Source of the DNA: Spirochaetota bacterium
GTDB taxonomy: Bacteria > Spirochaetota > UBA4802 > UB4802
NCBI GenBank assembly: GCA_040756435.1
Contig: JBFLZD010000037.1
Location: 1 to 36,270, forward strand
Direction of reading: 5' to 3'
DNA length: 36,270 nucleotides
Program-made: the position numbers and the translations under genes
Shown: in pieces, positions 1-36,270 of the stretch
How positions within the stretch are numbered: the stretch's first letter is position 1
How the letters are laid out: every line of letters begins with the position of its first letter
The notes under the pieces: generated by a model
The model's database searches: none
What the model was told of the DNA's origin: nothing
The model's input: only the letters and a program-made list of their open reading frames with translations

Positions 1-49
1 GATGGTATTCCTTAAATACTGGTATTGTTGGTTTTCGTTGTTTTTTCAT
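1..49 (-). CDS. Possible N-terminus of a gene leaving the window (transposase-like?)
   Basis: Reading leftwards from an ATG at 47-49 gives an open frame of 16 residues, MKKQRKPTIPVFKEYH, before the window ends. From memory the basic start followed by a PVFKEY-like stretch recalls the first residues of IS1182-type transposases, but 16 residues cannot establish this. There is no Shine-Dalgarno sequence. The start codon lies in the arm of a perfect hairpin (48-69), and a terminator pointing the same way lies just upstream (91-121). Both would fit an insertion sequence shielded from outside transcription. It could equally be a chance frame. Confidence 0.3.
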   Translation of the reverse strand, partial: MKKQRKPTIPVFKEYH

Positions 50-69
50 GCGACAATTTTATGTCGCAT
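48..69. repeat. Perfect 8-bp stem hairpin
   Basis: ATGCGACA at 48-55 and TGTCGCAT at 62-69 are exact inverted copies around a 6-base loop. The left arm overlaps the possible minus-strand start codon at 47-49. There is no T-run on either side in the right place for a terminator. It may be the end of a mobile element or a structure that hides the start codon. Confidence 0.5.
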
Positions 70-90
70 TAATTGCTTGTAAATTAATTT

Positions 91-121
91 TTTTAAAAAA
101 AGAGGTGTCTTTTGGGACACC
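91..121 (-). terminator. Rho-independent terminator, minus strand
   Basis: Read on the minus strand, GGTGTC (121-116), a 6-base loop and GACACC (109-104) are followed by TCTTTTTTT. No minus-strand gene lies immediately upstream of it. It may therefore insulate the leftward reading frame at 1-49 from incoming transcription. On the plus strand it lacks a T-run. Confidence 0.6.
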
Positions 122-251
122 CCCTATATTATACTTTATTCAAATTTCCAAATTTAGGAATAATTAGTGTTTTTTAATAATAATTACTGCTTTTAAAATA
201 CTCTTTTACCGAAATATGTACTGTAACATACTTTATGCAGGAGAAACGCTT

Positions 252-383
252 ATGAAATGCGACAAATGTGGTTGCCAGATTAACCAATTAAATCATTATT
301 ATATTCCTGATCCAAAAAACCATAAAGGGAAACGATATTGTATCCGTTGTGCTAAAGAAGAAAATATCATAACGCTCATTTAA
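252..383 (+). CDS. 43-residue zinc-ribbon-like protein
   Basis: This small open frame has a good ribosome binding site (AGGAGA at 239-244, seven bases before the ATG). The product starts MKCDKCGCQI and carries a second CxxC pair (CIRC at about residues 30-33), so it has two closely spaced cysteine pairs about 25 residues apart, as in single zinc ribbons. The middle is basic and aromatic (NHYYIPDP, KNHKGKRYC). The cysteine spacing and the binding site argue for a real gene. The function is unknown; nucleic-acid or protein binding is only an inference. The next gene, a two-component kinase, starts about 100 bases downstream, with an inverted repeat between them. Confidence 0.6.
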   Translation: MKCDKCGCQINQLNHYYIPDPKNHKGKRYCIRCAKEENIITLI

Positions 384-449
384 CTGCATTAAATACTTTT
401 TGTAAAAACTTCTTTGCTCAACAGCTAATACAACCACTAACATTTAGCT

Positions 450-474
450 TGACATGGAAACAAGATCCATGTCA
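450..474 (+). promoter_or_regulatory. Perfect 9-bp inverted repeat before the kinase gene
   Basis: TGACATGGA (450-458) and TCCATGTCA (466-474) are exact inverted copies around a 7-base loop. They end ten bases before the preferred kinase start at 485. The left arm overlaps a TTGACA word (449-454). The element could be an operator, or an RNA hairpin that controls initiation or weakly ends transcription of the upstream zinc-ribbon gene, since CAATTTTA follows it. Confidence 0.5.
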
Positions 475-484
475 CAATTTTAAT

Positions 485-1588
485 ATGCCAACCAATCAAA
501 TTACAATTTTAATTGTGGATGATGAAGAAAAAATCTGTAACAGATTAGCCGCTGTCATCCAGAGAGAAGGTTATGCTGTTACCGCAACCACACAACCTGA
601 TAAGGCAATAGAATTTCTTTCACAACAGCCATTTGATATAATTTTAACAGACCTCAATATGCCACAAAAAAGCGGCTTTCAGATAATGGAATATATTCAG
701 CAGGCAGGCCTTAATGTCCTTATTATAGTCATAACCGGTTATGCTTCAGTTGATACAGCTATACAATCAATAAAGTTGGGCGCTTATGATTTTATACAAA
801 AGCCATTTGATATAGAAACACTTAAGTTAACCATAAAACGTGCAGCATTAACCATTAAACTCAGGCGAGAAAACGAACGATATATTGAAGAATTGAAAAA
901 ACTCAATAACTTAAAGAATGAATTTATATCAGTAGTATCGCATGACCTTCGTTCACCACTTGCTACCATTGGTGCTTATGTTAAATATCTTACAAAAAAA
1001 GACGATTTCCCTCAACAGTATATTCGCTACCTTCACATCATAGGTGAAATTGCAGAAAATTTATATTCACTGGTTAATGAATTGCTGGATATTTCAAAAA
1101 TTGAATTAGGTATTTTACATTTAAACTATGAGGATGTTGATATTAACACAGTTATAGAATCAACAATTGAAAATTTTTCAACCCTTGCCAAGGAAAAAAA
1201 TAATGAAATTGTATATACACAAAAACCTGACAATCCTATTATCACAATTGATAAAATTAAAATTATGCAGGTACTAAACAATCTTATAAGCAATGCAATT
1301 AAGTTTACTGAAAACGGTACAATAGAAGTTTCTGCGGTTTCCAGCAATAATGGTATACTGATCAATGTTAAAGATAACGGCATGGGAATTGACGAAGAAT
1401 TAAAAAAAAGTATTCTGGATCCATATACCATTTTCCATACCAATGGTACCCGTGGTGAAACCGGAACGGGTCTTGGGCTTGCTATATGCAAGCGTTTTGT
1501 AGAACTTCATGGTGGAAACATTGCACTTGACAGTGAACGGGGCAAAGGCAGCACTTTTACCATATATATTCCTCATGCAAAACAGTGA
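485..1588 (+). CDS. Response-regulator/histidine kinase (REC-HisKA-HATPase)
   Basis: A cytoplasmic signalling protein of 367 residues with the receiver domain at the N-terminus. REC occupies about 5-122, with acidic pair D12-D13, phospho-acceptor D56 (DIILTDLNMP) and conserved K106 (QKPFD). A HisKA domain follows with H153 in SVVSHDLRSP, then an HATPase domain with N-box NNLISNAIKF, G1 DNGMG and G2 GETGTGLGL. All catalytic residues are present, so it should accept phosphate and autophosphorylate. It has no membrane segment, so its input is probably another kinase through the receiver. The open frame extends to a TTG at 449, but that codon lies in an inverted repeat. I chose ATG 485, which starts directly at the receiver fold, although no strong Shine-Dalgarno sequence is visible. 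The next gene, a membrane HAMP-TPR protein, is 15 bases downstream and is a plausible partner. Confidence 0.9.
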   Translation: MPTNQITILIVDDEEKICNRLAAVIQREGYAVTATTQPDKAIEFLSQQPFDIILTDLNMPQKSGFQIMEYIQQAGLNVLIIVITGYASVDTAIQSIKLGAYDFIQKPFDIETLKLTIKRAALTIKLRRENERYIEELKKLNNLKNEFISVVSHDLRSPLATIGAYVKYLTKKDDFPQQYIRYLHIIGEIAENLYSLVNELLDISKIELGILHLNYEDVDINTVIESTIENFSTLAKEKNNEIVYTQKPDNPIITIDKIKIMQVLNNLISNAIKFTENGTIEVSAVSSNNGILINVKDNGMGIDEELKKSILDPYTIFHTNGTRGETGTGLGLAICKRFVELHGGNIALDSERGKGSTFTIYIPHAKQ

Positions 1589-1603
1589 TAAAGTGCCAAT
1601 ATC

Positions 1604-2680
1604 ATGAAAAAATTTTTTACAGTCAGTTTTTCCAAACACTTCCCACTATTGATAATAGTAACTATCTCATTTTGTATAATTGCAGTAAGCTTTATAACAA
1701 TTAGAACTATTTCCCGGATCTATACAACCTCACTTGATTATGCACACAGAGCAACCATTGAACATATTGAATCCATGAGCATGGTACTATATAATTTTTT
1801 AAATAAAGCAAATATTGACAACAATACTCATGAAGATAAACTATTTATGGCTGTTAAAAACAATATCTCAGTGTATACCGCTTATATTGTGAAGCCAACT
1901 GATGATGACAGGAACTATACGGTAACAACAGTTATTAAAGGAAAACCACAGATAAAAAATTTAACCCGTGTAGATACATCACAGGAGTTCTTAATACGCA
2001 AAGGTCTTGCGTATGTTACCATTAATCCGGCAATAGAAAAACAAGGCACCATTACCTATATAGAAAGTTATATTCCGCTTCATGGTAATAAAAAAACACA
2101 GTGTTTAATTATACAGTGGCTTGCACCCAATATTGCAATCTTACAACAAAAACATGATGCACTTATAAAAACATTAATGCAAACTATTGCCATCGTTATT
2201 GCCACAACCATTATTATTATTGTTGGTATATCAATCATTCAGTCCTACCGCACAAAGTCACTTATACAGGAACTATCGCACAGTATTCAAAGCATTGCAA
2301 CGGGCACTTTAGACATTTCCCTTAATGACAGCATTGATAATGAACTCAAAACTATCGCCACATCATTTAACAGCCTTGTGGAAAAGATGAAACACAGTGA
2401 CCAGATGTTACACACAATTAAAGAAGAAACACTTACAGACATTTTTAAAAAAGGTGTTGGATTGCTGAAAGAAGGGAAGCTGGATGAAGCCCTGGCTTGT
2501 TTTACTGTGACCATACTGTATAAACCTCAAAGCTTTGCAAGTTATTTTAATGCTGGAGTGTGTTTAGCAAAAAAAAGGCAGTTTCATGATGCACTACAAT
2601 ACTTTGAAAATGCCAGAGAACTAAACCCTGACAATGAACTTGTCTTGCGCTATATTGAAAAAATAAAAGCAATACAATAA
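1604..2680 (+). CDS. Membrane HAMP-TPR protein
   Basis: 358 residues. Transmembrane helix 1 is at about 13-33, an extracytoplasmic domain of about 155 residues follows, then helix 2 at about 192-213, a HAMP linker at about 214-268, and a C-terminal TPR pair at about 282-352 (FKKGVGLLKEGKLDEAL and FNAGVCLAKKRQFHDAL). There is no kinase, cyclase, methyl-accepting or receiver domain. An extracytoplasmic signal would thus be passed to a TPR protein-interaction module. The gene lies 15 bases after a soluble receiver-kinase gene, and together they could form a split sensor; this is inference from adjacency. Two copies of the dispersed GCGATAGT word lie inside it (2272-2279 and 2351-2358, both on the antisense strand). 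Confidence 0.8.
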   Translation: MKKFFTVSFSKHFPLLIIVTISFCIIAVSFITIRTISRIYTTSLDYAHRATIEHIESMSMVLYNFLNKANIDNNTHEDKLFMAVKNNISVYTAYIVKPTDDDRNYTVTTVIKGKPQIKNLTRVDTSQEFLIRKGLAYVTINPAIEKQGTITYIESYIPLHGNKKTQCLIIQWLAPNIAILQQKHDALIKTLMQTIAIVIATTIIIIVGISIIQSYRTKSLIQELSHSIQSIATGTLDISLNDSIDNELKTIATSFNSLVEKMKHSDQMLHTIKEETLTDIFKKGVGLLKEGKLDEALACFTVTILYKPQSFASYFNAGVCLAKKRQFHDALQYFENARELNPDNELVLRYIEKIKAIQ

Positions 2681-2693
2681 TACTTTGCAGTAA

Positions 2694-4487
2694 ATGAAAA
2701 ACCTTCTTGAACAGAAAATAAAGAACCTGCCATTAAAACCCGGTGTATATCTTTTTATTAATCAAAAAAAAGAGATTATCTATATTGGCAAAGCTTCATC
2801 ATTAAAGAAACGGGTTGCTTCGTACTTTCAGAAAAATTTAGATGCAAAAACACGTGTACTTGTTATGCATATAACTGATATTGACTATATTGTTACTCAA
2901 AGTGAAATTGAAGCCCTGCTATTAGAAAGCTCATTAATAAAGAAACACAAACCAAAATATAACATACAGCAGAAAGATGATAAGCGTTTTCCGTACATTG
3001 CTATTACGCTGCATGAAAAATTCCCGCGGGTGATTTTTACTCGCAGGATTTTTCATAATGGCGATAGATACTATGGACCCTACACTGATGCCCATGCTGC
3101 ACGAAAGACAGTGGCACTGCTCAATAAAACATTTAAACTAAAAACATGCACCAAAGATATACCCTTAAAGCCGCATGAAAGGCCATGTCTTAATCATCAG
3201 ATGGGACGATGTCAGGGTGTATGTACCGGTATTGTTACTGAAGATGAATATCGCAGCGTGATAGACACTGTAATGCAATTTTTGGATGGCACTATTGACC
3301 CGGTGCTTGAAAATCTTACGGCGCTTATGAATTCATATTCACAGGCAATGCGTTTTGAAAGCGCAGCTCAGGTACGCGACATGATATTTGACATTCAGAA
3401 GATGCTGCAAACACAGCATGTTGTCACACCATTAGGGCAAAATCAGGATTATATTGGCATTACCACCCACAAGGATGAAGCGTACATTCTGATTTTCCAG
3501 TTCAGGCATGGCAGCCTGACAGGCAAACGTATCTTTGTGTATAATAATGCTGAGTACACCAGCCGCTCTTCACTTATTGCACAGTTTATTGTTGAATACT
3601 ATGCTACCAATGAACCACCACAAACCATTGTCATTCCTGACATGATTGAAGACAGGAATATAGTTGAAGAGTATTTAAGCTCTAAAACCTCACAGCCTGT
3701 ACACACCATTACTCCCAGAACTGACCATGAAAAAGCTGTTATGCAAATGCTTCATAAGAATTTAGATCTGGCCATAGCTCAAAAGATTGCTCCAGGCTGG
3801 CAAAAAGCTCTATTTGAACTACAGGAAGTGTTAAAACTCCCAGCACTTCCCATGGATATAGAATGTTTTGATATATCAAACATTCAAGGCGCTTTTTCTG
3901 TTGCCTCTATGGTGCATTTTACTGACGGGATGCCAAACAAAAAGGAATACCGACGCTACCGCATCCGCGCCTATTCCAGGCCAGACGATCCCGGAATGAT
4001 TCACGAGGTTGTGGGAAGGCGCTTGCAACACCTTTTAAATGAAGGATTACCCCTTCCTGACCTGCTTGTCATTGATGGCGGAAAGGGGCAACTTACCCGT
4101 GCCCGTGAGGTGATGGAAGCGTTAGAGTGCTCTGTCCCCGTTATAGCACTTGCAAAACGGTTAGAAGAAATTCACCTCCCACAGGGCAACCCCCTGCAAC
4201 TTCCTAAGACATCACCTGCATTGAAACTACTGCAGGCCATCCGTGATGAAGCTCATCGCTTTGCTATAACCTATCACCGCAACCTTCGTGACAGGCAAAT
4301 GACTGCGTCTGTGCTTGATTATATAAGCGGTGTTGGTCCTCATTACAAAAAAAAGCTATTGCAAAGCTTTGACACCATAGAACACATCAAACAATCAAAT
4401 GCAGAAACTATTGCACAAAAAGCAAAGATCCCTGTAACAGTTGCTCAAAAGATCTATGATTTTTTTCACAATGAGGAAAGCAATTAA
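2694..4487 (+). CDS. uvrC: Excinuclease ABC subunit C
   Basis: Makes the two incisions of nucleotide excision repair together with UvrB. The 597-residue length is normal. The N-terminal GIY-YIG nuclease is clear (PGVYLF, then IIYIGKASSLKKRV). A cysteine cluster at about 152-178 (CTKD, RPCL, GRCQGVC) matches the iron-sulfur-binding cysteines described for UvrC. A UVR helical hairpin (AAQVRDMIFDIQKML) binds UvrB. The C-terminal RNase H-like nuclease has IECFDIS and VIDGGKGQL, with a helix-hairpin-helix at the end (ISGVGPHYKKKLL). It starts 13 bases after the HAMP-TPR gene, so it is probably co-transcribed with the signalling pair although unrelated in function. uvrA and uvrB are not in the window. 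Confidence 0.97.
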   Translation: MKNLLEQKIKNLPLKPGVYLFINQKKEIIYIGKASSLKKRVASYFQKNLDAKTRVLVMHITDIDYIVTQSEIEALLLESSLIKKHKPKYNIQQKDDKRFPYIAITLHEKFPRVIFTRRIFHNGDRYYGPYTDAHAARKTVALLNKTFKLKTCTKDIPLKPHERPCLNHQMGRCQGVCTGIVTEDEYRSVIDTVMQFLDGTIDPVLENLTALMNSYSQAMRFESAAQVRDMIFDIQKMLQTQHVVTPLGQNQDYIGITTHKDEAYILIFQFRHGSLTGKRIFVYNNAEYTSRSSLIAQFIVEYYATNEPPQTIVIPDMIEDRNIVEEYLSSKTSQPVHTITPRTDHEKAVMQMLHKNLDLAIAQKIAPGWQKALFELQEVLKLPALPMDIECFDISNIQGAFSVASMVHFTDGMPNKKEYRRYRIRAYSRPDDPGMIHEVVGRRLQHLLNEGLPLPDLLVIDGGKGQLTRAREVMEALECSVPVIALAKRLEEIHLPQGNPLQLPKTSPALKLLQAIRDEAHRFAITYHRNLRDRQMTASVLDYISGVGPHYKKKLLQSFDTIEHIKQSNAETIAQKAKIPVTVAQKIYDFFHNEESN

Positions 4488-4503
4488 AAGCTTTTGCACA
4501 GTA

Positions 4504-4535
4504 ACTATCGCCCAATAATATTAATTTGCGATAGT
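4504..4535. repeat. Inverted pair of GCGATAGT words at the uvrC/marC junction
   Basis: ACTATCGC (4504-4511) and GCGATAGT (4528-4535) are exact inverted copies around 16 bases. They sit where the + gene uvrC and the - gene marC converge, only 17 bases apart. The left copy supplies the marC stop codon (GGG CGA TAG). The pair can form an 8-bp stem in either transcript. There is no strong T-run, so any terminator action would be weak or Rho-assisted. Confidence 0.6.
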
Positions 4536-5134
4536 CCATTGATAATAAACTGAACTGCCATTGCCGAAAGGATAAGCCCCATCAGTTTGTGAATCACAGA
4601 AATCCCCGTTTGACCAAGCATATGCTGTAGCCTGCCAGCAAGTGCCATGACAACCATGGCAATAAGGAATGTAACCGCTGATATAACCGATATTATGGCA
4701 AGCTTTATAACATCACCCTGCGCCTGCGAGCTAAACATGAGTAGTGCTGCAATATTTCCCGGACCACATAAAAAGGGAATAGCAAGCGGAAACACGGCAA
4801 TATCAGTGTCAGCCTCATATTCTTTATCGTCAAGCTTTTGCGTTCGCCGTGGCCGTGCAAGCAACATGTCCATGGCAATCACAAATAAAAGTATTCCCCC
4901 TGCAATCATAAATGCACCAGGCGTTATACCTATAAAGCGCAAAAAAATATGAGCACTGAAAATGAAAAAGAGTGAAACAATAATTGATATGGCCGTGGAT
5001 TTCACAATAACCTTTTTGCGATACGATGCGTCATACGGTGCTAAGTATGCCACAAATACGGGGATAAGGCCTAATGGATCCACCACAAAGAAAAGCGTAA
5101 AGAATACCGCTGGTATAAACGTTGACTCAGTCAT
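4505..5134 (-). CDS. MarC family integral membrane protein
   Basis: A 209-residue polytopic membrane protein of the MarC/UPF0056 family, with about six hydrophobic helices. Family hallmarks visible are FFVVDPLGLIPVF near the N-terminus, GITPGAFMIAGGILLFVIAMDML in the middle, and FPLAIPFLCGPGNIAALL in the second half. Transport function has been proposed for the family but the substrate is unknown. The start follows the serA stop by only two bases, so the two are co-transcribed on the minus strand. Its last codons and stop are formed by one copy of the dispersed GCGATAGT word, and a second copy lies eight codons earlier (L-S-Q). Confidence 0.9.
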   Translation of the reverse strand: MTESTFIPAVFFTLFFVVDPLGLIPVFVAYLAPYDASYRKKVIVKSTAISIIVSLFFIFSAHIFLRFIGITPGAFMIAGGILLFVIAMDMLLARPRRTQKLDDKEYEADTDIAVFPLAIPFLCGPGNIAALLMFSSQAQGDVIKLAIISVISAVTFLIAMVVMALAGRLQHMLGQTGISVIHKLMGLILSAMAVQFIINGLSQINIIGR

Positions 5135-5136
5135 AG

Positions 5137-6723
5137 TTACACAACAACATAGTTAACATCAAGAATTTCAGGTAACTGTGCAAGGTTTTCAAGCACTGCC
5201 TGCTGGATATCCTCATCTATTTCCAGTATCACCAGCGCCTTACCGCCACGGCGCGTTCGTGCCAGATGCAGGTTGGCAATATTTATATGATTTTTACCCA
5301 AAAACATCCCTATTGCACCAATAACATTGGGAACATCATTGTTGTGCATAACAAGCATTTTCCCGGAAGGTATAAAATCAATAAGATATTCATCACAGCG
5401 TACCACCCACGGCTGCTTTGCAATAACCGTTCCCCACAGTTCATTGCTAAGCGTACCACCTTCAGCCTTAGCTTGCACAAGGTGAGCCCAATCACCGGAT
5501 TGCGTACTTTCACCAACATGTACCTTAATGCCACGTTCTGCTGCTATCATTGTAGCATTGACATAATTTATTGGCCTGTCAATATAGGGCGATAGTAAGC
5601 CTTTAAGGTATGCTGCTGTCAACGGTTCCCTGCTATATTTACCAAACTCTCCAGAATAATACAGCTGAACTGAACGCACCTTGCCAGCTAACATGATTGC
5701 CTGAAATTTCCCCATGCGCTCTGCCAGATTAATAAATGGCTTGAGGAAATCATACTGCTGCATATCAACTGATGGATAATTGACACTGTCATGAATCACA
5801 CCCTTTGTAAAGTAATCGATGACGGTTTGCGCTGCCTCAATGGCAACTGACACCTGAGCTTCATACGTATATGCACCTAAATGAGGTGTGAGGATAACGT
5901 TATCAAGCTCATGGAATGGCGGCAGATTTTCAGGTGGTTCCTGAGTGAACACATCTAATGCTGCACCCGCTATTCGCTTTTCTTTCAATGCTTTGTATAA
6001 ATCCTGTTCATTAACAATGCCTCCCCGTGCACAGTTTACAATACGCACTGTTGGTTTTAATTTTTTTATAACATCAGCATTAATGAGGTTTTTTGTTTCG
6101 TCGGTTAATGGTGTATGAACGCTGATAAAGTCAGCTTTTTTCCATATTGTTTCTAAATCAGCAATGTCTATATCCATAGCTGCTAATTTTTCTTTTGCTA
6201 GATAAGGATCAAATCCCACTACCTGCATCCCCAAAGCCTTACACAATTTAGCTAACTCTGCCCCTACCCGACCCAATCCTATAATGCCTATAACTTTACG
6301 TCGCAGTTCAACTCCTTCAAATTTCTTCTTTTCCCATAGTTGCTTTTTCATTGATGCATCTGCCTGTGGTATAGTGCGGGCAATTGAACATATAAGCGAT
6401 AGAGCAAACTCAGCAGTGGAAATGGTATTCCCACCTGGAGCATTGGTAACAATAATACCTTTGGCCGTGGCAGCTTCAACATCCACATTATCAACACCAA
6501 TGCCAGCACGGGCAATGATTTCTAATGCTTTAGCTTCTTCAATGATATCAGCTGTAACATGGGTAGCTGATCGAATAATAAGGGCATGAGCACCAGCTAC
6601 GTGCTTTTTCAGGGTATCACTATCTAAACCTGGCTTGTATACTATATCAAAATCAGGGTTGCTCTGTAAAAGCTGCAACCCTTCGGGAGCAATGTCATCA
6701 GTAATAAGAATTTTCTTTTTCAT
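5137..6723 (-). CDS. serA: D-3-phosphoglycerate dehydrogenase
   Basis: Catalyses the first step of serine synthesis, oxidising 3-phosphoglycerate with NAD. At 528 residues it is the long form: a substrate-binding and NAD domain, then an allosteric-substrate-binding domain, then a C-terminal ACT domain that usually gives serine feedback. The dinucleotide motif is GIIGLGRVGAELAK. The catalytic Arg, Glu and His lie in NCARGGIVNE, DVFTQEPP and LTPHLGAYT. The ACT domain is at about 455-528 (VPNVIGAIGMFLGKNHINIANLHLAR). A good ribosome binding site (AAGGGAGA) precedes the ATG. marC follows after two bases. The LLSPY peptide near residue 380 is encoded by a copy of the dispersed GCGATAGT word. Confidence 0.97.
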   Translation of the reverse strand: MKKKILITDDIAPEGLQLLQSNPDFDIVYKPGLDSDTLKKHVAGAHALIIRSATHVTADIIEEAKALEIIARAGIGVDNVDVEAATAKGIIVTNAPGGNTISTAEFALSLICSIARTIPQADASMKKQLWEKKKFEGVELRRKVIGIIGLGRVGAELAKLCKALGMQVVGFDPYLAKEKLAAMDIDIADLETIWKKADFISVHTPLTDETKNLINADVIKKLKPTVRIVNCARGGIVNEQDLYKALKEKRIAGAALDVFTQEPPENLPPFHELDNVILTPHLGAYTYEAQVSVAIEAAQTVIDYFTKGVIHDSVNYPSVDMQQYDFLKPFINLAERMGKFQAIMLAGKVRSVQLYYSGEFGKYSREPLTAAYLKGLLSPYIDRPINYVNATMIAAERGIKVHVGESTQSGDWAHLVQAKAEGGTLSNELWGTVIAKQPWVVRCDEYLIDFIPSGKMLVMHNNDVPNVIGAIGMFLGKNHINIANLHLARTRRGGKALVILEIDEDIQQAVLENLAQLPEILDVNYVVV

Positions 6724-7088
6724 GGTTTTCTCCCTTAGAAAAATTTATTTTACTCTTACTGTTATTGTAAAGTAGCCTTTACTGGCTTTTCATTTGATTC
6801 ATAATTCAATTCTACTGTAACTCCTAATATAAGTAGTTTTGTTATTTACAATGAAACACTCCACTATGGACATAATCCCACTGTTTATCCTTATGGCCCC
6901 TTTATAACCCTATCTTTTCATGTGTAATAATGTAAAAAATACTAGAGTACTCCCTCCATGTATTATTACATCTTATAATATAGTAACTGGGTTTAAATGT
7001 CAATACATAGATTATAATGAAGTTTAATACTGGATATATTCCCATATTACACTATCATAAAAATTTACCCTACCAATAGCTTTTCCAC
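6724..7088. other. Divergent intergenic region, AT-rich
   Basis: No open frame or RNA gene is recognisable. The part next to 6723 should hold the serA promoter and leader, but no riboswitch fold is evident by eye. TGTAATAAT (6923-6931) and ATTATTACA (6962-6970) are exact 9-bp inverted copies 30 bases apart; nothing further supports a function. Confidence 0.4.
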
Positions 7089-7117
7089 TTGACTTTTTCC
7101 TATCAATTCACTAAATT
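7089..7117 (+). promoter_or_regulatory. Probable promoter of the AAA/DUF4143 ATPase gene
   Basis: TTGACT (7089-7094), a 17-base spacer and TAAATT (7112-7117) give a reasonable sigma-70-type match. The -10 hexamer directly abuts the first ATTCAC half-site of the double inverted repeat, so a bound protein would block it. A further TATAAT lies at the corresponding place in each repeat unit (7117-7122 and 7145-7150). Confidence 0.45.
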
Positions 7118-7169
7118 ATAATAAAATATTGTGAATAGATTCACTATAATTTACATATATTTGGTGAAT
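7106..7169 (+). promoter_or_regulatory. Tandem pair of 31-bp inverted repeats (candidate double operator)
   Basis: ATTCAC-N19-GTGAAT occurs twice, at 7106-7136 and 7139-7169, two bases apart and in 33-bp phase, which is about three helical turns. The inner eight bases on the left (ATTCACTA) are identical in both units. The second unit ends three bases before the start codon at 7172 and its GTGAAT overlaps the apparent Shine-Dalgarno word GGTGA. This is the layout of a repressor operator that controls the following gene. Confidence 0.6.
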
Positions 7170-7171
7170 AA

Positions 7172-8293
7172 ATGGTATTAAAACGCACTATTCAGGATCA
7201 AATTGAAAAATTTTTATTCAAAAACAAAATAATTCTTATTTATGGTGCCCGACAGGTTGGTAAAACTACTCTGGTTAAATCAATAATGCAAAAATATCAG
7301 GATAGTGCACTGTACCTCAATTGTGATGAACCTGATATAAGAAATTTACTTCACAATAGAACATCCACAGAACTAAAATATATCATTGGGCAGAAAAAAT
7401 TAGTAATAATTGATGAAGCACAGATGGTGAAAGATATAGGAGTTACACTAAAGCTACTCATAGATAATTTTCCGGAAATTCAAATCATAGCTACGGGTTC
7501 ATCATCATTTGAATTAGCCAGCACTATATCACAACCCTTAACAGGCAGAAAAATTGAATTCAGACTATTCCCTTTTTCAATACAAGAATTGCACTCTATT
7601 TATTCCCGCTTGGAGATGGACCGTCTACTGCCACAATTTATGATATATGGTATGTATCCTGATATAGTACTGAACAAGGAAAATACTATAATACTTTTAA
7701 AAAATCTTGCTTTTAGTTACTCATACAAAGATGTGCTGCAATATCAGCAGATAAAAAATCCCGAAATTCTTGAAAAGCTATTACAGGCATTAGCTTTGCA
7801 AATTAGCAATGAAGTATCGTATAATGAATTATCTTCTTTGCTTGGTATTGATAAAAACACAGTAGCAAACTACATTAGAATACTGGAACAAGCATTTATC
7901 ATCTTTAAACTACCTCCATTAAGCCGTAACTTGCGGAATGAAATAAAAAAACTAAAAAAAATATATTTCTGGGATACTGGCATACGGAATGCATTAATTA
8001 ATAATTTTAATTCACTTGAATTGAGAACGGATACAGGGGCATTATGGGAAAACTTCTTTATTGCAGAAAGACTTAAATTTTTATATAACTCAATGGCAAA
8101 TAAAAACATATATTTCTGGCGAACTCAGCAAAAACATGAAATTGATTATGTTGAAGAAGAAAATGGCCAATTTGATGCATTTGAAATTAAATGGAATAAA
8201 CAAAAGGTGAAAATTCCATCAATATTCTTAGAAAATTACCCTGTAGCTCACCAGTATTGTATCAACAGGCAAAACTATATAGATCATATGTAA
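7172..8293 (+). CDS. AAA family ATPase with C-terminal DUF4143 domain
   Basis: 373 residues. An N-terminal AAA_14-type P-loop ATPase has Walker A YGARQVGKTT at about 23-32 and Walker B LVIIDEAQ at about 78-85, with a sensor-like ATGSSSFEL further on. The C-terminal half is DUF4143, including a winged-helix-like stretch (LLGIDKNTVANYIRILEQAFIIFKLPP) and a terminal EIDYVEEENGQFDAFEIKW, which has the spacing of a PD-(D/E)XK-like fold. The family is widespread, often mobile and functionally obscure. It is not an essential housekeeping type. It stands alone, behind a doubled inverted repeat. A truncated relative lies at 22281-22484, so the family has been present here at least twice. Confidence 0.88.
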   Translation: MVLKRTIQDQIEKFLFKNKIILIYGARQVGKTTLVKSIMQKYQDSALYLNCDEPDIRNLLHNRTSTELKYIIGQKKLVIIDEAQMVKDIGVTLKLLIDNFPEIQIIATGSSSFELASTISQPLTGRKIEFRLFPFSIQELHSIYSRLEMDRLLPQFMIYGMYPDIVLNKENTIILLKNLAFSYSYKDVLQYQQIKNPEILEKLLQALALQISNEVSYNELSSLLGIDKNTVANYIRILEQAFIIFKLPPLSRNLRNEIKKLKKIYFWDTGIRNALINNFNSLELRTDTGALWENFFIAERLKFLYNSMANKNIYFWRTQQKHEIDYVEEENGQFDAFEIKWNKQKVKIPSIFLENYPVAHQYCINRQNYIDHM

Positions 8294-8294
8294 G

Positions 8295-9206
8295 CTACCT
8301 TCTTTGCCACCACCATGCAGCAAGCGAACCCGAAATATTGTGCCATATACTAAAAATTGCTCCGGGCAGTGCAGCTAATGCTTCAAAATGTACAATAGCA
8401 AGTGACACCGCAAGCCCCGAATTCTGCATACCCACTTCAATAGCAATAGTTTTACGTACCCTTTTATCAAATCCCATTACAGTAGCGGCACCATACCCTA
8501 ACGCAAACCCTGCCACATTATGCAGCATTACCACAAGTATGGTAATACATCCCACTGTATGCAGGCTATGAGCATTTGCCGCAGTGATTCCTGCTATAAT
8601 AGTAACTATCGCCACAACTGATACCGAAGGAAGCACCATTACCACATGGTCAATATATTTTTTTAAAAGAAACCGCACCATAATACCCAGTGCTACCGGC
8701 ACGATAATAACCTGTACAATAGAAACAACCATGGAAATAAGTGGAACCGGCACCCACCGCCCGGCAAGAAGATACGTTAACAGAGGGGTCAGAGCAGGTG
8801 AAAGCATAGTGCTTGCAGTAGTCATCCCAACCGAAAGCGCTACATCGCCCTTTGCTAAGTATGTAATAACATTGGAGGCGGTTCCTCCAGGGCATGTGCC
8901 AACCAGAATCACACCAATGGCAAGCAGCGGCGGCAGATGAAAAAGCATGCACAAAAGCCAGGCAACAAGCGGCATGATAATAAACTGCGCCACCACACCG
9001 GTAACTAGAGCCATTGGGTATTTTACCACCACAACAAAGTCAGAAGGCTTTAAGGTTATGCCCATTCCAAACATGATTATTCCTAAAAAAAGCGGTATGT
9101 AGTTTACCAGAGGTTTAAACGCCAAAGGGAAATAATACCCGCATATAGATAAGAGAACAACCCATACTAAAAAATATTTTTCAATGATGTGTGTAAACCT
9201 GAGCAT
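8295..9206 (-). CDS. Bile acid:sodium symporter family (BASS) transporter
   Basis: A 303-residue membrane protein with about nine to ten hydrophobic helices. BASS hallmarks are present: GIIMFGMGITL at about 41-51 and GTCPGGTASNVITYLAKGDVALSV at about 103-126, where the conserved GGxxSN helix-breaking motif helps bind sodium. EVGMQNSGLAVSLA near residue 258 is the second conserved crossover. Bacterial relatives carry organic acids, pantoate or bile acids; the substrate cannot be told from sequence. It converges with the ATPase gene with a one-base gap. One dispersed GCGATAGT copy lies in the gene (8605-8612) and another 27 bases upstream (9233-9240). The ALTP peptide at about residue 138 is encoded by the other dispersed word. 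Confidence 0.9.
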   Translation of the reverse strand: MLRFTHIIEKYFLVWVVLLSICGYYFPLAFKPLVNYIPLFLGIIMFGMGITLKPSDFVVVVKYPMALVTGVVAQFIIMPLVAWLLCMLFHLPPLLAIGVILVGTCPGGTASNVITYLAKGDVALSVGMTTASTMLSPALTPLLTYLLAGRWVPVPLISMVVSIVQVIIVPVALGIMVRFLLKKYIDHVVMVLPSVSVVAIVTIIAGITAANAHSLHTVGCITILVVMLHNVAGFALGYGAATVMGFDKRVRKTIAIEVGMQNSGLAVSLAIVHFEALAALPGAIFSIWHNISGSLAAWWWQRR

Positions 9207-9326
9207 ATAGATGTACCATCTAAAAAAGGGTGGCGATAGTTACTGGTAAGAAATACCGTATGCACAATAAAATTTTTGTATCACTGACTTCTATTGTGTG
9301 CGCAATCGTTTACATAGAAAAATATG

Positions 9327-9398
9327 CGCTCTCCCCGGGAATCGAACCCAGACGCACGGCTCCGGAGGCCGACGCTCTATCCATTGAGCTAGGAGAGC
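9327..9398 (-). tRNA. tRNA-Arg (anticodon CCG)
   Basis: On the minus strand the acceptor arms GCTCTCC (9398-9392) and GGAGAGC (9334-9328) pair fully. The D arm is GCTC/GAGC, the anticodon loop CTCCGGA gives CCG, and the T arm CTGGG-TTCGATT-CCCGG is intact. The anticodon region resembles other bacterial tRNA-Arg(CCG). The first pair of the anticodon stem is a T-T mismatch. The discriminator is G and CCA is not encoded. No integrase or duplicated tRNA end is seen nearby. Confidence 0.92.
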
Positions 9399-9418
9399 AC
9401 GCATACCGTACATAGGCA

Positions 9419-9448
9419 TATATACCAGAAAAGCTTACTATGTGTCAA
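9419..9448 (-). promoter_or_regulatory. Promoter of tRNA-Arg
   Basis: Read on the minus strand, TTGACA (9448-9443), an 18-base spacer and TATATA (9424-9419) form a strong sigma-70-type promoter. The mature tRNA begins 20 bases past the -10 box. Confidence 0.7.
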
Positions 9449-9475
9449 GATTATTTGAGATACTGTATAGTAGTT

Positions 9476-9706
9476 TTAACGCAAATGATATTCTTTAGCA
9501 ATATCCTCTAAAGTTTGAACTGAATTGGGCAATACTGTATCTGGCACATAACCATATTTCTGCATACATTGAAACCGTTTGCACTGATTACGTCCCTCAA
9601 TACCTTCACAATACAGAGATTTAAAAACTTTTGTGGTTACAACCATATCCTGTAAAATACCCGTAAAAATTGGGCATTTATCTGCATAGTGACATTTATC
9701 ATTCAT
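9476..9706 (-). CDS. Small Cys-rich protein, unknown function
   Basis: I place the start at the ATG opening MNDKCHYADKCPIF; the frame reaches a TTG at 9736 but nothing supports the extra ten residues. The 76-residue product has cysteines in KCHYADKCPIF and then YCEG, QCKRFQC, about seven to eight in all, consistent with a metal or iron-sulfur site. The C-terminus reads YGYVPDTVLPNSVQTL. From memory, similar short proteins with a CPIF start and a VPDTLLPN-like end occur as hypothetical proteins in spirochaetes and proteobacteria. No strong ribosome binding site is seen. The gene lies upstream of tRNA-Arg on the same strand. Confidence 0.6.
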   Translation of the reverse strand: MNDKCHYADKCPIFTGILQDMVVTTKVFKSLYCEGIEGRNQCKRFQCMQKYGYVPDTVLPNSVQTLEDIAKEYHLR

Positions 9707-10214
9707 ATTCGCAATCGTGAATATTTCTTTATACAACCGTAATTACAACAATGATGCATGTACTGTTTTATTAATATCACTTATTTACATGTTATTCAAT
9801 TATAATAAATTGAAAAACAAAACCCTCTTTTTACACAACATGTGGTATATAACAAAATTTTTTTAACCTTTAAAAATTATATCCATACCATTCGGTCTTT
9901 TTAACACAAAATATTTTGTGATATCATACAGAGTATATGGAGTACACAGGTAATAATTAACACATAGCAAACAGAATGGAGTCACTTTTCATCGTGTGGG
10001 AAAAGCAAAGAATAAAACTGCACAATAAAGAAATAATATACACTATACATTATATAGACATGAATAAAGGAATTTTTTAAAGGATTAATACAAAATTTTT
10101 TTGTTTTTTTTGCCGATATAAGCTATAAATATTCTTGACAAGTAAGCAACAAAATTTTTTTTGGTGCTATACTTTCCTCCAATTTAATGATTGGCGAACC
10201 TCCAAATTCTCTTT
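9707..10214. other. Intergenic region, very AT-rich, with one perfect palindrome
   Basis: No convincing gene. A 34-codon frame on + (9976-10080) lacks a ribosome binding site. CACAAAATATTTTGTG at 9905-9920 is a perfect 16-bp palindrome of operator type, 55 bases before that frame. An extended -10 (TGCTATACT, 10165-10173) lies near the right end and could start a short RNA that ends at the terminator at 10215-10246. Confidence 0.35.
9905..9920. promoter_or_regulatory. Perfect 16-bp palindrome
   Basis: CACAAAATATTTTGTG equals its own reverse complement. It stands in an AT-rich gap without a recognised gene. It has the size and symmetry of a dimeric regulator site. Confidence 0.35.
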
Positions 10215-10246
10215 AGAGGGGAACCCTCTTCCCCTCTACTTTTTTA
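10215..10246 (+). terminator. Rho-independent terminator, plus strand
   Basis: AGAGGGGA (10215-10222) and TCCCCTCT (10230-10237) form an 8-bp GC-rich stem with a 7-base loop, followed by ACTTTTTTATT. No plus-strand gene precedes it within 500 bases. It may end a short untranslated RNA, or block plus-strand transcription into the small gene at 10276-10419. Confidence 0.7.
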
Positions 10247-10275
10247 TTACGAGCGATGTGAAAAGATCAAAGATA

Positions 10276-10419
10276 TTAATAAAATCCCTGGTATTCGTTG
10301 CGGGAAATGCGGTACTTTCGTCTATAATACTTGACAATGGCAGGCTTAATCATAAGGTAGCTGGCAATTATCCTGTCCGGCCAACCATATTCCAGGAGTT
10401 TTAAAATTGTTTTTCTCAT
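10276..10419 (-). CDS. 47-residue basic protein, possible helix-turn-helix
   Basis: The start has a near-perfect ribosome binding site (AAGGAGGA at 10431-10424, four bases before the ATG), the strongest in this part of the window. The product begins MRKTILKLLEYGWPDRIIAS and continues through YLMIKPAIVKYYRRKY. It is basic, helical in appearance, and the stretch WPDRIIASYLMIKPAIVKYY has the spacing of a helix-turn-helix whose second helix would be PAIVKYYRRKY. It is too short for most gene callers. No neighbour indicates its role. The strong translation signal and regular composition favour a real gene; DNA binding is inference. Confidence 0.6.
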   Translation of the reverse strand: MRKTILKLLEYGWPDRIIASYLMIKPAIVKYYRRKYRISRNEYQGFY

Positions 10420-10630
10420 GCTTTCCTCCTTGATTTTTGGGCAGACTATTCCGTTGGATTTATATTATAAGTAATTATAAATTTTGCAAGCTTTTTTTAG
10501 TAAAAAATTTAAAATTTTTTCCGATAAATATAAACCTGGCACAAAAATTTTATGTCACATTAGAATGGGTAATACCCTCACCATGAGGATGTGCTAAAAA
10601 GATACCTCATTTCAATTACTTTGCACCCGC
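10420..10630. other. AT-rich leader of the 47-residue gene
   Basis: Apart from the ribosome binding site next to 10419 the stretch holds no gene. A TATAAT-type box on the minus strand near 10467 could be the promoter -10 of the small gene, with only a poor -35. Confidence 0.3.
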
Positions 10631-10730
10631 GTCATTGCGAGGAACGAAGTGACGAAGCAATCTTGCTTTTTACGGCATTGAGATTGCTTCACTTTGACAT
10701 GCTCAGCGCAAGCGCTACACTCGCAATGAC
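10631..10730. repeat. Long palindromic interspersed repeat (GTCATTGCGAG type)
   Basis: GTCATTGCGAG (10631-10641) and CTCGCAATGAC (10720-10730) are exact inverted ends. Inside them GAAGCAATCT and AGATTGCTTC also pair, so the 100-bp element folds into one long imperfect hairpin. The ends match, from memory, a repeat family found in many unrelated bacteria beginning with this same word. A partial extra copy of the end (GTCATTGTGA) follows at 10742. It has no coding capacity and resembles a MITE. Confidence 0.85.
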
Positions 10731-10800
10731 ATTGCACTCTCGTCATTGTGAACTCCACGGTTTGCTTTGAGATGGCCCGATGTTCATTATTTGATAATAA

Positions 10801-10920
10801 GGGAACTTCTAAAAACTGTTTTTTTTGGATGTTCCCTTGTGGCCACAATATATATGTTAAAACTGCTTTCTATTATGTGAATAATTTCTGAAGAAAGCAG
10901 TTTTTTTGACGTGCCCATAA
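10801..10920. repeat. 120-bp folded intergenic repeat, copy A
   Basis: The unit begins GGGAACTTCTAAAAACTG and ends GTGCCCATAA. It contains two hairpins. The first pairs GGGAAC (10801-10806) with GTTCCC (10831-10836). The second has a perfect 13-bp stem, AAAACTGCTTTCT (10859-10871) with AGAAAGCAGTTTT (10892-10904), enclosed by GTGGCCAC and GTGCCCAT. Copy B follows with no gap. Confidence 0.9.
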
Positions 10921-11039
10921 GGGAACTTCTAAAAACTGTTTTTTTTGGATGTTCCCTTGTGGCCACAATATATACGTTAAAACTGCTTTCTAATTTATGA
11001 ATAATTTTGGAGGAAAGCAGTTTTTAGATGTGCCCATAA
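10921..11039. repeat. 120-bp folded intergenic repeat, copy B
   Basis: Tandem to copy A at a 120-bp period and nearly identical over the first 60 bases. The second hairpin keeps CTGCTTTC paired with GAAAGCAG, while its loop has diverged. Confidence 0.9.
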
Positions 11040-11109
11040 ATAATACTTGTTTTTTAACCTGTTATTTTGTAGTGTATCCTGCATAAACAAAGTAATGTGT
11101 AAAAAATTA

Positions 11110-11227
11110 GGGAACTTATGGAAACTGTTTTTACGGAAGTTCCTTTGTGGGCACAATATATAGGACAAGACCGCTTTCTTTTTAGTGCATCCGTACTGAT
11201 GAAAGCGGTTTTTAGAGGTGCTCATAA
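11110..11227. repeat. 120-bp folded intergenic repeat, copy C
   Basis: A diverged copy ending about 27 bases before the bactofilin start. Its second stem is CCGCTTTC with GAAAGCGG, where copies A and B have CTGCTTTC with GAAAGCAG. Both sides changed together, which preserves pairing. Its first stem is longer (GGAACTT with AAGTTCC). Confidence 0.85.
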
Positions 11228-11253
11228 ATATTATAGTGATAAATAATAGGAAT

Positions 11254-11613
11254 ATGGCACGGACAAATAAATTTAATATCGAAGACAATATTGTTAACAG
11301 TATCATAGGCGAAGGTTCTGAATTCAAAGGCGAATTTAACATTAACGGATTACTGCGTATAGATGGTAAATTCAAGGGAACTATCGCCACTGATGGTAAG
11401 GTGCTTATTGGGCAAACAGGCGAAGCCATAACCGACATCAAGGCACGCGTGGTGGTGATAGGCGGCACTGTGAAAGGCAATATCTATGCCACGGAGCGGG
11501 TGATTATGCTGTCAACCGGTACCATACATGGCAATGTCATAACGCCAAGCCTTATTATGGAAGATGGTGTTATTTTTGAGGGTAACTGCACTATAAACAA
11601 GAGGCAGGAATGA
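11254..11613 (+). CDS. Bactofilin (polymer-forming cytoskeletal protein)
   Basis: A 119-residue protein dominated by a single bactofilin (DUF583/CcmA) beta-helix, which self-assembles into filaments at the membrane. Typical repeats are visible: GEGSEFKGEFNINGLLRIDGKFKG, then VLIGQTGEAITDIKARVVVIGGTVKGNIYA, then GTIHGNVITPSLIMEDGVIFEG. I chose ATG 11254 (MARTNKF, preceded by AGGA) over the GTG at 11218, which lies inside repeat copy C. It starts a tightly spaced run of genes: the yaaR-type gene begins one base after its stop. In other bacteria bactofilins act in cell shape, peptidoglycan positioning and chromosome-segregation scaffolding, and parAB lies about 5 kb away. K-G-T-I-A-T near residue 44 is encoded by a GCGATAGT copy. 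Confidence 0.93.
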   Translation: MARTNKFNIEDNIVNSIIGEGSEFKGEFNINGLLRIDGKFKGTIATDGKVLIGQTGEAITDIKARVVVIGGTVKGNIYATERVIMLSTGTIHGNVITPSLIMEDGVIFEGNCTINKRQE

Positions 11614-11614
11614 C

Positions 11615-12058
11615 ATGATTGAGATAGTACCCCCAAACCCCAAGAAAGAAGAACAAAAAATTGTTAAACGTAAAAAAGGCACCAAATCCGCAGGCCTCCA
11701 TTCAACATTCAGATCCACCTTTGAGGGAACTCTTGAATTTTCGCTGCCTGAAACCTTAGATGAACTTCTTGAAGATCTAAAAGACCAGGAAAAAAAATTT
11801 ATGGCCGATCCCTCATTGTACAACATGCAGCGGTACAAGGCACTGGTTCAGCGTATACTAAAAATCCTGGTAAGCGAAGAATATGTGGTAAACACGTTAC
11901 AACGAAAACGCCGTGATCGTGCTGATTTTGTGGTTATACAGCAAATACAGAATAAGCTTGAAGAGATTACAAAAGCCTATATAACAAACAACAAAGCTTT
12001 TGATATATTAAAAACCTTTGATGAGATCAGAGGGTTAATCCTGGACCTTACCCACTAA
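11615..12058 (+). CDS. yaaR: YaaR family protein (DUF327)
   Basis: A 147-residue, mostly helical, highly charged protein. The core from about residue 30 (FEGTLEFSLPETLDELLEDLKDQ) to the end (FDEIRGLILDLTH) fits the DUF327/YaaR family, including FMADPSLYNMQRYKALVQRILKIL. The function is unknown. In Bacillus subtilis yaaR lies between yaaQ and holB, and here it also directly precedes holB. The start is one base after the bactofilin stop, with its ribosome binding site (AGGAA) inside the bactofilin end, so translation is probably coupled. Confidence 0.85.
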   Translation: MIEIVPPNPKKEEQKIVKRKKGTKSAGLHSTFRSTFEGTLEFSLPETLDELLEDLKDQEKKFMADPSLYNMQRYKALVQRILKILVSEEYVVNTLQRKRRDRADFVVIQQIQNKLEEITKAYITNNKAFDILKTFDEIRGLILDLTH

Positions 12059-12062
12059 AACC

Positions 12063-12995
12063 ATGACACAAATTTTAGGCAATACTGTTCAGCAATCTAT
12101 TATTTTGCACGCTGCCAGCAATAACATCCTTCCTCATTCAATGCTATTTTCAGGGCTGGAAGGTATTGGCAAAAAACTTTGTGCAGTTACATTGGCCAAA
12201 ACAATGCTGTGTGCCAGTGGCAACGCGTGCGGTGTCTGTCCTTCATGCAGGCAGATAGATCATGCAACGCACCCCGACGTTATCATAATTGAACCCAATG
12301 AGAAAGGGAACATCCCCATTGGCAGCGACGAACAGCAGGGAAGTATACGATGGCTAATTGGTCGCGTGAATTTAGCCTCCCTTAATCAAAAACGAGTCGT
12401 CATCATCAATGATGCCCATTGTATGAACATTCAGTCGCAAAATGCATTGCTTAAAACCGTTGAAGAACCGCCAGCACATACGTTTATTATCCTTATTAGC
12501 TCCGAACGCAATCAACTGCTGCCAACCATACATTCTCGTGTTACGGAATATGTCTTTCATCCTCTAAGCGATAGCGACCTCGTGTCCATCCTGCAAAAAA
12601 GTGGCATTGACAGGCAAATGTATGATGCCATCATCCCTGTTGCAGGAGGGTCTGCATCCTATGCTCTGACCCTTGCTCGTGAGGATCTCTTTTCGCAGCT
12701 TAAAGAAGCATACAGCGCTATAGCTAACTTTATATGCCAGCCAGAAGTTTTTTCCCATGATCTATCGCCCATACTACAGGAAATTGGTGCATACAGAACA
12801 ATTGACCTTTTGATTAATATATTCAGACTGCACTGCACTAAAAACAGATTGCCCTGGCTACACAGCGCACTTGACCAAATGCATGCTGTAGAAATTATTA
12901 AAATATTACTTGAACTGCGAAAGGGTATTTCCCACAATATTAATATTAGAATGGCACTGAAAGGCATGCTATACTCTTTATGTTTTACTCAATAA
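12063..12995 (+). CDS. holB: DNA polymerase III delta-prime subunit
   Basis: A clamp-loader subunit of the replicase, 310 residues. It has a P-loop-like SGLEGIGKK at about 30-38; the usual T/S after the lysine is K, as expected for delta-prime subunits that do not hydrolyse ATP. A zinc module follows (CASGNACGVCPSCRQIDHATHPD, four cysteines at about 50-65). The Walker-B-like region is VVIINDAHCMN and QNALLKTVEEPP is the conserved helix. The SRC motif reads SRV (TIHSRV). It begins four bases after the yaaR stop and is followed by ricT, the same order as in Bacillus. Confidence 0.93.
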   Translation: MTQILGNTVQQSIILHAASNNILPHSMLFSGLEGIGKKLCAVTLAKTMLCASGNACGVCPSCRQIDHATHPDVIIIEPNEKGNIPIGSDEQQGSIRWLIGRVNLASLNQKRVVIINDAHCMNIQSQNALLKTVEEPPAHTFIILISSERNQLLPTIHSRVTEYVFHPLSDSDLVSILQKSGIDRQMYDAIIPVAGGSASYALTLAREDLFSQLKEAYSAIANFICQPEVFSHDLSPILQEIGAYRTIDLLINIFRLHCTKNRLPWLHSALDQMHAVEIIKILLELRKGISHNINIRMALKGMLYSLCFTQ

Positions 12996-13017
12996 TTTTT
13001 TTTAAGCAGGTTTACCT

Positions 13018-13881
13018 ATGGATATAACAGGCGTAAAACTTAGATGCAGCCAGCAAGTTTATTATGTATATACAAACAATCTTTTTGTTCGTCGTAATTC
13101 CCTGTGTGTAGTAGAAACGGAACATGGTATAGATATTGGCAGGGTTTTTAAGAAACTTACTTCCCTGCCCGACGATTCAATAAAAGTGGGAGGGAAGCTT
13201 GTACGCCTTGCCACACAGGAAGATTTAAACCTTTTGCCTCAAATTGAGGCACTTGAAGATAGGGCTTTTGCGGTGTGCAAGGAAAAAATCATTGAAAAAA
13301 AATTAGAGATGAAACTTGTCATGGTCAAAAGCCTTTTTGATAAAACCAAGATTATCTTCTATTTTGTGGCTGACGGGCGTATTGACTTCAGGGAACTGGT
13401 GCGGGATTTAGCTGCGGTGTTCAGAACACGCATTGAGATGCGTCAGATTGGCGTGCGTGATGAAGCGCGCATGTGCGGAGGGTATGGAACTTGTGGCAGG
13501 CAACTGTGCTGTGTTAACCTCAAAGAAGAATTTGAACCAGTTTCTATCAAAATGGCTAAAGATCAAAATATGAATTTGCACTCGCTGAAAATTTCCGGTA
13601 TGTGCGGAAGGTTGCTATGTTGTCTTGGATATGAATACCATATTTATCGTGAGATTAATGAATCACTACCAAGTCCGGGTTTTCAGTTTACTGTTAATAA
13701 TATTCCTTTTGTGGTAGAAGCAATTGATAGCTTAAAAGAATCATTGATACTGAGGCATGACTCCAATACTGTTGCCATTCATAGAGATGAAATTAGCAAT
13801 ATAAATGGGACATTTGTATTGAGCGATACTGCAATTGAAAAATTAAAACATTCACTGGAAGTTGTTACTGAAGAGGTATAA
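13018..13881 (+). CDS. ricT: PSP1 domain protein, RicT/YaaT type
   Basis: A 287-residue PSP1-domain protein. The cysteine-rich signatures of the RicT family are present: RMCGGYGTCGRQLCCVNL at about 154-172 and GMCGRLLCCLGYE at about 197-209. In Bacillus RicT works with RicA and RicF in RNase Y-dependent RNA processing and the complex holds iron-sulfur clusters bound by such cysteines. ricA and ricF are not in the window. It sits between holB and metG. The ribosome binding site is weak (GCAGG). Confidence 0.92.
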   Translation: MDITGVKLRCSQQVYYVYTNNLFVRRNSLCVVETEHGIDIGRVFKKLTSLPDDSIKVGGKLVRLATQEDLNLLPQIEALEDRAFAVCKEKIIEKKLEMKLVMVKSLFDKTKIIFYFVADGRIDFRELVRDLAAVFRTRIEMRQIGVRDEARMCGGYGTCGRQLCCVNLKEEFEPVSIKMAKDQNMNLHSLKISGMCGRLLCCLGYEYHIYREINESLPSPGFQFTVNNIPFVVEAIDSLKESLILRHDSNTVAIHRDEISNINGTFVLSDTAIEKLKHSLEVVTEEV

Positions 13882-13884
13882 TCA

Positions 13885-15801
13885 ATGGAAAAGCGCTTTT
13901 ATGTTACCACGCCTATTTACTATGTTAACGCTGAACCACACATAGGCCATGCTTATACTACCATAGTGGCTGATTTTGTCAATCGCCTGTATAAAATGCG
14001 AGGCTATGAAACCTTCTTTTTAACCGGCACTGATGAACATGGTGACAAGATAGTCAAAGCTGCCATGCAGAACAATGCAAATCCACAGGAATATACTGAT
14101 AAAATCAGTGCCATTTTTAAAGCACAGTGGCAAGCAATGGGGATTGAGTTTAATGATTTTATCCGCACTACCGAAGAACGTCATAAAAAAGTGGTACAGT
14201 ACGTATTGCAAAAAGTGTATGATAATGGCGATATCTACTTTGGAAGCTATGGCGGTTTTTACTGTTTTGGCTGCGAGCGCTACTTTACCGAAAAGGAGAT
14301 GGTTGATGGCAAATGTCCCGACCATCAAAAACCTCTGGAATATATTAAAGAAGACAATTACTTTTTTAAAATGAGCAAATATCAGCAATGGCTGATTGAT
14401 TATATTAATGAACATCCAAACTTCATTAGGCCCGAGCGCTATAAAAATGAAGTTCTTGCAATGCTTGAAGGTGAGGCGCTTGAGGATTTATGCATTTCAC
14501 GCCCCAGGGCCCGTCTTTCATGGGGTATACCGCTACCTTTTGACAATAACTTTGTAACGTATGTGTGGTTTGATGCACTCATTAATTATATCAGCGCTAT
14601 TGGGTATCCCGATAGTGACCTTTTTAAAAAATTCTGGCCTGTATCCAACCATATTATTGCAAAGGATATTGTTAAACCCCATGGTGTATTCTGGCCAACC
14701 ATGCTGAAAGCTGCAGGCATTGAGCCTTACCACCACCTCAATGTCCATGGCTACTGGAATATGGAAGCTGCAAAAATGTCAAAGTCATTGGGCAACGTGG
14801 TAACACCATCACAACTATTAGAAAAATATGGCAATGACGAAATCCGATATTTCTTTTTACGGGAAATGACGTTTGGACTTGATGCAAAATTTTCAGAAGA
14901 GGCCATAATTAATCGTATTAACTATGACCTTGCCAATGATTTGGGTAATTTAATAAACCGTACCTTTAACATGGTGCATAAGTACTGTGATGCTAAAGTG
15001 CCACCATTTCATAGCGATAGCCCCGCAGGAAGAACAGATATGCAGAAGGCATTGAATGATGCAATGAACCATTATTTTGATTATATTGATGGCTTCCAGT
15101 TTAACCTGGCGCTTGAACGATTGTGGGATTTTATACGCTATTGCAACAAATATATTGATGAACACAAACCATGGCAGTTAGCCAAAGATGGGGACATCAG
15201 GCAACTTCAGTCGCTTCTGAGGAACCTGTTAGAAGGAATCTATGCAATAGCATACCTCCTTGCACCGGTGTGCATCACCAAATCACCTGTCATCATTAAA
15301 TCACTCAAGGCTCCTCAACAGTATCCGGTTGAGCAACTTGTCAACTTAAAGGCACTTACCGAAGGCAGCATAATTGATAATCCAGGCATACTGTTCCCAC
15401 GATTAGAAAAAGAAAATGATAAAGCATCACAAAAAGCAAAAAAAGAGGAAAAACCTATGGAAGAAACAGAAGGCCTTATTGACATTAAGGATTTTATGAA
15501 GGTTGAACTACGTATTGCAAAAGTATTACAGGCTCAGGCTGTTGAAGGCTCAAACAAACTCATTGAATTACAGATAGATACGGGCAAAGATACTCGCACT
15601 ATTGTTGCAGGGCTTGCCCCTCATTATACTCCTGAATATCTTGTTGGGAAAAAGATTATTGTTGTGGCAAATCTTAAACCAGCCACATTGTTTAAACGAA
15701 CATCACATGGGATGCTACTGGCAGCAAAATTGTCTAAAGATGACAAACCCATTTTGATTGAAGTTAATGATACAGTGCCGGTTGGTGCAGTACTCAGTTA
15801 A
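13885..15801 (+). CDS. metG: Methionyl-tRNA synthetase
   Basis: Charges tRNA-Met; 638 residues, normal for the dimeric form with a C-terminal tRNA-binding domain. The class I signatures are PHIGHAYTT (HIGH) at about 18-26 and AKMSKSLGN (KMSKS) at about 295-303. The knuckle has CFGCERYFTEKEMVDGKCPDHQKP, that is CxxC...CxxH, where CxxC is more usual for the second pair. The OB-fold EMAPII-like domain occupies about 530-638 (DIKDFMKVELRIAKVLQAQAVEGSNKL). A charged lysine-rich linker precedes it. It starts three bases after ricT. Confidence 0.97.
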   Translation: MEKRFYVTTPIYYVNAEPHIGHAYTTIVADFVNRLYKMRGYETFFLTGTDEHGDKIVKAAMQNNANPQEYTDKISAIFKAQWQAMGIEFNDFIRTTEERHKKVVQYVLQKVYDNGDIYFGSYGGFYCFGCERYFTEKEMVDGKCPDHQKPLEYIKEDNYFFKMSKYQQWLIDYINEHPNFIRPERYKNEVLAMLEGEALEDLCISRPRARLSWGIPLPFDNNFVTYVWFDALINYISAIGYPDSDLFKKFWPVSNHIIAKDIVKPHGVFWPTMLKAAGIEPYHHLNVHGYWNMEAAKMSKSLGNVVTPSQLLEKYGNDEIRYFFLREMTFGLDAKFSEEAIINRINYDLANDLGNLINRTFNMVHKYCDAKVPPFHSDSPAGRTDMQKALNDAMNHYFDYIDGFQFNLALERLWDFIRYCNKYIDEHKPWQLAKDGDIRQLQSLLRNLLEGIYAIAYLLAPVCITKSPVIIKSLKAPQQYPVEQLVNLKALTEGSIIDNPGILFPRLEKENDKASQKAKKEEKPMEETEGLIDIKDFMKVELRIAKVLQAQAVEGSNKLIELQIDTGKDTRTIVAGLAPHYTPEYLVGKKIIVVANLKPATLFKRTSHGMLLAAKLSKDDKPILIEVNDTVPVGAVLS

Positions 15802-15817
15802 TACGCCATGAGGCTTT

Positions 15818-16312
15818 ATGAAGATTGGATTAATATCCGATACACACAATGATATTGAACTGGTTCAAAAGGCAATTGCTATATTCAAAGAACGCAATAT
15901 ATCTGTTATTATCCATGCCGGTGATCTTACCTCCTCTAAAATCATTTCCCTGTTTAAAGGTTTTGATGGCAGATTTGTGCTGGGTAACTGCGACATTGAT
16001 GTTGAAGAAATAAACACAACTGCATCTGAATGCGGGTTTGGCTGTGTTGAACATTCATGCCAGTTTACGCTGGATGGCAAGAATTTTATGGTGTTTCACG
16101 GAAACAATGTCCCCATGTTCAGAGAAGCAGTTAACAGTGGCAAATACGATTACATCATCAAAGGGCATACACACATATTTGAAAATTACGTCAGCGGAAA
16201 AACTCGTATCATCAATCCCGGATCCCTGTACCGCGGTGAGGAACATACTGTTGCCATACTTGATACTGAAACTGATAAGGTAGAAAAAATTCGTATAGAT
16301 ATTGAAGAATAA
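15818..16312 (+). CDS. YfcE-type metallophosphoesterase
   Basis: A 164-residue calcineurin-like phosphoesterase with all five metal-site motifs: ISDTHND at the N-terminus, HAGDLTS at about 35-41, GNCD at about 55-58, FHGNN at about 94-98 and KGHTH at about 112-116. The family (YfcE/MJ0936) hydrolyses phosphodiesters in vitro; the natural substrate is not known. It begins 16 bases after metG and ends the rightward operon, converging with parB with no gap. The FHGN codons contain a 15-bp near-palindrome that resembles, but is one base shorter than, a parS site (16092-16106). Confidence 0.9.
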   Translation: MKIGLISDTHNDIELVQKAIAIFKERNISVIIHAGDLTSSKIISLFKGFDGRFVLGNCDIDVEEINTTASECGFGCVEHSCQFTLDGKNFMVFHGNNVPMFREAVNSGKYDYIIKGHTHIFENYVSGKTRIINPGSLYRGEEHTVAILDTETDKVEKIRIDIEE

Positions 16313-17182
16313 TTACCTGTCACCTTTTATAAGGCTTACAATGCGTTCAAAATCATCAAGCGAATAAAAACTTATTTCAATACGCCCCTTGCCTGCTGAA
16401 TGGCGTATCTCAACACGGGTGCCTAAAAATGAGATTAGCTCTTCTTCCAGTTTCCGTATATGGGCATCCTTTGCTTTCTTTTTCTTTTTACTACTGTTTT
16501 TTGGCACTTCAGCTATTGCTTTTTCAACTTCACGCACCGACAGTCCTTGATGGATTATCCTGTCAAACAATGCCTCCTGTTCATCCCCGGAAACACCTAA
16601 AAGCAATTTTGCATGTCCAACATTAATTCTCCCATCCTGTAACGCTTCCTGCATGTGCTCGGGCAGATTAAGCAAGCGCATGATATTGGCAACCGTTGCC
16701 CTGTCTTTGCCCACACGATCAGCTATTTCTGATTGCTTGAGCTTGAAACGTGTTGCAAGCATTTTATATGCTTTTGCTTCTTCTATTGGGTCTAAGTTTG
16801 TTCGTTGAATATTCTCGATAAGAGCCAGCGTCAGATTCTGCTCTTCAGTTGTGTTCATGACAATTGCTTTTATGGTTGGCTTTCCCAATAACTTGCATGC
16901 TCGCCATCTGCGTTCACCAGCTACAATAAAATATTCCTCACCCTGCTTGCGCACTATAATTGGCTGTAGCAATCCCACATGCTGTATGGATTGTGCAAGC
17001 CCTGCTATCTCTGCTGCATCAAAATGGACTCGTGGCTGGTCAGGATTTGGCATTATTGCATTGATAGGAATATCCACAACACGTTCTTTGTCCTGTAATA
17101 AAACCTTTTCAAAATCACTCACCGGTGTTGGTGATGTGGTGATGATTGCTCCCAATCCTTTGCCTAAAACTTTTTTTGCCAT
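16313..17182 (-). CDS. parB: Chromosome partitioning protein ParB
   Basis: A 289-residue chromosome-type ParB/Spo0J. The N-terminal nuclease-like CTP-binding core has GERRWRA at about 88-94 and the conserved ALIENIQRTNLDPIEEAKAY at about 115-134. The parS-binding helix-turn-helix follows (LKQSEIADRVGKDRATVANIMRLL). A lysine-rich linker (SSKKKKKAKDAH) leads to the C-terminal dimerisation domain. It starts 28 bases after parA with a fair ribosome binding site (CAGGAG). I found no perfect 16-bp parS consensus in the window by eye. Confidence 0.96.
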   Translation of the reverse strand: MAKKVLGKGLGAIITTSPTPVSDFEKVLLQDKERVVDIPINAIMPNPDQPRVHFDAAEIAGLAQSIQHVGLLQPIIVRKQGEEYFIVAGERRWRACKLLGKPTIKAIVMNTTEEQNLTLALIENIQRTNLDPIEEAKAYKMLATRFKLKQSEIADRVGKDRATVANIMRLLNLPEHMQEALQDGRINVGHAKLLLGVSGDEQEALFDRIIHQGLSVREVEKAIAEVPKNSSKKKKKAKDAHIRKLEEELISFLGTRVEIRHSAGKGRIEISFYSLDDFERIVSLIKGDR

Positions 17183-17210
17183 TGTCTGCTCCTGTAATGG
17201 ATACTATGAG

Positions 17211-17975
17211 CTATCGCACATTCTGAATTAATTCATGTGCTAACTGCTCATAGCTCATACTGCCACTTGAAGTCCTGTCATAAAGATTGATGGGCTTGCC
17301 AAATGACGGTGCCTCAGAAAGCCGCACATTACGTGGGATTATTGCTGAAAACACTTTATTTTTAAAAAATTGTTTTACATCCGAAACTACCTGCTGCGAA
17401 AGATTGGTGCGCGGGTCATACATGGTCAGTAGCACTCCTTCAATTTCCAGCTTAGGATTGAGTGTATCCTGTACCATGGAAATAATTTTCAGAAGCTGAC
17501 TTAAACCCTCAAGTGCATAGTATTCACACTGCAGCGGAATAATTACCGAATCCGATGCAACCAGGCTATTTAAAGTGAGTATCCCTAATGATGGTGGGCA
17601 GTCGATAAGTATAAAATCAAATGTATCACGTACCTTTTCCAGCGCCCTTTTCAATAAATACTCTTTATCCTCCATATCCATTAGTTCAACTTGAGCCCCA
17701 GCTAAATGCATATTGGAAGGGACTATATAAAGATTTTCGATAGTTGTCCTGAAAATTGCTTCCTGTACGGGAATGGTTCCCAGCAAAACCTCATACACTG
17801 TTGTTTCCATTTCCTCTACGTTGACACCAAGGCCAAATCCGGCGTTTGCCTGAGGGTCAATATCTACAACCAGAACCTGTTTCCCTTTTTCTGCTAAAAA
17901 TGCAGCTAAATTGACAGCGGTTGTGGTTTTGCCAACCCCTCCTTTCTGGTTGGAAATGGATATAATTTTACCCAT
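17211..17975 (-). CDS. parA: Chromosome partitioning ATPase ParA (Soj)
   Basis: A 254-residue ParA/Soj ATPase. It opens with [18 protein letters not shown], the deviant Walker A with signature lysine, followed by [17 protein letters not shown] and the Walker [10 protein letters not shown]. The C-terminal [10 protein letters not shown] is typical. It has the short chromosomal form without an N-terminal regulatory helix-turn-helix. An AGGGAG ribosome binding site precedes the ATG, and parB follows on the same strand. Its stop codon lies in GCGATAGC, a one-base variant of the dispersed word, at 17210-17217. Confidence 0.97.
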
Positions 17976-18051
17976 TGATAGCTCCCTTTGAAAAATATTC
18001 CCAATTATATGACAATCACTATATATGGTTAATCAAAATAGTGACATATAA
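17976..18051 (-). promoter_or_regulatory. parAB promoter region with inverted repeat
   Basis: A TATAAT -10 lies on the minus strand at 18009-18004; a -35 is not clear. TCACTAT (18016-18022) and ATAGTGA (18038-18044) are exact inverted copies 15 bases apart, just upstream of the -10. They could bind a regulator, possibly ParA or ParB autoregulation, which is inference. Confidence 0.4.
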
Positions 18052-18169
18052 GGGAACTTCTAAAAACTGTTTTTCAGGATGTTCCCTTGTGGGCACAATA
18101 TAATAGGATAAAACCGCTTTCTATTATATGAGTAATTACGGAAGAAACCGGTTTTTAGAGGTGCCCATA
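18052..18169. repeat. 120-bp folded intergenic repeat, copy D
   Basis: The fourth copy, about 7 kb from the other three and just upstream of the parAB promoter. It begins GGGAACTTCTAAAAACTG and ends GTGCCCATA. The outer GTGGGCAC/GTGCCCA pairing is intact. The second stem (AAAACCGCTTTCT with GAAACCGGTTTT) has a mismatch compared with copy C. Confidence 0.9.
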
Positions 18170-18296
18170 CATTTACTGCTCTGATATATGGTGTCAATAA
18201 ATGTATACATATGTATGAATTGTATACCTTCAATTGCAAGCTTTTTTTATCATATACGTACACCACCGGAGGTTGTGGGGAAATATAATAAGCTAT
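18170..18296. other. Gap between repeat copy D and the next gene
   Basis: AT-rich with a perfect 12-bp palindrome ATACATATGTAT at 18205-18216 flanked by two GTATAC words. No gene is supported; the minus-strand frame that spans this gap runs through the repeat. Confidence 0.3.
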
Positions 18297-19490
18297 TTAT
18301 TGTTGCCTATGGATAAAATGCCCATCCCTGAACCAATAGCGGCGTTTTCCGGTAAATTTCCGTGGATTTATCCTCTTCCATGTCAACCCTAAAAGCACAA
18401 TGACAGCAATGGCACCCATGCTAAGGCGCACTAGCGGCATATACGGAATTATGCGCCTACCCTGTGCTATAACCAGTGCAAAAGGTTTATAGGCTGCCCT
18501 GTTACACTGATACACACGTACTGTAACATCCTGAGTTATAGGGTTATACCATGATATTTCATTTATAAATCCACTGTCCCATGAACCCAAAAGTTTTTTG
18601 CCTGCAAAAATATCAACCTGTACCGGGTAAGAAGTTGGAAGATAAATGGTAACAGCGCCATGGGGCAGTGTGCACGTATAACTTCTGGCATATTCATCCG
18701 CTTTAAACGTGTCAACCACCGATAATGCTATGCTCTGACCCCAGTACCACGCTTTCTGTAACAGTTCATCAACCAGCATGCCATACGCTGTTCTGAAAAT
18801 AAAATAGCGCATGTATAGTGAATCTTCACCGGTATGGTATGCCGAATAATACACCACGCCATTGCCATATTTTTTAAAGAATGCAACAGGCCCTTCCCGC
18901 TCGCCTCCAATAGTGGGGAAATACCCTTTGGCCAGTATGGATGCATTAGCTTTTTGTAATGCCACCCAGCCATTATAATTGACAGTAAGTTGCATATCAT
19001 CACGCATAACAAATGAAGCAAAATCATCATTTAAAAAGCTGTGGATCCTGCCACTGGTGCCATAATGTGGGAAATTATTAAAAAAGGACAGGGAACACCC
19101 CAATGCTTCAACAAACCTGTATGAATAACCTGCAGCATACAACCTGCCACCACTTTTCACAAAATCCTGAAGCAGTGCATGTAATCGCTTATAATCAATA
19201 CCCTCATAATCATCTTTTAATGCAACACCCTGAATACGCTGCCCATGTGCCATTACCTGAATACTTGCCTCAATAGGCTGCTCAACACCGCAGGGTATAA
19301 ACACAGCATCAAATCCTGACAGGGAACTATCGCCCGCTACTACTGATGCACGTTTTATGATATACGGAATATGATATACATCAAGGAGTGTGGTGAGGTT
19401 ATCATGATAGGATTTGAACACCAATACCCGTGGTGCTGCCTCAACGCGCAATGTAAAAAAAAGCATGGCAAGAATGACTAAAATCCTCAT
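18297..19490 (-). CDS. Secreted, membrane-anchored protein with GATase-like N-terminus, unknown
   Basis: 397 residues. An N-terminal signal peptide (MRILVILAMLFFTLRVEAAP) should export it. The next 240 residues resemble a class I glutamine-amidotransferase or ThuA-like alpha/beta fold (FDAVFIPCGV, LQDFVKSGGRLYAAGYSY, YGNGVVYYSAYHTGED); this is a fold guess. A beta-rich segment follows (about 275-340). A transmembrane helix at about 353-373 (MGAIAVIVLLGLTW) ends in a basic tail. It is therefore probably held in the cytoplasmic membrane facing outwards. Its start codon overlaps the stop of the upstream 618-residue gene by four bases, so translation is coupled and the products probably act together. 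Confidence 0.75.
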   Translation of the reverse strand: MRILVILAMLFFTLRVEAAPRVLVFKSYHDNLTTLLDVYHIPYIIKRASVVAGDSSLSGFDAVFIPCGVEQPIEASIQVMAHGQRIQGVALKDDYEGIDYKRLHALLQDFVKSGGRLYAAGYSYRFVEALGCSLSFFNNFPHYGTSGRIHSFLNDDFASFVMRDDMQLTVNYNGWVALQKANASILAKGYFPTIGGEREGPVAFFKKYGNGVVYYSAYHTGEDSLYMRYFIFRTAYGMLVDELLQKAWYWGQSIALSVVDTFKADEYARSYTCTLPHGAVTIYLPTSYPVQVDIFAGKKLLGSWDSGFINEISWYNPITQDVTVRVYQCNRAAYKPFALVIAQGRRIIPYMPLVRLSMGAIAVIVLLGLTWKRINPRKFTGKRRYWFRDGHFIHRQQ

Positions 19491-21343
19491 GAAAGACTCC
19501 GGATTTGCGATACTATTTTTGTACGTTCATCCAGTATGCCATATAGCCTGTCATTGAGGCATACATGTGCCACCTGCAGGCAATAGGCAACCATCTGAGG
19601 GAACACACCATCACGCAATGTGGGATGTATTACCGGCTTGTGTAACAAAAGTTTTGACAGCGGCCGCAATTTTGAAAAACCGGTTATGATACAATCAGAA
19701 AAGGGAACAGGCATCGCTTCTGTGTCTTCAAGTGATGATAAACCTGACGTATGTGCAGAAAACGCCGTGCGCATCACTGCATCGTCTTTGCCTGGTGAGC
19801 CACGTAAAATCCACCTGCGGTGACGGTTATACAGAGTAAATAACTCAATCCCAAGATCGTAACACATATCCCCAATCACGGTCATAAAGCGTTCAATAGG
19901 ATACAAGCTTTTTTTCTTTTTATTTATACCTTCTATCAATTCATCGCGAGTTACGTGAAATGTGGGATTGTTGGATCTGAATGTATTGATTTCGGACAGT
20001 ATTTCGGAAAAGCGTGCTAATTCATGTGAAAAATAATTTTCAGTAAATATACATCCTTCATAGTGATTTTTATTGTTTTCAAAATATATTGTTGTGCCAT
20101 CAAGCAGTGCGCCATATTCATTGATAAAACCCAAAAGCATCCCTTCAAGTGCAATGAGTATATCTTTATTATATGCATCATCAAACACCTCATTGCGTTT
20201 ATCAACCATTTTACGCTGATCATCAAATCCCTGAATGGCAACTTCCTTCCCCTCAGGAGCATAAGTAAGAAACCTGTACAATTCATCGTACGGGTCAAGC
20301 TTTCTATGTAGTTCTTCTTTTGCTTTCTTCTTTAACGATTCGGGATCTTTACCTGCTTTTACCAGTTCATCGTGATCAAAATTCCATTCAGTATCCAAAA
20401 CCTTTGGAACTGTTATATCAAATAGCGTAATTATATCAGATAACATAACAGGTTTGCACAAAACCAGCGCCTCTACACAGGCAGTACAAAATGCTTCAAA
20501 TGATGGCAACGAAGCCTCTTTTTTAAGAAGATTGGTTAGTGAGCATTCATTGGTGGAAGAAGGATAGAGCAGACATCGCAGAGTGGTAATGAAATCATAG
20601 ATATATTGTTCAATGGTCAGATTCTTTTTATTCATAGTTTCATTCTTTTGAAGATCCTGGCTTTGACGTAATTTCTGGTCAATTAATTGAATCATGGCTT
20701 CTTTGGTCTGAGCATCACATAGGGAAAGTTTTAACATAGAATCCATATAGGGCGATAGTAACTGCTTAAACACCTCAGGCCGTGTCCATTTGAGCTCAAT
20801 ATACTGCTTATCAATCAAGCATGACGATGCAAGAGCATTGTACAGAACAACACAGTAATTAAAAATTTTAGGATCAGATATTGACTGATCATCGACAATA
20901 TCACAGAGCACCCTATACAGGCGCTGACGCATTGAATACTGCAGTTCAAATAATTTCTGGGAAAACTTTAACAAGCGTTGTGACGGAACAAGCCGCCGTA
21001 AAAACCCAATACCAAATTTATTATTTGCATGAACAAGGAGCCTTTTTTTAAAAAGTTTGGTATGCCTGTACTTCTGGTACATATAGGGTGTGTTCTTTGA
21101 GTTATATCCCTCAGGTGTTTTAAACTCTTCCCCCTTCACTTCAACTTTGCCTGGAGCCACCGGTTTTACAGGCTTATCGGGATAGTTTTTAACAAGATCT
21201 ATGATGGCATTATATTTCTCTTCTTCAAGTATACGGTCATTGGCAAGTATTGCCCTCACAATATCCATTTTTCCGGCAGGGATGTCCTTTGACAAAAGCA
21301 GAGCTTTGGCTTTTCGTTTTAGTGCTTTGATATCGGTTTGCAT
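19487..21343 (-). CDS. 618-residue cytoplasmic protein, unknown function
   Basis: I do not recognise this protein. It is highly charged, mostly helical and has no signal peptide or clear membrane segment. The first 100 residues are lysine-rich with a proline-rich linker (KNYPDKPVKPVAPGKVEV). The rest alternates long helices (FSQKLFELQYSMRQRLYRVL, EAMIQLIDQKLRQSQDLQ) with short polar loops. A WNFDHDELVKAGKDPESLKKKAKEE segment lies near 315. From memory, large proteins of this style exist as spirochaete-specific hypotheticals, which is weak support for the taxonomic guess. It is coupled to the exported gene at 18297-19490. LLSPY near residue 197 is encoded by a GCGATAGT copy, and another copy lies 19 bases before the start. 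Confidence 0.75.
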   Translation of the reverse strand: MQTDIKALKRKAKALLLSKDIPAGKMDIVRAILANDRILEEEKYNAIIDLVKNYPDKPVKPVAPGKVEVKGEEFKTPEGYNSKNTPYMYQKYRHTKLFKKRLLVHANNKFGIGFLRRLVPSQRLLKFSQKLFELQYSMRQRLYRVLCDIVDDQSISDPKIFNYCVVLYNALASSCLIDKQYIELKWTRPEVFKQLLSPYMDSMLKLSLCDAQTKEAMIQLIDQKLRQSQDLQKNETMNKKNLTIEQYIYDFITTLRCLLYPSSTNECSLTNLLKKEASLPSFEAFCTACVEALVLCKPVMLSDIITLFDITVPKVLDTEWNFDHDELVKAGKDPESLKKKAKEELHRKLDPYDELYRFLTYAPEGKEVAIQGFDDQRKMVDKRNEVFDDAYNKDILIALEGMLLGFINEYGALLDGTTIYFENNKNHYEGCIFTENYFSHELARFSEILSEINTFRSNNPTFHVTRDELIEGINKKKKSLYPIERFMTVIGDMCYDLGIELFTLYNRHRRWILRGSPGKDDAVMRTAFSAHTSGLSSLEDTEAMPVPFSDCIITGFSKLRPLSKLLLHKPVIHPTLRDGVFPQMVAYCLQVAHVCLNDRLYGILDERTKIVSQIRSLS

Positions 21344-21410
21344 AGTCCTCTTGATTTATGAACTATCGCTAATATTAAAATGCAAGTGTTGTTGTGTCAA
21401 GATTAATTAC

Positions 21411-22194
21411 TTGTTGGGTGGAAACAAGGCTCTGACCCCTCATTTTTCTTTTTCCGTTAGCATTGGAGAAAATTATTTCACTCTCAATTCAATAAAACTT
21501 GCTATCAAGTCAGATGACATCTCTATTTCAGGGCAATGTAGTTTTGAAAATTGCTTCCCGTGGCCGGTAAAGCTTTTTTCACCATACAACAGATCCATGC
21601 AATCCAAAATATATGAAAGTTTAGATGCGCATGTTCACTGTATATTCAAAGAAAATGACCATACTGTTTTGGACGATATTGGTAGCCATGCAGGTTTTGA
21701 AATAGTTGGTGATATAGATAATCTTATTGCACATTGATATATCCAGAGCAATGCTTGATTACGCCCGGCAAAAATACAATGCTATACACAATATAGAGTA
21801 TATTCACTCAGGATTTTTAGGTTTAAATGTTCATAGTCTTAATGTTGATGCTGTGTATACAAAAATGGCATTACACCACCTGCCGGATTTCTGGAAGCAG
21901 GTAGCATTGAATAATATTTCATCAATTACAAAACCTGGAGGCAGATTATTCTATGAGGATGTAATTTTTTCAGGTGATATAGAAGTAATAGAACATAACA
22001 TTGATCGGTGGATTAATCAATTTAAACAACAAACCGGAGAAGAATTTGCTAAAGAAGTAGAAATGCACGTCAAAGAAGAATTCAGCACCTTTGATTGGGT
22101 TATTGAAAACATGATACAAAAGGCTGGTTATAACATAAATACAAAATTAAATCAAAATGAGATGATTATACGATATATCTGCACAAAACAATAA
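21411..22194 (+). pseudogene. Broken SAM-dependent methyltransferase
   Basis: The 3' part (frame from 21718) has HIDISRAMLDYARQKYN, then YTKMALHHLPDFWKQ, then ITKPGGRLFYEDV: motifs II to IV of a class I methyltransferase, complete to the C-terminus. It has no glycine-rich motif I. Upstream in another frame is HTVLDDIGSHAGF, which looks like a damaged motif I (VLDIGxGxG), preceded by a frame that can start at ATG 21597. A frameshift near 21715-21737 separates them. Further upstream (21440-21590) the same first frame reads ISGQCSFENCFPWPVKLFSP, which recalls tocopherol-cyclase-like proteins and may be a fragment of another gene; this is a weak resemblance. The whole looks like a decayed mosaic. 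A weak hairpin with T-run (22261-22290) follows. Confidence 0.6.
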
Positions 22195-22260
22195 ATTCAC
22201 AAAGCACTCAGGCGCTGTAAGCCTTCAATTTTGAACATATAATTTAATCATATAAAAAAC

Positions 22261-22290
22261 GAGGGTTTGCCACACCCCCTCTAATTTTTT
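22261..22290 (+). terminator. Weak terminator candidate
   Basis: GAGGG (22261-22265) and CCCTC (22277-22281) pair around an 11-base loop, followed by TAATTTTTT. The stem is short. It follows the broken methyltransferase on the same strand. Confidence 0.3.
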
Positions 22291-22484
22291 CTATCAAGCT
22301 GTAAAATTGGATTTTCCAATGCCATAAAATCAGCAGGATTTTCTAAATCATAGATACTATCCGGCGATAGCATCCTGGCAAGAGTTGTTTTTCCGCTTTG
22401 ACGTGGACCAATAATAGCAGTGACAGGATAATATTGTATCCTTTATACTACTTCTTCCCTATCGTATTTTCTATCAATGATCAT
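22281..22484 (-). pseudogene. Truncated AAA/DUF4143 ATPase
   Basis: Reading leftwards from an ATG at 22484 gives MIIDRKYDREEVV, an in-frame TAA, then RIQYYPVTAIIGPRQSGKTT and LARMLSPDSIYDLENPADFM, followed by 12 more residues and a TAG. GPRQSGKTTLA is the Walker A of the AAA_14 family and DLENPADFMALENP is the usual next segment. Only about 68 codons remain of the 370 to 400 expected, and the TAA probably replaced a sense codon such as Tyr. It is a remnant of a second ATPase related to the intact gene at 7172-8293. Confidence 0.8.
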
Positions 22485-22587
22485 AACGTTGAAAATTCTT
22501 TGCCTTCCACCGAAATTTCAAGGAAATTATTATACCAGGGATAAAACTGTAAATGATTATTTCTTGGTAACTATCGCCTATTACAAT

Positions 22588-22887
22588 TTAGCGTTTTATT
22601 GTTTTATTCCGTTTGATACTTACATTGATAAGATAATACAGTATAACCTGCCCAAGAAAAAGCGCACTGACAATTGCAGCAGGTACTCCATAGCCGGGGA
22701 GCTTAAACGTATTGACAATCCAGGATGGTATAAATATATAGCACAGTGCAAAAATGAAAAGTATCCCCACAAGTTTTAATTTTATTTTTTCGCTGAATGG
22801 GCTCATCACTATTTTAAATAACAGTACAATCCATAAAAAAACTGAACCAATTATTGCAAACATGTATAACGCTGATGCATCGATCAT
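22588..22887 (-). CDS. Small membrane protein with three helices, unknown
   Basis: 99 residues with hydrophobic helices at about 7-27 (LYMFAIIGSVFLWIVLLFKIV), 37-57 (LKLVGILFIFALCYIFIPSW) and 67-88 (GVPAAIVSALFLGQVILYYL), and a basic C-terminus (SIKRNKTIKR). An AAGAGGA ribosome binding site precedes the ATG. It looks intact although it lies in a patch of decayed genes. I do not recognise the family. A GCGATAGT copy sits just after its stop (22570-22577). Confidence 0.6.
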   Translation of the reverse strand: MIDASALYMFAIIGSVFLWIVLLFKIVMSPFSEKIKLKLVGILFIFALCYIFIPSWIVNTFKLPGYGVPAAIVSALFLGQVILYYLINVSIKRNKTIKR

Positions 22888-22925
22888 AGTAGTATCCTCT
22901 TATTGTGTAGTTTTTTGAAGGTATT

Positions 22926-23069
22926 TCACAATTGCATTCTTAAAGTTATTCTCTGTGTTTTCCAATCAGACACGTATGCATCATACGTAATATGCTGGAA
23001 TTCCTTGATTTGTTTATAATATGTTTCAAGCTCCGACAATTTGTGAAGAATCAGAGGCGTATCTACCAA
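22926..23069 (-). pseudogene. hepT: Truncated HEPN toxin (HepT/DUF86 family)
   Basis: A TTG start at 23069-23067 with a strong ribosome binding site (AGGAGG, about seven bases away) opens LVDTPLILHKLSELETYYKQ, continuing through HITYDAYVSDWKTQR. This is the N-terminus of DUF86/HepT RNase toxins (usually LEEYLxxLxxL, then YLxDWxxQRAVER). It stops after 47 residues, while the family has about 135 to 145, so the catalytic RX4-6H motif is missing. In another frame the DNA continues ENNFKNAIVKYLQ, suggesting a frameshift or internal deletion. It overlaps the 3' end of the antitoxin gene by 44 bases. Confidence 0.7.
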
Positions 23070-23484
23070 TCTTATACCTCCTGTACAGTATCTGTTTTTC
23101 TTTAATAGCAAAATCAAAATATTTTCTTAATGCCAGCGATTCAAAGGTATGTCTAAAGAATGGTTCTTTGTCAACTAAAAGCATTTTATGGTGCATTATA
23201 CGTCCCACAAGACTTTCTGGTGCAGTATTCAAAATAACAATATCAATCTCGGATGTGTGACAGATATCCGACAGAGTTAAAAAAAGATTCATAGTGTACT
23301 CTGCAATATTGTTTGTATCACGCACATATGTAGCAATATCTATATCTGACAAAGGCTTTTGAACACCTTTAGCTAACCCACCAAACAGGTACGCAAAAAT
23401 GATGTTAGTATCACAATATAATGCCTGTTTCACTTCCTGTATGTATTCATACACATTATTGGGGATGTGTTCATAGTGAATCAT
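23026..23484 (-). CDS. mntA: MNT-type nucleotidyltransferase antitoxin (MntA family)
   Basis: A 152-residue minimal nucleotidyltransferase. The signature FGGLAKGVQKPLSDIDIATYV at about 34-54 corresponds to GSX10DXD, but the serine is glycine (GG-N10-DID). A third acidic residue lies in EIDIVILN at about 99-106. MntA antitoxins in known HepT/MntA pairs add AMP to the HEPN toxin. Here the toxin downstream is truncated, and the changed serine may weaken catalysis, so the antitoxin may be decaying too. The start has only a distant AAGGA. Confidence 0.82.
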   Translation of the reverse strand: MIHYEHIPNNVYEYIQEVKQALYCDTNIIFAYLFGGLAKGVQKPLSDIDIATYVRDTNNIAEYTMNLFLTLSDICHTSEIDIVILNTAPESLVGRIMHHKMLLVDKEPFFRHTFESLALRKYFDFAIKEKQILYRRYKIGRYASDSSQIVGA

Positions 23485-23698
23485 GGTGATTTTTAAATGT
23501 CCTTACGTAAAGTATATTTAAAAGATATTCACGTACGCTTTTGGTGTCAATTAAAATAGTACCAGGTAAAAAACCAATACACAACGTGGATGATAAAAAT
23601 CCATGCAGTACAAAATCTTTGTAAATATATTTGACGGTGATTATCTTGTATGGTACTATATTTACGCCAGTATGACGTTTATGGTAATTATGGCACAT
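23471..23698 (-). CDS. Doubtful 75-residue frame upstream of mntA
   Basis: This frame begins MCHNYHKRHTGVNIV and overlaps the mntA start by 14 bases. No ribosome binding site, domain or family is visible. It may be a remnant of a decayed gene, or chance in AT-rich DNA. I list it because it would otherwise leave an unexplained gap beside the toxin-antitoxin remnant. Confidence 0.2.
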   Translation of the reverse strand: MCHNYHKRHTGVNIVPYKIITVKYIYKDFVLHGFLSSTLCIGFLPGTILIDTKSVREYLLNILYVRTFKNHHDSL

Positions 23699-23843
23699 AG
23701 TGAAAGGTTTTACTGCACGAAGTTTTCATAAAACAATTGTATCACGGTATTTCTAAAACAAAAATCTGTTTATACTATTGTTTTTAATTCTAGAAGGTTA
23801 CGTATGATGATTGATGACAACATTCATAGAGTTTTTCACGACA

Positions 23844-25100
23844 TCACGTAACTACCGGTATCTCATCCCAGTGTGTGGTGTAGCGCGGTGAAAGAAATTT
23901 GCGGCGCATGGACCAGGGGCGCACCACACCTTCCGAAGCAAAATATACCGTACCACGACCATGCTCTCTGTTAACGCTGTCAACTGCCTGCATGAGCCGG
24001 TAGCGCTTTTCATAATTGTGCATATGAACAAAAAGTGTGGGCGATAGTTCCTGATACGGGATAATGTCAGTGAGCATAACACCCACTTTCTTATAACGAT
24101 ATCCTTCACGATATATGCTACACAACGCGGTGTGTGCTGCTACAATGATATCCGGTGTGTACGCTGAGTGCACATCAAGGACAACCGTTGCACTGCATGA
24201 ATACTGTGGTTCGTTCTTAAACGGATTGGTTGATGCAACTACGGTGACTGCACCGGCAGCACAATGCTGCTTTCGCAGTTTGTTTGCAGCAATGGCGCTG
24301 TAATGGGCCGCTGCCTGGTCAAGTTCATGCAAGCTTTCCACAGGCCTGCCAAACGAGCGTGAGCTTACAATGGCTTTTTTGGGTGGCGGTGCATCCTCAA
24401 AGGTAATGCAGGGAATACCGCGTAGTTCGTACACAGTTCTAAGCCCCACCACGGTCATCTTCTTTTTTATGAAGCTATCATCGGTGTTGATAAGCTGCCA
24501 TACATTGGATATCCCATGGCTTTGTAACATACGGGCATAACGCCTCCCTATGCCCCATACCTCAGCAATGTCAATTTTTTCAAGCAACGGTTGACAGTAA
24601 CTATCGCCCGCTAAAACAAACACACCACTTTGTGTGCGCTTTTTTGCAATATGATTTGCAAGCTTGGCAAGCGTCTTGGTGGCTCCCATACCCACCGAAA
24701 CAGGGATACCTGTCCACTGCATAACCTTTTGCCTGACGGAAAGCGCATACTGCTGTGCTTCTGCAGGCGGGACATTGCACAGTAAAAATGCCTCATCAAT
24801 AGAGTACACCTCAACATACGGTGCGCAGGTTGACAATGTATCCATGACACGGCGCGACATATCAGCATACAATGCGTAGTTTGACGAAAACACTGCAACC
24901 TGGTGACGCTCAAGTGTCTCCTTACACTGATGAAATGGCGCCCCCATTTCTATGCCAAGCGCCTTTGCCAGCGGGCAGCGCGCTATGACATTGCCATCGT
25001 TGTTTGACAGCACCACCACCGGGCGCCTTGCAAGCGCGGGATTACACACCTTTTCGCACGAAGCGTAGAAGTTGTTGCAGTCAACCAGCGCGTACCACAT
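23844..25100 (-). CDS. umuC: DNA polymerase V catalytic subunit (UmuC)
   Basis: A Y-family translesion polymerase of 418 residues, starting at MWYALVDCNNFYASCEKV; the longer frame to 25142 overlaps umuD and is not needed. Catalytic acidic residues are in LVDCNNFYASCE and VYSIDEAFL (SIDE motif). The helix-hairpin-helix region is DIAEVWGIGRRYARML. The little-finger domain follows and the C-terminus is SMRRKFLSPRYTTHWDEIP, a UmuC-type end. It starts two bases after umuD, as in other umuDC operons. Two GCGATAGT copies are inside it, in opposite orientations (24041 and 24600), giving ELSP and AGDSY in the protein. Confidence 0.95.
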   Translation of the reverse strand: MWYALVDCNNFYASCEKVCNPALARRPVVVLSNNDGNVIARCPLAKALGIEMGAPFHQCKETLERHQVAVFSSNYALYADMSRRVMDTLSTCAPYVEVYSIDEAFLLCNVPPAEAQQYALSVRQKVMQWTGIPVSVGMGATKTLAKLANHIAKKRTQSGVFVLAGDSYCQPLLEKIDIAEVWGIGRRYARMLQSHGISNVWQLINTDDSFIKKKMTVVGLRTVYELRGIPCITFEDAPPPKKAIVSSRSFGRPVESLHELDQAAAHYSAIAANKLRKQHCAAGAVTVVASTNPFKNEPQYSCSATVVLDVHSAYTPDIIVAAHTALCSIYREGYRYKKVGVMLTDIIPYQELSPTLFVHMHNYEKRYRLMQAVDSVNREHGRGTVYFASEGVVRPWSMRRKFLSPRYTTHWDEIPVVT

Positions 25101-25102
25101 AG

Positions 25103-25519
25103 TTAGCCCACCGTACGGATGATATGGACCACCACTCCCCACAGTGTGCAGTCAACCTCCGGGGTCAGAGCAATTGGCTGGTACGATTGGTTGTCGGGAA
25201 CAAGCATGGTGCTGCCGTTGTGCATAACAAGACGCTTTACGGTAAGCTCACCATTTACTGCAGCAATGACAATGCTGCCACTGGATGGGGTCAGAGCCCT
25301 GTCCACCACCAGGATGTCACCATGAATAATGAGGGGTGCCATAGAATCGCCTGAAACACGTACAAAGAATGTGGCTGCGGGATGGCGTATCAGGTGTTCA
25401 TGTAAGTCCAGTGTCTTTTCAACATAGTCATCCGCCGGGGAGGGGAACCCCGCCTTGATTGCCATAAGATACAGAGGTGCTTTTGGCGGTAATGCACAAT
25501 GGATTAGCTGTACTGGCAT
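25103..25519 (-). CDS. umuD: UmuD, self-cleaving translesion polymerase subunit
   Basis: 138 residues from the ATG at 25519 (MPVQLIHCAL), preceded by AAGGA; the upstream extension to 25684 is non-family sequence. The cleavage site is KAGFPSPADDYVEK (Ala-Gly). The catalytic Ser is in SGDSM at about 55-58 and Lys in ELTVKRL at about 92-95. On damage, RecA filaments would trigger cleavage and UmuD' would join UmuC. ALTP occurs twice, in DRALTPSSG and PIALTPEVD, each encoded by a copy of the GGGGTCAGAGC word. These are positions where Escherichia coli UmuD has different residues. Confidence 0.95.
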   Translation of the reverse strand: MPVQLIHCALPPKAPLYLMAIKAGFPSPADDYVEKTLDLHEHLIRHPAATFFVRVSGDSMAPLIIHGDILVVDRALTPSSGSIVIAAVNGELTVKRLVMHNGSTMLVPDNQSYQPIALTPEVDCTLWGVVVHIIRTVG

Positions 25520-25612
25520 ATCGTATTCCTTTGAAAATAAAATTTTGCTGTCATGGCGTATGCGTATTGGGTGTAACACATGTATTTTGCACCACAGTTG
25601 TTTTACTTCTAA

Positions 25613-25645
25613 GACTAAAGATATACTATACATAAATTTAGTCAA
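25613..25645 (-). promoter_or_regulatory. Candidate umuDC promoter and operator
   Basis: GACTAAA (25613-25619) and TTTAGTC (25637-25643) are exact inverted copies with 17 bases between. On the minus strand TTGACT (25645-25640) could be a -35 with TATCTT 16 bases on as -10, so the symmetric site covers the promoter, about 95 bases before umuD. A LexA-type SOS repressor is a natural candidate but the sequence is not a known SOS box. Confidence 0.45.
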
Positions 25646-25788
25646 CATAAGTTTTGGTAAATTTTGAAAAAAAATTGTAGCCATGCTATCACACTATTTG
25701 CTTTGTGTGTAACTATATACAGTGATACAATGGACAAAAGTATCATGTTTTGTTCATAAATTGCCGTTATATGAAGCAGGGGATTTCT

Positions 25789-28023
25789 ATGAATTTGCCA
25801 GATAGCTATTTTCTGCAACCATATAAAAACAAGGATATTGTGCTGCAACTGAAGGCATGGGCAGCACTGATATTCAACTTTTCTTTACTATTTATTGTAA
25901 CCATTATGGGAATTTACTTTGTTGCCCATGGTACAACAGATCCTGCCATACTGCTCCCTTTTGCAGGTGGAATTTTAACAGCACTTATTTCATTACTATT
26001 GTTAAGAAAAGGAAGGTTTCAAATTGCAGCAAATATATCGTTTGCAAGTGTGCAGATAGCACTGTGGATTGTTATGTTCTTTGAAAAAGGGCAGATACTG
26101 CAACGATTGGACACCATAACGTTAGTAGCTGCCAGCCTTGTATATACCCCGCTTCTTTTTATTGAACGCAGGCGAGGGATATGGTTCTATTATTCAGCTA
26201 ATATGTTGCTTCTTATTATTTTTACTGTGTACTCACGGTTTCATTTAGGTTTACATCGATGGGAAGCCATTGAGTATTTCATGGACTCAAGCTTGGCATT
26301 AACGTTTGTTGCGGTTATTTCGTACTTGATTTTCTCAATCCATAAATTGGGAATAATAAATGCAAAAAAAGCAGAAGAAAAAATACAGCGGCAGTATGAA
26401 GAATTGTCAGCTACCAATGAAGAATTAGAAGCAATGAATGAAGAATTAGCTGCAATTAATGAAGAGCTTGAACAGACGCAGCAGGAGCTATTATTAAGCA
26501 ATATTAATCTTCAAAAGGAAACTGCTCAGCTACAGGCTATATTGGTATCGATAGCAGATGGGATTGTGGTTACCGATGAAAACGGAATTATTACCAGCAT
26601 CAATGCTGCTGCGCTCAAACTTTTTGGATTACACCATGATGTGGTAGGGAAACCATTCAAAGAACATTGTACGATAATTAATGCAAAAACGAATACCCCC
26701 TATGATGATCCGGTAACAAAGGTGTTGTCAGAAGGAATACCTGTGGCACTTTTCCGCAATACTATTATACGAAACAATGGGGATATATATCATACACATA
26801 TCGTTTGCACCCCATTATATGTTGCCAATAAAATTGCTGGCTGTATTGTTGACATACGTGATATGACCGATGTGGTACGGTATGAAGAAGAGCTTGTGAA
26901 GACAGCAAAATATGAATCTTTGAGCATATTTGCCGGTGGGATAGCTCATGATTTTAACAATATGCTTGGTGCAATTTTAGGGAATATCTCAATTATTGAA
27001 CAAATTGCCGGTAATAACGAAAAAATAACAAAAGCAACACAGCGGGCAGAAAAAGCAATAATGAAGGCACGGGATCTTACCACCCAGCTTTTAGCTTTCT
27101 CTAAAGGCGGTGCACCGGTTAAAACATCCACATCGTTGGTCAATATCATTAAAGATACTGCTGAATTTGTCCTGAGTGGCTCTCCAATCCAGTGCAATGT
27201 AGAAATTGACGATGATCTCCATAATGCACTTGTTGACCCAATCCAGATTTCACAGGTAATCCATAATATCATTCTTAATGCCCGCCAGGCAATACAAGGA
27301 CAGGGCGCAATTACCATTACTGCCAAAAATGTTTTTCTTACCAGTCCTGATTCCCCCGTACAATGTAATTATATTGCAATATCAATCCATGATACGGGTG
27401 AAGGTATACCTGCTGATGTTATGCCCTATATCTTTGACCCATTTTTTACAACGCGAGATGGTGGACACGGATTGGGGCTATCAATTGCATATTCAATAGT
27501 AAAAAAACATGATGGCCATATTACTGTTGAATCATCAAATAAAGGAACGCTGTTTACCATTTATTTACCTACCGCTCTATCGAATGCTGAAAATTCTATT
27601 GAAACATCATATTATAGTGATAAACCTTCACAGATGCATATATTGATTATGGATGATGATTCTCTGATAGCTGAATCACTGAGTGAAATGCTTGCACTGC
27701 AGGGGTGTACTGCGGTTACCGTGAGCAATGGCGATGATGCCCTCAAAGCTTTTGCAGATGCTCTGAAACAACATAAACCCTTTACTGCTGCTATTCTTGA
27801 TCTTACCATAAAAGGTGGTAAAGGTGGAGTTGAAATAGTGAAAGAATTGCACACAATCGATCCTAATTGCAAATTCATTGCAACAACCGGTTACACCAAC
27901 GAGCCAATTATAGCCAATTACAGGGATTTTGGCTTTGAAGCAATCCTGCGAAAGCCTTTTACCATGCATGAATTGACACAGATACTATCGCACATTACTA
28001 AAGAAAACTTAAAATACAATTAA
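25789..28023 (+). CDS. Membrane hybrid histidine kinase (PAS-HisKA-HATPase-REC)
   Basis: 744 residues from the ATG at 25789, which has a good ribosome binding site (CAGGGGA, five bases away). Six or so membrane helices fill about 20-190. A heptad coiled coil follows (EELSATNEELEAMNEELAAI, continuing into NEELEQ) at about 203-235. A PAS domain covers about 250-370. HisKA has GGIAHDFNNMLGAIL with the phospho-accepting His, and the HATPase domain has NARQAI, DTGEGIP and GGHGLGLSIA. The C-terminal receiver (about 620-744) has IMDDDS, acceptor D in AILDLTIKGG, and RKPF. The first-neighbour umuDC is divergent; no partner regulator is adjacent. The signal is unknown. Confidence 0.92.
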   Translation: MNLPDSYFLQPYKNKDIVLQLKAWAALIFNFSLLFIVTIMGIYFVAHGTTDPAILLPFAGGILTALISLLLLRKGRFQIAANISFASVQIALWIVMFFEKGQILQRLDTITLVAASLVYTPLLFIERRRGIWFYYSANMLLLIIFTVYSRFHLGLHRWEAIEYFMDSSLALTFVAVISYLIFSIHKLGIINAKKAEEKIQRQYEELSATNEELEAMNEELAAINEELEQTQQELLLSNINLQKETAQLQAILVSIADGIVVTDENGIITSINAAALKLFGLHHDVVGKPFKEHCTIINAKTNTPYDDPVTKVLSEGIPVALFRNTIIRNNGDIYHTHIVCTPLYVANKIAGCIVDIRDMTDVVRYEEELVKTAKYESLSIFAGGIAHDFNNMLGAILGNISIIEQIAGNNEKITKATQRAEKAIMKARDLTTQLLAFSKGGAPVKTSTSLVNIIKDTAEFVLSGSPIQCNVEIDDDLHNALVDPIQISQVIHNIILNARQAIQGQGAITITAKNVFLTSPDSPVQCNYIAISIHDTGEGIPADVMPYIFDPFFTTRDGGHGLGLSIAYSIVKKHDGHITVESSNKGTLFTIYLPTALSNAENSIETSYYSDKPSQMHILIMDDDSLIAESLSEMLALQGCTAVTVSNGDDALKAFADALKQHKPFTAAILDLTIKGGKGGVEIVKELHTIDPNCKFIATTGYTNEPIIANYRDFGFEAILRKPFTMHELTQILSHITKENLKYN

Positions 28024-28106
28024 TGTAATAATGTAAACTCACACCATCTTCGATAGTACGATTATAGTATTAATTCCATGTCCTTTTTTAAAAGCAAATA
28101 GTGAAA

Positions 28107-28757
28107 TTAAACAGGATCTATACAATCAGGTTCTTTATATAAAGGATTATTGACCTTTGTTGATACTGGATATATCACAAGTTTGGCATTGAAAGGTTGC
28201 ATGAGCTTTTGCAGTATTTCTATTGTTGTTTCTTTATTTATCCATTGATCAAATTCAGATTGTCGAATAATAACAGGCATACGGTTATGAATACTACTCA
28301 TCTGCTCACTGGCAGCAGTGGTAAGTATTGCACATGTACGTATCTGTCTATCGTTAATTGTTATACTATCAAAAATACCGGCAAAGCCAAAAAAATCTTC
28401 CACCGTAATATAATATGGTACCTTCTTTGTACCTTCTTTTTTCCATTCATAGAAACCGGATGCAAACACAATACACCTATTGTAAAAAAAAGCCCTTTTA
28501 AAACTGGGCTTCTGTATAACTGTTTCAACACGAGCATTGATTAATGGTTTAAATGAAGAAGGATCCTTTGTCCAGAACGGTATCAGGCCCCATTGTAATT
28601 CAACTAACTTTTTATCTGGTGTTTGCACCAGCGCCACAATATCTTCCCCGGGATAAATATTGTAGCGCGGTGCAGTATGATGTACCAGTACTTCCTCAAC
28701 CTGCAAACGCTGTGCAATGACATCTACAGGTTCAATCTGTGCAAACCTGCCGCACAT
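28107..28757 (-). CDS. SRAP domain protein (HMCES/YedK family)
   Basis: 216 residues. Family members cross-link covalently to abasic sites in single-stranded DNA through Cys2 and so protect replication forks. The start must expose that cysteine, so I choose ATG 28757 (MCGRFAQ) instead of the upstream TTG. Other active-site landmarks are NARVET at about 77-82, ASGFYEWKK at about 101-109, and IHNRMPVI at about 159-166 with the conserved His. The ATG comes one base after the stop of the M20 peptidase gene, so translation is coupled. The umuDC genes lie about 2.5 kb away on the same strand, but separated by an opposing gene. Confidence 0.94.
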   Translation of the reverse strand: MCGRFAQIEPVDVIAQRLQVEEVLVHHTAPRYNIYPGEDIVALVQTPDKKLVELQWGLIPFWTKDPSSFKPLINARVETVIQKPSFKRAFFYNRCIVFASGFYEWKKEGTKKVPYYITVEDFFGFAGIFDSITINDRQIRTCAILTTAASEQMSSIHNRMPVIIRQSEFDQWINKETTIEILQKLMQPFNAKLVIYPVSTKVNNPLYKEPDCIDPV

Positions 28758-28758
28758 G

Positions 28759-30219
28759 CTACATATGAGTTTTTTCAATTAATGCAATGAAAAACTTAAC
28801 GCTTTTACCCATATCAGATATACTGATCCTTTCATTAATACCATGAACTCGTTTTAAATCCTCAGCATTCATCTTAACAGGGGAAAAGCGGTATATCTGA
28901 TTTGATAACGCATTATAGTGTCGTGAATCGGTAGCACCAAGCACAAGGTATGGAGCCACAATAACATCAGGATTTATTTGCCGGGCGATAGTTGCTATTG
29001 AAATAAATGAGCCTGCCTGTATATCCGAAACTGGTGAAGGGTCATTTGACCACGGTGTTGCCTCAAGGGTAACTGCATCATTGCCAATTACTTTTTTCAA
29101 ATATGCAATGGTGGAATCCATAGTTTCACCAGGAAGGATCCGACAGTTTATCATGGCCCAGGCTTGAGTTGGCAGCACATTTTCTTTTTCACTTGCACCT
29201 GCCATGGTCACAGCAGCAGTGGTGCGAATCATGGCATTGGTTGATTCAGATTTTTCAAACTGCCATTTTAACAGCGGTTTAAAGCACCACATATTTGCAA
29301 ATAGTATACGTAATGGGAATTTCATGTGGGGTGCAACATATTCAAACATTTTCCGTGCAGGACTGTCAAAGTTCTTGGGAAAAGGGTTGTCTTCAACATT
29401 CACCAGAGCTTTGGACAAAACCCCCAGAGCTGTGTGGTGCGGTGGCATGGATGAGTGTCCACCCTCGCCTTTAACAGTCAGCTTCACGGTTAAATACCCT
29501 TTTTCAGCAATTCCAATCAGCGCAATAGGGCTTTCAACACCCGGTAGCATCCCTTCCATAATGGCTCCACCTTCATCTATAACATATTCAAGCTGAACAT
29601 TTCGTTGTTTTAGCAGTTTGGCTATAGCTTTGGCTCCCTCACCACCAACTTCTTCATCATGACCAAATGCTATATAAATTGTCCGTTTAGGAACAAAGCC
29701 TTTACTTATTAAAAATTCAACAGCCTCCATGATAGAAATTAACTGATTTTTTATATCCAGCGCACCCCTGCCCCATATGAAACCATCTGCTATTGTACCT
29801 GAAAAACCTGGATATTTCCACTGGTCTTTAGTTAACTCCTCAACCGGCACAACATCCTGATGTGCCATAAGTAGCATTGGCTTAAGTGAGGGGTCAGAGC
29901 CTTTCCAGGTGTACAGAAGCGCATATCCCGCAACAACTTCTTTTTTTAGTTTTTTATGGAATGCCGGGTATGTTTTGGCTAAAAATTTGTGTAATTGTTC
30001 AAACTGTTTAACATCCGTTTTTGCCTGGTCCTGATTGGAAACCGTTTGAATCTGAATTGCTTCTGAAAGATGTTGTGCAGCAGTCATAGGATCAATTTTA
30101 TACGGAAATGCTTCTTTTACTTCAACCTGCTTTGAAGATAGTGTAAATGCTTTTACTACCAGAATTATTAAAAAAATAAGTACAAGTATGCCCAAACCTT
30201 TTAAAATATTTTTTATCAT
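28759..30219 (-). CDS. M20 family metallopeptidase (PM20D1/carboxypeptidase S-like)
   Basis: 486 residues with an N-terminal membrane anchor (about 8-26, GILVLIFLIILVVKAF). The zinc ligands of the M20 family are visible: His in LMAHQDVVPVE, bridging Asp in GRGALDIKN, the catalytic Glu pair in GHDEEVGGEG, Asp in YVIDEGGA and the final His in GATDSRHYN. The long form with ATDSRHY fits PM20D1/CPS1 rather than ArgE or DapE. Relatives hydrolyse peptides or N-acyl amino acids. The active domain probably faces the periplasm, although a cytoplasmic location cannot be excluded. A strong ribosome binding site (AAGGGGG) precedes it. Confidence 0.9.
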   Translation of the reverse strand: MIKNILKGLGILVLIFLIILVVKAFTLSSKQVEVKEAFPYKIDPMTAAQHLSEAIQIQTVSNQDQAKTDVKQFEQLHKFLAKTYPAFHKKLKKEVVAGYALLYTWKGSDPSLKPMLLMAHQDVVPVEELTKDQWKYPGFSGTIADGFIWGRGALDIKNQLISIMEAVEFLISKGFVPKRTIYIAFGHDEEVGGEGAKAIAKLLKQRNVQLEYVIDEGGAIMEGMLPGVESPIALIGIAEKGYLTVKLTVKGEGGHSSMPPHHTALGVLSKALVNVEDNPFPKNFDSPARKMFEYVAPHMKFPLRILFANMWCFKPLLKWQFEKSESTNAMIRTTAAVTMAGASEKENVLPTQAWAMINCRILPGETMDSTIAYLKKVIGNDAVTLEATPWSNDPSPVSDIQAGSFISIATIARQINPDVIVAPYLVLGATDSRHYNALSNQIYRFSPVKMNAEDLKRVHGINERISISDMGKSVKFFIALIEKTHM

Positions 30220-30282
30220 ACAATACCCCCTTTATAAAAATTTTACTATAAATTACAAAGACTCTAAATGAAAATACATACT

Positions 30283-30298
30283 CATACATTAATGTATG
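30283..30298. promoter_or_regulatory. Perfect 16-bp palindrome upstream of the M20 peptidase
   Basis: CATACATTAATGTATG equals its own reverse complement and lies 64 bases before the peptidase start. It has operator-like size and symmetry. No regulator gene is adjacent. Confidence 0.4.
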
Positions 30299-30391
30299 TG
30301 TTATGCACTACTTTAGTATACATTCATCTATAGTTTAATTATTCGTTGCATATCATAGCATCTTTTGCTTTTCATACATAATGCCTTTCTG

Positions 30392-30422
30392 TACTGTTTT
30401 TAACATAACTATGATAACAGTA
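30392..30422. repeat. Short inverted repeat
   Basis: TACTGTT (30392-30398) and AACAGTA (30416-30422) are exact inverted copies 17 bases apart. They lie between the peptidase promoter and the acyl-CoA synthetase terminator. Nothing else supports a function. Confidence 0.25.
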
Positions 30423-30455
30423 TAACTGCAAGCATTTTACCATTTTTTTAAATAA

Positions 30456-30485
30456 AAAAGGGCAGATATACGTTTCTGCCCTTTT
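30456..30485 (-). terminator. Terminator of the acyl-CoA synthetase gene
   Basis: GGGCAGA (30460-30466) and TCTGCCC (30475-30481) form a 7-bp stem with an 8-base loop, flanked by A-run and T-run, so it can work in both directions. It lies about 25 bases past the synthetase stop. Confidence 0.85.
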
Positions 30486-30510
30486 CATAAAATTAAGAAG
30501 AAGTATCCAA

Positions 30511-32325
30511 TTATTCAATATCAGGTGGATACATTGCTTCAATTTCTTTTGCATACTTCTGTTCAATAATTCTTCGTTTTACCTTCTGTGTTGGTGTTAA
30601 TTCACCTGTAGCCTGAGTCCATTCAGCTTCAAGGAGTGTGAACTTCTTAATTTGCTCAACTCGTGAAAACTGCTTGGTATATTTTGCAATTTCACTTTCA
30701 ATAAGCTTATTCACCTCATCATTCTTAATAAGATCCGCATTGCTACTGAAGCTGATTCCTTTCTGCTTGGCCCATTTCCCCAACGCTTCAAAGTTAGGAA
30801 TCACAAGTGCGCTTAAATACTTACGTTTATCTCCTATAACCGCTATCTGCTCAACATACGGTGATGTCTTTACGCTGTTTTCAATATTCTGAGGAGAAAT
30901 ATTCTTTCCACCTGCTGTGACGATAATATCTTTGATTCGGCCAGTTATCTTTAAGAAACCATCCTCATCAATAACACCAATATCACCTGTTCTGAAATAC
31001 CCATCTTTAGTCATAACCTCTTCTGTGGCAGCTTTATTCTTATAATAACCTAACATTATTTGAGGGCCTTTAGCCAGGATTTCACCATCATCAGCAATCT
31101 TTATCTTGGTTTCAGGAATAGCCTGGCCCACCGTACCTGGCTTAATAAACCATGGCCGGTTATAGGTTAATACCGGTGTTGTTTCAGTTAATCCAAAGCC
31201 TTCAAGTATCTTCATTCCCATGCCAATAAAGAATTCAGCATCAGATACCGAAAGTGGCGCGCCACCAGAAATAGCATAACGCATCTTATCCATACCAATA
31301 GCAGCTTTAAGCTTAGAAAATACCAGCTTATCAGCCAAATTATACCTGAATGCAAAAAGTCCTTTACGTGGCAGGTCCCTGCATACATACGGCAGATTCT
31401 TCTTTGCAGTATTAAGTGCAAAGTTGAAAATAGCCTTCTTTAAACCCGGTGCAGCAGCAACCTGTGCAAGAATACCAGCATGAACCTTTTCATAAATTCG
31501 TGGAACACTGATAATAACAGTGGGCCGAACTTCCTTAAAGTTATCCAGCAACTTTTCAATGCTTTCAGCAAATGCAGTTTTCCCTCCAATCCAGATTGGT
31601 CCGTAAAAACCACAGGTCATTTCCAGCGAGTGGGACAAAGGCAAAAATGATAGCCAAACATCATCCGTATTAAAAAACTTACCCATTTCAGCCATGATAT
31701 TTTTAACATTAGAAAAGAAATTATAGTGTGAAAGCATTACACCTTTGGGATTACCCGTAGTACCTGATGTATAAATGATTGTGGAAACATCATCCCGCTT
31801 GATAGCTTTTAAGCGTTTTTCAAATTCAGCAGGTTTTGCCTTTTTTGCACCTTTTTCCAATGCTTCTTTAAATGTTATCACACTCTGCTTTTTCTTTGTA
31901 AGATCATCAAAAATAACCAGCTGGTCCAATTTGGGGCACTTTTTGATAACTTTTAATACCCTGTCAGCATGGTCTTCAGTACCAACAAAACAAATTGATG
32001 AGCCGGAATGTTCCAGCACATACTGTGCTTCCTCAGCTGAGTTAGTAGCATAAATTGGTACGCTTACCGCGCCAATTGAAGTGGTTGCCAAACTTGCCAC
32101 CCACCATTCCCATCTGTTTGGTGAAAAGATTGCAACCCTGTCCCCTTTCTTGATTCCCTGATCCATTAAATAATACGCCATATTGTGTACCATGGTATTC
32201 ATGTCGGCCCAGGATATATCCGTCCACTGACCACCTTTCTTATATGATACACAGGCTTTGCTTCCCAACTTTGCAGCCTGTTCCTGAAAAACAGCTGACA
32301 TGGATTCTGACTTGAACTGTGCCAT
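30511..32325 (-). CDS. Long-chain acyl-CoA synthetase (AMP-forming)
   Basis: 604 residues. Activates fatty acids to acyl-CoA with ATP through an acyl-adenylate. Signatures are YTSGTTGNPKGVMLSH at about 188-203, EGFGLTETTPVLTYN at about 363-377, and YFRTGDIGVIDEDGFLKITGRIKDIIVTAGGKNISP over about 445-480. The catalytic Lys of adenylation lies near GELTPTQKVKRR at about 575-586. It is of the FadD15/LACS type common in bacteria with eukaryote-like long forms. A strong ribosome binding site (GAGGAGG) precedes ATG. It is monocistronic with its own terminator. Confidence 0.94.
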   Translation of the reverse strand: MAQFKSESMSAVFQEQAAKLGSKACVSYKKGGQWTDISWADMNTMVHNMAYYLMDQGIKKGDRVAIFSPNRWEWWVASLATTSIGAVSVPIYATNSAEEAQYVLEHSGSSICFVGTEDHADRVLKVIKKCPKLDQLVIFDDLTKKKQSVITFKEALEKGAKKAKPAEFEKRLKAIKRDDVSTIIYTSGTTGNPKGVMLSHYNFFSNVKNIMAEMGKFFNTDDVWLSFLPLSHSLEMTCGFYGPIWIGGKTAFAESIEKLLDNFKEVRPTVIISVPRIYEKVHAGILAQVAAAPGLKKAIFNFALNTAKKNLPYVCRDLPRKGLFAFRYNLADKLVFSKLKAAIGMDKMRYAISGGAPLSVSDAEFFIGMGMKILEGFGLTETTPVLTYNRPWFIKPGTVGQAIPETKIKIADDGEILAKGPQIMLGYYKNKAATEEVMTKDGYFRTGDIGVIDEDGFLKITGRIKDIIVTAGGKNISPQNIENSVKTSPYVEQIAVIGDKRKYLSALVIPNFEALGKWAKQKGISFSSNADLIKNDEVNKLIESEIAKYTKQFSRVEQIKKFTLLEAEWTQATGELTPTQKVKRRIIEQKYAKEIEAMYPPDIE

Positions 32326-32532
32326 CCAATCCTCCTCTCACTTGTTTAATATAATTTTATTGTACAAATTTTAGTATTACATTTTATAACATTTAATTAA
32401 ACTATTGATTTATCATGATACAACCAAAATACTGCTGTCAATGATTTTTACAACCTATCAAAAAATTTTTTATACAGTTTTATAGGTTTTTACTGTTTGT
32501 CCATAGTTTTATGCTTGAATTAACATAATGGC

Positions 32533-32572
32533 TGATACGTATCATTGGATACTACTACTGTATTTTTATAGG
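32533..32572 (+). promoter_or_regulatory. Palindrome and promoter upstream of the MFS gene
   Basis: TGATACGTATCA (32533-32544) is a perfect 12-bp palindrome. It directly abuts TTGGAT (32545-32550), which with TATAGG (32567-32572) at 16 bases forms a fair promoter. The placement suits repressor or activator control of the transporter. No regulator gene is adjacent. Confidence 0.45.
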
Positions 32573-32614
32573 ATCTAAGAAGGAAGAAGGTAAAAAGACA
32601 ACACTGTTATTGCC

Positions 32615-33805
32615 ATGAAACATCAAAAAAAACTCTACACTGATACAAATCTGCTCATTGCTTTTGGAATAACACTAGTAGTGGTTATGGGAGTTACCAA
32701 TATTACACCCGCACTCCCTGCAATGGCACACTACTTTTCTATTCCCTATTCACAAGTTACACTGGTCATAACAGTATTTACCATGCCAGGAATTGTGCTT
32801 ACACCCCTCTTAGGCATTGTAGCAGACCGCATAGGAAGAAAAGTAATTATTATACCTTCACTGATAGTTTTTGGCATTACCGGTATCATCATGTTTTTTA
32901 TTACCGATTTCACCTGGCTTATTATATTACGGTTTATTCAAGGCATGGGCGTATCGGCATTAGGAGCAATTAATGCAACCATCATTGGTGATATGTTTGT
33001 CGGTAAAGACCGCACCATTGCGTTTGGATATAACGCCAGTGTTTTAAATATTGGTACAGCGCTGTACCCTGCCATAGGGGGATTTTTGTGCATCTTAGGC
33101 TGGAATTATCCCTTTTTACTATCGGCTTTTGCACTTGTTGTGGCATGGATTGCTATATTTCACTTACACAATCCCGAGCCACTCAACACTTCATCATTAA
33201 AACGCTATTTTCATGTAATACTAACTATTATACGAAGCCCCTATGTCATTGGACTTCTGTCAACAACCGTACTTACATTCATACTTCTGTATGGACCAAT
33301 CATGACCTATTTCCCGTATATCATATCATATCGGTTTAAAGGAACAGCGGCAACTATTGGAATATTTATGTCTGCCATGTCCATAGTAACTGCTATTACA
33401 TCATCGCAATTACAAATCCTTGCAAAACGCTATTCGGAAAAAAATCTCATACTGTACGGCTTTATAGGGCTTTGTATATCGTTTGTCATAGCAGGTTTTG
33501 CATACAATTACTTCTGGCTTGCTTTAGCTATCATCATTGGTGGAGCTTCCAATGCAATCAACAATCCCAGTTTACTATCGCTTTTAACCGCAGCAGCACC
33601 AGCACAATACCGCGGAGCCATCATGTCACTCAACGGTATGGGACTCAGGATTGGGCAAACCGTTGGTCCAATAATTATGGCAAGTTTGTGTGCGATAGTT
33701 TCTGTGAAGTGGGCTTTTTATAGTATAAGTGGCCTGACACTGGTAATTGTGATTGCACTTTTTTCCACATTGCTATCGAATAGATATTGCACAATGAAAA
33801 ACTAA
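32615..33805 (+). CDS. MFS transporter
   Basis: 396 residues with about twelve transmembrane helices. Motif A is GIVADRIGRKVIIIP at about 68-82, and a second-half copy is weak. The N-terminal LPAMAHYFSI and the FTMPGIVLTPLLG region suggest a drug:proton antiporter of the DHA1 (Bcr/CflA-like) class, but the substrate cannot be assigned. The ATG has only a distant purine-rich GGAAGAAGG. The FAD oxidase gene follows 24 bases later on the same strand, so they could share a transcript. Two GCGATAGT copies are inside (33574 and 33692). Confidence 0.88.
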   Translation: MKHQKKLYTDTNLLIAFGITLVVVMGVTNITPALPAMAHYFSIPYSQVTLVITVFTMPGIVLTPLLGIVADRIGRKVIIIPSLIVFGITGIIMFFITDFTWLIILRFIQGMGVSALGAINATIIGDMFVGKDRTIAFGYNASVLNIGTALYPAIGGFLCILGWNYPFLLSAFALVVAWIAIFHLHNPEPLNTSSLKRYFHVILTIIRSPYVIGLLSTTVLTFILLYGPIMTYFPYIISYRFKGTAATIGIFMSAMSIVTAITSSQLQILAKRYSEKNLILYGFIGLCISFVIAGFAYNYFWLALAIIIGGASNAINNPSLLSLLTAAAPAQYRGAIMSLNGMGLRIGQTVGPIIMASLCAIVSVKWAFYSISGLTLVIVIALFSTLLSNRYCTMKN

Positions 33806-33829
33806 TATTTTTCTGAGAAATTAATTTTT

Positions 33830-35227
33830 ATGCAAAGAAAAATACAACAGTTAAAAGATGAATTAACGAAAGCATTAGACGCATCGGCTATAAATGATGA
33901 CCCCGATGTGCTTGAAAAATATGCAGTAGATGAAACCTCCGATCTTAAAGGCAATCCGTGGCTTGTGGTGTATGCTAAAAGCACACGGGATGTCAGTATT
34001 ACACTTTCACTATGCAACAAATTAACAATACCGATTATACCGCGAGGTGCCGGCACAGGCGTTACCGGTGGTGCAGTGCCAGTATCCGGCGGTGTGGTGC
34101 TATCGCTTGAAAAAATGAACAAAATACTTGAGATAGACACCGAAAACATGATAGCCGTTTGCCAGCCAGGAGTCATCACCGGACAGCTGCAAAATGAAGC
34201 ACTACAATGTGGCCTGATGTATCCACCGGATCCAGCAAGTTTGGATTCGTGTTCCCTTGGTGGCAATGTTGCCGAAGGTGCTGGCGGCCCAAGGGCAGTA
34301 AAATATGGTACCACAAAGGATTACATTACTGGCTTAGAGTTTGTGTTACCTGACGGCAGCATTATACAGCATGGTGGCAAATTCATAAAAAACGCCACCG
34401 GTTACAACCTTACCGGCATACTCATTGGTTCAGAAGGAACACTAGCAGTTATCACAAAAATCTTCTGCAAGCTTATTCCAGCGCCTCTTTTTACACTTGA
34501 TATGCTTATTCCTTTTCCAAGTCTTGACCAGGCTACCCAGTTTGTGTATACATTACTCATTCACCGCATACAGCCCGCAGTGCTTGAATTTATGGAAGAA
34601 GATGCTCTGACCCTTGCATCACAGTACTTAGGACAGGATATGCCGCATCCAAAAGCTCGTGCGCATCTTCTTATTCAATTAGATGGCGATAGTTACCAGG
34701 ATGTAGAGCCCTCACTGCAAAAAATTCTTTCAGTATGCCCTGTTGACGCTAACAGCATCCTTGTTGCACAGTCCCCTGAGCAAAAGGAACGTCTGTGGAA
34801 AGCACGACGCTGCATACGTGAGGCAATCCACGCAAAAAGTCCCGTGTTCCTGGCCGAGGATTGCTCAGTGCCCCGCTCTAAGATAGTACAATTTTTGACG
34901 AGCGTAAAACAGGCTCTGACCCCATACGGGCTTGAGTCCATCATGTTTGGCCATGCGGGAGATGGCAATGTGCACATAGATGTGCTGAAAAATGACATGC
35001 CGTATGATGAATTCAAGGCTTTAGTGCCATTGTTAAAGGAAATTATTTACACTGAAGCATATAAATATGGAGGAACTATCACCGGAGAACATGGAACTGG
35101 ATTCATACGCAAAAATGCGTTAAAAAAATTTGCCCCTTCACAGGAACTATCGCTTTATAAGCGCTTAAAAAAAGCTTTTGATCCCAATGGAATTTTAAAC
35201 CCACACAAAATCATTGATTTAGATTAA
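33830..35227 (+). CDS. FAD-linked 2-hydroxyacid oxidase, GlcD/D-lactate dehydrogenase type
   Basis: 465 residues. The FAD-binding PCMH domain has PRGAGTGVTGGAVPVSGGVV at about 66-85 and GGNVAEGAGGPRAVKYGTT at about 141-159. The C-terminal oxidase domain has FGHAGDGNVHIDVL at about 375-388 and ITGEHGTGF near 420. It probably oxidises glycolate or D-lactate. No iron-sulfur partner with CCG motifs (GlcF/LldE) is next to it. It overlaps the convergent CoA-binding gene by 17 bases. It carries two copies of each dispersed word; GGGGTCAGAGC encodes ALTL and ALTP, and GCGATAGT gives DGDSY and ELSL. Confidence 0.92.
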   Translation: MQRKIQQLKDELTKALDASAINDDPDVLEKYAVDETSDLKGNPWLVVYAKSTRDVSITLSLCNKLTIPIIPRGAGTGVTGGAVPVSGGVVLSLEKMNKILEIDTENMIAVCQPGVITGQLQNEALQCGLMYPPDPASLDSCSLGGNVAEGAGGPRAVKYGTTKDYITGLEFVLPDGSIIQHGGKFIKNATGYNLTGILIGSEGTLAVITKIFCKLIPAPLFTLDMLIPFPSLDQATQFVYTLLIHRIQPAVLEFMEEDALTLASQYLGQDMPHPKARAHLLIQLDGDSYQDVEPSLQKILSVCPVDANSILVAQSPEQKERLWKARRCIREAIHAKSPVFLAEDCSVPRSKIVQFLTSVKQALTPYGLESIMFGHAGDGNVHIDVLKNDMPYDEFKALVPLLKEIIYTEAYKYGGTITGEHGTGFIRKNALKKFAPSQELSLYKRLKKAFDPNGILNPHKIIDLD

Positions 35228-35690
35228 TAGTAAATGAGACCGTTTCCTGCCCGGTGCCAAAATAACGTGTATGCTCATTTTTTATACATTTGCTCTGCAC
35301 CACTTTCAAACCTGCTTCCTTTGCTTTTTGTGCCGCTTCGTTATGCGCAATGCCACGCTGCATCCACACAACCTTTGCTCCTATGGCAATAGCTTCATCA
35401 ACTACCGGGGGGACATCGGCAGGTTTACGAAAAATGTCCACTATATCAACCGGAAATGGTATTGATTTAAGATCTGGGTATGATTTCAAGCCTAATATTG
35501 TCTCTTTTGTTGGATTGACCGGCACCACCGTGTAGCCATGATGGAGTAAATACTGTGCAACCCTGTTACTATCCTTGGCCGGATCGTCGGATAGCCCAAC
35601 AACAGCTATCACCTTGTATTGGGAAAGAATCTCCTTTATTTCACTATCCTCTGGATTAAATGCTGGAACTTCACATTGTGTTTGTGCCAT
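35211..35690 (-). CDS. CoA-binding domain protein (YccU-like)
   Basis: 159 residues forming a single Rossmann-like CoA-binding domain: VIAVVGLSDDPAKDSNRVAQYLLHHG near the start, VPVNPT, IVDIFRKPADVPPVVDEAI, and VWMQRGIAHNEAAQKAKEAG. The conserved C-terminal KCIKNEH is present. The function is unknown; the domain resembles that of succinyl-CoA synthetase alpha. I chose the ATG of MAQTQCEV, which has GAGGAG six bases upstream. Its 3' end overlaps the oxidase gene on the opposite strand. Confidence 0.9.
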   Translation of the reverse strand: MAQTQCEVPAFNPEDSEIKEILSQYKVIAVVGLSDDPAKDSNRVAQYLLHHGYTVVPVNPTKETILGLKSYPDLKSIPFPVDIVDIFRKPADVPPVVDEAIAIGAKVVWMQRGIAHNEAAQKAKEAGLKVVQSKCIKNEHTRYFGTGQETVSFTINLNQ

Positions 35691-35757
35691 AAAAAACTCC
35701 TCAAACAATTATTTATTAAAGATAACATGATATTTATTACCTGGCAATCATAAAAAT

Positions 35758-36180
35758 TTATCTTATTACTATAATCTGTTTCACCTTTTTTAAAATCATA
35801 TCAGCACTCAACAAAGCTTCATCTGCATCATTTTGTGTATAAGCTATATCAGGGGTTATATCAGGCAACCCATTTGGGTAACGAGTTGGTATATATAATT
35901 TATCTAATAAACGTGCACTATCAATACACGATGATACGACATTATATGCCTCAATATCTATATATTTCATATCATCTATTAATTTTAAAACCGAATGTCC
36001 CCATGGATCTGAATCATAATAGTAATGTAGTGCTTTCAAAGCTTTTTCAGCTGATTGCTGGCTTAAAAAACATGCATGAGCAAACTTTTTGTAATCACAC
36101 ATTATTTTGGCAGCTTCATAATCGCTCATTGCTGTATCAAACCAGCGAGATGATTCTTTTACATTATTTTCCTTTGACAT
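35758..36180 (-). CDS. HEPN domain protein
   Basis: 140 residues in an all-helical HEPN fold of the PF05168 type: WFDTAMSDYEAAKIMCDYKKFAHACFLSQQSAEKALKALHYY, then GHSVLKLIDDM and LYIPTRYPNGLPD, a family hallmark. It lacks a clear RX4-6H RNase motif, so it is more likely the accessory HEPN found with MNT nucleotidyltransferases than a HepT toxin. It overlaps the end of the nucleotidyltransferase gene by 17 bases, which marks them as a pair. The role of such HEPN/MNT pairs is toxin-antitoxin-like in some studied cases. Confidence 0.88.
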   Translation of the reverse strand: MSKENNVKESSRWFDTAMSDYEAAKIMCDYKKFAHACFLSQQSAEKALKALHYYYDSDPWGHSVLKLIDDMKYIDIEAYNVVSSCIDSARLLDKLYIPTRYPNGLPDITPDIAYTQNDADEALLSADMILKKVKQIIVIR

Positions 36181-36270
36181 ATATCTCTTTGGCTTCTTTC
36201 AATATATTTTTAAAAAATTTTCTTTCACGTATACTCTCCCATTCTGAAGGAGTATAAATAAGCATGTCAC
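36164..36270 (-). CDS. Nucleotidyltransferase partner of HEPN, C-terminal part
   Basis: The reading frame enters from the right edge and gives DMLIYTPSEWESIRERKFFK, then NILKEAKEIYVKGK, ending at a TAA in 36164-36166. This is the typical C-terminus of MNT/NTP_transf_2 proteins (VDLLVYTPEEW, then LKEAKxIYE). The catalytic GSX10DXD half is outside the window. The overlap with the HEPN start indicates a coupled operon. Confidence 0.75.
   Translation of the reverse strand, partial: DMLIYTPSEWESIRERKFFKNILKEAKEIYVKGK

What the first reader, a model, noticed from the sequence alone, without database searches (positions are those of the whole stretch)
7106..7169. Doubled 31-bp inverted repeat directly before an AAA/DUF4143 ATPase gene
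ATTCAC-N19-GTGAAT occurs twice with identical spacing, 33 bp apart, overlapping the probable promoter and the ribosome binding site. This precision is unusual. It suggests tight control of the ATPase, perhaps by its own DUF4143 region, which contains a winged-helix-like stretch. These ATPases are widespread and without known function.
Basis: partly seen in the sequence, partly recalled or inferred. Interest (0 to 1): 0.6.

Follow-up and report, generated by a model that had tools for sequence, protein, structure and literature searches.

The report
Immune-like ATPase reads its own promoter
The doubled inverted repeat is a private control site for the gene behind it, and related genes in many bacteria carry the same layout with different letters that match changes in their own protein, which suggests that this common, untested family of candidate phage-defence proteins recognises and controls its own gene.

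Summary
No such array arose in 300 shuffles of the window, and it is unique in the 3.6-Mb genome. The gene (AAA_14 + DUF4143; PADLOC candidate PDC-S01) has this architecture family-wide. Close homologues carry an F-R-F-R array of half-sites with a 32/33-bp period upstream of the start: array p<=0.01 in 60/85, and in 28/36 of a replication set, against 6/255 and 1/102 control genes. Half-site letters differ from gene to gene but follow the protein's own winged-helix recognition helix. Of 373 columns x 14 motif positions, the strongest covariation is residue 229 x base 6: K->C 28/31, N->A 8/8, E->G 10/12. This holds on independent tree pairs. The window gene is N229 with ATTCAC, as the code predicts. 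Distant DUF4143 clades mostly have one private palindrome instead (IR p<=0.05 in 21/32 and 31/47). Best reading: a STAND-type ATPase-nuclease that binds and autoregulates its own promoter through its WHD. Binding, the sign of regulation and the defence function are untested. I found no description of this in the papers searched.

The parts
7089..7117 (+). promoter-like -35 TTGACT (7089-7094) and -10-like TAAATT (7112-7117), spacer 17
   Evidence: consensus scan, 9 of 12; not evidence of function by itself
7106..7136 (+). first palindrome of the operator array: F1 ATTCAC 7106-7111, R1 GTGAAT 7131-7136
7139..7169 (+). second palindrome: F2 ATTCAC 7139-7144, R2 GTGAAT 7164-7169 (overlaps the GGTG before the start codon)
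7172..8293 (+). gene of the AAA_14/DUF4143 ATPase (373 aa), PADLOC PDC-S01
   Evidence: Pfam PF13173 and PF13635; PDLC04789 E 1.8e-155 over residues 1-372
7223..7591 (+). AAA_14 ATPase domain (residues 18-140)
   Evidence: G25, R27, G30, K31, D81, E82 invariant in 81 homologues
7760..7969 (+). winged-helix domain (residues about 197-266)
   Evidence: AlphaFold2 model, mean pLDDT 92: helices 197-209, 217-224, 228-240, strands 244-247 and 262-266
7853..7891 (+). recognition helix (residues 228-240); codon of N229 at 7856-7858
   Evidence: residue 229 is the column that covaries most with operator base 6
8033..8191 (+). PD-(D/E)XK-like domain with E293, D325, E338 and K340 (residues 288-340)
   Evidence: conservation; separate C-terminal model whose best PDB neighbours are PD-(D/E)XK nucleases, Z up to 7.1

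Best explanation
The doubled inverted repeat is a private operator for the ATPase gene behind it, read by the ATPase's own winged-helix domain. Four half-sites (two head-to-head pairs repeated after 33 bp, about three helical turns) would be occupied by two dimers or a tetramer. In the window the array covers the -10 region through the ribosome-binding site, so occupancy should repress the gene (negative autoregulation). Shown here: the array, its family-wide 32/33-bp geometry, its phasing to promoter elements, its uniqueness in the own genome, and the residue-base code linking each array to its own protein. Inferred: physical binding, stoichiometry, repression, any dependence on ATP, and the reason for the control. 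I take the reason to be keeping a potentially harmful STAND-type nuclease scarce until it is needed, and insulating it from paralogues in the same genome.
For: Array statistics: of 117 upstream regions (-100..+20), the best direct repeat lies at 32 or 33 bp in 57, against 12 of 255 control genes in the same loci. A 9-mer with at most 1 mismatch repeats at exactly 32 bp in 49/117 (2.5 expected from shuffles); controls 5/255 (4.5 expected). Array fit p<=0.01: 67/117 against 6/255; two of those six controls are themselves DUF4143 genes. Replication set fetched afterwards: close homologues 28/36, controls 1/102. In the close homologues the signal is absent downstream of the stop (4/120 at p<=0.01), inside the CDS (0/121) and at -320..-200 (5/114). 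Code: residue 229 x base 6 is the top pair of all columns x 14 positions, residue 227 x base 5 the second. K->C 28/31, N->A 8/8, E->G 10/12, V->A 4/4. Pairs at 62-99% identity: base 6 differs in 4/58 when residue 229 is the same and in 28/44 when it differs. On 43 independent tree pairs (tree built without the helix) Fisher p is 5.6e-4, and 229 ranks first of 373 columns for base 6 and 227 first for base 5. Hold-out: 13/13 for residues K, N and E; 17/28 over all residues against 12/28 by nearest relative and 8/28 by commonest base. Phase: array dyads are locked to a TAnnTTTG element (26 loci, R 0.75 at period 16, 0 of 5000 permutations). Uniqueness of the doubled site in the own genome.
Against: No binding data exist. 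25 of 85 close homologues in the first set and 8 of 36 in the second do not reach array p<=0.01. Not every residue is decoded: Q229 goes with A2, C2, G5 and T2 of 11. K229 has three exceptions, one of them the relative L014 (56% identity) with base 6 = T. Base 7 has no clean reader. In loci with TAnnTTTG the array centre often lies about 47 bp upstream of that box, so activation is as possible there as repression. Distant plasmid copies L219, L220 and L222 show no significant palindrome.
Confidence: 0.85

Rival explanations
1. Another DNA-binding protein of the host reads the site and controls the ATPase gene.
For: Most bacterial operators are read in trans; no binding data tie the site to the ATPase.
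Against: Half-site letters follow residues 227 and 229 of the ATPase itself, more strongly than any other of its columns, across many phyla. The window neighbours are a MarC protein, a serA-like dehydrogenase and an SBF transporter, none of them a DNA-binding regulator. The doubled site is unique in the genome, so there is no regulon.
Confidence: 0.06
2. The repeats are ends of a mobile element (terminal inverted repeats) or a homing/target site of the nuclease domain rather than an operator.
For: The gene is patchy across phyla, occurs on 528 plasmid records and carries a PD-(D/E)XK-like domain.
Against: No matching array downstream of the stop codon (4/120 at p<=0.01). The arrays are phased to promoter elements. 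At the same place in relative G001 the gene decays to a fragment next to the same SBF-transporter and tRNA neighbours, with no clean excision. A cleavage-site role in addition to an operator role is not excluded.
Confidence: 0.07
3. The palindromes act as RNA hairpins in the leader of the mRNA.
For: In the window R2 overlaps the GGTG before the start codon, and inverted repeats can fold.
Against: In the 26 loci with a TAnnTTTG box most array centres lie upstream of the box, so presumably outside the transcript. Direct repeats at 32/33 bp and a code with a recognition helix have no role in a hairpin.
Confidence: 0.04
4. Chance repeats in AT-rich DNA.
For: The loose pattern occurs at chance level in the window, and IR scores in AT-rich upstream regions are often high.
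Against: 0 of 300 window shuffles and 0 of 8000 upstream shuffles; controls and a replication set.
Confidence: 0.01

Closest known systems
PDC-S01 (PADLOC phage-defence candidate; AAA_14 + DUF4143 ATPases)
   Same: The window protein matches PADLOC model PDLC04789 over its full length. PMC12988326 (passages read) ranks PDC-S01 fourth among prokaryotic defence systems and describes ATPase fused to a PD-(D/E)XK member.
   Different: The passages read say nothing of an operator, autoregulation or a recognition code; PDC-S01 is an annotation by association, and validation is said there to be pending for most such candidates.
STAND NTPases / archaeal ATPases SSO1545 (2fna) and PAB2304 (2qen)
   Same: Best structural neighbours of the model over residues 1-277: Z 17.4 (2qen, rmsd 3.1, 251 aligned) and 16.5 (2fna, rmsd 3.4, 253 aligned), ahead of NLR, Apaf-1 and CED-4; ATPase followed by a winged-helix domain.
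   Different: Here the winged-helix domain shows a base-reading code and is followed by a PD-(D/E)XK-like domain. The clade name (MNS) is recalled, not tested.
Controller (C) proteins of restriction-modification systems with their C-boxes
   Same: A small set of doubled symmetric operators before the gene and self-regulation (general knowledge; listings of PMC6237814 and PMC3758141 seen).
   Different: C proteins are separate small regulators; here the ATPase-nuclease itself appears to be the regulator.
RptR, repressor of a defence island
   Same: Represses a defence promoter through repeated short sites (abstract of PMC12255303).
   Different: Separate small protein with one conserved site TAGCTA; here the site differs for each gene.
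IniR and Rx1 (STAND-type proteins that bind DNA)
   Same: IniR, with an SSO1545-like ATPase domain, acts on the iniBAC promoter (PMC5760070, passages); the Rx1 NB-ARC region binds DNA (PMC4599002, passages).
   Different: IniR uses a separate C-terminal DNA-binding domain and acts on another operon; Rx1 binding is reported as DNA bending and melting, with no private operator in the passages read.

Membership tests
AAA_14/DUF4143 ATPases (PDC-S01) | full-length match to the family models | tested here: met
   PF13635 E 5.4e-46 and PF13173 E 8.2e-34; PDLC04789 E 1.8e-155
AAA_14/DUF4143 ATPases (PDC-S01) | protects against phage | not testable with these tools
   annotation by association only; [quoted passage not shown]
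STAND NTPase | P-loop ATPase with Walker A/B followed by helical bundle and winged-helix domain | tested here: met
   model pLDDT 92; 2qen and 2fna Z 17.4 and 16.5, then NLR/Apaf/CED-4; Walker residues invariant in 81 sequences
STAND NTPase | signal-dependent oligomerisation | not testable with these tools
   needs protein
PD-(D/E)XK nuclease superfamily | core fold and conserved E, D, ExK residues | tested here: met
   E293 and D325 invariant, E338 and K340 at least 90% in 81 sequences; separate C-terminal model: neighbours Can2, VRR_NUC, McrC, Hjc and EcoRV at Z 4.7-7.1. Z under 8 alone would be weak; the list is consistent with PMC12988326. Own paralogues L006 and L007 lack the ExK lysine in the alignment.
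PD-(D/E)XK nuclease superfamily | nuclease activity | not testable with these tools
   needs protein
autogenous operator | site upstream of the gene that encodes its reader, with reader and site co-varying | tested here: met
autogenous operator | protein binds the site and changes expression | not testable with these tools
   needs binding and reporter assays
mobile element with terminal inverted repeats | matching repeats on both sides of the gene | tested here: not met
   downstream regions 4/120 at array p<=0.01
R-M controller protein system | separate small C protein with C-boxes next to R-M genes | tested here: not met

The most novel reading that the evidence does not exclude
In this very common STAND-type family the winged-helix domain, a regulatory module in NLR and Apaf-1 relatives, is a sequence-specific DNA reader with a re-programmable code. 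The private 32-bp operator would be the resting place of the immune ATPase-nuclease. Loss of its grip on its own promoter (for example when phage factors alter DNA, transcription or ATP) would both raise expression and free the nuclease, so that self-recognition of one promoter serves as the trip-wire.
Probability: 0.2. Interest if true: 0.95.

Novelty: new variant of a known kind. Interest (0 to 1): 0.8.

Why it matters
PDC-S01 is reported as the fourth most common defence system of prokaryotes (29,494 in Bacteria, 9,986 in Archaea) and the most frequent single locus in rumen genomes (10,358), with validation pending for most such candidates (PMC12988326, PMC13356809; passages). A self-operator and a residue-base code give this family a concrete molecular handle: which DNA each protein binds can be predicted from its sequence, and function can be attacked through regulation. 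It would also show a STAND winged-helix domain reading DNA letter by letter, which bears on the origin of the NLR/Apaf-1 WHD. Private operators offer sets of related autoregulators with different specificities.

Tried and rejected
Looking for the literal ATTCAC/GTGAAT pattern in homologues fails: the letters are private, and only the geometry is shared. A plain similarity of upstream regions was too noisy to separate the domains; profiles of the arrays were needed. Terminal-inverted-repeat and RNA-hairpin readings were tested and set aside. The 32-bp array is not universal in DUF4143: in distant clades array p<=0.01 is reached in 7/32 and 7/47, and a single palindrome prevails there. Distant plasmid copies: L218 (Thermus) IR p 0.03, L221 (Agrobacterium) 0.05; L219, L220 and L222 not significant by IR or array. 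Own paralogues L003 and L005 show no significant repeat by IR, DR or array; L004 only by IR. Paralogues in one genome need not differ in the code: L125 and L157 (both G309) are both K229 with TCC. No PDB relative by sequence. No DUF4143 literature beyond one expression table; the searches for AAA_14/Pfam accessions, MNS/STAND/DUF234, autoregulated ATPases, PDC-S01, COG1373 and related words showed no description of an operator for this family; bioRxiv and most subscription journals are not in that library.

Limits of the statistics. The array score was designed after seeing L001-L124; L125-L214 were fetched later and serve as replication. Dropped rows: L018 and L019 (no homologous start), L097 and L116 (under 100 bp upstream); L158 (no start) and six duplicates; L074 and L107 (short) from alignment A3. 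For the code only arrays with z>=3 were used (87; 121 proteins, two of them without enough upstream sequence). The half-site alignment was seeded with words chosen after viewing, used no protein information, and included the hold-out loci on the DNA side. Start codons were chosen by rule. Array shuffles number 100 per locus, so the smallest p is 0.0099. Phase: period 14 also gives R 0.68 and 15.5 gives 0.81.

Full report
What was claimed and what is there. The two copies of ATTCAC-N19-GTGAAT lie at 7106-7136 and 7139-7169, exactly as stated, directly before the ATG at 7172. They form the order F-R-F-R with a 33-bp period. A search for any 6-mer in such an order finds only this one in the window and none in 300 shuffles; the array score is not reached in 8000 shuffles of the upstream region. 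In the own genome (3.6 Mb) the doubled site is unique with up to 3 of 24 mismatches. The single 31-mer has one further match, inside an open reading frame, with 0.42 expected.

The gene. 373 aa; AAA_14 (18-140) and DUF4143 (186-342); no PDB relative by sequence. The AlphaFold2 model (81 homologues, mean pLDDT 92, pTM 0.91) shows an ATPase, a helical part, a winged-helix domain with recognition helix 228-240, and a C-terminal alpha/beta domain. By structure the best neighbours are the archaeal ATPases 2qen and 2fna (Z 17.4 and 16.5), then NLR, Apaf-1 and CED-4 proteins, that is STAND-type ATPases. The C-terminal part modelled alone has mostly PD-(D/E)XK nucleases as its leading neighbours (Can2, VRR_NUC, McrC, Hjc, EcoRV; Z up to 7.1), and E293, D325, E338 and K340 are conserved. 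PADLOC calls the protein PDC-S01, reported as the fourth most common defence system in prokaryotes with most such candidates unvalidated (PMC12988326, passages).

Same layout, other letters. The own genome has ten DUF4143 places (eleven Pfam matches). Their upstream regions carry different repeats: L009 has GACTATTTTC-N10-GAAAATAGTC, 2 bp, GACTTTTT...AAAAAAGTC; L006, L008 and L010 also have 32-bp arrays; L002, L004 and L007 single palindromes. By number, array p<=0.01 holds in 5 of 10 (L001, L006, L008, L009, L010) and IR p<=0.05 in 8 of 10. Eighty homologues from named genomes of many phyla (47-66% identity) show the same at a glance.

Statistics. 117 upstream regions (-100..+20) were compared with 255 control genes of the same loci: IR p<=0.05 in 66 against 37, IR+DR p<=0.05 in 75 against 40. 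The best direct repeat lies at 32 or 33 bp in 57/117 against 12/255. A repeat at exactly 32 bp occurs in 49/117 with 2.5 expected, in controls 5/255 with 4.5 expected. Array fit p<=0.01: 67/117 against 6/255. Split by kinship: close homologues 60/85, distant 7/32. Two of the six control hits are DUF4143 genes themselves: the neighbour paralogue L009, and a second copy behind the gene of L072, whose protein has K229 and whose half-sites read CTCC, as the code below says (judged by eye). A replication set fetched later gave close homologues 28/36, distant 7/47, controls 1/102. The distant set has mostly single palindromes: IR p<=0.05 in 31/47 against 6/102 and 21/32 in the first set. In the close homologues no such signal exists downstream of the stop (4/120 at p<=0.01), in the CDS (0/121) or at -320..-200 (5/114).

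The code. Half-sites of 87 arrays (z>=3) were aligned without protein information; the common form is A[AT]TC-x6-x7-N-AAAT. Over all protein columns x 14 motif positions the strongest excess mutual information is residue 229 with base 6, the second residue 227 with base 5; 229 is the second residue of the predicted recognition helix. Residue to base 6: K->C 28/31, N->A 8/8, E->G 10/12, V->A 4/4, R->C 4/5 with A at base 5 in 4/5; Q is mixed. N with A, K with the G opposite C, and E with the C opposite G are familiar amino acid-base contacts (general knowledge). Among pairs at 62-99% identity base 6 differs in 4/58 when residue 229 is the same and in 28/44 when it differs. On 43 independent pairs of a tree built without the helix Fisher p is 5.6e-4; residue 229 ranks first of 373 for base 6 and 227 first for base 5, whereas base 7 has no clean reader. 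A partial Mantel test agrees: the recognition helix value was reached in 2 of 300 permutations, the ATPase domain's in 295, the nuclease part's in 37. Hold-out set: 13/13 for K, N and E; over all residues 17/28, against 12/28 from the nearest relative and 8/28 from the commonest base. Later examples agree by eye: Desulfosarcina L216 (E, TCG) and a faecal phage-collection contig L224 (K, TCC). The window gene (N229, ATTCAC) fits. Its relative L014 (K229, ATTCTC) is one of three K exceptions.

Placement. In 26 loci with exactly one TAnnTTTG between -40 and -14 the array dyads keep a fixed phase to it (R 0.75 at period 16; 0 of 5000 permutations); for TTGAC[AT] (21 loci) R is 0.57, p 0.001. So the arrays are tied to promoters. 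In the window the array covers the -10-like element, the probable start of transcription and the GGTG before the ATG, which fits repression. Where the array centre is about 47 bp upstream of TAnnTTTG, activation is possible too.

Reading. The protein reads its own promoter through its winged-helix domain: a private, autogenous operator. This is inferred from geometry, uniqueness and covariation, not from binding. Why a STAND-type nuclease candidate needs this is open. Likely reasons are dosage control of a harmful enzyme and insulation from paralogues, though insulation is not strict: L125 and L157 of one genome share the K/TCC class.

Context. The neighbours in the window are MarC, a serA-like dehydrogenase and an SBF transporter. 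A relative of the same genus keeps a 385-bp broken remnant at the same place, so the gene can be lost. The upstream array of L135 (G202, same phylum as the window) is the same as that of Treponema saccharophilum plasmid pTS1 (L215), so the window is probably from a spirochaete (inference).

Verdict. I found no description of it in the library searched.

Noticed in passing
L072 5321-6442; L008/L009 (G000 C61): DUF4143 genes also occur in tandem, each copy with its own array; the array scan, blind to protein, picked both out of the control genes.
   Followed up: partly
L018 (G001:C55), about 1438-1822: Broken remnant of the window's DUF4143 gene (87% identity over 385 bp, both ends lost) at the same place next to the SBF-transporter and tRNA neighbours; no ATTCAC or GTGAAT left in the locus.
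   Followed up: partly
window 9326-9398, - strand: tRNA-Arg (ccg) downstream of the SBF transporter.
   Followed up: no
window 7003-6975, - strand: Strong promoter-like pair TTGACA-17-TATTAT (11 of 12) for the divergent serA-like gene, about 100 bp from the operator array.
   Followed up: no
L218 (Thermus thermophilus HB27 pTT27) 2486-3706: Distant DUF4143 gene between IS elements with a palindrome TGCCATCTC-N5-GAGATGGCA upstream (IR p 0.03). A DUF4143 gene of this plasmid (TT_P0211) rose 6.6-fold in cells that carry plasmid DNA (PMC4406477, passage); identity of the two was not checked.
   Followed up: partly
own paralogues L006 and L007: These two read QVCYD where the others have ExK, so their nuclease site may be dead although palindromes stand before them.
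   Followed up: no
plasmid and phage collections: 528 plasmid records (171 Acinetobacter, 70 Rhizobium, 20 Thermus) and 22 phage-collection records, most of them faecal contigs, hold relatives.
   Followed up: no

Follow-up and report, generated by a model that had tools for sequence, protein, structure and literature searches.

Short two-hairpin repeats in Spirochaetota that are probably non-autonomous mobile elements of the MITE class

The closest described counterparts of the repeats reported here are short mobile or repetitive DNAs of other bacteria. The CIR elements of Caulobacter (CcrM-associated intergenic repeats; PMC2229807) are short and intergenic; a linker connects their two stem-loop arms, they have TA at their termini, and no autonomous partner is known. 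Our family shares all of these features. However, CIR carries a GANTC motif in the loop of an arm, while the consensus of our family lacks GANTC, and the two come from different phyla (we compared them by description). MITEs of the ERIC, RUP, and Correia type (PMC2229807, PMC10969869) also resemble our family: they are about 100–200 bp long, occupy AT-rich intergenic sites, have imperfect terminal repeats and a stable fold, and occur in forms with internal deletions. RUP, ERIC, and Correia elements all have TA at their termini (PMC2229807), as does our family. Judged again by description, these elements form mainly one stem by pairing of their 5' and 3' parts (ERIC is 127 bp with a single long stem), whereas our family has two adjacent arms. 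Our family also has an asymmetric target, ATAA, and we found no insertion sequence (IS) with the same ends, whereas RUP has IS630-Spn1.

Two systems that use single-strand transposases are similar in other ways. IS608, of the IS200/IS605 group, inserts 3' of TTAC, which stays in the left flank and is read by a guide (PMC5934647). Like IS608, our family has a fixed tetranucleotide in the left flank, a fixed orientation, hairpins at its ends, and a short internal sequence that is complementary to the target. Unlike IS608, it has no internal tnpA; it has one common central TTGT (a putative guide), whereas IS608 has a guide 5' of each palindrome; and its left hairpin is terminal rather than subterminal. 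REP/REPIN sequences with RAYT (PMC8266576, PMC3116915) have two palindromes, as our family does, and mobilisation in trans by a Y1 protein is possible. But our family has no GTAG tag and longer palindromes, and the RAYT genes of the genome that we studied carry other repeats.

Four copies in one window and their family

We analysed a window (the whole stretch of DNA, 36,270 nucleotides of contig JBFLZD010000037.1 in assembly GCA_040756435.1) from a 3.6-Mb Spirochaetota genome. The original prediction was that four copies of a repeat with two hairpins and an outer helix lie in this window. All four are where they were claimed to be, and they fold far better than dinucleotide shuffles do (z = -5.1 to -7.2; none of 200 shuffles equalled them). 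The unit consists of ATAA, hairpin H1 (GGGAAC..GTTCCC), TTGT, an outer helix (GGGCAC..GTGCCC) around hairpin H2 (AAAACYGCTTTC..GAAAGCRGTTTT), and a second ATAA. The ends of the element are ATAAGGGAAC..GTGCCCATAA. The copies and their parts, all on the + strand, are:

10797..10920, +: copy A, from ATAA to ATAA; the right ATAA (10917-10920) is common with copy B; missing in the sister species G003
10917..11039, +: copy B, in tandem with copy A (94% identity over 109 nt); missing in G003
11106..11227, +: copy C; the left flank, ATAA in the empty site, has become ATTA, and the right flank is ATAA; precise empty site in G003
18048..18170, +: copy D, between parA and 18297-19490; left ATAA, right ATAC; not in G003, which has another IS there
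10801..10836, +: H1 of copy A, with arms GGGAAC (10801-10806) and GTTCCC (10831-10836)
10837..10840, +: central TTGT of copy A, complementary to both terminal ATAAs (with one G.T); putative guide
10841..10916, +: outer helix of copy A, GGCCAC (10841-10846; GGGCAC in the family consensus) with GTGCCC (10911-10916)
10859..10904, +: H2 of copy A, AAAACTGCTTTCT (10859-10871) with AGAAAGCAGTTTT (10892-10904)
11167..11212, +: H2 of copy C, AAGACCGCTTTC / GAAAGCGGTTTT

Copies A and B adjoin in head-to-tail order, with a single ATAA serving both, and copy C follows after a gap of about 70 bp. Because copies A and B have private changes in common (GTGGCCAC, within 10797-11039) and are each other's closest relatives, the tandem probably originated when a copy was duplicated locally or when a dimer was inserted. 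As predicted, the copies do not code for protein; the minus-strand frame at 10995-11480 (161 amino acids) is spurious. We also noticed a separate inverted repeat (GTCATTGCGAGG...) at 10631-10735, just upstream of copy A. Its motif has 43 matches in about 212 kb of loci from the studied genome, and it is missing from the corresponding site in G003.

A genome-wide search with a covariance model had been suggested along with the prediction. Using BLAST and then a covariance model built from 31 copies, we found 78 distinct copies in the studied genome (82 rows minus 4 opposite-strand echoes), of which copies A-D are four. The copies are about 120 bp long, dispersed, and, once spurious frames are discounted, all intergenic. 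In the orientation of the element, the flanking genes are divergent for 27 copies, co-directional for about 36, and convergent for 8. From our reading of the printed sequences and tables, about 10 copies start within a few bases of the end of a gene, and at several of these, the gene's TAA stop codon is part of the target.

The family has matches in 23 of 296 Spirochaetota genomes sampled (15 of 138 genera). Most of these are from the same order, and the relatives are divergent. A scan of 84,980 species genomes for exact 19-mers found Spirochaetota MAGs and a MAG of the same genus; the three single matches outside of those are probably due to chance. Between subfamilies, the stems diverge strongly, while the ends and the central CCCTTGTGGGC are kept. 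The terminal inverted repeat is imperfect (25-nt arms, 84% complementary). A scan against Rfam, with gathering and relaxed thresholds, gave no credible family and no match over the gathering score, and we found no description of the end motifs in the literature that we searched. The family is apparently new to the literature, but it is of a known kind (small non-coding MITEs) and not a new sort of gene.

Empty sites, boundaries, and size forms

The sister species G003 is about 92% identical to the studied genome in the region of copies A-D. In G003, the A+B site (CATAATAAATAATACTTG / CATTATTTCATAATAAATAATACTTG) and the copy C site (AAAAAATAAATATTATA / GTAAAAAATAAATATTATATTG) are both uninterrupted, with one ATAA each. 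These precise empty sites imply that A+B and C are recent insertions of a mobile element. They also contradict inheritance by vertical descent only, which predicts that the sites should be filled in all relatives. In one further intergenic region, the insertions are reciprocal: the studied genome has a copy where G003 is empty, and vice versa. The copy D site in G003 is not clean; the copy is missing, but another IS occupies its place. (This IS has GGGGCTGTCCCAAAA ends and breaks G003 contigs, at the end of locus L247 and the start of locus L259.) Another copy, C10:10833, is older, as it is common to the studied genome and G002.

The boundaries of the element are sharp. The outermost A on each side is present in 68 of 73 copies, and the next base out is at background. 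The left and right ATAA are conserved in about 93% of the 73 copies, always in one orientation relative to the element, and the same rule holds in other genera. A check for target-site duplications had been proposed; there is an ATAA on both sides of the element and one in the empty site, but a duplication and a target plus an element end look alike.

Forms of 56–230 bp, which are internally deleted, expanded, or nested, retain both ends, and they occur at several loci. For instance, genome G139 has copies that are 97% identical alongside forms of 56–88 bp and others whose H2 contains an insert. Genome G104 has a compound element of about 228 bp, with another repeat inside H2, at seven of the sites whose sequences we read. 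Since both deleted and expanded forms keep the two ends, the ends suffice for spread, which places these mobile elements in the MITE class. We propose that the repeats are non-autonomous mobile DNA elements of this class in Spirochaetota, and we consider this quite likely. Inserted copies would decay neutrally, and some of them, in 5' leaders or on stop codons, would be transcribed by accident.

Three observations concern individual loci. In the G104 compound (L283-L289), a second repeat family (GGGCGGTCACAAAAACC..) is nested in H2, and the two repeats have spread as one. In G139, a truncated copy at C7:33923 (L161 / L174) has the H2 hairpin and a T-run straight after the apparent stop codon of secA; this is possibly a co-opted terminator. 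And a recurring motif, CAGTAACTATCGC, adjoins several copies and a RAYT locus (L085, L098, L213, L198).

We also considered that the repeat might be a structured regulatory RNA or attenuator that was copied to many operons and is kept for its function. The fold is stable at the RNA level, its stems covary, and copy C separates the start codon of bactofilin (PF04519; start codon at 11254) from a conserved promoter-like block. By our own reading of the sequences, this block, at about 11043-11084 (ACTTGTTTTTTAACC..TTTTGTAGTGTATCCTGCA), is conserved in several related species and is probably a promoter. Given its position between the block and the start codon, copy C is probably transcribed within the bactofilin leader; copies A and B are upstream of the block. 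However, the regulatory-RNA explanation is largely refuted, and we consider it very improbable: insertion and loss are lineage-specific, the copies are found on either side and in both orientations of unrelated genes (many of them between divergent genes), their pairs are often broken, and none matched Rfam over the gathering score. A role as a terminator was rejected as well, as there is no terminator-like site in 10400-11400 and just 8 copies are between convergent genes. The original prediction stated that the copies flank bactofilin and parAB. Copies A-C are indeed upstream of bactofilin and copy D is by parA, but the proximity to parAB is a coincidence that involves one copy out of 78.

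Compensated changes in the stems

The idea that the repeat is spread or maintained via a folded form came from one pair in a stem, which changes from T-A in copies A and B (CTGCTTTC/GAAAGCAG) to C-G in copy C (CCGCTTTC/GAAAGCGG). This change is real. (Copy D also has C-G at this pair, but the next pair inward is a C.C mismatch.) Nevertheless, the pair is weak evidence. Across 73 copies in the studied genome, it is T-A in 20, C-G in 18, T-G in 4, and unpaired in 31 (mostly C.A). As a caution, a compensated pair that seemed to be strong evidence in three copies fails to pair in 42% of the copies in this genome. Most changes to stems in this genome just break a pair, and overall pairing in the first 31 copies was 92.3%, versus 91.8% in shuffles. 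Random loss of pairing in further copies had been named as a result that would speak against the prediction, and the broken pairs in this genome partly agree with it.

The mobility of the element (from the empty sites) and compensated changes elsewhere in the family do favor the folded form. Among 74 copies, we counted 68 double changes, versus 34.5 expected and about 22 in slid controls, although this count is inflated by related copies and the alignment was fitted to the structure. In G139, whose copies are near-identical, the mid-stem pair equivalent to the one above is T-A in 5 copies, C-G in 5, A-T in 5, and A.A in 3. Double changes in G139 numbered 11, versus 4.2 in permutations (0 of 2000 were as high). 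When we compared H2 between genera or subfamilies, an element's own arms paired at 13.6 of 16 positions, versus 11.3 if arms were swapped between genomes. In contrast, the terminal repeats showed no covariation (12.55 with their own partner and 12.52 when swapped), and we rejected long-range pairing of the terminal repeats as a conserved fold. These swaps imply that the two-arm fold has been kept over long times and that long-range terminal pairing has not. Furthermore, paired columns vary less than unpaired columns (5.8% versus 14.2%). RNAalifold, given 31 copies, recovered H1 alone, owing to gappy columns.

Compensated changes alone do not show function, because repair of palindromes by template switching or mixing of subfamilies yields the same pattern. 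Selection at transposition, template switching, and mixing can each account for the stems. That the covariation reflects template switching in the hairpin or mixing, and not selection on the fold, is a serious possibility, if a little short of an even one. The compensated changes gather at one mid-stem pair, the T-A, C-G, and A-T states recur in copies that otherwise differ, and C.A and A.A intermediates occur. On the other hand, whole stems diverge between genera yet still pair, as if folding were needed in the long term.

How the elements might move

We tentatively propose that the elements move as single strands, mobilised in trans by an HUH transposase (a Y1 protein, like those of IS200/IS605 or RAYT); we put this at slightly under an even chance. 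The element would leave one site and enter another as a folded single strand, with the hairpins marking its ends. The 4-nt ATAA would have two roles, as the target (which stays in the left flank) and as the site of cleavage at the right end, and would perhaps be read through pairing with the central TTGT/TTAT. The circular junction of the excised element would read GTGCCCATAAGGGAAC. Y1_Tnp genes are present in 17 of 21 carrier genomes, and we counted them in carriers only. The four carriers without a Y1 gene include G125, which is 73% complete and has two apparently identical copies of the element.

Alternatively, the family could be a MITE derived from a DDE-type IS that duplicates TA upon insertion (IS630/Tc1 type, or the ISAzo13 or IS427 group). 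The element would then be AGGGAAC..GTGCCCA flanked by TA, and the stems would be by-products of imperfect terminal inverted repeats. We consider this somewhat unlikely. TA is found on both sides of nearly all copies, the terminal repeat is inverted and imperfect (25 nt, 84% complementary), and in G011 and G125, the base after TA acts as part of the element. The empty sites do not distinguish the two mechanisms, as duplication of TA or of a specific 4 bp predicts the same sites. However, the target A-TA-A is always in one orientation. A DDE enzyme that acts on two inverted ends and duplicates TA should accept both orientations, and a single-strand (HUH) enzyme should not. Also, the internal partner arms (GTTCCC and GGGCAC) and H2 are conserved, though a DDE enzyme needs only the ends, and pairing of the terminal repeats does not covary (12.55 own, 12.52 swapped). 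Finally, a search for DDE enzymes of the IS630 type (DDE_3) found them in 0 of 18 carrier genomes. The asymmetric ATAA, the conserved hairpins, and the incidence of Y1 (17 of 21) and IS630-type genes (0 of 18) lead us to favor an HUH enzyme in trans over DDE and TA duplication.

Among HUH enzymes, RAYT (TnpA_REP) proteins were an obvious candidate, and a search for a REP-type transposase had been proposed. There are indeed about 15 RAYT-size Y1 genes in the studied genome, with the HUH motif DNHIHLVIH, and the two tandem hairpins resemble a REPIN. But these genes are flanked by other REP-like units (AAACCCCGAAGGGGTGA..GGGGTCAGAGC), and no element of our family is near them. Furthermore, our family lacks a GTAG-type tag, and its unit is 120 bp, not palindromes of 20–50 nt (PMC8266576). 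We consider it improbable that our family is a REPIN-like element spread by these RAYTs. (Several of the RAYT genes, such as L183, L191, L198, and L206, are about 80% identical to each other, and this is an unusually large set for one genome.)

We looked for an autonomous partner in several ways. None of 30 Y1 loci had element ends or a nearby copy, apart from one weak match (E = 0.22). In the studied genome, we found about three unpaired end motifs, which is within the control level; the other ends belong to elements of about 120 bp. (A full-length IS can be lost from a MAG assembly where contigs break.) In six other genomes, there was no autonomous partner among the matches listed, and one may exist in these or in other genomes of the phylum. 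Although no related autonomous IS with the same ends was found in the studied genome, orphan MITEs such as ERIC do not require one.

In most subfamilies, the ATAA at either end is complementary to the central TTGT, or to the TTAT that some copies have in its place, which is suggestive of a guide. However, TTGT also just lengthens the stems, and G125 has ATAT ends, with which its central linker pairs poorly. We speculate that one shared TTGT/TTAT between the hairpins pairs successively with two ATAAs, that of the target and that at the right end of the element itself, but this is doubtful. If it is true, then these repeats would be a phylum-wide class of single-strand DNA elements whose choice of target is set by one shared guide. 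As it stands, the family is a Spirochaetota-wide addition to the MITEs of bacteria, and the question of how orphan MITEs move becomes testable through its two-arm fold, the compensated changes in its stems, and the directionality of its ATAA target.
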